Shown one piece after another: positions 1 through 35,120 of a DNA stretch of 35,120 nucleotides (within the stretch, counting starts at the first letter, position 1; each line of letters opens with the position of its first letter). Location: positions 1 to 35,120 of the forward strand of contig WHST01000068.1 of NCBI GenBank assembly GCA_009379955.1. Direction: 5' to 3'. The position numbers were made by a program, and so were the translations under genes. The notes under the pieces were generated by a model, which did not search any database, was not told the origin of the DNA, and saw nothing but the letters and a program-made list of their open reading frames with translations. The DNA comes from Streptosporangiales bacterium. Lineage in GTDB: Bacteria > Actinomycetota > Actinomycetes > Streptosporangiales > WHST01.

Positions 1-1847
1 CCGGCCGCACGCAGGGCCGTGAGCCACGCCCGGCGGTCGGCCTCGTCGGCGGCGCGTTCCTCGTCGACGGACCTGGTCAGCAGACCCAGCCGGTCGCGCA
101 ACTCGACGTGGCCGCCCGTCAGGTACGCCGCCGTCGGCGGCAGGTCGTGGGTCGTGACCGTGGCGAGGCACAGCTCGCGCCAGCGGTCGGCGGGCAGCGG
201 GGTGCGCGCACCGTGCTCGCGTTCGAACCACAGCACCGACGTGCCGAGGATGCCGCGCTCGGCGAGGTACTCGCGCGCGCTGGGTTCGACCGTCCCGAGG
301 TCCTCCCCCACGACGACGGCGCCCGCGCGGTGTGCCTCGAGCGCGAGGATGCCCACCATCGCGTCGTGGTCGTACGACACGTACGTGCCGTCGAACGGTG
401 AGCCGCCCGCGGGGATCCACCACAGCCGGAACAGTCCGACGACGTGGTCGACGCGCACGCCGCCCGCGTGCCGCAGCAGGGCGCGCACCATGTCGCGGTA
501 CGGCGCGTAGCTGGCATCCGCGAGGTGGGTCGGGTGCCACGGCGGCTGGCGCCAGTCCTGGCCCTGCTGGTTGAACGCGTCCGGCGGCGCGCCCACCGTG
601 ACGCCGGGTGCGAGCACGTCCTGCATCGCCCAGGCGTCGGCCCCGTCGGGGCTCACGCCGACGGCGAGGTCGTGCACGACGCCGAGCGACATCCCGGCGT
701 CGGTCGCGGCGCGCTGCACGCCGGCGAGCTGCTCGTCGAGCAGCCACTGCGACCACCGGTACAGCTCCACGCGGTCCGCGAGCTCCTGGCGGGCCGACGC
801 CACGGCCGCGGAACGCGGGTCGCGCAACGGCTCCGGCCACTCGCGCCAACGCGGGCCGTGGCGTTCGACGAGCGCGCACCACGTCGCGAAGTCGTCCAGC
901 GCCGGGCCCTCGCGCGCGACGAACACCTCGTACACGCGTTGCCGTTCCGCGGCGATCGGGACGCCGTGGACGATCTCGAGCGCACGCGTCTTCATCCGCC
1001 AGCAGGAGTCGCGGTCCAGCCCGTCCGCGTCCGCGGCGGCGCGTACCTGCGCACCGAGGGCGTCGACGGCGGCGCGCTCGTCGTCGGGGAGCGCCGCGTA
1101 CTCGGGGATGTCCTCGACGCGCAGGTACAGCGGGTTCGGGAAGCGTCGCGTGGCGGGGAAGTACGGAGACGGCTCGATCGGCGGGACAGGTGCGGCCGCG
1201 TGCAGCGGGTTGACGAGCAGCAGACCCGCGCCCGCCTCGCCGCTCCACGACGCCAGGTCGGCGAGGTCGTGCAGGTCGCCGATGCCCCAGGAACCCTGCG
1301 AGCGCACCGAGTACAGCTGCGTCATCAGCCCCCACACACGCCCGTCGACGGGCACGCCGAGGAACGCGGGCGTGACCGCGAGTGGCGCCGTCGTCGTGCC
1401 GCCGTCGTGGCGCAGGACGACCTCGTGCCAGCCCAGCGGGAGGTCGGTGGGGAGCTGGAACGTCGCCTCACCGATCGGCACGCCGTCGAGCTCGACCGGC
1501 TCGACATGCCGCATCAGCTGCCGCAGGTCGGGGCGTACGGCACCGTCCTCGCACCTGACCTCGATCTCGGCCCGCGTGCCCTCGGGCAGGTGCACGTGGA
1601 CGTGCGCACCGACCCCCTGCCGCGCGACGACGACCGGCGGCAGCACGCGACGCCACGCCGCGAGCCGGCGTTCGGCGAGCGCGTGTGCCACGGCTTCCGG
1701 TGCCGACGCGTCGACGCCGAGCGCGGCCAGCACGGCGACGATGGTGGGCGCGGGGACGGTCACGGGCTCGCGCCGCCAGTCCCAGTAGTGCGTCGCGATG
1801 CCGTACGCCTCGGCGAGCTCGGTGACCGCGTCGGGCTGTTCGTCCAC
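1..1847 (-). CDS. malQ: 4-alpha-glucanotransferase (amylomaltase, GH77), 3' end beyond window
   Basis: Transfers alpha-1,4-glucan segments between maltodextrins in the cytoplasm. The minus strand reads as one open frame of 615 codons from GTG 1847 to base 1, so the C-terminus is missing. An in-frame TAG five codons upstream limits the start to this GTG. The N-terminus (LAEAYGIATHYWDW) is typical of actinobacterial MalQ. The GH77 catalytic regions are visible: GVRVDHVVGLFRLWW (nucleophile Asp), VVGEDLGTV (acid/base Glu) and TTHDLPPT (third Asp), together with GSWGIGDL and NPLHA. It starts 12 nt after the MFS stop with no clear Shine-Dalgarno site, so it is probably read by coupling from that gene. 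Family assignment is very secure. Confidence 0.95.
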   Translation of the reverse strand, partial: MDEQPDAVTELAEAYGIATHYWDWRREPVTVPAPTIVAVLAALGVDASAPEAVAHALAERRLAAWRRVLPPVVVARQGVGAHVHVHLPEGTRAEIEVRCEDGAVRPDLRQLMRHVEPVELDGVPIGEATFQLPTDLPLGWHEVVLRHDGGTTTAPLAVTPAFLGVPVDGRVWGLMTQLYSVRSQGSWGIGDLHDLADLASWSGEAGAGLLLVNPLHAAAPVPPIEPSPYFPATRRFPNPLYLRVEDIPEYAALPDDERAAVDALGAQVRAAADADGLDRDSCWRMKTRALEIVHGVPIAAERQRVYEVFVAREGPALDDFATWCALVERHGPRWREWPEPLRDPRSAAVASARQELADRVELYRWSQWLLDEQLAGVQRAATDAGMSLGVVHDLAVGVSPDGADAWAMQDVLAPGVTVGAPPDAFNQQGQDWRQPPWHPTHLADASYAPYRDMVRALLRHAGGVRVDHVVGLFRLWWIPAGGSPFDGTYVSYDHDAMVGILALEAHRAGAVVVGEDLGTVEPSAREYLAERGILGTSVLWFEREHGARTPLPADRWRELCLATVTTHDLPPTAAYLTGGHVELRDRLGLLTRSVDEERAADEADRRAWLTALRAA

Positions 1848-1859
1848 CCGGGCAGTCTG

Positions 1860-3152
1860 CTAAACGGCGCGAACGTCGCGCAGCCGGGTCGTCAGCAGCA
1901 GCGACACGAGCGGGAACGCGACCAGGACCGTGAGCGCGACGCGCAGGTCGTACGCGTCGGCGAGCATGCCGAACAGCGGCGCCGCGAGGCCGCCGATGCT
2001 CATCGCGAGGCCGAGCGTCACGCCGCTCGCGGTGCCGACCCGGTGCGGCAGGTACTCCTGTCCCAGCGTCACCTGCACGGCGAACGGCAGGAAGCTCGCG
2101 AGCCCGAGCACCGCGACGACGACGAACGCGACCGACAGGTTCGGCGCGAGCACCAGCCCGAGCACGCAGGGAGCGGCCGCCAGGTAGCCGATCCGCAGCG
2201 TGCGCACCCGGCCGAAGCGGTCGGCGAGCGCACCGCCGATGAGGGCACCGACCGAGCCGGACGCGATGAACGTCGCCAGCGCGACGGAGCCGACCGCCGT
2301 CGAGGCGCCGAGCTCGTGGATGAGGTAGAGCGCGACGAACGAGAGGAGGCCGAAGTACAGGATCGAGCGTGCGATCACCGCGCTGGTGAGGAAGCCGAAG
2401 CTGCGCCAGTCGTCGCGCCGGTCGACCGCCGGCGGGGGCTTGCGCGGGCCCGCCCGCAGCCGACGTCGTCGCAGCCACAGCAGCGCGGGTACCAGGACCG
2501 CGGCCGCGCAGGCGGCGGGAATCGCGAGCAGCGGCGTGGCCGTCACGCCGAACGTGCCGAGCACGGGTGCAACGAGCAGCGGCGCCGACGCGATGCCGAC
2601 GATGCCGGCGACGGAGAAGTAGCTCATCCCCCGTGCCGTGCCGCCGCTCGCGATCCTGGCCGAACGCGCGGCCTCCGGGTGGTACGCCGCGACCCCGATG
2701 CCGGACAGCGCGATCGCCGCCCAGGTGAACGCGTACGCCTCGCCGACACCGGCCAGGCCGATCCCCGCTCCCGCCACGAGCGGCCCGGCGGCGATGAGCC
2801 ACGGCATCGGCCGGCGGTCGGTCAGCGCGCCGAACACCGGCTGCACGAGGCTGGACAGCAGTGTCGCGGCGAGCGTGATGCCGGTGACCGCGGCGTAGCT
2901 GTAGTCGCGGGCGATGACGAGGAACGGCAGCATCGCGGGCACCGCGCCCTGGTGGAAGTCGACCGCCACGTGGCTGCCGACGATCAGGGCGAGCGACGAC
3001 CGGTGGACGCGGGGACGGCCGTTCTCGGTGCTCGCTTCTCCCTCTCGCGCGCCTCCTCGCTCCCCTCCGGCAGACGCCGCGGAGATCTCAGGGGTGGTGC
3101 GGCGGACTTCGCGGCCTCTACCTCCGGCTCGCTCCTCAGCTCCTGCGCTCAC
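1860..3152 (-). CDS. MFS exporter, fosmidomycin-resistance (Fsr)-like
   Basis: A 430-residue inner-membrane protein with about 12 hydrophobic segments. The N-terminal motif HVAVDFHQGAVPAMLPFL, FGALTDRRP after the second helix and GALADRFGRVRTLR midway resemble the Fsr/YfnC branch of the major facilitator family, which exports drugs; the substrate here is not known. The chosen start is GTG 3152, with a GAGGAT box 6 nt upstream; ATG 3170, six codons earlier, is the alternative. The first ~35 residues (VSAGAEERAGGRGRE...) are hydrophilic, unlike any transporter N-terminus, and come from a repeat also found before glbO at 20769. The true conserved protein begins near RPRVHRSSLALIVG. It lies 12 nt before malQ, so co-transcription is likely. 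Confidence 0.85.
   Translation of the reverse strand: MSAGAEERAGGRGREVRRTTPEISAASAGGERGGAREGEASTENGRPRVHRSSLALIVGSHVAVDFHQGAVPAMLPFLVIARDYSYAAVTGITLAATLLSSLVQPVFGALTDRRPMPWLIAAGPLVAGAGIGLAGVGEAYAFTWAAIALSGIGVAAYHPEAARSARIASGGTARGMSYFSVAGIVGIASAPLLVAPVLGTFGVTATPLLAIPAACAAAVLVPALLWLRRRRLRAGPRKPPPAVDRRDDWRSFGFLTSAVIARSILYFGLLSFVALYLIHELGASTAVGSVALATFIASGSVGALIGGALADRFGRVRTLRIGYLAAAPCVLGLVLAPNLSVAFVVVAVLGLASFLPFAVQVTLGQEYLPHRVGTASGVTLGLAMSIGGLAAPLFGMLADAYDLRVALTVLVAFPLVSLLLTTRLRDVRAV
3046..3152 (-). repeat. 107-nt leader-peptide repeat, copy 1 (fused in frame to the MFS gene)
   Basis: Read on the minus strand from GTG 3152, this stretch aligns without gaps to 20769-20875 (plus): 83 of 107 bases are identical by my count, strongest in the first 45 and in the tail around CTGCCGGAGG. 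The reading frame is kept: 22 of 34 residues after the start agree, including SAGAEERA and AGGER. Here the frame continues into the transporter. Confidence 0.8.
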
Positions 3153-3193
3153 CCCCCGATCCTCGCGCATCGCCGCCGCCCGCCGAGTACGGC

Positions 3194-3241
3194 GTGAAGG
3201 TGCCCTTCACCACACCCTGCCGTGGTGAGGGTGCCCTTCAC
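3194..3241. repeat. Hairpin repeat, copy 1
   Basis: Two 20-nt arms (3194-3213 and 3222-3241) pair at 16 of 20 positions around an 8-nt loop. The left arm alone is also a hairpin (GTGAAGG, TGC, CCTTCAC), so two exclusive folds are possible. Its outer and inner arm sequences (GTGAA..., CCTCACC) are shared with the hairpin at 30452-30504. It begins 22 nt past the HNH stop on the minus strand and could act as its terminator; there is no U-tract. Confidence 0.7.
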
Positions 3242-3263
3242 GACGTCGGAGGGCGCGCCGCCC

Positions 3264-3785
3264 CTAGGACGCGACGCTGCCGACGGCCGGGGCCCACGGC
3301 ACGAGGTAGGGCTCCCACGACGGGTCGCGGCGTACGTATCCGACGAGCAGCGCGACCGTGCCCGCGGGCGCCTTCGGCTGCCTGGGTAACGACCAGCCGA
3401 TCTCGGCGAGCAGCCGGTCGGCCTTGGCGTGGTTACAGCGGCGGCATGCGGCGACGACGTTGGACCAGACGTGGCGCCCGCCGCGCGACCGCGGCACGAC
3501 GTGGTCGATGGTCTCGGCCCTGCCGTCGCAGTACACGCAGTGGTGCGCGTCGCGCTGGAGCACGGCACGCCTGCTCAGCGGCACCCCCCGGCGGTAGGGC
3601 ACGCGAACGTACCGGCTGAGCAGCACCACGGTGGGCGCGGGCACGTCGAGCCGCTCGGAGTGGAGGGTCTCCTCACCCGTCGCGAGGATCGTCGCCTTCT
3701 CGGCCAGGACGAGGATGACGGCACGACGGAGCGGGACGACGCACAGCGGCTCGTACGTCGCGTTGAGCACCAGGGCGTGGGCCAC
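3264..3785 (-). CDS. HNH endonuclease family protein
   Basis: A 173-residue protein of the actinobacterial HNH family that begins HALVLNATYEPLCVVPLRRA. A zinc-binding and catalytic HNH core is clear: CVYC (C83, C86), TIDHVVPRSRGG (D94, H95), N109 and CRRCNHAK (C114, C117, H119). It is expected to be a metal-dependent nuclease acting on nucleic acid, but its biological job is not known in this family. The start is GTG 3785, chosen because GGAGG lies 7 nt upstream and the conserved N-terminus begins there; longer in-frame extensions run antisense-like through cydC and are not real. It follows cydC after 71 nt and is followed by a hairpin repeat. Confidence 0.88.
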   Translation of the reverse strand: MAHALVLNATYEPLCVVPLRRAVILVLAEKATILATGEETLHSERLDVPAPTVVLLSRYVRVPYRRGVPLSRRAVLQRDAHHCVYCDGRAETIDHVVPRSRGGRHVWSNVVAACRRCNHAKADRLLAEIGWSLPRQPKAPAGTVALLVGYVRRDPSWEPYLVPWAPAVGSVAS

Positions 3786-3856
3786 CTGTCCACCTCCGGC
3801 CTCAAGTTTGCCCAATGTCGAGGCGAAACGGCTACGAAGAAACGCGGAACGTGGCG

Positions 3857-5485
3857 TTACGTCGCTGTTATCTCCTCCAGGCGGCCGCCCGCCAGGTGCC
3901 GGATTCCGTCCAATTCGGCCAGGTCCCCGGTGCGGTGGGTGAGCAGGAGCACCGTACGGCCGGTCGTCGCCGCGAGCAGGTCGTGCATGAGGGCGTCGGC
4001 GGTGGGTTCGTCCAGGTGCTCGGCCGGTTCGTCGAGCACGACCACGGGCTTGCCGGCCAGCAGCACCCGAGCGAGGGCGAGCCGCTGCCGCTCCCCACCG
4101 GACAGCCGGTCGCCGTGCTCGCCGACGCGGGTGTCCATGCCGGCCGGCAGGCTCGCCACCCAGTCGCCGAGCCGCGCGGACGTGAGGGCCGTACGGACCT
4201 CGGTGTCGGTGGCGTCCGGCCTGGCCAGCCGGACGTTCTCCGCGATCGTCGAGTCGAAGACGTGGGCGTCCTGGGCGCACAGCCCCACGACGCCGCGCGG
4301 ATCGTCCGCGCCGTTCGCGCCGGCCTCGACGCCGCCGACCAGGACGCGACCCGCCTCCGGCCGGAGCTGTCCCGTCACCAGGGTGGCGAGCGTGCTCTTG
4401 CCCGACCCGCTGGCCCCGACGACCGCGACCCGGTGGCCCGCGGGCACGCGGAGGTCGACGCCGGCGAGCACGTCGGTGTCGGCATCCGGCCAGCGACAGG
4501 TCACCCGTTCGACGCGGATGTCGTACGGCGGGCGCGGCGCCGTCCCGGCGGAGGCGGCCGGCGGTTCCGCGAGTACGGCGCGGACCCGGCGCAGCGACAC
4601 TCGCGCGCGCAGCCCCTGCTGCACGGCGTCGGGCAGCGTCCCGAGCACGTCGAGCAGGGCCAGCGGCACCAGCGCGAGCACCGCGAGGTACGTGCCGTCG
4701 AGCCGGCCGTCCCGCACTGCTGCGACGCCGGACCCGAGTGCGGCACAGCAGGCGAGACCGGTGGCGGCGACGACCAGGGCGTTGCCGAGCCCCGTCGTGC
4801 GCGCCGCGCGCCGCTCCGCCGCACGGAGCCGCGTGTCGTGGCGTTCGAACGCCTCGAGCCCGTACGGGCCCGCGGTCGCGCCGTACGCGACGAGGTCGGG
4901 CAGGCCGTGTAGCAGCCGGGTCGTCGCGGCGGCGAGGCGCGCGCGTTCCGGCGGGATCGACGCGGCCGCGCGGCCGACCCGGTGGACGGCGAGCGCCGGC
5001 ACCGCGAGGACGACGACGCCGGCGGCGACGCCCAGCGATACGGCTGCCGCCGGCAGCAGCGCGCCGACCGCGAGCACCGCGCCGCCGGAGACGAGGACGG
5101 CACCGGCGAGCGGCAGCCCCGACCGCAGCAGCAGGTCGAGCACGGCGTCGACATCGTCGACCAGGCGGCCGCTCCCGTAGGCGCCGAGCCGCTCCGGCGC
5201 CATCGCGGCGAGCCGCGCGTACGCACGCGACCGCAGCCGGCCGAGCACATCGAACGCGGCGTCATGGCCGACGAGGCGTTCGGCGTACGTGCACACGGCG
5301 CGGCCGATGCCGAATGCCCGCACCGCCACCACCGCGACCATCAGCAGCAGCACCGGCGGCCGCTCCGCGGCCCTGGCGATCAGCCACCCCGACGTCGCGA
5401 GCAGCCCCACCCCCGCGCCGGCCGCACCCACCCCCAGCACCAGCGCGACCCCGAACCGCACGCCGACCCACCTCCGCGACTTCAC
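3857..5485 (-). CDS. cydC: Cytochrome bd assembly ABC transporter, subunit CydC
   Basis: Half of the CydDC heterodimeric exporter, which acts on the periplasm-facing thiol/haem supply needed to assemble cytochrome bd. The 542-residue protein has an N-terminal six-helix membrane domain and a C-terminal ATPase with Walker A GASGSGKST (about residues 357-365), signature LSGGERQ and Walker B VVVLDEPAEHLDEP. The start GTG 5485 overlaps the cydD TGA by four bases (GTGA), so translation is coupled. The start codon itself lies inside a repeat (5479-5578). Last gene of the cydABDC operon. Confidence 0.93.
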   Translation of the reverse strand: MKSRRWVGVRFGVALVLGVGAAGAGVGLLATSGWLIARAAERPPVLLLMVAVVAVRAFGIGRAVCTYAERLVGHDAAFDVLGRLRSRAYARLAAMAPERLGAYGSGRLVDDVDAVLDLLLRSGLPLAGAVLVSGGAVLAVGALLPAAAVSLGVAAGVVVLAVPALAVHRVGRAAASIPPERARLAAATTRLLHGLPDLVAYGATAGPYGLEAFERHDTRLRAAERRAARTTGLGNALVVAATGLACCAALGSGVAAVRDGRLDGTYLAVLALVPLALLDVLGTLPDAVQQGLRARVSLRRVRAVLAEPPAASAGTAPRPPYDIRVERVTCRWPDADTDVLAGVDLRVPAGHRVAVVGASGSGKSTLATLVTGQLRPEAGRVLVGGVEAGANGADDPRGVVGLCAQDAHVFDSTIAENVRLARPDATDTEVRTALTSARLGDWVASLPAGMDTRVGEHGDRLSGGERQRLALARVLLAGKPVVVLDEPAEHLDEPTADALMHDLLAATTGRTVLLLTHRTGDLAELDGIRHLAGGRLEEITAT

Positions 5486-5578
5486 ATGGCACTACCTGGT
5501 CGAATGCCGGATTCGCCCCGGTTCGCACCCGGTAGTGCCATGTCAAGTGCGAGATCGCCCGGTAGTGCCATGTGAAGT
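5479..5578 (-). repeat. 30-nt-period repeat with an inverted third copy at the cydD-cydC junction
   Basis: On the minus strand, two direct copies of ACTTSACATGGCACTACCGGG (5578-5558 and 5548-5528, 30 nt apart) are followed by an inverted copy (5499-5479, one extra base). The outer copies can pair to form a ~100-nt hairpin. The whole element is translated as the end of CydD (two HMALPG/DMALPG peptides and a final SAM) and supplies the GTGA overlap with cydC. Confidence 0.85.
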
Positions 5579-7209
5579 GGCACCACCGGCGGTACGAGGG
5601 TGCCGAGGGTGACGGTGCGGTCGGCGGCGTCCAGCACCGCGGGGCGGTGGGCGACGACGAGGGTGGTGACGCCGCGGCGGCGCAGGGCGTGCAGGACGGC
5701 GGCCTCGGTGCCGGCGTCGAGGCCGGCCGTCGGCTCGTCCAGCAGGAGCAGGTCCGGCCGCCTGACCAGGGCCCTGGCGATCGCGACGCGGCGGGCCTGG
5801 CCGGCCGACAGGCGGCCACCGCCGTCGCCGACCGGCACCTCGGGAGCGAGCTCCGCCGCTCGCGCTTCCCGCAGGGCGGCCAGGACGTCGGCGTCGGCGG
5901 CGGACGGCACGCCGAGCCGGACGTTGTCGGCGACCGTGCCGGCGACCAGCGACGGGCGTTGCGGCACCCAGCCGACCCGGCCACGCCACGCCTCGATGTC
6001 GAGGTCACCGAGGTCGGCGTCGCCGAGCCGTACCCGGCCCGAGTCGGGCGTACGGAAGCCGAGCAGCACCGACAGCAGCGTCGACTTCCCGCAGCCGCTC
6101 GGCCCGGTGAGCGCCACGATCTCGCCGGGACGCACCTCGAACGACGCGCCGTCGACGGCCGGCGCCGCCCTGTCGTCCACGCGAACGGTGACGCCCTCGA
6201 CCCGCAGCACCGCCGTGCGCAGGTCGGGCACCGGCCGCGTTCCCCGCGCCGGCAGCGGCGTCTCGAGCACCGCGAACACCTGCTCGGCGGCGGCGAGACC
6301 GTCGACGCTCGCGTGGAAGTGCGCGCCCACGCGCCGCAGCGGCAGGTACGCCTCCGGCGCGAGCAGCAGCACCAGCAGCCCGGTCGCGAGGTCGAGCCGG
6401 CCCTCGACGACCCGCAGTCCCACGCCCACGGCCACCAGCGCGACCGACAGCGTCGTCAGGAGTTCCAGCACCAGCGCGGAGAGGAACGCCGACCGCAGCG
6501 CGCCGAGCGACTCCCGCCGGTACGTCTCGGTCACCCGGCGCACGGCCGCGGCCTGTGCCCGCGCGCGGCCGAAGACGCGCAGCGTCGGCAGCCCCACGAC
6601 GACGTCGGCGAAGTGGTGCGCGAGCACCGCGAGCGCGCGCCATCGCCGCGCGCTGCGTCGCTGCGTCGTGAGGCCGACCAGCGCCATGAACACCGGCACG
6701 AGCGGCAGCGTCACCGCCACGATCACCGCGCTCACCGGGTCGGCGCCGAGCAGCCGCGCGAGGACGAGCACCGGCACCGTGACCGCGAGCACGAGCTGCG
6801 GCAGGTACCGGGCGAAGTACGCGTCGAGCGCGTCGACGCCACGCACCGCGAGTGCCGTCAGCGCGCCGCTGCGCTGCCCCGTCAGCCACGTCGGCCCGAG
6901 CGCCACGACATGGGCGAGCAGCCGTCGCCGCAGCGTCGACTTCACCCGCGCCGCTGCCTCGTACGCGACGGTCTCCTGCAGCCAGCCGAGCGCCGCACGC
7001 GCGAACGTCACCGCCGCGAGCAGCACGAGCGTCCAGCGGACGTCGGCAGGGCCCGCGCCACCGAGGAACGCCCGGCTCACGACGTCCGCGAGCAGCCCGG
7101 CCTGCAGGAGCAGCAGCACGCCGGTCGCGGTGCCGATGCCGGCGCAGCCGGCGAGGTACGGCACCGTCGCCCGCGCGTACCGCAGCAGCCGCGGGTCCAG
7201 GGGCCTCAC
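5482..7209 (-). CDS. cydD: Cytochrome bd assembly ABC transporter, subunit CydD
   Basis: Partner of CydC in the inner-membrane exporter required for bd oxidase maturation. The 575-residue protein starts VRPLDPRLLRYARATVPYLAG at GTG 7209, which overlaps the cydB TGA by four bases; the longer frame upstream lies inside cydB. It has an N-terminal membrane domain and a C-terminal ATPase with GPSGCGKST (about residue 370), LSAGQARRVAIARAL (a variant signature, LSAGQ) and LLLLDEPTAGLD. The normal CydD fold should end near ADRTVTLG; the last ~38 residues are encoded by the repeat at 5479-5578 and look like a recent extension. Whether they matter for function cannot be seen. Confidence 0.93.
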   Translation of the reverse strand: MRPLDPRLLRYARATVPYLAGCAGIGTATGVLLLLQAGLLADVVSRAFLGGAGPADVRWTLVLLAAVTFARAALGWLQETVAYEAAARVKSTLRRRLLAHVVALGPTWLTGQRSGALTALAVRGVDALDAYFARYLPQLVLAVTVPVLVLARLLGADPVSAVIVAVTLPLVPVFMALVGLTTQRRSARRWRALAVLAHHFADVVVGLPTLRVFGRARAQAAAVRRVTETYRRESLGALRSAFLSALVLELLTTLSVALVAVGVGLRVVEGRLDLATGLLVLLLAPEAYLPLRRVGAHFHASVDGLAAAEQVFAVLETPLPARGTRPVPDLRTAVLRVEGVTVRVDDRAAPAVDGASFEVRPGEIVALTGPSGCGKSTLLSVLLGFRTPDSGRVRLGDADLGDLDIEAWRGRVGWVPQRPSLVAGTVADNVRLGVPSAADADVLAALREARAAELAPEVPVGDGGGRLSAGQARRVAIARALVRRPDLLLLDEPTAGLDAGTEAAVLHALRRRGVTTLVVAHRPAVLDAADRTVTLGTLVPPVVPLHMALPGDLALDMALPGANRGESGIRPGSAM

Positions 7210-8189
7210 GGCGCCACCACCCGGCGCCGGAACACCCAGTAGCTCCAGCCCTGGTACGCGAGCACGAACGGCAGCAGGATCCCGGCGACGACCGTCATCG
7301 TGCGCAGCGCGTACGGACTCGCGACCGTGCTCTCGACGGTCAGCGTCCACCCGGGGTCGAGCGTCGACGGCACCACGGCAGGGAACAGCGCGACGAACAC
7401 GGTGACGACGGTGAGCGCGATCCCCAGCGCGGTGCCCGCGAACGCCCATCCGTCCCGCCGGCGCCACACCGCGACGAGCGCCGCCGCGACCGCGAGCACC
7501 GCGCCCACGCCTGTCACCGCGGACACCACGTCACCGCGCGCGAGCTGCACGTACGCGAGGAACGCGACCACCGCGACGACGGCGACCGGACCGGCGAGGC
7601 GTGCGGTACGCAGCGCCCGCACCTGCAGCACGCCGGTCGTGCGCAGCGCGAGGAAGACGGCGCCATGGAAGGCGCACAGGCCGAGGAGTGCGACCGCACC
7701 ACTGAGTCCCGGCCAGCCGTCGACGACCACGGGCCCGCCGGCGTACGTGCCACGGGCGTCGACCGGAAGCCCCTGGACGAGGGTGCCGAGCACCGCACCC
7801 CAGACCACCGCGGGCACGAACGACCCCACCGCGACGGCCGCGTCGCACCGCCGGTGCCAGCGGACGTCGTCGCGCTTGCCGCGGAACTCCAGCGCCACGC
7901 CACGACCGACGAGCGCGACGAGCACGGCGAGCGCCGGCAGGTAGAACGCGCTGAACAGCGCCGCGTACCACTGCGGGAACACCGCGAACGGCAGCCCCAC
8001 GGCGACCACGAGCCAGACCTCGTTGCCGTCCCACACCGGGCCGATCGTGCGCAGCACCGCCTGCCGCTGACCGTCCGTGCGGCCGACGAACGGCGACAGC
8101 ATGCCGACGCCGAAGTCGAAGCCCTCGAGCACCAGGTAGCCGACCCAGAAGAACGCGACCACCGCGAACCACACGACGGGAATGTCCAC
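7206..8189 (-). CDS. cydB: Cytochrome bd ubiquinol/menaquinol oxidase subunit II
   Basis: The 327-residue CydB partner of CydA in the inner-membrane bd-type terminal oxidase, which reduces O2 to water with quinol and works at low oxygen. The N-terminus shows the family pattern WVGYLVLEGFDFGVGML, followed by RTIGPVWDGNEVWLV and PVFGR-like glycine-rich helices; about eight membrane segments are visible. Start GTG 8189 has a purine-rich GAGGGGG just upstream and lies 9 nt after the cydA stop. The end overlaps cydD by GTGA. Order cydA-B-D-C on the minus strand. Confidence 0.96.
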   Translation of the reverse strand: MDIPVVWFAVVAFFWVGYLVLEGFDFGVGMLSPFVGRTDGQRQAVLRTIGPVWDGNEVWLVVAVGLPFAVFPQWYAALFSAFYLPALAVLVALVGRGVALEFRGKRDDVRWHRRCDAAVAVGSFVPAVVWGAVLGTLVQGLPVDARGTYAGGPVVVDGWPGLSGAVALLGLCAFHGAVFLALRTTGVLQVRALRTARLAGPVAVVAVVAFLAYVQLARGDVVSAVTGVGAVLAVAAALVAVWRRRDGWAFAGTALGIALTVVTVFVALFPAVVPSTLDPGWTLTVESTVASPYALRTMTVVAGILLPFVLAYQGWSYWVFRRRVVAP

Positions 8190-8198
8190 CGATCCCCC

Positions 8199-9635
8199 TC
8201 AGTACGACAGGGCCAGGGGCGCGTCGGCGTCCGGCCCGTCGCCGCTGTCGGCGTCGGCGTCGACCGGTGGCGCGCCCTTGCGTGCCAGCCTCGCGAGCAG
8301 GCCGACCTCGACCACCGCGAGCACGGCGTAGACCGCGGCGAACGCCACGAGCGAGACCACGACCTCCGAGGCCGTCGTGCCCGGCGAGACGCCGTCGGCG
8401 GTACGGAACAGGCCGAACGCCAGCCACGGCTGCCGACCGGTCTCGGTGAACACCCAGCCCGCGCTGTTCGCCAGCAGCGGCAGCAGCGGCAGGGTGAGTG
8501 CGGCACGCGCGACCCACCGGTCGCCCCTGGCGGAACGCCGGCGCCGGCGGCCGCGACCGCGGCCGTCCCAGCGGCGGAGCAGCAGCAGGCCGGCGAGCGA
8601 CGCGACGACCGCGGTCATGCCGAAGCCGATCATCAGCCGGAAGTTCCAGTACGTCGCAGGCACGTTCGGCAGGTAGTCGCCCGGGCCGTACGTCGCGACG
8701 TACTCGCGCTGCACGTCGTCGATCCCCTCGACCGTGCCGTCCAGGCGTCCGGTGGCGAGGAACGAGGAGACGTACGGCACCCGCAGGCTCCAGATCTCCT
8801 CGCGCCCGTCGAGCGTGCCGATCGTGAACACGCTGAACGACGCCGGTGCCGACGTCTCGTAGATCGCCTCGGCGGCGGCCATCTTCATCGGCTGCCGCTC
8901 CGACATCACCTTGCCCTGCATGTCACCGCTGACGGCGACACCGATGCCGGCGACGAGGACGACGGCGCACGCGGCCCGCGCGGCGATGCGGAACACGCCG
9001 ACCTGATTGCGCCGCGCGAGGTGCCAGAACGAGATGCCCGCGACGAGCGCTCCGGCGGTGACGAAGCTCGCGGCCGCGGTGTGCGCGTACGCGACCACCG
9101 CCATCTCGCTGGTGAGGACGGCCACGAAGTCGGTGAGCGTCGCCCGGCCGGTCTCCGGGTCGATCGCGAAGCCGACCGGGTGCTGCATCCACGAGTTCGC
9201 CGCGAGGATCACGTACGCGGACAGCTGGGTGCCGATCGCGACGGCCCACATGCAGCCGAGGTGGACGCGCGCGGGCAACCGGTCCCAGCCGAAGATCCAC
9301 AGGCCGAGGAACGTCGACTCGAGGAAGAACGCGAGCAGCGCCTCCAGCGCGAGCGGCACGCCGAGCACCTCGCCGACGAACACCGAGAACGCGCTCCAGT
9401 TCATGCCGAACTGCAGCTCCTGCACCAGGCCGGTGGGCACGCCGACGGCGAAGTTGACCACGAGCAGGCCGCCGAAGAACCGCGTCAGCCGCAGGTAGCG
9501 GTCGTCCCCCGTCCGCAGCCACGCGGTCTGGAAGCCCGCGACGATCGCAGAGAGTCCCATGCTCAGCGGGACGAAGAGGAAGTGGTAGACGGTCGTCATC
9601 CCGAACTGCAAGCGGGCCAGGTCGAGCACGTCCAC
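8199..9635 (-). CDS. cydA: Cytochrome bd oxidase subunit I
   Basis: The haem-carrying subunit of the bd oxidase (478 residues; the E. coli protein is ~520, so this has the short Q-loop form). Visible ligand and proton-path positions are H18 (VYHFLFVPLS), E98 and E106 (LALEALLAFFLEST), H185 (AYAHTAAAS), the Q-loop start GDMQGKVMSERQPMKMAAAEA, the WNFRLMIGFGM methionine region and ETGRQPW near the C-terminus. GTG 9635 is preceded by AGGAGG at 5 nt. It is the first gene of the cydABDC operon and is transcribed away from blaI through a promoter full of BlaI-type half-sites. Confidence 0.97.
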   Translation of the reverse strand: MDVLDLARLQFGMTTVYHFLFVPLSMGLSAIVAGFQTAWLRTGDDRYLRLTRFFGGLLVVNFAVGVPTGLVQELQFGMNWSAFSVFVGEVLGVPLALEALLAFFLESTFLGLWIFGWDRLPARVHLGCMWAVAIGTQLSAYVILAANSWMQHPVGFAIDPETGRATLTDFVAVLTSEMAVVAYAHTAAASFVTAGALVAGISFWHLARRNQVGVFRIAARAACAVVLVAGIGVAVSGDMQGKVMSERQPMKMAAAEAIYETSAPASFSVFTIGTLDGREEIWSLRVPYVSSFLATGRLDGTVEGIDDVQREYVATYGPGDYLPNVPATYWNFRLMIGFGMTAVVASLAGLLLLRRWDGRGRGRRRRRSARGDRWVARAALTLPLLPLLANSAGWVFTETGRQPWLAFGLFRTADGVSPGTTASEVVVSLVAFAAVYAVLAVVEVGLLARLARKGAPPVDADADSGDGPDADAPLALSY

Positions 9636-9663
9636 GGCCGCCTCCTCGCTATCTACGACGTTC

Positions 9664-9708
9664 CGTAGTAGATACTACGAGACGTAGTACGACACGTCGT
9701 CGTAAGAT
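9664..9708. promoter_or_regulatory. Divergent cydA/blaI promoter with BlaI-type operator array
   Basis: Three overlapping dyads fill the region: CGTAGTA-GA-TACTACG (9664-9679), TACTACG-AGA-CGTAGTA (9673-9689) and TACGAC-N5-GTCGTA (9688-9704). TAC/GTA half-sites are what BlaI/MecI/CopY repressors bind. TAAGAT (9703-9708) sits 7 nt before the blaI ATG 9716 and is a likely -10. On the other strand TAGTAT (9677-9672) could be the cydA -10. Repressor identity is inferred from the adjacent gene. Confidence 0.75.
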
Positions 9709-9715
9709 GGCTCAC

Positions 9716-10087
9716 ATGGCACCCACACTCGGCGACCTGGAGCGCGAGGTCATGGAGCACCTCTGGCGCGCCGAGGAGCCGCGAACGGTCCGCGCCGTCC
9801 ACGCCGCACTCGCGGCCGACCGCGAGATCGCCTACACGACCGTGATGACCGTGCTCGACCGGCTGAGCAGGAAGCAGCTCGTCCGCCGCGTCCGCGACGG
9901 CAAGGCGTACCTCTACGAGCCGGTGGGCACCAGGGAGCAGCTCGTCGCCGACCTCATGCACGACGCGCTCTCCGGCGCGGGCGACCGGTCCGCCGCGCTC
10001 GTCAGGTTCGTCGGCGGCGTCAGCGCCGACGAGGCCGCCGCCCTGCGCACCGCCCTCACCGACCTCGAGCGACGACAGCCCCCGTGA
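9716..10087 (+). CDS. blaI: BlaI/MecI/CopY family transcriptional repressor
   Basis: A 123-residue winged-helix repressor (MAPTLGDLEREVMEHLW... AYTTVMTVLDRLSRKQLVRRVRDGKAYLYEP). The family binds operator dyads as a dimer and is inactivated by cleavage through a partner M56 protease. ATG 9716 is preferred over ATG 9707 because it gives the usual family N-terminus and lies 7 nt after TAAGAT, fitting leaderless translation. It is divergent from cydA with operator-like dyads between them, and an M56 protease follows after 106 nt. It probably represses itself and the protease, and may control the bd oxidase operon. Confidence 0.92.
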   Translation: MAPTLGDLEREVMEHLWRAEEPRTVRAVHAALAADREIAYTTVMTVLDRLSRKQLVRRVRDGKAYLYEPVGTREQLVADLMHDALSGAGDRSAALVRFVGGVSADEAAALRTALTDLERRQPP

Positions 10088-10193
10088 CAGTGTTTCCCGC
10101 CTGCCTCCTCCGCTCCGCTCCTCGCTCACTGACGACGGACACGCCGCTCGCTGCGCACGTTCTCGCTACGATGCTCGCTTCGGAGGCCGGCTC
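10088..10193. other. blaI-M56 spacer with GAGCG-rich repeat-like sequence
   Basis: Read on the minus strand this spacer contains GTGAGCGAGGAGCGGAGCGG and several GCGAGC/GCAGCGAG units. It resembles, more loosely, the start of the 107-nt repeats at 3046-3152 and 20769-20875. GGAGG at 10181-10185 serves as the ribosome site of the next gene. No gene is evident here. Confidence 0.4.
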
Positions 10194-11087
10194 GTGAGCG
10201 CCTACACGCCCGTCGCGCTCGGGCTGCTCGCGCTCGTCCTCACCGGACCGGCGCCGGCCGCGCTCGCCCGCGCGACGTGGCCGCACCGCGTGCCGCGGGC
10301 GGCGGCCGTGCTGTGGCAGTCGCTCGCGACCGCCGCGGTGCTCTCGGCACTCGGCGCCGGGCTGGCGACGGCGACGGGTCTGCTCGTCCGGCCGGTCGGC
10401 GTCGTGGAGCTGGTCGGGCACGTGAGCGTTCTCGTGCTCACGATCCTCGTCGCCGTACGGCTCGGCCTCGCCGTCGTCGCATTCGCCGTCCGCACCCGCG
10501 CCCGCCGGCGGCGCCACCGCGAGCTCGTCGACCTGCTCGCCGACCGCGACGGCCTCGAACCCGGCCTGCGCATCCTCGCCGAGACGACACCCGTCGCCTA
10601 CTGCCTGCCGTCGGCGCGCGACGCCCGCGTCGTGCTGTCGGCCGGTGCGCTCGACCGCCTCGACGCCGACGAGCTCGGCGCCGTCATCGCGCACGAGAAG
10701 GCCCACCTGCGGGCGCGCCACGACCTCGTGCTCGAGGCGTTCGGCGCGCTCCGCACGGCGTTCCCCCGCTTCGTCCGCAGCCGCACCGCGCTGGAGCAGA
10801 ACCGCATCCTCGTCGAGATGCTCGCCGATGACGCCGCGCGCCGGCGGGTGGGTGCTGCTCCGCTCGCCAGGGCACTGGTCAAGCTCGCCGGCACGCCCGT
10901 CCCCGCCGCGGCGCTCGCGGCGTCTCACCAGGCGACCCTGCTGCGGGTCAGGCGCCTGGCCGAGCCGCCCGGCAGGCACCTGCTGCTGACCGCCTCCACC
11001 TACGCCGTCGCGGTCGCGCTCGTGGTCGTGCCGACCGTGTTCGTCGCCGTGCCATGGCTGCTCCGCGTCGTCGACGCCGTGAGCTGA
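10194..11087 (+). CDS. M56 family metalloprotease (BlaR1/MecR1-like, no sensor domain)
   Basis: A 297-residue membrane zinc protease. It has several N-terminal hydrophobic helices, a cytoplasmic loop rich in Arg, the zinc motif HEKAH (VIAHEKAHLRARHDLVLEAF), the downstream acidic MLADDAARR element and a final membrane helix. Known family members cleave or cause cleavage of the paired BlaI repressor. Full BlaR1 proteins are about twice as long and end in a penicillin-binding domain; this one lacks any such sensor, so the signal is unknown and need not be a beta-lactam. GTG 10194 has GGAGG 7 nt upstream. Pairs with blaI. Confidence 0.9.
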   Translation: MSAYTPVALGLLALVLTGPAPAALARATWPHRVPRAAAVLWQSLATAAVLSALGAGLATATGLLVRPVGVVELVGHVSVLVLTILVAVRLGLAVVAFAVRTRARRRRHRELVDLLADRDGLEPGLRILAETTPVAYCLPSARDARVVLSAGALDRLDADELGAVIAHEKAHLRARHDLVLEAFGALRTAFPRFVRSRTALEQNRILVEMLADDAARRRVGAAPLARALVKLAGTPVPAAALAASHQATLLRVRRLAEPPGRHLLLTASTYAVAVALVVVPTVFVAVPWLLRVVDAVS

Positions 11088-11129
11088 CGGCGCCGACGCG
11101 ACGTGAGCCTGCGGCCCACGAGCACCCGC

Positions 11130-11135
11130 TATCCT
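11130..11135 (+). promoter_or_regulatory. Leaderless -10 box of STAND regulator 1
   Basis: TATCCT is followed by 6 nt and then GTG 11142, placing the expected transcription start at or next to the start codon. No Shine-Dalgarno site is present. Confidence 0.6.
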
Positions 11136-11141
11136 CCGAAC

Positions 11142-13565
11142 GTGACGGTGGGTGACAACACGGCGTTCGCACGCCTTCTCGCGTCCGCGCGGCAGCGCGC
11201 GGGCCTCACCCAGGAGGAGCTCGCGGCACGCTCCGGCACGAGCGTGCGGACGGTGAGCAACCTCGAACGCGGCAGCGTCCGCCGTCCCCACGCCGACACC
11301 GTCAAGCGGCTCGCCGTGGCACTCGGCCTCACCGGCACGGCCGCGGCGTCCTTCATCGGCGTCGCACGCGGCCACTCGCTCGCCCCACCGGTCACCGTCT
11401 CACCCGTCGAGGCGGCACACCCACCCGCGCAGCTCCCCGCCGACCTCGCCGACTTCACCGGACGCGAGGAGACGGTGCGCCACGTCATCGGCCTGCTGAC
11501 CGAGGAGCATCCGTCCGCGCCGCGCGTGGTCGCGGTGGTCGGGGCGGGCGGCACCGGCAAGAGCAGCCTGGCGACGCGCGTCGCGACCCGCATCCGCGAC
11601 GGGTTCCCCGACGGCCAGCTCGTCGCCGAGCTGCACGGCGCCACCGCCCAGCCGGCCCGTGCCGAGGACGTCCTGACCGCGCTCCTGCACAGCCTCGGCG
11701 TCACGGCGCCGAACGTGCCCCCCAGCCTGGAGGAACGCGCGGCGATGTACCGCTCGCTGCTCGACAGGCGTCGCGTGCTCGTCGTGCTCGACGACGCCCG
11801 CGACGCCGCCCAGGTCCGTCCGCTCCTGCCCGCGTCGCCGGGCTGCGCCGTCATCGCCACGAGCCGCAGGTCGCTGTCCGAGCTGCCGGTGCCGCATGTC
11901 GAGCTGCCCGCGCTCGACCGCGCCGAGGCACGCGAGCTGTTCACCCGCATCGTCGGCGCGGAACGCGCCCGCGAAGAGCCCGACGCCGCCTCGGCCGTCG
12001 TCGACGCCTGCGGCGGGCTGCCGCTCGCGCTGCGCATCGCCGGGAGCCGGCTCGTCGCGCGCCCTGGCTGGACGATCGCGAGCCTCGCCGAACGCCTCAC
12101 CGACTCGCGCAGGCGACTCGACGAGCTGAGGGTCGGCGACCTCCGCGTCCGCAGCAGCTTCGCGGTCAGCTACCACGCGCTGTCCGGCGAGACCGCGCGG
12201 GCGTTCCGGCTGCTCGGTGTCCTCGATCATCCGGAGTGCGGGCTCGCGCCCGCCGCCGCGTTGCTCGACACCTCGGCGGAGGACGCCGAGCGCGTGCTCG
12301 ACGAGCTCGTCGACGTCCACCTCCTCGACTCACCGCAGCCGGAGCGGTACCGCCTCCACGACCTGCTGCACGGCTTCGCACGCGAGCTCGCCGACGACGA
12401 GCTCGCCCGGCACGAGCATGTGGCGGCGGTGCGGCGCGCGCTGGAGTACGCGGTCGACACGGCTCTCGACGCCGCGGCCGTCCTGCACCCGGCAGAGGCG
12501 GACGACGACAGGGCCGGCCGCGCGAACGGGTTCGGCGACGTGACGTCGGCGCTCGCCTGGCTCGAGCGGACGACCGAGGAGCTGACCGCTCTGGCCGAGC
12601 AGGCGGCGGCGATGCCCGAGCTCCCGCCCGAGACGTCGGCACACCTGCTCGCCGCGATCGCCCACGGCAAGTACGCGACCGGCGACTGGCCCACGATCGA
12701 GCACCTCGCCAGGAGGATCCTCCGTGACGTCGACGAGGCACGTGACCCCGCACTCGTGGCGCGTGCGCACGCCCTCCTCGCCCGAGCGCTCACGTCGGTC
12801 CACCGCGCCGACGAGGCCGAGCCGCACCACGAGCGTGCACTCGCGGGCTTCCGCGCGCTCGGCCTGCGCGTCCACGAGGCCAGCACGCTCCAGAACGTCG
12901 GCGTACGGCTCACCAGGCAGCGCAGGCCCGAGGACTCGCTCCACGTCCTCGACGAGGCGCTGCGGATCTGGACCGAGCTCGACCACCACGCCGGGCGAGC
13001 CTGGTGCATCTGGACCGCGGGCACGATCACCAGCTTCCTGCACCACTCCGACGAGGCGCGCGAACAGCTGGAGCAGAGCCTCGCGCTCTTCCGCGCCGCG
13101 GGCGACAAGCGCGGGGAGTCCGTCGCCCTCAACAACATCGGGCACAACGACATCCTCGGCGGCCGGCCGGAGCAGGCACTCGTGTACCTGACCGAGAGCC
13201 TGGCGCTCTCCCGGCAGCTCGGCAACCGCGACAACGAGGCCGAGGTGCTCGACAGCTTCGGCGAGGCCTACGCCGCGGCCGCCGAGTGGGACCTCGCCAG
13301 GCACCACTACGAGCTGGCGCTCGCGCTCCGCATCGAGACGAGGGACAGGCACGGCGAGGCACGCGTCCTCACCCAGCTCGGCAGCGTCCTCTCGGCCCTC
13401 GGTGACACCGAGCAGGCCCGCGACACCTGGACGGCCGCGCTGCGCATCTTCGAGGACATGGGCACGCCGGCGGCGGCCGACGTCCGCACCCTGCTCAGTG
13501 GCGAGGCGCACGGCCTGTGGCTGACCGAGTTCGGCCTGCAGTCGCACGGTGAGTCCGTGTCCTGA
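11142..13565 (+). CDS. STAND regulator 1: HTH_XRE - NB-ARC - TPR
   Basis: An 807-residue signal-transducing ATPase. Residues ~8-65 form an XRE-type helix-turn-helix (LLASARQRAGLTQEELAARSGTS). After PAQLPADLADFTGR (~96-108), a junction typical of AfsR-like proteins, the NB-ARC domain shows Walker A GAGGTGKS (134-141), Walker B VLVVLDD (212-218), ATSRR (239-243), GLPL (292-295) and an MHD-like RLHDLLH (404-410). The C-terminal half has helical tetratricopeptide-type repeats with tandem A/L/Y patterns (e.g. ESLALSRQLGNRDNEAEVLDSFGEAYA). Probably a transcription factor whose DNA binding is gated by nucleotide and a ligand on the TPRs; target unknown. The gene downstream is a close paralogue. Confidence 0.85.
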   Translation: MTVGDNTAFARLLASARQRAGLTQEELAARSGTSVRTVSNLERGSVRRPHADTVKRLAVALGLTGTAAASFIGVARGHSLAPPVTVSPVEAAHPPAQLPADLADFTGREETVRHVIGLLTEEHPSAPRVVAVVGAGGTGKSSLATRVATRIRDGFPDGQLVAELHGATAQPARAEDVLTALLHSLGVTAPNVPPSLEERAAMYRSLLDRRRVLVVLDDARDAAQVRPLLPASPGCAVIATSRRSLSELPVPHVELPALDRAEARELFTRIVGAERAREEPDAASAVVDACGGLPLALRIAGSRLVARPGWTIASLAERLTDSRRRLDELRVGDLRVRSSFAVSYHALSGETARAFRLLGVLDHPECGLAPAAALLDTSAEDAERVLDELVDVHLLDSPQPERYRLHDLLHGFARELADDELARHEHVAAVRRALEYAVDTALDAAAVLHPAEADDDRAGRANGFGDVTSALAWLERTTEELTALAEQAAAMPELPPETSAHLLAAIAHGKYATGDWPTIEHLARRILRDVDEARDPALVARAHALLARALTSVHRADEAEPHHERALAGFRALGLRVHEASTLQNVGVRLTRQRRPEDSLHVLDEALRIWTELDHHAGRAWCIWTAGTITSFLHHSDEAREQLEQSLALFRAAGDKRGESVALNNIGHNDILGGRPEQALVYLTESLALSRQLGNRDNEAEVLDSFGEAYAAAAEWDLARHHYELALALRIETRDRHGEARVLTQLGSVLSALGDTEQARDTWTAALRIFEDMGTPAAADVRTLLSGEAHGLWLTEFGLQSHGESVS

Positions 13566-13576
13566 CGGGCTTCCGC

Positions 13577-13582
13577 TACGGT
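13577..13582 (+). promoter_or_regulatory. Leaderless -10 box of STAND regulator 2
   Basis: TACGGT lies 7 nt before GTG 13590 in a 24-nt gap after the previous gene. This spacing decides for GTG 13590 over the in-frame GTG 13584, which is only one base from the box. Confidence 0.6.
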
Positions 13583-13589
13583 CGTGCCC

Positions 13590-15977
13590 GTGCCCGGGGA
13601 CGAGACGTTCGGCAGCCTGCTCGCCCGGACCCGCCGGCAGGCCGGCCTGACGCAGGAGGAACTCGCCGCTCGTGCGGGCACCAGCGTGCGCGCGGTGCGC
13701 AACATCGAACGCGGTGCCGTCCGCCGACCACACCTGCACACGGTGCGCGTCCTCGCCAAGGCGCTCGCGCTGCGCGACGACGACACGGCGTACTTCGTCG
13801 CTCGGGCACGTGGACAGGTGCCCGCCCACCCGGCACGGCCGGTCGCCGGCGTCGTCCCCGCGCAGCTCCCCGCCGACCTCGCCGACTTCACCGGTCGCCC
13901 CGGGACGGTCGCCGACGCCGTGGCGCTGCTGACCGGACGGGACGAGCCGGGCACGCCCGTCCTGGCCGTCGCCGGGTCCGGAGGCAGCGGCAAGAGCGCC
14001 CTCGCCGTCCACGTCGCGCACCGGGCGAGGACGTCGTACCCGGACGGGCAGCTCTACGTGGGCCTGCGCGGGGCGTCGGAACGTCCGGTCGATCCCGGCG
14101 ACGCGCTCGCCACCCTGCTCGCCGGGCTCGGCGTCGGCGGCGCGTCCCTCCCCACGTCGACGACGGAACGTGCCGCCGTCCTCCGTTCCCTGCTCGCCGA
14201 CAAGCGCATGCTGCTCGTGGTCGACGACGCTCGCGACGCCGCCCAGGTGCGCCCGTTGCTGCCCGGCGCGGGCGGCTGCGCCGTCCTGGTCACGAGTCGC
14301 CGATCCCTCGTCGAGCTGACGCCGACCCGGCACATCGAGCTCACCCCTCTCGACCACGACGAGGGCGTGGCCCTCTTCACCGGGATCATCGGAGCCTCGC
14401 GTGCCGGCGGCGAGCCGGACGCGACCGCGACCGTCGTCCGTACCTGCGGCGGCCTCCCGCTCGCGATCCGGCTCGCGGCCGGGCGGCTCGCCGCGCGTCC
14501 CCGCTGGACCGTCACGAGCCTCGCCGACCGGCTCGCCGACTCCAGGCACCGGCTCGACGAGCTGCGGGCCGGCGACCTCCAGGTGCGCAGCAGCTTCGAG
14601 CTCAGCTACCGGAACCTGTCGAACGACGTCGCCCACGCGTTCCGCACACTCGGTGTGCTCGACCATCCGGCGTACGCCCTCGACCTCGCCGCCGCGCTGA
14701 TCGGCCGTCCCGTCGACGTGGCGGAGAAGCTCCTCGACGAGCTCGTCGACGTCCACCTCCTCGACTCACCGGCGCCGGGACGCTACCGGCTGCACGACCT
14801 CCTGCACTCGTTCGCGCGGGAGCTCGCGGCGGACCAGGACTCCGCCGACGTCCGCACGGCGTCGCTGGCGCGAGCACTCGACCACGCGACGGCCGCGACG
14901 GTCGACGCCACGGCAGCGCTGCGCCCGTACCTGACCGAGCACGAGGACACGTCGGAGCGCTTCGCGCTGTCCGAGCACGCCATGGCGTGGTACGCCGAGA
15001 GCTGGGACGAGCTGTCGTCGCTCGCGCGCCAGGCGGTCGAGCGGCCGGCGCTCGACCGCCACCAGGTCGCACGGCTGCTGGCCGAGCTCGCCGAGAGCCG
15101 CTCGGTCGCCGGTCGCTGGCAGCTCTTCGAGGAGTTCGCCCGCGCCGGCCTCGCCCTCGCGGTCGAGAGCGGTGACGAGGCCGCGATGACCCGCGCGCAC
15201 CTGCAGCTCGGCTGGGCGCTCACCAACCGGGGAGCCACGACCGAGGCGGCTCCGCACCAGGAGGAGGCGCTCGCCGGCAGCCGGCAGCTCGGCCTGCGCG
15301 CCCTCGAGGCCAACGCGCTCGTCGGCATCAGCGACCGGCTGCTCCACGACCGCGATCTCGACGAGGCGTTGCGCCGCTCGGAGGAGGCGCGGGCGATCTG
15401 GCACGACCTCGGTCACGGGAGCGGCGAGGCGCTCGCGCTCGAGCACCTCGCCAAGGCACTCGACCGCGCCGGCAGGTACGACGAGGCCGTCGCGCGGCTC
15501 GAACGCGGGGTGGCGCTCGTCCGGCGGCGGGGCGACCGCCGCACCGAGGCGTTCCAGCTGAACAGCCTCGCGTACTGCTACATCGGACTCGACCGCCCCG
15601 CCGACGCGATCGAGCCCGCCACGCGGTGCGTCGAGATCGGCCGCGCGATCGGGCACGCCAACCTTGAGGGCGCCGCGCTCGACACGCTCGCCGAGGCGTA
15701 CGCCGTCATCGGCGAGCTCGAGCTCGCCCGGCAGCACTTCGAGAACGCCCTCGACCGCCTCGTCGCGCCGCGCGGTCGCGGCAAGGAGGCGACGCTGATC
15801 GGGCTCGGCCACGTCCTGCACGCCCTCGGCGACACCGCGGGCGCGAAGGACCGCTGGCGGGAGGCGCTGGCCCAGTACGACGGCGACGAACCACAGGTGG
15901 CCGACCTTTACCGCCTCCTCGCCGACCCCGACGCCGAGGTCACCATGGACCGGCCGCGCCGGCCGCGTACCTCGTAG
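13590..15977 (+). CDS. STAND regulator 2: HTH_XRE - NB-ARC - TPR, paralogue of regulator 1
   Basis: A 795-residue protein with the same architecture as its upstream neighbour. HTH residues ~6-62 (LLARTRRQAGLTQEELAARAGTSVR), PAQLPADLADFTGR (~90-103), Walker A GSGGSGKS (129-136), Walker B MLLVVDDARDAAQVRPLLPG, VTSRRSLVELTPTRHIEL, CGGLPLAIRLAAGRL, and YRLHDLLHSFAREL as the MHD-like motif. The C-terminal region is TPR-like (e.g. LAKALDRAGRYDEAVARLERG). Long blocks in the HTH and ATPase are nearly the same in both genes, while the TPR halves differ, as expected after duplication with change of sensed ligand. Function unknown; probably transcriptional. Confidence 0.85.
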   Translation: MPGDETFGSLLARTRRQAGLTQEELAARAGTSVRAVRNIERGAVRRPHLHTVRVLAKALALRDDDTAYFVARARGQVPAHPARPVAGVVPAQLPADLADFTGRPGTVADAVALLTGRDEPGTPVLAVAGSGGSGKSALAVHVAHRARTSYPDGQLYVGLRGASERPVDPGDALATLLAGLGVGGASLPTSTTERAAVLRSLLADKRMLLVVDDARDAAQVRPLLPGAGGCAVLVTSRRSLVELTPTRHIELTPLDHDEGVALFTGIIGASRAGGEPDATATVVRTCGGLPLAIRLAAGRLAARPRWTVTSLADRLADSRHRLDELRAGDLQVRSSFELSYRNLSNDVAHAFRTLGVLDHPAYALDLAAALIGRPVDVAEKLLDELVDVHLLDSPAPGRYRLHDLLHSFARELAADQDSADVRTASLARALDHATAATVDATAALRPYLTEHEDTSERFALSEHAMAWYAESWDELSSLARQAVERPALDRHQVARLLAELAESRSVAGRWQLFEEFARAGLALAVESGDEAAMTRAHLQLGWALTNRGATTEAAPHQEEALAGSRQLGLRALEANALVGISDRLLHDRDLDEALRRSEEARAIWHDLGHGSGEALALEHLAKALDRAGRYDEAVARLERGVALVRRRGDRRTEAFQLNSLAYCYIGLDRPADAIEPATRCVEIGRAIGHANLEGAALDTLAEAYAVIGELELARQHFENALDRLVAPRGRGKEATLIGLGHVLHALGDTAGAKDRWREALAQYDGDEPQVADLYRLLADPDAEVTMDRPRRPRTS

Positions 15978-15980
15978 GGT
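15975..15980 (+). promoter_or_regulatory. Leaderless -10 box of the prolyl oligopeptidase gene
   Basis: TAGGGT, whose TAG is also the stop codon of the upstream gene, is followed by 7 nt and GTG 15988. This favours GTG 15988 over the in-frame GTG at 15979. Confidence 0.6.
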
Positions 15981-15987
15981 GGCGGGC

Positions 15988-18081
15988 GTGACGCCACCTT
16001 CCCGCCCCGTGTACCCGCACGCCGAACGCCTCGACCTCGTCGACGACCTGCACGGTCACCGGGTCCCCGACCCGTATCGCTGGCTCGAGGACGCCGGATC
16101 GCAGCAGACCAAGACCTGGGCCGCCGACCAGGACGCGCTGTGGCAGGCCGCCGCGGCCGAGCTGCCGAACCGGGAGGCGTTCCACGAGCTGCTCACCGCC
16201 CTGCTGCGCACGGGCACCGTCTCGGCGCCGGTCTGGCGCGGCGACCGCGCGTTCTTCCTGCGCCGCGAACCGGACCAGGAGCACGCGGTCCTGCTCGTCC
16301 GCGAACCCGACGGCACCGAACGCGCCCTCGTCGACCCCGGCGCGCTCGACCCGTCGGGCACCACCACCCTCGACAGCTGGCAGCCGGACAAGGAGGGACG
16401 GCTCGTCGCCGTCCAGATCTCCACCGGCGGCGACGAGGAGTCGGTGCTGACCATCCTCGACGCGACGTCGGGCGAGACCGTCGACGGGCCGATCGACCGG
16501 TGTCGCTACTCGACGATCGGCTGGCTGCCGGACGGTGCGGCGTTCTACTACGTCAGGCGGCTGCCGCCCGACGCCGTCCCTGACGGCGAGGAGCAGTACC
16601 ACCGGCGCGTCTACCTGCATCGCGTCGGCACATCGCCCGACGACGACGCGCTGGTGTTCGGCGACGGGGCGGAGAAGACCACGTACTTCGCCGCCGGCGT
16701 GAGCTGGGACGGGCGCTGGCTGACCGTCAGCGCCTCGCGCGGCACGGAGCCGCGCAACGACCTGTGGCTCGCCGACCTGCGGGCGGGCGCGGCGCGGGAG
16801 CCCGAGCTGCGTCCGGTCCAGGTCGGCGTCGAGGCGCAGACGAGCGTCCACGTCGGCAGGGACGGGCGGATGTACGTCTTCACCGACCGCGACGCACCGC
16901 GGCACCGCATCTGCGTGACCGACCCGGCGACGCCGGCGTACGAGACCTGGCGCGACCTCGTCGTCGCCGACCCCGAGGCGGTGCTGAGCGGCTACACGAT
17001 CCTCGACGGACCCGACGCGCCCCGACCGGTCCTGCTCGCGTCCTGGACCAGGCACGCGGTCGGCGAGCTGACCGTGCACGACCTCGCCACCGGCGAGCGC
17101 CTCGCGGCGGTCGACCTGCCGGGCCTCGGTACGACCGGCGCGCTGCGCGCACGTCCCGAGGGCGGGCACGAGGCGTGGTTCGGCTACACCGACTGGACCA
17201 CGCCCGCGACGGTGTTCCACTACGACGCGCGCTCGAGTGCCGTCACCACGTGGGCGACGGTGCCGGGCGCGGTCGACGTCCCCGACGTCCACACGCACCG
17301 GCTCACCTGCACGTCCGCCGACGGCACGACCGTCCGGGCGTTCGCGGTCTCCGCGGCCGCCGGGCCTGAGCCGCGGCCGACCATCCTGTACGGCTACGGC
17401 GGCTTCGGCATCTCGCTCTCGCCCGCGTACTCGGCGACGGCCCTGGCCTGGGTCGAGGCCGGCGGCACCTACGTCGTCGCGAACCTGCGCGGCGGCGACG
17501 AGGAGGGCGAGGAGTGGCACCGCGCGGGCATGTTCGGTCACAAGCAGAACGTCTTCGACGACTTTCACGCCGTCGCGGAGCACCTGCTCGACGATGGCTG
17601 GACGACCCGCGACACGCTCGCGGTATCCGGCGGCTCCAACGGCGGGCTGCTCGTCGGCGCCGCGGTGACCCAGCGGCCCGACCTGTTCGCCGCGGTGCAC
17701 TGCTCCGCTCCCCTGCTCGACATGGTGCGCTACGAGAAGTTCGGTCTCGGCGCGTCGTGGAACGTCGAGTACGGCAGCGCCGACGACCCCGAGGCTCTCG
17801 GCTGGCTGCTCGGCTACTCGCCGTACCACCGGGTCGAGGAGGGCACCGACTACCCCGCCGTGCTGCTGACGGTGTTCGACAGCGACACCCGCGTCGACCC
17901 GTTGCACGCGCGGAAGCTCTGCGCCGCCCTGCAGCACGCGACGACGGGCACGCGCCCGATCCTGCTCCGCGCCGAGGCGGAGGTCGGCCACTCCGCCCGC
18001 TCGGTCAGCCGCACGGCGCGCCTCTCCGCCGACACCATGTCCTTCCTCGCGAAGTGGACCGGCCTCGACCGCGCGGGCTGA
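15988..18081 (+). CDS. Prolyl oligopeptidase family serine peptidase (S9A)
   Basis: A 697-residue cytoplasmic-type peptidase expected to cut short proline-containing peptides. It begins with the family pattern DDLHGHRVPDPYRWLED and has an N-terminal beta-propeller followed by an alpha/beta-hydrolase domain (YGYGGFGISLSPAYS, ANLRGGDEEGEEWHRAGM). The catalytic triad is visible: S550 in GGSNGG, D633 in DSDTRV and H668 in VGHS; the last is usually AGHG. No signal peptide is seen. It is close to the usual length. It follows STAND regulator 2 with its own -10 box overlapping that gene's stop codon. Confidence 0.95.
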   Translation: MTPPSRPVYPHAERLDLVDDLHGHRVPDPYRWLEDAGSQQTKTWAADQDALWQAAAAELPNREAFHELLTALLRTGTVSAPVWRGDRAFFLRREPDQEHAVLLVREPDGTERALVDPGALDPSGTTTLDSWQPDKEGRLVAVQISTGGDEESVLTILDATSGETVDGPIDRCRYSTIGWLPDGAAFYYVRRLPPDAVPDGEEQYHRRVYLHRVGTSPDDDALVFGDGAEKTTYFAAGVSWDGRWLTVSASRGTEPRNDLWLADLRAGAAREPELRPVQVGVEAQTSVHVGRDGRMYVFTDRDAPRHRICVTDPATPAYETWRDLVVADPEAVLSGYTILDGPDAPRPVLLASWTRHAVGELTVHDLATGERLAAVDLPGLGTTGALRARPEGGHEAWFGYTDWTTPATVFHYDARSSAVTTWATVPGAVDVPDVHTHRLTCTSADGTTVRAFAVSAAAGPEPRPTILYGYGGFGISLSPAYSATALAWVEAGGTYVVANLRGGDEEGEEWHRAGMFGHKQNVFDDFHAVAEHLLDDGWTTRDTLAVSGGSNGGLLVGAAVTQRPDLFAAVHCSAPLLDMVRYEKFGLGASWNVEYGSADDPEALGWLLGYSPYHRVEEGTDYPAVLLTVFDSDTRVDPLHARKLCAALQHATTGTRPILLRAEAEVGHSARSVSRTARLSADTMSFLAKWTGLDRAG

Positions 18082-18126
18082 CGCCGCCGCGTCCGATTCC
18101 TTCAAGACCTGCGCGGGCGGGCAACG

Positions 18127-18132
18127 TACGGT
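18127..18132 (+). promoter_or_regulatory. Leaderless -10 box of the VOC gene
   Basis: TACGGT with 6 nt to ATG 18139; no ribosome-binding sequence. Confidence 0.55.
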
Positions 18133-18138
18133 GCCGGT

Positions 18139-18543
18139 ATGAGCATTCGATTCCACTTCATCGGGCTGAGCACCGCCGACATGGCCAGGTCGCTCGGCTT
18201 CTACCGCGCCCTCGGCTTCGCCATCCCCGCCGACGCCGACGACCAGCCCCACGCCGAGTTCCAGCTGCCCGACGGCGGGCCGCTGATGGCGTGGGACACC
18301 CACGAGACCGCCAAGTCCATCGACCCCGACTGGACCCCGCCGGCGGGCACCGCCCGCGCGTCGCTCGCGTTCGAGTGCGAGGACGTCGCGCAGGTCGACA
18401 AGACGTACGCCCGCCTGGTCGACGCCGGGTACGAGGGGGCGCTCGAGCCGTTCGACGGGTTCTGGGGTCAGCGATACGCCGTCGTGCTCGACCCGGACGG
18501 CAACAACGTCGACCTCTTCGCCCCGCTGCCGCCTACCGGGTGA
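18139..18543 (+). CDS. VOC (glyoxalase/bleomycin-resistance fold) protein
   Basis: A 134-residue single VOC module: it opens FHFIGLSTADMARSLGFYRALGF (first beta-alpha-beta unit), continues PHAEFQLPDGGPLMAWD, and closes with GQRYAVVLDPDGNNVDLFAP, the end strand where the metal-binding Glu usually lies (here Asp in VDLF). Members are dioxygenases, lyases or resistance binders; nothing here identifies the substrate. ATG 18139 fits the leaderless box at 18127. Its last 11 bases overlap the convergent AraC gene. Confidence 0.85.
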   Translation: MSIRFHFIGLSTADMARSLGFYRALGFAIPADADDQPHAEFQLPDGGPLMAWDTHETAKSIDPDWTPPAGTARASLAFECEDVAQVDKTYARLVDAGYEGALEPFDGFWGQRYAVVLDPDGNNVDLFAPLPPTG

Positions 18544-19219
18544 GCACCCCGAGCGGGACGCCGGCCAGGGCGCGCACCTCGCGCGAGAGGTGCGCCTGGT
18601 CGGCGTAGCCGCCGGTGGCGGCGACGGTCGCGTACGGGACGCCGTCGCGGGCCCGCGCGACGGCCGCCTGCATGCGCAGGATGCGCGTGAGGGTCTTGGC
18701 GCCGTAGCCGAACGCGGGCAGGCAGCGGCGATGCAGCTGGCGCTCGCTCAGGCCGACCCGGTCGGCGATGGACGCGACCGGCAGGCCCGACCGCGTGCAC
18801 GCGACGACCCGGCGCAGCAGCGGGTCGGGCGGCGGCGCCGTCGCGAGCAGCTCACCCGCCGCGGTCTCGAGCGCGCGGCCGGGCGCGTCTGCCTCGCCGA
18901 TCCGCTCGGTCAACCGGCGTCCCGACGCCGCGGGCCACACCTCGGCGAGCGGGATCCGCCGGTCGCGCAGCTCGTGCGCGGGCACGCCGAACACGAGCGG
19001 ACCCGTGCCGGGCGCGAAGCGCAGGCCGATGTAGACGACCCCGCGCGGCAGCCGGGCGAGGTTCGGCCGGGTGTCGGGACCGGCGACCAGGAGCGTGCCG
19101 TCGACCCAGATGAGGTCCGTGCACCCGTCGGGCGCGACCGGCACGACCGGTGCGTCGGCCTGGACGACGTTTCGCCACAGCACGGCACCGGCCACCGCCG
19201 ACGGACGCTCCTCGTACAC
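18533..19219 (-). CDS. AraC family transcriptional regulator
   Basis: A 228-residue regulator. The C-terminal part carries the two helix-turn-helix units of AraC/XylS proteins: ASIADRVGLSERQLHRRCLPAFGYGAKTLTRILRMQAA and YATVAATGGYADQAHLSREVRALAGVPLGVL. The N-terminal ~110 residues (VAPDGCTDLIWVDGTLLVAGPDTRP) look like the beta-barrel sensor domain common to small actinobacterial AraC proteins. GTG 19219 is preceded at 6 nt by GAGTCT, a weak -10-like box. It is divergent from the GNAT gene and convergent with the VOC gene, so either could be a target. Confidence 0.88.
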   Translation of the reverse strand: MYEERPSAVAGAVLWRNVVQADAPVVPVAPDGCTDLIWVDGTLLVAGPDTRPNLARLPRGVVYIGLRFAPGTGPLVFGVPAHELRDRRIPLAEVWPAASGRRLTERIGEADAPGRALETAAGELLATAPPPDPLLRRVVACTRSGLPVASIADRVGLSERQLHRRCLPAFGYGAKTLTRILRMQAAVARARDGVPYATVAATGGYADQAHLSREVRALAGVPLGVLTR

Positions 19220-19258
19220 CCCACCAGACTCTCACCCGCGGGTGACAGCCTCGACCCG

Positions 19259-19264
19259 TACCGT
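19259..19264 (+). promoter_or_regulatory. Leaderless -10 box of the GNAT gene
   Basis: TACCGT with 7 nt to GTG 19272. The 52-nt divergent gap to the AraC start also contains CACCCGCGGGTG (a 12-base palindrome) near 19234-19245, a possible operator. Confidence 0.5.
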
Positions 19265-19271
19265 TGGGCAG

Positions 19272-19838
19272 GTGATCTCCCCCTCCTACCCGCTCCGCAC
19301 GGAGCGCCTCGAGCTGCGCCCGTTCACACCCGGCGACCTGGCCGGCCTGCATGCCATCCACTCGCGGCCGGAGGTCGTCCGCTACCTCTACTGGGAGCCG
19401 TACGACGAGGAGGCGACACGCATCTCCCTGGAACGCAAGCGGCGGCGCAGCGTCCTCATCGACTCCGGCGACAGCCTCAGCCTCGCCGCGGTGCGCGTCG
19501 ACGACGGCATGCTCGTCGGCGACGCCACGTTCATCTGGCGCAGCGAGGCCATGCGGCAGGGCGAGATCGGCTACGTCCTCCACCCCGACGCCTTCGGCCG
19601 GGGCTACGCCACCGAGATCGGCGCGGAGCTGCTCAGGTTCGGCTTCGAGGACGTCGGCCTGCACCGCATCGCCGGCCGCCTCGACGGTCGCAACGCCGCG
19701 TCCGCCCGGGTGCTGGAGAAACTCGGCATGCGCCGCGAGGCCCACCTGGTGCAGAACGAGATCGTCAAGGGCGAGTGGACCGACGAGGTGATCTACGGAG
19801 TCCTCGCCGACGAGTGGCGCGAGGCCCACGGCCGTTAG
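19272..19838 (+). CDS. GNAT N-acetyltransferase (RimJ/RimL-like)
   Basis: A 188-residue acetyl-CoA-dependent acetyltransferase. It starts YPLRTERLELRPFTPGDLAGLHAIHS, typical of the RimJ/RimL branch, and has the acetyl-CoA loop region GEIGYVLHPDAFGRGYATEIGAELLRFGFEDVGLHRIAGRLDGRNAASARVLEKLGMRREA (Arg/Gly-rich GRGYA plus the N-A-S helix). The substrate may be a ribosomal protein N-terminus, an amino acid or a drug; this cannot be settled. The longer frame upstream runs against the AraC gene and is rejected in favour of GTG 19272. Confidence 0.9.
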   Translation: MISPSYPLRTERLELRPFTPGDLAGLHAIHSRPEVVRYLYWEPYDEEATRISLERKRRRSVLIDSGDSLSLAAVRVDDGMLVGDATFIWRSEAMRQGEIGYVLHPDAFGRGYATEIGAELLRFGFEDVGLHRIAGRLDGRNAASARVLEKLGMRREAHLVQNEIVKGEWTDEVIYGVLADEWREAHGR

Positions 19839-19862
19839 GCCGTCCCGGGGTCGCTACGCTGC

Positions 19863-20759
19863 ATGACCGTGACGTTCGCGCAGGCCCATCCGTGGTACGT
19901 CCAGCTGATCGCCATCGTGGTGACGCTGGTCGCCGCCATGGCCCTGCGGTTCCTGCTCGGCCGGCTCATCACCAGGATCGCCCGGCGCATCGGCGAGAGC
20001 CGGATGCCCCAGTGGCGGCTGTTCCCCGGACGCAGCTCCGCCCTGCTCTCCGAGCGCCGCGAGCAGCGCACCCAGACCGCCGCGTCGCTGCTGCGCAGCG
20101 TGACGTCGTTCGTCGTGTTCTCCATCGCCGTCGTCCTCGTCCTCTACTACCTCGGCGTCGAGCTGACCAAGGTGTTCGCGGGCGTCGGCGTCATCAGCCT
20201 CATCGTCGGCTTCGGCGCACGCGAGATCATCAGCGACTTCCTCGCCGGCATCGCGATGCTCGGCGCCGACCAGTACGGCGTCGGCGACGTCGTCGACGTC
20301 GGCGCGATCACGGGCACGGTCGAGGGAGTCGGCCTGCGCACGACGCGGCTGCGCGACGCCGACGGCGCCGTCTGGTACGTCCGCAACGGGCAGATCCCCC
20401 GGGTCGGCAACATGAGCCAGGGCTGGGGCCGCGCCGTCATCGACGTCCCGGTACCGAGCGGCCGCGACCCCGACACCATCCGCGACCTGCTCGGCAAGGT
20501 CGCCCGGTCGATGCGCGACGAGCCCGAGTGGCAGAGCGTGATCCTCGACGAGCCCGACGTTCCCGGCGTCGTCGAGCTGGAGACCGACCACTACGTCGTG
20601 CAGGTGACCGTCCGCACGTCGCCGCTGCGCGCCGCGGAGGTCGCCGCCGACCTCCGCGAACGCTTCGTCGACGCCCTCGACGACGCCCTGGCCGCCGAGA
20701 CGCCCCCCGCCACGGCGTACGAGGCCGCCGAGGAGCCAGGCGACCGCGACGCGCCCTAG
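19863..20759 (+). CDS. mscS: Small-conductance mechanosensitive channel (MscS family)
   Basis: A 298-residue channel that opens on membrane tension to release solutes. One N-terminal helix (VQLIAIVVTLVAAMALRFLL), a long charged stretch, a second helix (FVVFSIAVVLVLYYLGV) and the pore helix GVGVISLIVGFGAREIISDFLAGIAML are followed by the MscS beta domain (GVGDVVDVGAITGTVEGVGLRTTRLRDADGAVWYVRNGQI). The acidic tail is poorly conserved. ATG 19863 is only 2 nt after the TACGCT box (19855-19860); GTG 19869 at 8 nt would be the leaderless alternative, two codons shorter. Confidence 0.92.
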   Translation: MTVTFAQAHPWYVQLIAIVVTLVAAMALRFLLGRLITRIARRIGESRMPQWRLFPGRSSALLSERREQRTQTAASLLRSVTSFVVFSIAVVLVLYYLGVELTKVFAGVGVISLIVGFGAREIISDFLAGIAMLGADQYGVGDVVDVGAITGTVEGVGLRTTRLRDADGAVWYVRNGQIPRVGNMSQGWGRAVIDVPVPSGRDPDTIRDLLGKVARSMRDEPEWQSVILDEPDVPGVVELETDHYVVQVTVRTSPLRAAEVAADLRERFVDALDDALAAETPPATAYEAAEEPGDRDAP

Positions 20760-20762
20760 GCT
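20757..20762 (+). promoter_or_regulatory. Leaderless -10 box before the glbO leader ORF
   Basis: TAGGCT, overlapping the mscS TAG stop, stands 6 nt before ATG 20769, the first base of the 107-nt repeat. Confidence 0.6.
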
Positions 20763-20768
20763 GGCCCG

Positions 20769-20875
20769 ATGAGCGCAGGAGCTGAGGAACGAGCCGCAGG
20801 TAGGGGCCGCGACGCCTGCCGGACCGAGCAGGGCATTGTCGCGGCACCTGCCGGAGGCGAGCGACGAAGCGGGCG
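20769..20875 (+). repeat. 107-nt leader-peptide repeat, copy 2
   Basis: Ungapped match (83/107 bases) to the minus-strand copy at 3152-3046. It starts exactly at an ATG and ends 10 bases before the glbO ATG. Confidence 0.8.
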
Positions 20876-20888
20876 CGTGGGCCGATGA
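20769..20888 (+). CDS. 39-residue leader ORF carried by the repeat, coupled to glbO
   Basis: ATG 20769 opens a 39-codon frame (MSAGAEERAAGRGRD...GGERRSGRVGR) that ends in a TGA sharing ATGA with the glbO start. It has a good -10 box 6 nt upstream. Its sequence matches the N-terminal extension of the MFS protein at 3152-3046 in the same frame. It is hydrophilic and Arg/Gly-rich with no domain I recognise. It may only serve to start translation and pass ribosomes to glbO, or it may be an incidental frame in an inserted repeat. Existence as a stable peptide is unproven. Confidence 0.5.
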   Translation: MSAGAEERAAGRGRDACRTEQGIVAAPAGGERRSGRVGR

Positions 20889-21313
20889 GCGAGCAGCAGG
20901 CGTCGACCTTCTACGAGATCGTCGGCGGCGCGGACACCTTCCGCCGTCTCGTCGACGGCTTCTACGCGCGTGTGGCGGACGACCCCCTGCTGCGCGAGAT
21001 GTACACCGACGACCTCGCCGCGGCGTCCGACCATCTGCGGATGTTCCTCGAGCAGTACTGGGGCGGCCCGCGCACCTACGGCGAGCTGCGCGGACACCCG
21101 CGGTTGCGCATGCGGCACGTGCCGTTCCACATCGACCGCGCCGCGCACGACGTCTGGCTGCGCCACATGCGCGCCGCCCTCGACGACGTCGGCCTGCCGC
21201 CCGACCGCGACCAGCAGCTGTGGACCTACCTCGTGATGGCGGCCGAGAGCCTCATCAACGTCGAGGACGAGCCCGGCGACCCGCCGCAGGGGCGCTCGCT
21301 CCCCCTGGCCTGA
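20885..21313 (+). CDS. glbO: Group II truncated haemoglobin
   Basis: A 142-residue haem protein closely resembling mycobacterial TrHbO. The block LRMFLEQYWGGPRTYGELRGHPRLRMRH is a family hallmark. Key haem-pocket residues are present: Y27 (B10), Y40 (CD1), proximal H78 (F8) and W91 (G8), the set associated with group II oxygen/peroxide and NO chemistry. Cytoplasmic, no signal peptide. Start ATG 20885 overlaps the leader-ORF stop (ATGA). An O2/NO-active globin and a bd oxidase in the same window would fit low-oxygen or nitrosative stress, but they are 11 kb apart. Confidence 0.95.
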   Translation: MSEQQASTFYEIVGGADTFRRLVDGFYARVADDPLLREMYTDDLAAASDHLRMFLEQYWGGPRTYGELRGHPRLRMRHVPFHIDRAAHDVWLRHMRAALDDVGLPPDRDQQLWTYLVMAAESLINVEDEPGDPPQGRSLPLA

Positions 21314-21399
21314 CATGCCACCGCCGACCGCGGTGACACCTCCCCCGCGCTGACGGGCGACGCCACCGTCCCCCTCTCGGGCCTACAGGTCCCGGTTTC

Positions 21400-21418
21400 A
21401 GCACAACTGTGCTACAAA
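21400..21418 (+). promoter_or_regulatory. Palindromic operator overlapping a -10-like box before the M28 gene
   Basis: AGCACA-AC-TGTGCT (21400-21413) is a perfect dyad. Its last base begins TACAAA (21413-21418), which is 6 nt from ATG 21425 as in the other leaderless promoters here, though the final T of TANNNT is replaced. A repressor bound there would block the polymerase. Confidence 0.5.
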
Positions 21419-21424
21419 CGAAGA

Positions 21425-23767
21425 ATGCCCGAAACACCGCTGCGCCACGCGCTCGTCTCCCCGCCGCGCCGCGGCCTCGCACTGCTCGCCGCGGTGCTCG
21501 TCCTGACCACGGTCGTGGTGGCGTCCCTGCTCCTCGACACCCGGCCGCCGGAGCCCGAGCCCGCCTCGGCGCCGGCCGGGGAGTTCAGCGCCGCACGCGC
21601 CCTCGACCGCCTCGACGACTTCGGGACGAGGCCCAGGCCGCTGGGCAGCGCGGAGAGCGACCGCACCCGCGACCACCTCGCCGCCGAGCTGCGCGAGGCC
21701 GGCCTCACCGTGCGGATCGACCGGGGCCTCGGCAGCGTCGGCGCGCCTGGCACGGCCGGCTTCGGGCGGGTCGAGAACGTCGTGGGCACGCTGCGCGGGT
21801 CTGACCCCACCGGCGCGGTGGTGCTCGCCGCCCACTACGACTCCGTGGCCGCCGGCCCCGGCGCCTCCGACGACGGCGCCGCGGTCGCCGCCGTCCTCGA
21901 GACGTTGCGGGCGCTGCGTACGAGCGGGCAGCCGCGCAACGACGTCGTCGTGTTGCTGACCGACGGCGAGGAGAACGGGCTGCTCGGCGCGTCGGCGTTC
22001 CGGCGCGGCGACCCGCTGGCCGAGCGCGGCGGTGTCGTCCTCAACTGGGAGGCGCGCGGTGCGAGCGGGCCCTCGATGCTGTTCGAGACCTCGCGGGACA
22101 ACGCCGGCCTCGTGTCGGTGTACGCCGACGCCGCACCGCACCCGTTCGGCGACTCCTCGGCGGTGGAGCTGTACCGGCTGTCGTCCAACAACACCGACTT
22201 CACCGAGCTGCGCGCCGCCGGCTTCACCGGGCTGAACTTCGCGTACGTCGGCAGCTCGGCGAGATACCACTCGCCGGGCGACTCGATCGCGAACCTGGAC
22301 CACGGCAGCCTGCAGCACCACGGCGCCACCATGCTCGCCCTCACCAGGGCGTTCGGCGACCGCGACCTCGACGCGCTGCCTACCGACGATGACGTGACGT
22401 ACTTCCGCGCGTTCGGGGCGTTCGTCACCTACCCCAACGCGCTCGTCCTGCCGCTTGCGATCGCGTCGTTGCTCGCGTTCGCCGGGCTGCTGGTCGCCGC
22501 GCGCAGGCAACGGTTGCTCAGCCTGCCGCGCACGCTCCTCGGGACCCTCGCGGCGCTGCTGCCGCTCGGGGTCGCGGCCGCACTCGCCCAGCTGCTCTGG
22601 GCGCTGCTCGTCCAGGTCCGGCCCGGGTACGGGGCGTTCATGATGGGCGACACCTACCAGCCCGGCCTGTTCCGGCTGGCCGTCGGCGCCCTCGTCGTCT
22701 GCGTGCTGGCCGCCTGGTACGGACTGCTCAGGCGACGCCTCGGACAGGCTGCCCTCGCGGTGGGCGCGCTCGCGTGGCCCACCCTGCTCGGGCTGATCAT
22801 CGCCGTGGTCGCGCCCGGCGCCGCGTACCTGTTCACCGTGCCCGCGCTGGCGAGCACCCTGGGCGCGCTCCTGGCGCTCGCCCTGCGCCGGCGGTCGTCG
22901 CCGGCCGCGCTGGCCGCCCTCCTCGTCGCCGCGGTGCCGGCGACGTCGTTCGGGGTGCTGCTCGGGCTCGGCATGTTCGACAGCGTCGGCATGGCCGGTG
23001 GTGGCGCCGCCGCCACCGCGTTCGCGCTCGGCGGGCTCGGGCTGCTGCCGCTGCTCGACCTGGCGTACCCGGACGCCGGTGCCGCGTCCCGCCGGCGTCG
23101 CGCGGCCGCCGTGCCCGCGACCGCCGTCGTCGTCGCGGTCGCGCTGGTGGGCACCGGGCTCGCCGTCGACGGGTTCGACGCCAGGCGACCGCAACCCACC
23201 CACCTCGCCTACGTCCTCGACGCGAGCACCCGTACCGCGAACTGGGTGAGTGATGACGCCGAGCCGCCGCGCTGGACCAGGCAGTACGTCACGACACACG
23301 GGGGCGGGGCGGTGGAGTACGACGAGACGCCGAACCCCGGACGCTGGGTCGGTCCGGCCGACGACATCGGCGCGGAGGCACCCGCCGTGCGAGTGGTGGC
23401 GACGGGCGACGGCGAGCTCACGCTGCACGTCCGGTCCCCCCGCGGCGCCCCGCGCGTCACGCTCGCCTTCGACCGCCCGGTCGAGCGGGCGACCGCGCGG
23501 GTGCCGGGTCGCGACACCGCCGCGCAGGACCTCGGCAGCGGGCCGGACGACGCCTGGCCGTCGCGGGTGATCCTCGACGACCTGCCGGCCGCTGGCGCCA
23601 CGCTCCGGCTACGCGTCGGAGCGGACGCGCCACGCGAGGTGCGCGCGTTCGACCAGACCGTGGGCCTCGACGACGTCCCCGGGTTCGAGCCGAGGCCGGC
23701 CGGCCTCGCCCGTACCGCGCTGCACACCGGCGACCTCGTCGTCGTCGGCAGGACGTACCGCCTGTAG
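21425..23767 (+). CDS. M28 family metallopeptidase with C-terminal membrane domain (ERMP1/Fxna-like)
   Basis: A 780-residue membrane peptidase. One N-terminal anchor (GLALLAAVLVLTTVVVASLLL, ~17-37) leads to an extracytoplasmic M28 domain (~55-320) with the two-zinc ligands H137 and D149 (LAAHYDSVAAGPGASDDGA), catalytic E182 in DGEENG, E209 in NWEARG and H282 in YHSPGD. From ~340 to ~630 there are about eight membrane helices, then a beta-rich extracytoplasmic tail. The family are aminopeptidases or related amidohydrolases; the substrate is unknown. ATG 21425 has a -10-like box with a palindromic operator directly upstream. Confidence 0.92.
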   Translation: MPETPLRHALVSPPRRGLALLAAVLVLTTVVVASLLLDTRPPEPEPASAPAGEFSAARALDRLDDFGTRPRPLGSAESDRTRDHLAAELREAGLTVRIDRGLGSVGAPGTAGFGRVENVVGTLRGSDPTGAVVLAAHYDSVAAGPGASDDGAAVAAVLETLRALRTSGQPRNDVVVLLTDGEENGLLGASAFRRGDPLAERGGVVLNWEARGASGPSMLFETSRDNAGLVSVYADAAPHPFGDSSAVELYRLSSNNTDFTELRAAGFTGLNFAYVGSSARYHSPGDSIANLDHGSLQHHGATMLALTRAFGDRDLDALPTDDDVTYFRAFGAFVTYPNALVLPLAIASLLAFAGLLVAARRQRLLSLPRTLLGTLAALLPLGVAAALAQLLWALLVQVRPGYGAFMMGDTYQPGLFRLAVGALVVCVLAAWYGLLRRRLGQAALAVGALAWPTLLGLIIAVVAPGAAYLFTVPALASTLGALLALALRRRSSPAALAALLVAAVPATSFGVLLGLGMFDSVGMAGGGAAATAFALGGLGLLPLLDLAYPDAGAASRRRRAAAVPATAVVVAVALVGTGLAVDGFDARRPQPTHLAYVLDASTRTANWVSDDAEPPRWTRQYVTTHGGGAVEYDETPNPGRWVGPADDIGAEAPAVRVVATGDGELTLHVRSPRGAPRVTLAFDRPVERATARVPGRDTAAQDLGSGPDDAWPSRVILDDLPAAGATLRLRVGADAPREVRAFDQTVGLDDVPGFEPRPAGLARTALHTGDLVVVGRTYRL

Positions 23768-23845
23768 ACAGGGATGCACGCAGTCGTGACACGGGGCCCG
23801 TCACCTGGCACGATCTCGTCGGCACCGACGACGCAAGGGGAACAC

Positions 23846-24820
23846 ATGAGCGAAGCACTCGAGCACCTCCCCGACCTCACCCGGCGGATGGCCGACACCG
23901 CGGGACGGCTGCTCGCCGCGCTCACGCCGGACCAGCGGCGGGCCGCGACCGCCGACTTCGACATCCCCGAGCACCGGGAGTGGCGGTACCTGCCCGGCGA
24001 GCGTCCCGGGCTGCCGTTGCGCGACCTGGACGACGAGCAACAGCGGATCGCCCTGGAGCTGCTCGACACCGGCGTCAGCGCCGACCGCGCGCCGACCGCC
24101 CGCGCGATCATCGAGCTCGACCGGATCCGACGCCAGCTCGCCGGCAGGGAGGTGCCGCCCGGGCAGCACAACTTCTGGGTGCGGGTCCTCGGCGACATCT
24201 CCACCGACCGGCCGTGGGCGTGGCGGATGAACGGTCACCACCTGGCCGTCCACGTGACGGTCGTCGGCGACACCCTCACCGTGACGCCCAACTTCTTCGG
24301 CGCCGAGCCGGCGACCGTGCTGGAAGGGCCGCACGAGGGCATGCGGATCATGCCCGACGAGGAGGAGTTCGGCCGCGCGCTCCTGGCGAACCTCGACCCG
24401 TCGCAGCGCGAGGTCGCCGTCACCTCCGACGTCGCCCCCGACGACATCCTCACCCGCACCGACCCCCTGGTCGACCCGTCCGCCGTGCCGAGCGGGCTGG
24501 CGTACGGCGACATGACGGGCGACCAGCGTCAGCTCCTCGAACGGCTGCTGCGCTGCTACCTCGGCAGGGCGCCCGGCACGCACGCCGCACTGTGCTGGCA
24601 GGACGCGGTCGAGGCGGGTCTGGAGGCCGTCAGGTTCGCCTGGGCGGGGTCGGACGTGCGCGGCGAGGGCCACTACTACGCCCTTACCGGCCCCACGTTC
24701 CTCGTCGAGTACGACAACACCCAGGACGACGCGAACCACATCCACTCGGTGTGGCGCGACCTGCGCCGCGACTGGGGCCAGGACATCCTGGCCGCCCACT
24801 ACGCCGCCGACCACCGCTGA
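23846..24820 (+). CDS. DUF3500 protein
   Basis: A 324-residue protein recognised as DUF3500 by the order of its motifs: LTPDQRRAATADFD, RPGLPLRDLDDEQQRIALELL, DRPWAWRMNGHHLAVHVTVV, TPNFFGAEPATVLEGPHEGMRIM and the C-terminal GPTFLVEYDNTQDDANHIHSVWRDLRRDWGQDILAAHY. The family has no established function, but the His/Asn/Asp-rich end looks like a metal or substrate site. Many members are secreted; this one has no signal peptide from the chosen start. ATG 23846 is preferred over an in-frame ATG at 23774 because AAGGGG lies 5 nt upstream. Ends 17 nt from the convergent BtuF-like gene. Confidence 0.88.
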   Translation: MSEALEHLPDLTRRMADTAGRLLAALTPDQRRAATADFDIPEHREWRYLPGERPGLPLRDLDDEQQRIALELLDTGVSADRAPTARAIIELDRIRRQLAGREVPPGQHNFWVRVLGDISTDRPWAWRMNGHHLAVHVTVVGDTLTVTPNFFGAEPATVLEGPHEGMRIMPDEEEFGRALLANLDPSQREVAVTSDVAPDDILTRTDPLVDPSAVPSGLAYGDMTGDQRQLLERLLRCYLGRAPGTHAALCWQDAVEAGLEAVRFAWAGSDVRGEGHYYALTGPTFLVEYDNTQDDANHIHSVWRDLRRDWGQDILAAHYAADHR

Positions 24821-24837
24821 CGGGCCGCCGACACCGG

Positions 24838-25758
24838 TCACGACTCGACGCGACTCGCCTCGACCGGGTGAACGGCGCCTCCCACGGTGACGCCGTGGAG
24901 CACCACCGCCAGCACCTCGGCGCCGCGCACCACGCGGGGACCCGGCCGGTTGAAGTACGCGGGCCCGTCGAGCACCCAGACCGCACCGTTGCGCACCGCC
25001 GGGAGATCAGCCCAGCCAGGCAGCGAGGTCAGCACGTCGAGCTCCGCGCGGGTACGTCCCGGCGACAGGCCGCACGGCATCAGCAGGACCACGTCGGGCG
25101 CGGCGGCGACGAGGGCCGACCACTCGAGCGGCCGGGTGTGCTCACCCGGCTCGGCCAGCAACGGCTCGCCACCGGCGTGGAGGACCTGTTCCGGCACCCA
25201 GTGACCGGCCGGCCACAGCGGATCGAGCCACTCGATCGCCGCGACGCGCGGGCGCGGGCGTCCCGCCACCGCCGCGTCGACGGCCGCCAGGCGCTCCCGC
25301 AGCGCGAACAGCGCCCGTTCCGCCCGGTCACGGACCCCCAGCGGGGCACCGAGCTCGACGAGGCAGTCGAGGACGTCGCCGAGCGTGCGCGGTTCGAGGC
25401 TCAGCACACGTGGACCGCTCTCCTCGCCCGTCGACCTGACGACCGACGTCACCTGGTCGTACGACAACGCGCAGACGTCGCACAGGTCCTGGGTGACGAT
25501 CACGTCCGGCGCGAGCCGACCGAGCAGCTCGGCATCGAGCGCGTAGAGGGACGACCCGCGATGCGGCGCCGACGAGACAGCGTCGGAGATCTCCCGGCTG
25601 CTCATCGCCGCCGGCTCCAGCGCGCTCCTGGTGACCACGGGCACCGCGGCCACGGCATCCGGCCAGTCGCACTCGTGCGTCCGCCCCACCAGCGACCGGA
25701 CGAGTCCGAGCTCGGCGAGCATGTCGGTCGCGGCCGGCAGCAGCGAGACGACGCGCAT
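24838..25758 (-). CDS. Cobalamin-binding (BtuF-like) protein without signal peptide
   Basis: A 306-residue member of the class III periplasmic-binding-protein fold ([34 protein letters not shown] ... [26 protein letters not shown] ... [25 protein letters not shown]). BtuF proteins bind vitamin B12 for an ABC importer, but this branch lacks a signal sequence or lipobox and has no importer genes next to it, so it is probably cytosolic with unknown ligand. ATG 25758 starts one base after the DDAH stop, so the two are co-translated. Confidence 0.85.
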
Positions 25759-25759
25759 C

Positions 25760-26536
25760 TCAGCGGCCCGGCAGGAGGACGGACAGGCAGGTGACGCAGC
25801 CCTCGAGCTTCTCGAACTCGCCGATGTCGACCGCCACGACGTCGAAGCCGAGGTCGGCGTAGTGCTCGGCCGTCCGCGGCGCCGAGGCCGCCATCAGCAG
25901 GCGGCTCCCGCCGAGTGGGACGACGTGACAGCCGGACTCCTCCTCGACGTCGCGCCAGGACGGGAACAGCCGGGCGTCGACGAGGTCGCGGAGCCCGACG
26001 CACGTGCCGTCCGGCAGCGCCGTCACCGCCGATTTCAGGTGCAGGACGGCACCCAACGGCACCGGCACGACCCGCCGGCCGAGCGGGGCGACGATCACCC
26101 GCAGCTGTCTGATGCCGTCCCCGTCGGTACGGCCGCCGCGGCCGACGTAGACCGTGTCGCCGACCTGCAGCACGTCGCCGCCGTCGAGCGTGCCCGGCTC
26201 CTCGATCGCCCGCAGGGTGAGGCCGGCCCTCACGGCCGCCTCCCGTGCGCCGGCGAGCTCGTCCCGGCGCACGGCGGCGCCCGGTCTCGTGACCACCGCG
26301 ACGTCGCCGACCACCACAAGGGCGTCCTCGACGAAGACCGAGTCGGGACAGTCGGGAACGGGCGTCACCTGCTCCACGCGCCAGCCCGCGGCGAACAGCG
26401 CGGCGGCGTACGCCTCGTGCTGCAGCCGCGCCGCGTCGACGTCGACCGGCTGCCGTTCGATGTGCGTGACGATGCCCTCGGCGAGGGTGTCGGGGACGGG
26501 TCGGACCAGCGCGGTGCCGGGCGAGTTCGGCGTCAT
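25760..26536 (-). CDS. ddaH: Dimethylarginine dimethylaminohydrolase (DDAH)
   Basis: A 258-residue guanidine-modifying enzyme that hydrolyses N-omega-methylarginines to citrulline and methylamines. Family features: [33 protein letters not shown] at the N-terminus, [15 protein letters not shown] (substrate-binding acids), [12 protein letters not shown], the catalytic His in HLKSA (H166) and the catalytic Cys C250 in [11 protein letters not shown]. Start ATG 26536 is chosen by the conserved N-terminus; CAGGGT lies 6 nt upstream, fitting leaderless initiation. Immediately precedes the BtuF-like gene. It is divergent from the membrane protein gene across a perfect palindrome. Confidence 0.93.
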
Positions 26537-26570
26537 GGACTCACCCTGCCATCCGGCGCGTGTGGTCGCC

Positions 26571-26594
26571 GGAACGTGAGCGCGCTCACGTTCC
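26571..26594. promoter_or_regulatory. 24-bp perfect palindrome between DDAH and membrane-protein genes
   Basis: The half-site GGAACGTGAGCG is followed directly by its exact complement. Inside it is GTGA-N6-TCAC, the core of Crp/GlxR sites. It ends 17 nt before the TAACGT box at 26612 and 35 nt from the DDAH start, a good place for a regulator of both genes. Confidence 0.65.
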
Positions 26595-26611
26595 CGCGGG
26601 CCGTCAGCCGC

Positions 26612-26617
26612 TAACGT
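26612..26617 (+). promoter_or_regulatory. Leaderless -10 box of the membrane protein gene
   Basis: TAACGT with 7 nt to ATG 26625; supports this ATG over the in-frame CTG/ATG further upstream. Confidence 0.6.
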
Positions 26618-26624
26618 GCTGCCG

Positions 26625-28712
26625 ATGCACCGCCGTCCTTTCCGCCCGTGGGCGATGCTCCTGTTGCTGCTGAGCCTCGTCGTCCCCTCGGCGGCCGGGC
26701 TGGGAGGCGCACGCGCGATGGCGGCGGAGACCCCGCGTGACAAGCCGGTCACGGTGCTGGTCGGCGTCGGCGGGCTGCGGTGGTCCGACATCGACCGGGC
26801 GCGTACCCCGACCCTGTGGCGGATGACCTCCGCCGCCGCCGCCGGCTCGCTCTCGGTACGGACGGGCGCTCCGCGCACCTGCCCGCTCGACGCCTGGCTC
26901 ACCGTGTCGGCGGGCCGCCGAGCGGTCGGCCTCGACCCCGGTGGGGACTGCACGTCCGTTCCCGCCGTGCGCGCGGACGGCAGCGTCGAGGACTGGCGGA
27001 CGCTCGTCCGGCTGCAGGAGGAGGAGACGGGTGTCGACGACCGGCCGGGCCTGCTGGGCGACCGGCTCCGCGAGACCGGCACCTGCGCGACCGCGGTCGG
27101 CCCGGGCGCGGCGCTCGGCCTCGCCGACCCGTCCGGCCGGGTGGCGCGCTACTCGGCGACCGTCCACGACGCCGGTCTCGCCGACTGCCCGGTCGGCGTC
27201 GTCGACGCGGGCGACCTGCTGGACCCGCGCGAGCCGTCGTCGACCGGGCTGCCCCGGTTCGACCGGCTGGTCGGGGAGATCAGCGGCCAGGTGCCGCCGG
27301 GTTCGCGGATCATCGTCGCCGGCATCGCCGACTACCTCACGAACCCGCCGGGCCTGCAGGTCGTCCTGCGCCTCGAGGTCGGTGCGCGGACACCGTCATG
27401 GCTGACGTCGGGCTCGACGCAGCGGACCGGCATCGTGCAGCTGACCGACCTGACGGCGACCCTGCTCGAGGTCGCCGGCGGCGATCCCGAGGGCACCGAC
27501 GGCCGGCCGATCAGGCTCGACGCATCGCGCCGGTCCGGCACCGCGGGCACGATCGACAACCGCGAGGACCTCGCCAGGCTCGGCAGCGTGGTGCCGGCCA
27601 TCGTGCCGTGGTTCGGCGGCCTGCTCGTCGGCGGCCAGCTGCTGGCGTACGGCGCGGGCGCGCTCGCCAGGCGCCGCGCGCGGCTCGCCGGGCGACGCTC
27701 ACGCTGGCGCACCGCGATCTACGCCGTCGGGCTGGGCGCCGCGTGCGCGCCGGTGGCGACGTACCTGTCGTCGCTCACCGACTGGTGGACGTCGAGCGTG
27801 CCGGCGCTCGCCCTGGCGGCGTGGGGCGTCGGCCTCACCGGGGTCGTCGCCGTCGCCGCGCACACCGTCGGCCGCGGCCGCCCGTGGGGCGTCGTCGCGG
27901 CCGTCGCCGGCATCACGATGGCCGTCCTCACGGTCGACGGGGTCCTCGGCACGCCGCTGCAGTACGGCAGCCTGCTGGTCGCAGGACCCGCGGTGAGCGG
28001 CCGGTTCTACGGGTTCAACAACGCGACCTTCGCGGTGTACGCCACCAGCACCTTCCTCCTCGCCGGTGCAGCGGCCGCCGCCCTGCTGGCCCGCGGGCGA
28101 CGCACCCTCGCTGTCGCGGCCGTCCTCGGACTCGGCGCCGTCGCGGTCATCATCGACGGCTGGCCGGCCTTCGGCGCCGACTTCGGCGGCGTGCTGGCGC
28201 TGGTGCCGGGCATCGCCGTGCTCGCGTTCGCCGTCGGCGGCCGCAAGGTGACCGCGACCCGGGTGCTCGCGGCCGCCGCCATCGCGGTCGGCGTCGTCGC
28301 CGCGATCGCCGTCGGCGACTGGCTGCGGCCGCCCACCACGCGCACCCATCTCGGCGAGTTCGTCGCGCGTCTCGTCGAGGGCGACGCCGGCGGGATCGTC
28401 GTCCGCAAGGCGCAGTCGTCGCTGTCGACCCTGCTCTTCCCCGTCGCCGGTCCGTTCACGGTCGTCGCGTTCACCCTCGCGGCCGTCGCCGTGTGGCGTC
28501 CCGACCGGCTCCGGCTCACCGGCCTCGTCCGCGCGTACGACCGGATGCCCCTGCTCAAGCCGACCCTGGCGAGCATCGTCGTGACCGCGGTGATCGGCTG
28601 CTTCGTGAACGACACCGGCATCGTGATCCCCGGCATGGCCCTGCTGCTCGCGGTGCCGCTCGTCGTCGCGGTCTGCGTCCGCCTCCGGCGCTCCGCGAAG
28701 GCGCCGGGCTAG
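26625..28712 (+). CDS. Large membrane protein with alkaline-phosphatase-like N-terminal domain
   Basis: A 695-residue protein. It begins with a signal peptide (LLLLLSLVVPSAAGLGGARAMAAE) and a ~300-residue extracytoplasmic region (PVTVLVGVGGLRWSDIDRARTPTLWRM ... SGSTQRTGIVQLTDLTATLLEVAGG) that resembles the alkaline-phosphatase superfamily, although the usual metal-binding Asp/Thr set is not obvious. From ~325 there are about ten membrane helices with a conserved-looking GRFYGFNNATFAVYATS segment and FGADFGGVLALVPG. I recognise it as a family of actinobacterial envelope proteins of unknown role. It ends overlapping the convergent gene by 4 bases (CTAG). Confidence 0.75.
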   Translation: MHRRPFRPWAMLLLLLSLVVPSAAGLGGARAMAAETPRDKPVTVLVGVGGLRWSDIDRARTPTLWRMTSAAAAGSLSVRTGAPRTCPLDAWLTVSAGRRAVGLDPGGDCTSVPAVRADGSVEDWRTLVRLQEEETGVDDRPGLLGDRLRETGTCATAVGPGAALGLADPSGRVARYSATVHDAGLADCPVGVVDAGDLLDPREPSSTGLPRFDRLVGEISGQVPPGSRIIVAGIADYLTNPPGLQVVLRLEVGARTPSWLTSGSTQRTGIVQLTDLTATLLEVAGGDPEGTDGRPIRLDASRRSGTAGTIDNREDLARLGSVVPAIVPWFGGLLVGGQLLAYGAGALARRRARLAGRRSRWRTAIYAVGLGAACAPVATYLSSLTDWWTSSVPALALAAWGVGLTGVVAVAAHTVGRGRPWGVVAAVAGITMAVLTVDGVLGTPLQYGSLLVAGPAVSGRFYGFNNATFAVYATSTFLLAGAAAAALLARGRRTLAVAAVLGLGAVAVIIDGWPAFGADFGGVLALVPGIAVLAFAVGGRKVTATRVLAAAAIAVGVVAAIAVGDWLRPPTTRTHLGEFVARLVEGDAGGIVVRKAQSSLSTLLFPVAGPFTVVAFTLAAVAVWRPDRLRLTGLVRAYDRMPLLKPTLASIVVTAVIGCFVNDTGIVIPGMALLLAVPLVVAVCVRLRRSAKAPG

Positions 28713-29941
28713 TGGATCGCGGCATCCAGCTCACGGGCCAACCGAAAGGCGAGCTTCCAGTCCCTCAGTAGGTCCAGTTCTTCCGGGGTGAGGGGGTCGG
28801 GGGAGGATTCGGGGAACACCGGAGGGTTCGCATCGATCCAGCCGTTGAGCCACGACCACAGCTCCTCGGCATCCGCCACGTAGTCGTGACCGTCGTCTTC
28901 GAGCTGGCCGAGGGACTGCAGCTTTGCGAGTTGGGCGACGGTCAGGGATCCGTACCCACCATAGAACTCCTCGACCTTGCCCTGAAGGTCCGAGTGATGG
29001 GCTACCGGGTTGAGGGAGAGGAGGTCAGGGATGTCGGGATCGGAGATCGAAGGACCGTGGTGGCCGCCCTTGAACCAGCCGTCGATCATCTCGTACTTGC
29101 CGTGGACAGAAATGGCCTTCTGGAAAAACGGGTAGACGGTGCCGAGACCCGCCTTTATCAGGCCCCATCCTGTCTCGTAGGCGAGCTCCTCCGCGCTTTC
29201 CGGAATGAAGGCGCCCTTGATCGCGCCCCACCAGCTCCAGCCTTGGGGCTGGACCTCGAGCAAGTCCTCGGAACTGATCCCGTTCCACAGCTGGTAGGTG
29301 AATTCCGCCAAGGACAGGTTTTGCTTTGCGATGTCGTGCAACGCCTCGTTGTACTCGATCGCGTCGGAACTGGCGGTGGCCGAGAATACCGGGCGCAGGT
29401 GATAAATGCGATTGAACAGTGTCGCGGCGGCAAGGTCGGCGCTCCGCGCGAACGTGAGAATGGACTCGAGCTTGAGTTGTGCGACCTCGGCTTCCTTGTA
29501 CAAGTAGTTGCTGAGGTCCGAGTACTCCAGGTTGAAGTCGGGTCCCTTTGGACCTTCCACGACTGGGCCGACCCTCCCGTCCGCACCCACCAGGATCCTG
29601 AACGGGGTCCCTTCCGCCATCTTCTCTATCGGCTCGAGGGCGGTCTTGGCTTCGTCTCGCGCCCTGGTAAGTGCAAGGCCGAGAGCTTGTACGGCGGTCT
29701 TGCCGGCGCTCATCTGTGTTTCCGATGTCGCCAGGGCAAGTGAGTTGAGGTGTAAGACCTTGTCCGCCGCGCCCCGGCCGTCACCCGACCAGGCGTGGCC
29801 GGCGTCGATGCGTTCCTTGACCTGCTCGAAGTAGTACCGAGTTGTCGAGATGTGCAGTTCCGCCAGGTCGAAGCCGAAGCCGTAGGTGAACGACGTGCTG
29901 CTGAGACCCAGGTCTCTCAACGTGTAGTAGGTAAGTGCCAC
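28709..29941 (-). CDS. WXG100-like protein with long C-terminal domain; possible type VII secretion substrate
   Basis: A 410-residue protein not matched to a named family. Residues ~1-110 look like the helical hairpin of WXG100/LXG proteins (FTYGFGFDLAELHISTTRYYFEQVKERIDAGHAWSGDGRGAADKVLHLNSLALATSE); AWSGDG stands near the turn. The rest is mostly helical and acidic with two Trp-rich parts (PQGWSWWGAIKGAFIPESAEEL, AEELWSWLNGWID). No catalytic motif or membrane helix is clear. Base composition is much lower in G+C than neighbours (33 of 60 at 29461-29520). It starts at GTG 29941, one base after the partner gene stop. No immunity gene or ESX machinery is in the window. Probably acquired. Confidence 0.65.
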   Translation of the reverse strand: MALTYYTLRDLGLSSTSFTYGFGFDLAELHISTTRYYFEQVKERIDAGHAWSGDGRGAADKVLHLNSLALATSETQMSAGKTAVQALGLALTRARDEAKTALEPIEKMAEGTPFRILVGADGRVGPVVEGPKGPDFNLEYSDLSNYLYKEAEVAQLKLESILTFARSADLAAATLFNRIYHLRPVFSATASSDAIEYNEALHDIAKQNLSLAEFTYQLWNGISSEDLLEVQPQGWSWWGAIKGAFIPESAEELAYETGWGLIKAGLGTVYPFFQKAISVHGKYEMIDGWFKGGHHGPSISDPDIPDLLSLNPVAHHSDLQGKVEEFYGGYGSLTVAQLAKLQSLGQLEDDGHDYVADAEELWSWLNGWIDANPPVFPESSPDPLTPEELDLLRDWKLAFRLARELDAAIH

Positions 29942-29942
29942 G

Positions 29943-30284
29943 TCAGATCCCCCCGATGTTCACGGCGATGGGCGGCATCTCGGGTATGTCGCCGCGGTAG
30001 AGGTCGGCGATGTTCTGGTCGGCGGCGTCGACGACTGCCGCCGTACCGCGGATCTTGTCGCTCAGGCTGTGCATGGCCGTGGTTCCCTCGCGGAACGTCC
30101 CCCGCCAGCCGGTGTAGCAGTTCGTCAAGGGCCCGGCCGACAGCAGCTCGCCGAGTCCCAGGCTGCTGAGTGAGCTCGCGTCGTCGAACGCCGACTCCGC
30201 CCGGCCGATGACGGGTGCGACATCGGTCTCGCAGTCGTTGCCAATGGCTCTCAACAGTGCCGGTCGTACTTCGATCTCTGCCAT
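29943..30284 (-). CDS. Small WXG100/ESX-like protein
   Basis: A 113-residue, helix-rich protein (MAEIEVRPALLRAIGNDCETDVAPVIGRAESAFDDASSLSSLGLGELLSAGPLTNCYTGWRGTFREGTTAMHSLSDKIRGTAAVVDAADQNIADLYRGDIPEMPP). It has the size, two-helix pattern and central GW (in YTGWRG) of EspC/WXG100 partners, and no signal peptide. ATG 30284 has a purine-rich GGGGGAA about 3 nt upstream. Likely binds the long protein encoded 1 nt downstream so that the pair can be exported by a type VII system elsewhere in the genome. Confidence 0.65.
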   Translation of the reverse strand: MAEIEVRPALLRAIGNDCETDVAPVIGRAESAFDDASSLSSLGLGELLSAGPLTNCYTGWRGTFREGTTAMHSLSDKIRGTAAVVDAADQNIADLYRGDIPEMPPIAVNIGGI

Positions 30285-30596
30285 GGGTTCCCCCAGCGTC
30301 GGATTCGGGCGTCAAACCTCCGATGCCGGACTCGACCAATTCGTTCGAGCCCCGAAATCTCATGGGGTGCGGCGGGTCGCTCACCTCGTGCCGGGACGAG
30401 GTGAAGTCCATGTCGGTGAGGTGAAGCTCCGCCGACGACCCTCGCAGCGCACCCGTGAACGGCACCCTCACCATGCCTGGCACGGTGAGGGTGCCGTTCA
30501 CGGGTGGCGCCCGCGAGGCGACCGACACCACGGCCGGGGTCCACCCTTGTCACCCGCCCAGGGGTCGCCGCACCAGCGGCGATGGACGACGACAAC
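30285..30596. other. Intergenic stretch with hairpins
   Basis: 312 bases without a gene. It holds an inverted repeat, TCACCTCGT (30381-30389) with its complement (30396-30404), which may be an operator for the WXG100-like pair, and the large hairpin at 30452-30504. I see no other gene or RNA in it. Confidence 0.5.
30452..30504. repeat. Hairpin repeat, copy 2
   Basis: Arms 30452-30477 and 30479-30504 pair at 25 of 26 positions around a single base. Arm elements GTGAA...CACCCTCACC are shared with the hairpin at 3194-3241. It lies 93 nt past the stop of the radical SAM gene on the minus strand. No U-tract follows, so it may be a mobile palindrome, an mRNA stabiliser or a terminator. Confidence 0.75.
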
Positions 30597-32585
30597 TCAG
30601 CCGAGGGTGAGCTGCTCGGGCTCCTCGGGTCGCTCCGGCTCCGGTTCCGGCTCCTCGCCCTGGCGGAAGGCCCAGCGCGGGGCGCGGCCGATGCCGTGCC
30701 GCTCCGCCGCCTCGCGCACCCGCGCGGTGATCGTGCGCTGGTAGGCCTTCGGCGCATACGAGCCGGACCGGTAGATGCCGTCGTACATCGGCACCAGCCG
30801 CGGATGCTCGCGCAGCAGCCACGCGCGGTACCACTCCCGCGCACCCGGCCGCAGGTGGAGGACGAGCGGTGTGACGCTGGACGCGCCCGCCGCCGCGATC
30901 GCGGCGACCGTGCGCTCGAGCTGTTCGGGCGAGTCGCTCAGGCCGGGCAGCACCGGGGCCATCAACACCGAGCAGCCGATCCCGGCGTCGGTGAAGCGGC
31001 GTACGACGTCGAGCCGCCGCACCGGCGACGGGGTGCCCGGCTCGACCGACCGCCAGAGGGCCTCGTCGACCGAGCCGACGGAGACGGCCACCGAGACGCG
31101 CGCTTCTCGGGCCGCCTGGGTGATGAGGTCGACGTCGCGCAGGATCAGGGTGCCCTTGGTGAGGATGGAGAACGGGTTGGCGTGGTCGCGGAGCGCGGAC
31201 AGGATCTCGCGCATCAGCCGGTAGCGGCCCTCGGCCCGCTGGTACGGGTCGGTGTTGGTGCCCATCGCGATCGACTCGCCGCGCCACCGCGGGGCGCTCA
31301 GCTCACGGCGTGCCAGCTCGCCGGCGTTGACCTTGACGAGGATCTTGCTGTCGAAGTCGTTGCCCGCGTCGAGATCGAGGTAGGTGTGGGTCTTGCGGGC
31401 GAAGCAGTTGTGGCTGACCACGCCGTCGGCAACGAAGTCGCCGGTGCCGGTGGTGATGTCGTACATCGGCAGGTCGAGCCCGAGCGGACGCACGGCGACC
31501 ACCCCCAGCCTCGCGTCGGTCGCCGCGACCACGCCCTCGATGCCGCGCCTCGGCCCGCTCGCCGGGTCGACGGCATGCAGGAAGCGCAGGCACTCGCGCA
31601 GCCCGCCGACGAGGTGGAGGCCGTCGGACCTCGCCGTGGGGTCGACGGCGTGCCGGAAGCCGAACCTGGCCAGCGCGGACGTGAGATGGCGGCCGACCTC
31701 GGGGCCTGATATCGCGACGCGCACGACGCCGTCGCGACAGTCGCCCTCGGCGTCGAACATCCCGGCGAGGAACCCCTTGCACCACTGGTCGGACGGTCGG
31801 CTCGGGATCGGCACCGGGGCGTCGACCCCGTCGTCCGGCGCCCGGCCGAACGGGGCGCGGGTGCCGGCCGCGAGGAGGAAGCTGCGGGTCCTGGCGAGCG
31901 GTCCGAGCTCGAACGGCGCGCCCACCGGGGTGCGGACACCGGCGCGCAGCGCGGCAGCGAGGTAGCCGTGCCGGTAGTCGGCGCAGTGCTCGGGCGCCGG
32001 CGGCAGATGACCGAACCCGAACAGCTGGTTGCGCGTGGTCAGGTGCGGCCGCCGTCCGCCGTCGCCGGACACTCCCGTGACGTGCTTCCAGCCGCGTTCG
32101 GTGAGGAACCGGTGGTCCCCACTGGCGACCAGCGTGGTGCCATCCTCGAGCTCCACCTCGTACGCCGGCTTGACCGTGCGCCAGTGGGCGAGCACGTCGG
32201 TGACGACATACCTCCGCCGCCCGTCGTGGCGCTCGGTGCCGTAGACGCGGTCACCGACCCGCACGTCGGCGAGCGGCCTGCTCCGCCCATCGGCCATCAG
32301 GATCGGCGTGTCGCCCGCCAGGCAGTAGACGCACGCGTGACTGCAGCCGCGGTACGGGTTGATCGTCCAGCCGAACGACATGTGCGACTCGGCGGGCACC
32401 CGGTTGATGATCGACTTCGCCGTGATCTCGATCGCCAGCGGCTCGGCCGAGCCCGCCTCGATCGGCGCGGGTCCCGCGACGGCGAGACCGGCCCTGCCGG
32501 TGCCCCTGGCCGGAGCCTCGTCCGGCAGGGCGAGGGGCAACGCGGGCGTGCCCGCGTCGGTGGTGCGCAACGACTCCCAACGCAT
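30597..32585 (-). CDS. Rv2578c-family radical SAM protein interrupted by an intein
   Basis: A 662-residue precursor. The host protein matches the Rv2578c/SplB-like branch (TAKSIINRVPAESHMSFGWTINPYRGCSHACVYC, SIAMGTNTDPYQRAEGRYRLMREIL, SILTKGTLILRDVDL, GCSVLMAPVLPGLSDS). The CX3CX2C iron-sulfur motif is broken: C81 and C85 are upstream and the third Cys is C394, after the intein (C88-N393). Splicing rebuilds CVYCFARKTH. Related proteins are thought to act on damaged nucleic acid, unproven here. I chose ATG 32585 (MRWESL, as in Rv2578c) over ATG 32621, because the latter would run through a LexA-like box at 32594-32609. C-terminus ends in an acidic Glu/Pro-rich tail. Confidence 0.92.
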   Translation of the reverse strand: MRWESLRTTDAGTPALPLALPDEAPARGTGRAGLAVAGPAPIEAGSAEPLAIEITAKSIINRVPAESHMSFGWTINPYRGCSHACVYCLAGDTPILMADGRSRPLADVRVGDRVYGTERHDGRRRYVVTDVLAHWRTVKPAYEVELEDGTTLVASGDHRFLTERGWKHVTGVSGDGGRRPHLTTRNQLFGFGHLPPAPEHCADYRHGYLAAALRAGVRTPVGAPFELGPLARTRSFLLAAGTRAPFGRAPDDGVDAPVPIPSRPSDQWCKGFLAGMFDAEGDCRDGVVRVAISGPEVGRHLTSALARFGFRHAVDPTARSDGLHLVGGLRECLRFLHAVDPASGPRRGIEGVVAATDARLGVVAVRPLGLDLPMYDITTGTGDFVADGVVSHNCFARKTHTYLDLDAGNDFDSKILVKVNAGELARRELSAPRWRGESIAMGTNTDPYQRAEGRYRLMREILSALRDHANPFSILTKGTLILRDVDLITQAAREARVSVAVSVGSVDEALWRSVEPGTPSPVRRLDVVRRFTDAGIGCSVLMAPVLPGLSDSPEQLERTVAAIAAAGASSVTPLVLHLRPGAREWYRAWLLREHPRLVPMYDGIYRSGSYAPKAYQRTITARVREAAERHGIGRAPRWAFRQGEEPEPEPERPEEPEQLTLG
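31407..32324 (-). other. Intein (306 residues) with degenerate LAGLIDADG endonuclease
   Basis: Block A is CLAGDTPILMADG at the first Cys; block B is DGTTLVASGDHRFLTERG (conserved His); the C-terminal blocks are MYDITTGTGDFVADGVVSHN followed by Cys as +1 residue. A LAGLIDADG-like motif is seen in CKGFLAGMFDAEGD; its partner, HGYLAAALRAG, lacks the acidic residue, so the homing endonuclease is probably inactive. The splice residues (Cys1, HN, Cys+1) are intact. Confidence 0.92.
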
Positions 32586-32593
32586 GTCCCAAT

Positions 32594-32609
32594 TCGAACA
32601 TACATTCGA
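32594..32609. promoter_or_regulatory. LexA/SOS-box-like operator of the radical SAM gene
   Basis: TCGAACATACATTCGA differs from the actinobacterial LexA consensus TCGAAC-N4-GTTCGA by one base and lies 8 nt before ATG 32585. TATGTT within it could be the -10 on the minus strand. To my recollection Rv2578c of M. tuberculosis is LexA-controlled, which supports the reading. Confidence 0.65.
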
Positions 32610-32625
32610 GGCGTGGTCCATCTAC

Positions 32626-33090
32626 TGAGTCAAACTTTCTGGCATGGTCCGATGTGAGCGCGCCAGGAAGGATTGACGGCCATGACCAGGAAGAAGGCGT
32701 CGCCGGTGCCGGTGGAGGAGCGGCTGCGGGTGGTGCTGTCGGTGCTGGCCAGATGACGATGGCCGAGGCGGCTCGGCGGCACGGGGTTGCTGATGCCACG
32801 GTGGCCAAGTGGCGGGACCGGTTCGTTGAGGCGGGCAAGGCCGGTCCGGCCGACGGGATTCCTAGTCCGGGCAGTGCGCAGGCGATCGCTGAACGGCGAC
32901 TGCGGGCGGAGAAGAGCAGCTGAAGCTGGCACTGGCCGAGCAGATGGTGCAGCTGCGGATCTGGCAGAAGGGAGCCGAACACGTCGGTGAGGTCCCTTCC
33001 CAGACCTCGAGGCCCTAAGAAACGAGGCCAGGATGCCGGTTTCGAGGTTCGCGCGGCTGGCTGGCATCGCACCAGGCCCTCGGCGACCTC
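32626..33090 (+). mobile_element. Decayed IS3-like insertion sequence
   Basis: Holds a frameshifted orfA (32682-32992 or so) and only the first ~30 codons of an orfB-like frame (about 32994-33080: DLEALRNEARMPVSRFARLAGIA). The left end is probably near TGAGTCAAACTTTCTGG (32626-32642), directly beside the SOS box; the right end is lost and no second inverted repeat is visible. It separates the radical SAM gene from a block of different composition. Confidence 0.75.
32682..33018 (+). pseudogene. Transposase orfA, broken by two frameshifts
   Basis: The intended protein reads across three frames. ATG 32682 gives TRKKASPVPVEERLRVVLSVLA and stops at 32756; a second frame from 32753 gives MTMAEAARRHGVADATVAKWRDRFVEAGKAGPADGIPSPGSAQAIAERRLRAEK to 32923; a third continues EQLKLALAEQMVQLRIWQKGAEHV to TAA 33018. 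This is the helix-turn-helix and leucine-rich tail of an IS3-type OrfA. A few bases are missing near 32750 and one near 32914. Not functional. Confidence 0.8.
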
Positions 33091-33179
33091 ACGCCACGAC
33101 AGGCCCCACCTTGAGGGACGCATGACCTGACCCGATGCCTGCCACAGGATGCGCCCTCGGTCGAGCCGGGAGCAAAGGG

Positions 33180-33234
33180 TTAAGTGAGGGCTTGACTATC
33201 AAGCTGGGCCCGCTATTGTTAAGTGCATGCTTAA
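33180..33234 (+). promoter_or_regulatory. ArsR promoter with two operator sites, one covering the start codon
   Basis: TTGACT (33192-33197), 16 nt, TATTGT (33214-33219), 7 nt, then ATG 33227: a near-consensus leaderless promoter. TTAAGTGCATGCTTAA (33219-33234) is a dyad with the ATG in its centre, and TTAAGTGAGGGCTTGA (33180-33195) is a second, weaker copy over the -35. Likely bound by the ArsR product itself. Confidence 0.75.
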
Positions 33235-33625
33235 CCATGAGTCGACGGCTGCGGATCGGGTGTTCCACGCTCTCGCCGATGCCAACCGGCGGGCGATCAT
33301 CCAGCGCCTGACACGCGGCCCGGCCACGGTGAGCGAGCTGGCGCGCATGCTCGGTGTGACGGTCGCGGCCACGGTTCAGCACCTGCAGGTGCTGCAGGCC
33401 AGCGAGCTGGTTCGGTCGGAGAAGGCCGGACGCGTCCGCACCTGCCAGATCGATCCATCCGGCCTGCGGCGCGCCGAGGAGTGGCTGCGCCTCCAGCGAA
33501 CGACGTGGGAGCACCGCCTCGACCGTCTCGGCGATGTCCTTGGTGAGAGCGCGGCCGACCACTCCACGACAGCCACGACCTCAGACGACCCCACCACGAC
33601 TCCACGTTGGGAGCCCAGATCATGA
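33227..33625 (+). CDS. ArsR family transcriptional regulator
   Basis: A 132-residue winged-helix repressor (DRVFHALADANRRAIIQRLTRGPATVSELARMLGVTVAATVQHLQVLQASELVRSEKAGRVRTCQIDPSGLRRAEEWL). It belongs to the branch without metal-binding cysteines that pairs with SRPBCC genes: no CXC motif is seen, so the signal is not obviously a metal. The tail is Thr/Ser-rich and disordered. Start ATG 33227 lies inside its own operator-like dyad. It overlaps the next gene by ATGA, so the two form an operon. Confidence 0.93.
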   Translation: MLNHESTAADRVFHALADANRRAIIQRLTRGPATVSELARMLGVTVAATVQHLQVLQASELVRSEKAGRVRTCQIDPSGLRRAEEWLRLQRTTWEHRLDRLGDVLGESAADHSTTATTSDDPTTTPRWEPRS

Positions 33626-34071
33626 CCGACCGTTCGGTGAAGCACAGCACGTTCACGCTGGAACGGACCTACTCCGCCCCTCCCGCGCAGGTGTTCGCGG
33701 CCTGGGCCGATCGCGACACGAAGGCGAAGTGGTTCGCGGCCAACGACGGCGACTACACCCTCGACTTCCGTGTCGGCGGCGCCGAGGCCGCCCACGGACG
33801 CACCGAAGACGGGGCGGAGATCGTCGCGGAGTCGGTCTACCGCGACATCCTCACCAACGAGCGCATCGTCTACACCACCTTGCTGTACGGCCGCGGGGTT
33901 CTGGCGACCGTGTCGGTGACCACCGTGGAGTTCGTCCCCGACGGCACGGGCACGCACCTGGTGCTCACCGAACAGGACACCTTCCTCGACGACCAGGAAC
34001 AGCCCGAGTGGCGCCAACAAGGCACCGGCGACTGGCTGGACGCGCTCGGACGCGAACTCGGCCAGCCCTGA
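33622..34071 (+). CDS. SRPBCC (AHSA1/START-like) protein
   Basis: A 149-residue ligand-binding fold: it begins FTLERTYSAPPAQVFAAWADRDTKAKWFAANDGDYTLDFRVGGAEAA, the usual opening of AHSA1-type SRPBCC proteins, and ends EWRQQGTGDWLDALGREL. Such proteins form a deep hydrophobic pocket; in ArsR-linked members the ligand and reaction are unknown. ATG 33622 overlaps the arsR TGA by four bases. Probably co-expressed with and repressed by ArsR. Confidence 0.9.
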   Translation: MTDRSVKHSTFTLERTYSAPPAQVFAAWADRDTKAKWFAANDGDYTLDFRVGGAEAAHGRTEDGAEIVAESVYRDILTNERIVYTTLLYGRGVLATVSVTTVEFVPDGTGTHLVLTEQDTFLDDQEQPEWRQQGTGDWLDALGRELGQP

Positions 34072-34127
34072 TGGCCTCGCCGCACCCGACCTCACTCCAC
34101 ACACGACACATGCCAGGGAGCCCCACC

Positions 34128-34586
34128 ATGGCCACCGTGCTGACCGTGCCCAGAACGAACGACCCAAACGCCGAAGCCGAGATCCGCGAGCTGTTCGAGA
34201 CCCGCACCCGGGCACTTGCCAGCAAGAACGCCGACACGCTGGCCGCTGCGAACGACGCCGATGTCGTGGTGTTCGATGCCGTCGCCCCGTTCGTCCATCG
34301 TGGCGCCGATGCGACAGCTCGAAAGCAGGAGTGGCTCGCGGCGTACCGCACCGGCATCGGCCACGAGATCCGCGACCTGGAGATCACCGCAAATGCCGGC
34401 CTCGCCTTCTGCTACTTCCTGGTCCGAATCAGCGGCACCATGCTCGACGGCACCGAGGTCGGCATGTGGCTGCGTGCGACCAGTTGTCTCCACAAACTCG
34501 ACGACGGCTGGAGGATCGTCCACGAGCACGCTTCAGTGCCCTTCGACGCCAAGACCGGCAAAGCAGTACTGACCGGCGACCTGTGA
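34128..34586 (+). CDS. SnoaL-like/NTF2-fold protein
   Basis: A 152-residue protein of the NTF2-like superfamily (EAEIRELFETRTRALASKNADTLAAANDADVVVFDAVAPFVHRGADATARKQEWLAAYRTGIGHEIRDLEITANAGLAFCYFLVRISGTMLDGTEVGMWLRATSCLHKLDDGWRIVHEHASVPFD). The ending WRIVHEHASVPFD is typical of the family. It may be an enzyme or a binding protein. ATG 34128 has AGGGAG 8 nt upstream; ATG 34110 is the alternative. It starts 56 nt after the SRPBCC gene, so may share its transcript. Confidence 0.87.
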   Translation: MATVLTVPRTNDPNAEAEIRELFETRTRALASKNADTLAAANDADVVVFDAVAPFVHRGADATARKQEWLAAYRTGIGHEIRDLEITANAGLAFCYFLVRISGTMLDGTEVGMWLRATSCLHKLDDGWRIVHEHASVPFDAKTGKAVLTGDL

Positions 34587-34653
34587 CCCAGGTGGGCCTG
34601 CACGCCGCGGCAGGCATCTCTCCCATGTTGAGTGACCGACCTAAGGATGTGAC

Positions 34654-35120
34654 GTGTTGGAAAGTGAACCGGATGCTGTGCTGGGGCCGTTCTCGTCTCC
34701 GGGCACGCGAGCGACGCCGTGGGCGTCGGCGTTGGCGGTCCTGGGTGAGGCGGAGGTGTTCTGGCTTTCTACGGTGCGGCCTGACGGGCGGCCGCACGTG
34801 ACGCCGTTGTTGGCGGCTTGGAGTCTGGGTGGCGTGTGCTTCACCACGGGCGGTCAGGAGCGCAAGGCACGCAATCTCGAGCACAATCCCCGTTGTGTGC
34901 TGACGACTGGCACGAATGCCTTGACCGGTGTGGATGTCGTCATCGAGGGTGTCGCATCCGTGGTGGACGAGCGCTCCGAGCGTGAACAGGCTGCCGCGGA
35001 CTTCGAGCGGAAGTATGGCACGCATCTGACCAGCCCCGAAGGTGCCTGGTATCGGTTGGGCGAGGCCGTCATCGCTGGCGACACCAGGCTGTATCGAGTC
35101 GCGCCGACCGTCGGATTCGC
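34654..35120 (+). CDS. Pyridoxamine 5'-phosphate oxidase-like flavin/F420-binding protein, partial
   Basis: 155 codons are present; the 3' end lies beyond the window. The split-barrel pattern is clear: EVFWLSTVRPDGRPHVTPLLAAWSLGGVCFTTGGQERKARNLEHNPRCVLTTG, then VVIEGVASVVDE. These proteins bind FMN or F420 and reduce small molecules or haem; the cofactor cannot be told. GTG 34654 has AAGGA 6 nt upstream. Codon use is looser than in the rest of the window (TTG, CTT, TCT, GGT common; 40 of 60 G+C at 34801-34860), which suggests recent transfer. Confidence 0.87.
   Translation, partial: MLESEPDAVLGPFSSPGTRATPWASALAVLGEAEVFWLSTVRPDGRPHVTPLLAAWSLGGVCFTTGGQERKARNLEHNPRCVLTTGTNALTGVDVVIEGVASVVDERSEREQAAADFERKYGTHLTSPEGAWYRLGEAVIAGDTRLYRVAPTVGF

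Follow-up and report, generated by a model that had tools for sequence, protein, structure and literature searches.

A start-codon-associated, probably mobile repeat family with a putatively coupled micro-ORF in a high-GC actinobacterium resembles mycobacterial MIRUs

Introduction

Typing of tuberculosis strains makes wide use of MIRUs and, to our knowledge, it is not known how these repeats move or what they do. The name stands for mycobacterial interspersed repetitive units (Supply et al. 1997, as described in PMC12548453), and a 2025 review describes them as mobile repeats whose insertion at a start codon leaves an internal ORF coupled to the gene at -4 nt spacing, which likely keeps their influence on that gene to a minimum (PMC12548453). 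The 77-nt 5' UTR of parA in M. bovis is formed by a class I MIRU, and the M. marinum gene is leaderless (PMC4128351). In the literature that we found, MIRUs are described from mycobacteria only, and our search returned no report of such repeats outside mycobacteria.

Here we describe a repeat family from a high-GC actinobacterium (host genome G000; 6.6 Mb in 225 contigs), two copies of which lie in the window, that is, the whole stretch of 35,120 nucleotides that was analysed. We consider it very probable that this is a family of short, non-autonomous and probably mobile elements that target start codons and carry a coupled micro-ORF, and that the family is MIRU-like and not primarily an N-terminal tag.

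Results

Two copies of the repeat in the window

A first-pass annotation of this DNA had noticed a gapless repeat of 107 nt shared by the start of an MFS transporter gene and a micro-ORF before glbO. Our comparison bears this out: positions 3152-3046 (minus strand) align without gaps to 20769-20875 (plus strand), with 83/107 identical bases and 22 identical residues (BLAST within G000, E = 1.4e-18 for the pair), and the two segments are members of a dispersed family. The 24 differences are distributed 7, 7 and 10 by codon position, a third-position bias that is not strong. A DTG codon opens both copies, 6 nt 3' of GAGGAT (MFS) or TAGGCT (glbO), as the annotation had also stated. The first four bases of the match, GTGA in the MFS copy and ATGA in the glbO copy, are part of the target and not of the element. 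The features of the two sites are listed below, with E values from a covariance model of the element (R1, built from 50 copies) and with a sister species (G001) and a third genome (G002) for comparison.

1863-3170, minus strand: MFS transporter gene (MFS_1; Pfam PF07690, E 8.4e-25), the element forming its predicted N-terminal extension
3033-3035, minus strand: probable decayed second MFS start, GCG for GTG, 117 nt (0 mod 3) past the first start
3046-3148, minus strand: core element copy 1, 103 nt, 5' end GCGCAGG, 3' end 2 nt shorter (covariance model E 2.8e-14; BLAST)
3149-3152, minus strand: left target GTGA, where the micro-ORF starts and where the MFS gene presumably started originally; the element-free G001 orthologue starts GTGAGTACG
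3159-3164, minus strand: GAGGAT, a -10-like box 6 nt upstream of GTG, likely to belong to a putative leaderless promoter of the gene itself; upstream sequence partly retained in G001
20757-20762, plus strand: TAGGCT, a -10 box 6 nt upstream of ATG, belonging to the putative leaderless promoter of glbO itself; TAGGGT-N6-ATG in element-free G001 and G002
20769-20888, plus strand: micro-ORF of 39 aa, MSAGAEERAAGRGRD...RRSGRVGR*, its stop TGA (20886-20888) lying within the glbO ATGA
20773-20877, plus strand: core element copy 2, 105 nt (covariance model E 1.3e-18)
20878-20884, plus strand: TGGGCCG, right-end spacer of an 'A' type copy (GTGGNNNN before ATGA), repeated across many copies
20885-21313, plus strand: glbO, truncated haemoglobin (Pfam PF01152, E 2.4e-32), predicted start at the second ATGA

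Elsewhere in the window, 30600-32621 (minus strand) encodes a radical SAM protein that is Rv2578c/SPL-like by eye. Judged from its sequence, this gene appears to be interrupted by an intein; the insert begins CLAGDTPILMADGRSRPLADV, ends VVSHNC and gives a weak Hom_end_hint match (E 1.5e-4, below the curated cut-off). Two adjacent paralogous HTH/NB-ARC/TPR (STAND-type) regulators, about 73% identical over 300 nt, are located at 11103-15977 (plus strand).

A dispersed family in one genus

The window repeat has 43 BLAST matches in its own genome, and the covariance model finds 66 matches there, two of them marginal, giving about 64-66 copies with a core of 105-106 nt. With the same model, the sister species holds 25 copies and G002 a single one. 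No element was found outside the genus among about 690 genomes (299 of the order and 395 of the class), a survey in which few candidates were scored per genome and weak copies could escape, and an exact DNA pattern scan of GTDB r220 (84,980 species) and viral contigs gave no match. As far as sampled, the family thus appears to be restricted to one genus. A weak model match in another genome (G487, E 0.004) falls in apparently coding sequence and was judged to be due to chance.

Start-codon placement and reading frame

We compared all copies in one orientation; the polarity of the micro-ORF is that of the downstream gene. Most copies belong to one of two types: those of the 'A' type begin directly after ATGA or GTGA, and those of the 'B' type begin 5-18 nt past the start codon and have an extra C in GCTCGAC. 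The right end of the element, GCGCG, is followed by the downstream start codon (mostly DTGA) after 1-2 nt in 'B' type and about 7 nt in 'A' type copies. DTGA starts are present on both flanks in 50 of the 86 copies examined, and most of the others retain one side. In 43 of these 50, all with an open gene behind, the start-to-start distance is 2 mod 3 (binomial p = 2e-14), the fitting distances being 113, 116 (the main one), 119, 122 and 125. Therefore the frame of the micro-ORF stays open across the element and closes at the TGA within the ATGA start of the gene, and the earlier statement that frame is kept from the start codon holds genome-wide. The copies are not scattered at random relative to start codons, and their indels are mostly compensated; 1-nt loop indels in L003, L012 and L017, for example, are balanced elsewhere and the element end remains in frame.

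Among the first 53 copies, 32 were classed as coupled, 14 as fused and 7 as other. The 33 copies fetched after the rule was seen gave 21 coupled (a few of them ambiguous), 1 fused and 11 other. One of the 32 (L009), like some others, was classed as coupled by the script through a chance overlap past a premature stop; the count of 43 in 50 avoids such cases. The stop is lost and the element fused in frame in about 15/86 copies, including the MFS copy. About 19/86 copies are without a start, have an internal stop or show no overlap, which counts against the explanation we prefer. At several sites, such as those of the genes before uppS and moaC, the upstream gene terminates at the very TGA that lies in the start of the micro-ORF, and therefore the micro-ORF would be coupled on both sides.

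These statistics bear directly on whether the repeat is an ordinary intergenic palindrome of the REP/MITE type, which owes its position to chance and to selection against gene disruption. Hairpin, dispersal and the absence of coding capacity for a transposase would all suit such a repeat. However, the right end adjoins a start codon in most copies, frame is kept from start to start as described above, and a Y1/HUH (RAYT) transposase (PF01797) is absent from G000-G002 in a search that detected its positive controls. As stated, this explanation is refuted by the frame and start-codon statistics, and we give it practically no weight.

The right flanks show two further peculiarities. Three G001 copies (L052, L067, L297) have the right-end spacer GGAGGAACGG, so that a GGAGG resembling a Shine-Dalgarno sequence precedes the gene start; the 'A' type copies of G000 have GTGGNNNN in this position. 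To the right of L034, the downstream gene opens with MSPAQELDAVVVG, in agreement with the initial codons of a 'B' type element (ATGANNCCAGCGCAGGAGCTCGAC); this gene start may be a remnant of the element that survives as an N-terminus, or it may point to where the element came from.

Element-free orthologous sites and possible traces of insertion

The element is absent at the orthologues of guaB3, moaC, pgl, apt, uppS, glbO and the MFS gene in G001, G002 or G003, and nuoH in G001 may carry an element remnant. The clearest case is glbO, for which G001 and G002 read TAGGGT-N6-ATGAGT and G000 reads TAGGCT-N6-ATGAGCG[element]GTGGGCCGATGAGCGAG. Because the -10 box is present in the element-free genomes, it is the gene's own, is older than the insertion and was captured by the micro-ORF. 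The first-pass annotation had proposed a mobile element that delivers a translation start. The many copies, the element-free sites and the frame rule all favour a mobile element located at start codons. The delivery of a start is right in one respect, as a second copy of the start codon stands at the right end of the element, and wrong in another, as the start that opens the micro-ORF is an existing gene start that has been taken over, at glbO along with its leaderless -10 box. At uppS a copy is present in both G000 (L023) and G001 (L044) at the same gene junction, with differing subtypes, which would fit either one old insertion inherited by both species or separate insertions into one target.

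Several copies have on their left a slightly altered repeat of the first 9-15 nt of the gene (L275 13/15, L293 10/11, L059 10/11, L287 10/12), for example ATGACGCGCATGGAA/ATGACACGCATGGAG at L275 and ATGAGTACTGA/ATGAGTACCGA at L293. Such repeats are expected if insertion duplicates a stretch that starts exactly at the start codon, and suggest that it does so. The length of the duplication is variable, about 4-15 nt, and this counts against our explanation. Apparent duplications at L055, L057 and L294 are units of tandem arrays and were dropped as evidence of target duplication. Two further points against it are that we saw no recent polymorphic insertion between strains and that we found no mobilising enzyme, a Y1/HUH transposase being absent from G000-G002.

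A covarying hairpin

The alignment of copies supports a closing stem between columns 1-4 and 107-110, which occurs as GCGC..GCGC, GCGA..TCGC, GTGA..TCAC and GCTC..GAGC, followed by a second stem (9-11/102-104) and an inner stem of 12 pairs. An isolated pair, 15-99, switches from C-G to G-C in 13 copies. Of the cells, 98.8% are paired and 56 show double changes; shuffles gave 17.8 +/- 3.2 such cells and slid controls no more than 7. Between the stems, G and A oppose each other in almost unvarying G.A/A.G steps (13-101, 14-100, 16-97, 17-96, 25-88 and 27-86). Our model of the element is therefore a long, rod-like hairpin, predicted to consist of Watson-Crick segments and tandem G.A pairs on the transcribed strand. 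The G.A steps can pair on this strand and not on its complement, which argues for selection on sense-strand RNA or on single-stranded DNA. Single copies have modest thermodynamic z-scores (-1.6 to -1.8), and the MFS copy folds poorly; because of these modest scores, the case for the structure rests on covariation.

Strong covariation with tandem G.A pairs, in a structure located within the mRNA beside the start, is also what a riboswitch-like or attenuator-like RNA leader would show. In such a case, the leader would have spread by duplication, position and frame would serve regulation and mobility would be incidental. However, the downstream genes (uppS, glbO, moaC, nuoH, guaB3, apt, queA, MFS) share no common pathway, the same genes are element-free in sister species, and Rfam has no family above its gathering threshold in the window. 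We regard a regulatory leader as unlikely. For the start-codon-targeting element that we favour, the hairpin might be a recognition feature for a mobilising enzyme or an RNA that tunes translation.

In-frame fusions

The MFS copy has lost 2 nt near the 3' end of the element, and its frame is 0 mod 3. The second start codon of the gene now appears to be GCG (3035-3033), and the element is predicted to extend a genuine MFS protein (PF07690) at its N-terminus. Fusion looks like the decay state of the coupled arrangement. A further case is L042 (contig C164 of G000, from about 2085), where two full tandem units of 117 nt (39 codons each) and a partial third are in frame with a gene that looks like a mandelate racemase/enolase-type enzyme. 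This array is, from its reading frame, a probable protein-level tandem repeat derived from the element.

The annotation had offered a shared N-terminal tag as its other reading, and a peptide tag or delivered start codon that functions in the protein would explain the extension in the MFS gene and about 14 others as well as the tandem fusion on C164. As a general role the tag fails: fusions are the minority (about 15/86), in most copies a stop codon overlapping the gene start closes the micro-ORF, the encoded peptide is variable in the loop region, and the start and the glbO -10 box are older than the element. We consider a functional tag very improbable. For annotators, the fusions mean that N-terminal extensions like that of the MFS protein can be fused repeats and that 39-aa micro-ORFs preceding genes can be element-borne.

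Discussion

A possible mode of insertion and persistence

In our proposal, the element would insert at a DTGA start codon, by an enzyme or by an RNA-based route that duplicates from the start codon onward, and would come to lie directly after the start or a few codons in, with the gene's start codon repeated at its right end. A micro-ORF of about 38 residues would then be read from the original start, its stop TGA overlapping the second start (ATGA). The ribosome would initiate at the old, often leaderless, site, terminate on the start of the real gene and re-initiate there, and because of this the insertion may be nearly neutral, which might be the reason why the element has survived. Loss of the stop would lead to in-frame fusion, for example in the MFS gene.

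Comparison with MIRUs and REP/RAYT

The element shares with MIRUs most features of its arrangement. Both are short dispersed repeats located at DTGA start codons on the same strand as the gene, both form tandem arrays, and both have a micro-ORF that is putatively coupled to the gene via a 4-nt ATGA overlap, with a length of 2 mod 3. MIRUs that we fetched from mycobacterial genomes follow this rule in 15/15 cases, and their micro-ORFs, of the form MTRAGDDAVGAPPACGGERR*, terminate at ATGA or GTGA. Insertion before leaderless genes is also common to the two (parA for MIRU, PMC4128351; glbO for the element). In contrast, the element resides in another genus, with the sampled genomes outside that genus negative; its core is longer (105-106 nt, versus 53-113 in MIRU); it has a strongly covarying full-length hairpin; and several copies carry a longer left duplication of the gene's 5' end.

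Descent from a common ancestor is a separate matter, since the element and MIRUs could be far-diverged members of a single family that spans orders, and this would concern descent only and be compatible with our explanation. The shared frame rule, a GACGA left motif and a GGGAG..CGG right motif common to both groups are consistent with such descent. So are the MIRU arms GCGCCG...CGGCGC, which are complementary with changes (95/102 pairs, permutation p of about 0.02, for hand-picked arms). An automatic alignment of MIRUs, which have internal deletions, gave no consensus structure, so that the arms were compared by hand, a weaker comparison. However, model R1 matches no MIRU above noise: against 22 loci of MIRU-bearing genomes we detected no homology, the best match (E 0.44) lying elsewhere in the loci, and BLAST of element against MIRU returned only words of 10-13 nt. 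Common descent is therefore doubtful in our judgement, with perhaps a minor share of the probability. The element would work like a MIRU and is, on sequence, not filed as one.

In mycobacterial MIRUs (L246-L273, G743 and relatives), the ends GCGCCG/CGGCGC are complementary and show compensating changes. We know of no earlier description of this feature.

With REP/RAYT and other palindromic MITE-like repeats, the element has in common that it is short, dispersed, able to form a hairpin and not coding for a transposase. It differs from them in that the Y1 transposase is absent from the genomes which carry it, and in that it is located at start codons and in frame, not in intergenic positions.

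A second family with the MIRU rule, whether unrelated in sequence or very distant, implies that the strategy is general. The covarying structure, together with a hint that MIRUs share its closing stem, offers a handle on mechanism, namely on what binds or copies the RNA or the hairpin. We tentatively suggest, as a possibility somewhat short of an even chance, that start-codon-targeting, translationally coupled mobile repeats form a class wider than mycobacteria. The families of this class, independent or very old, would have in common a folded RNA whose closing stem covaries, and their mobilisation would depend on the recognition of start codons, possibly via the structured RNA itself.
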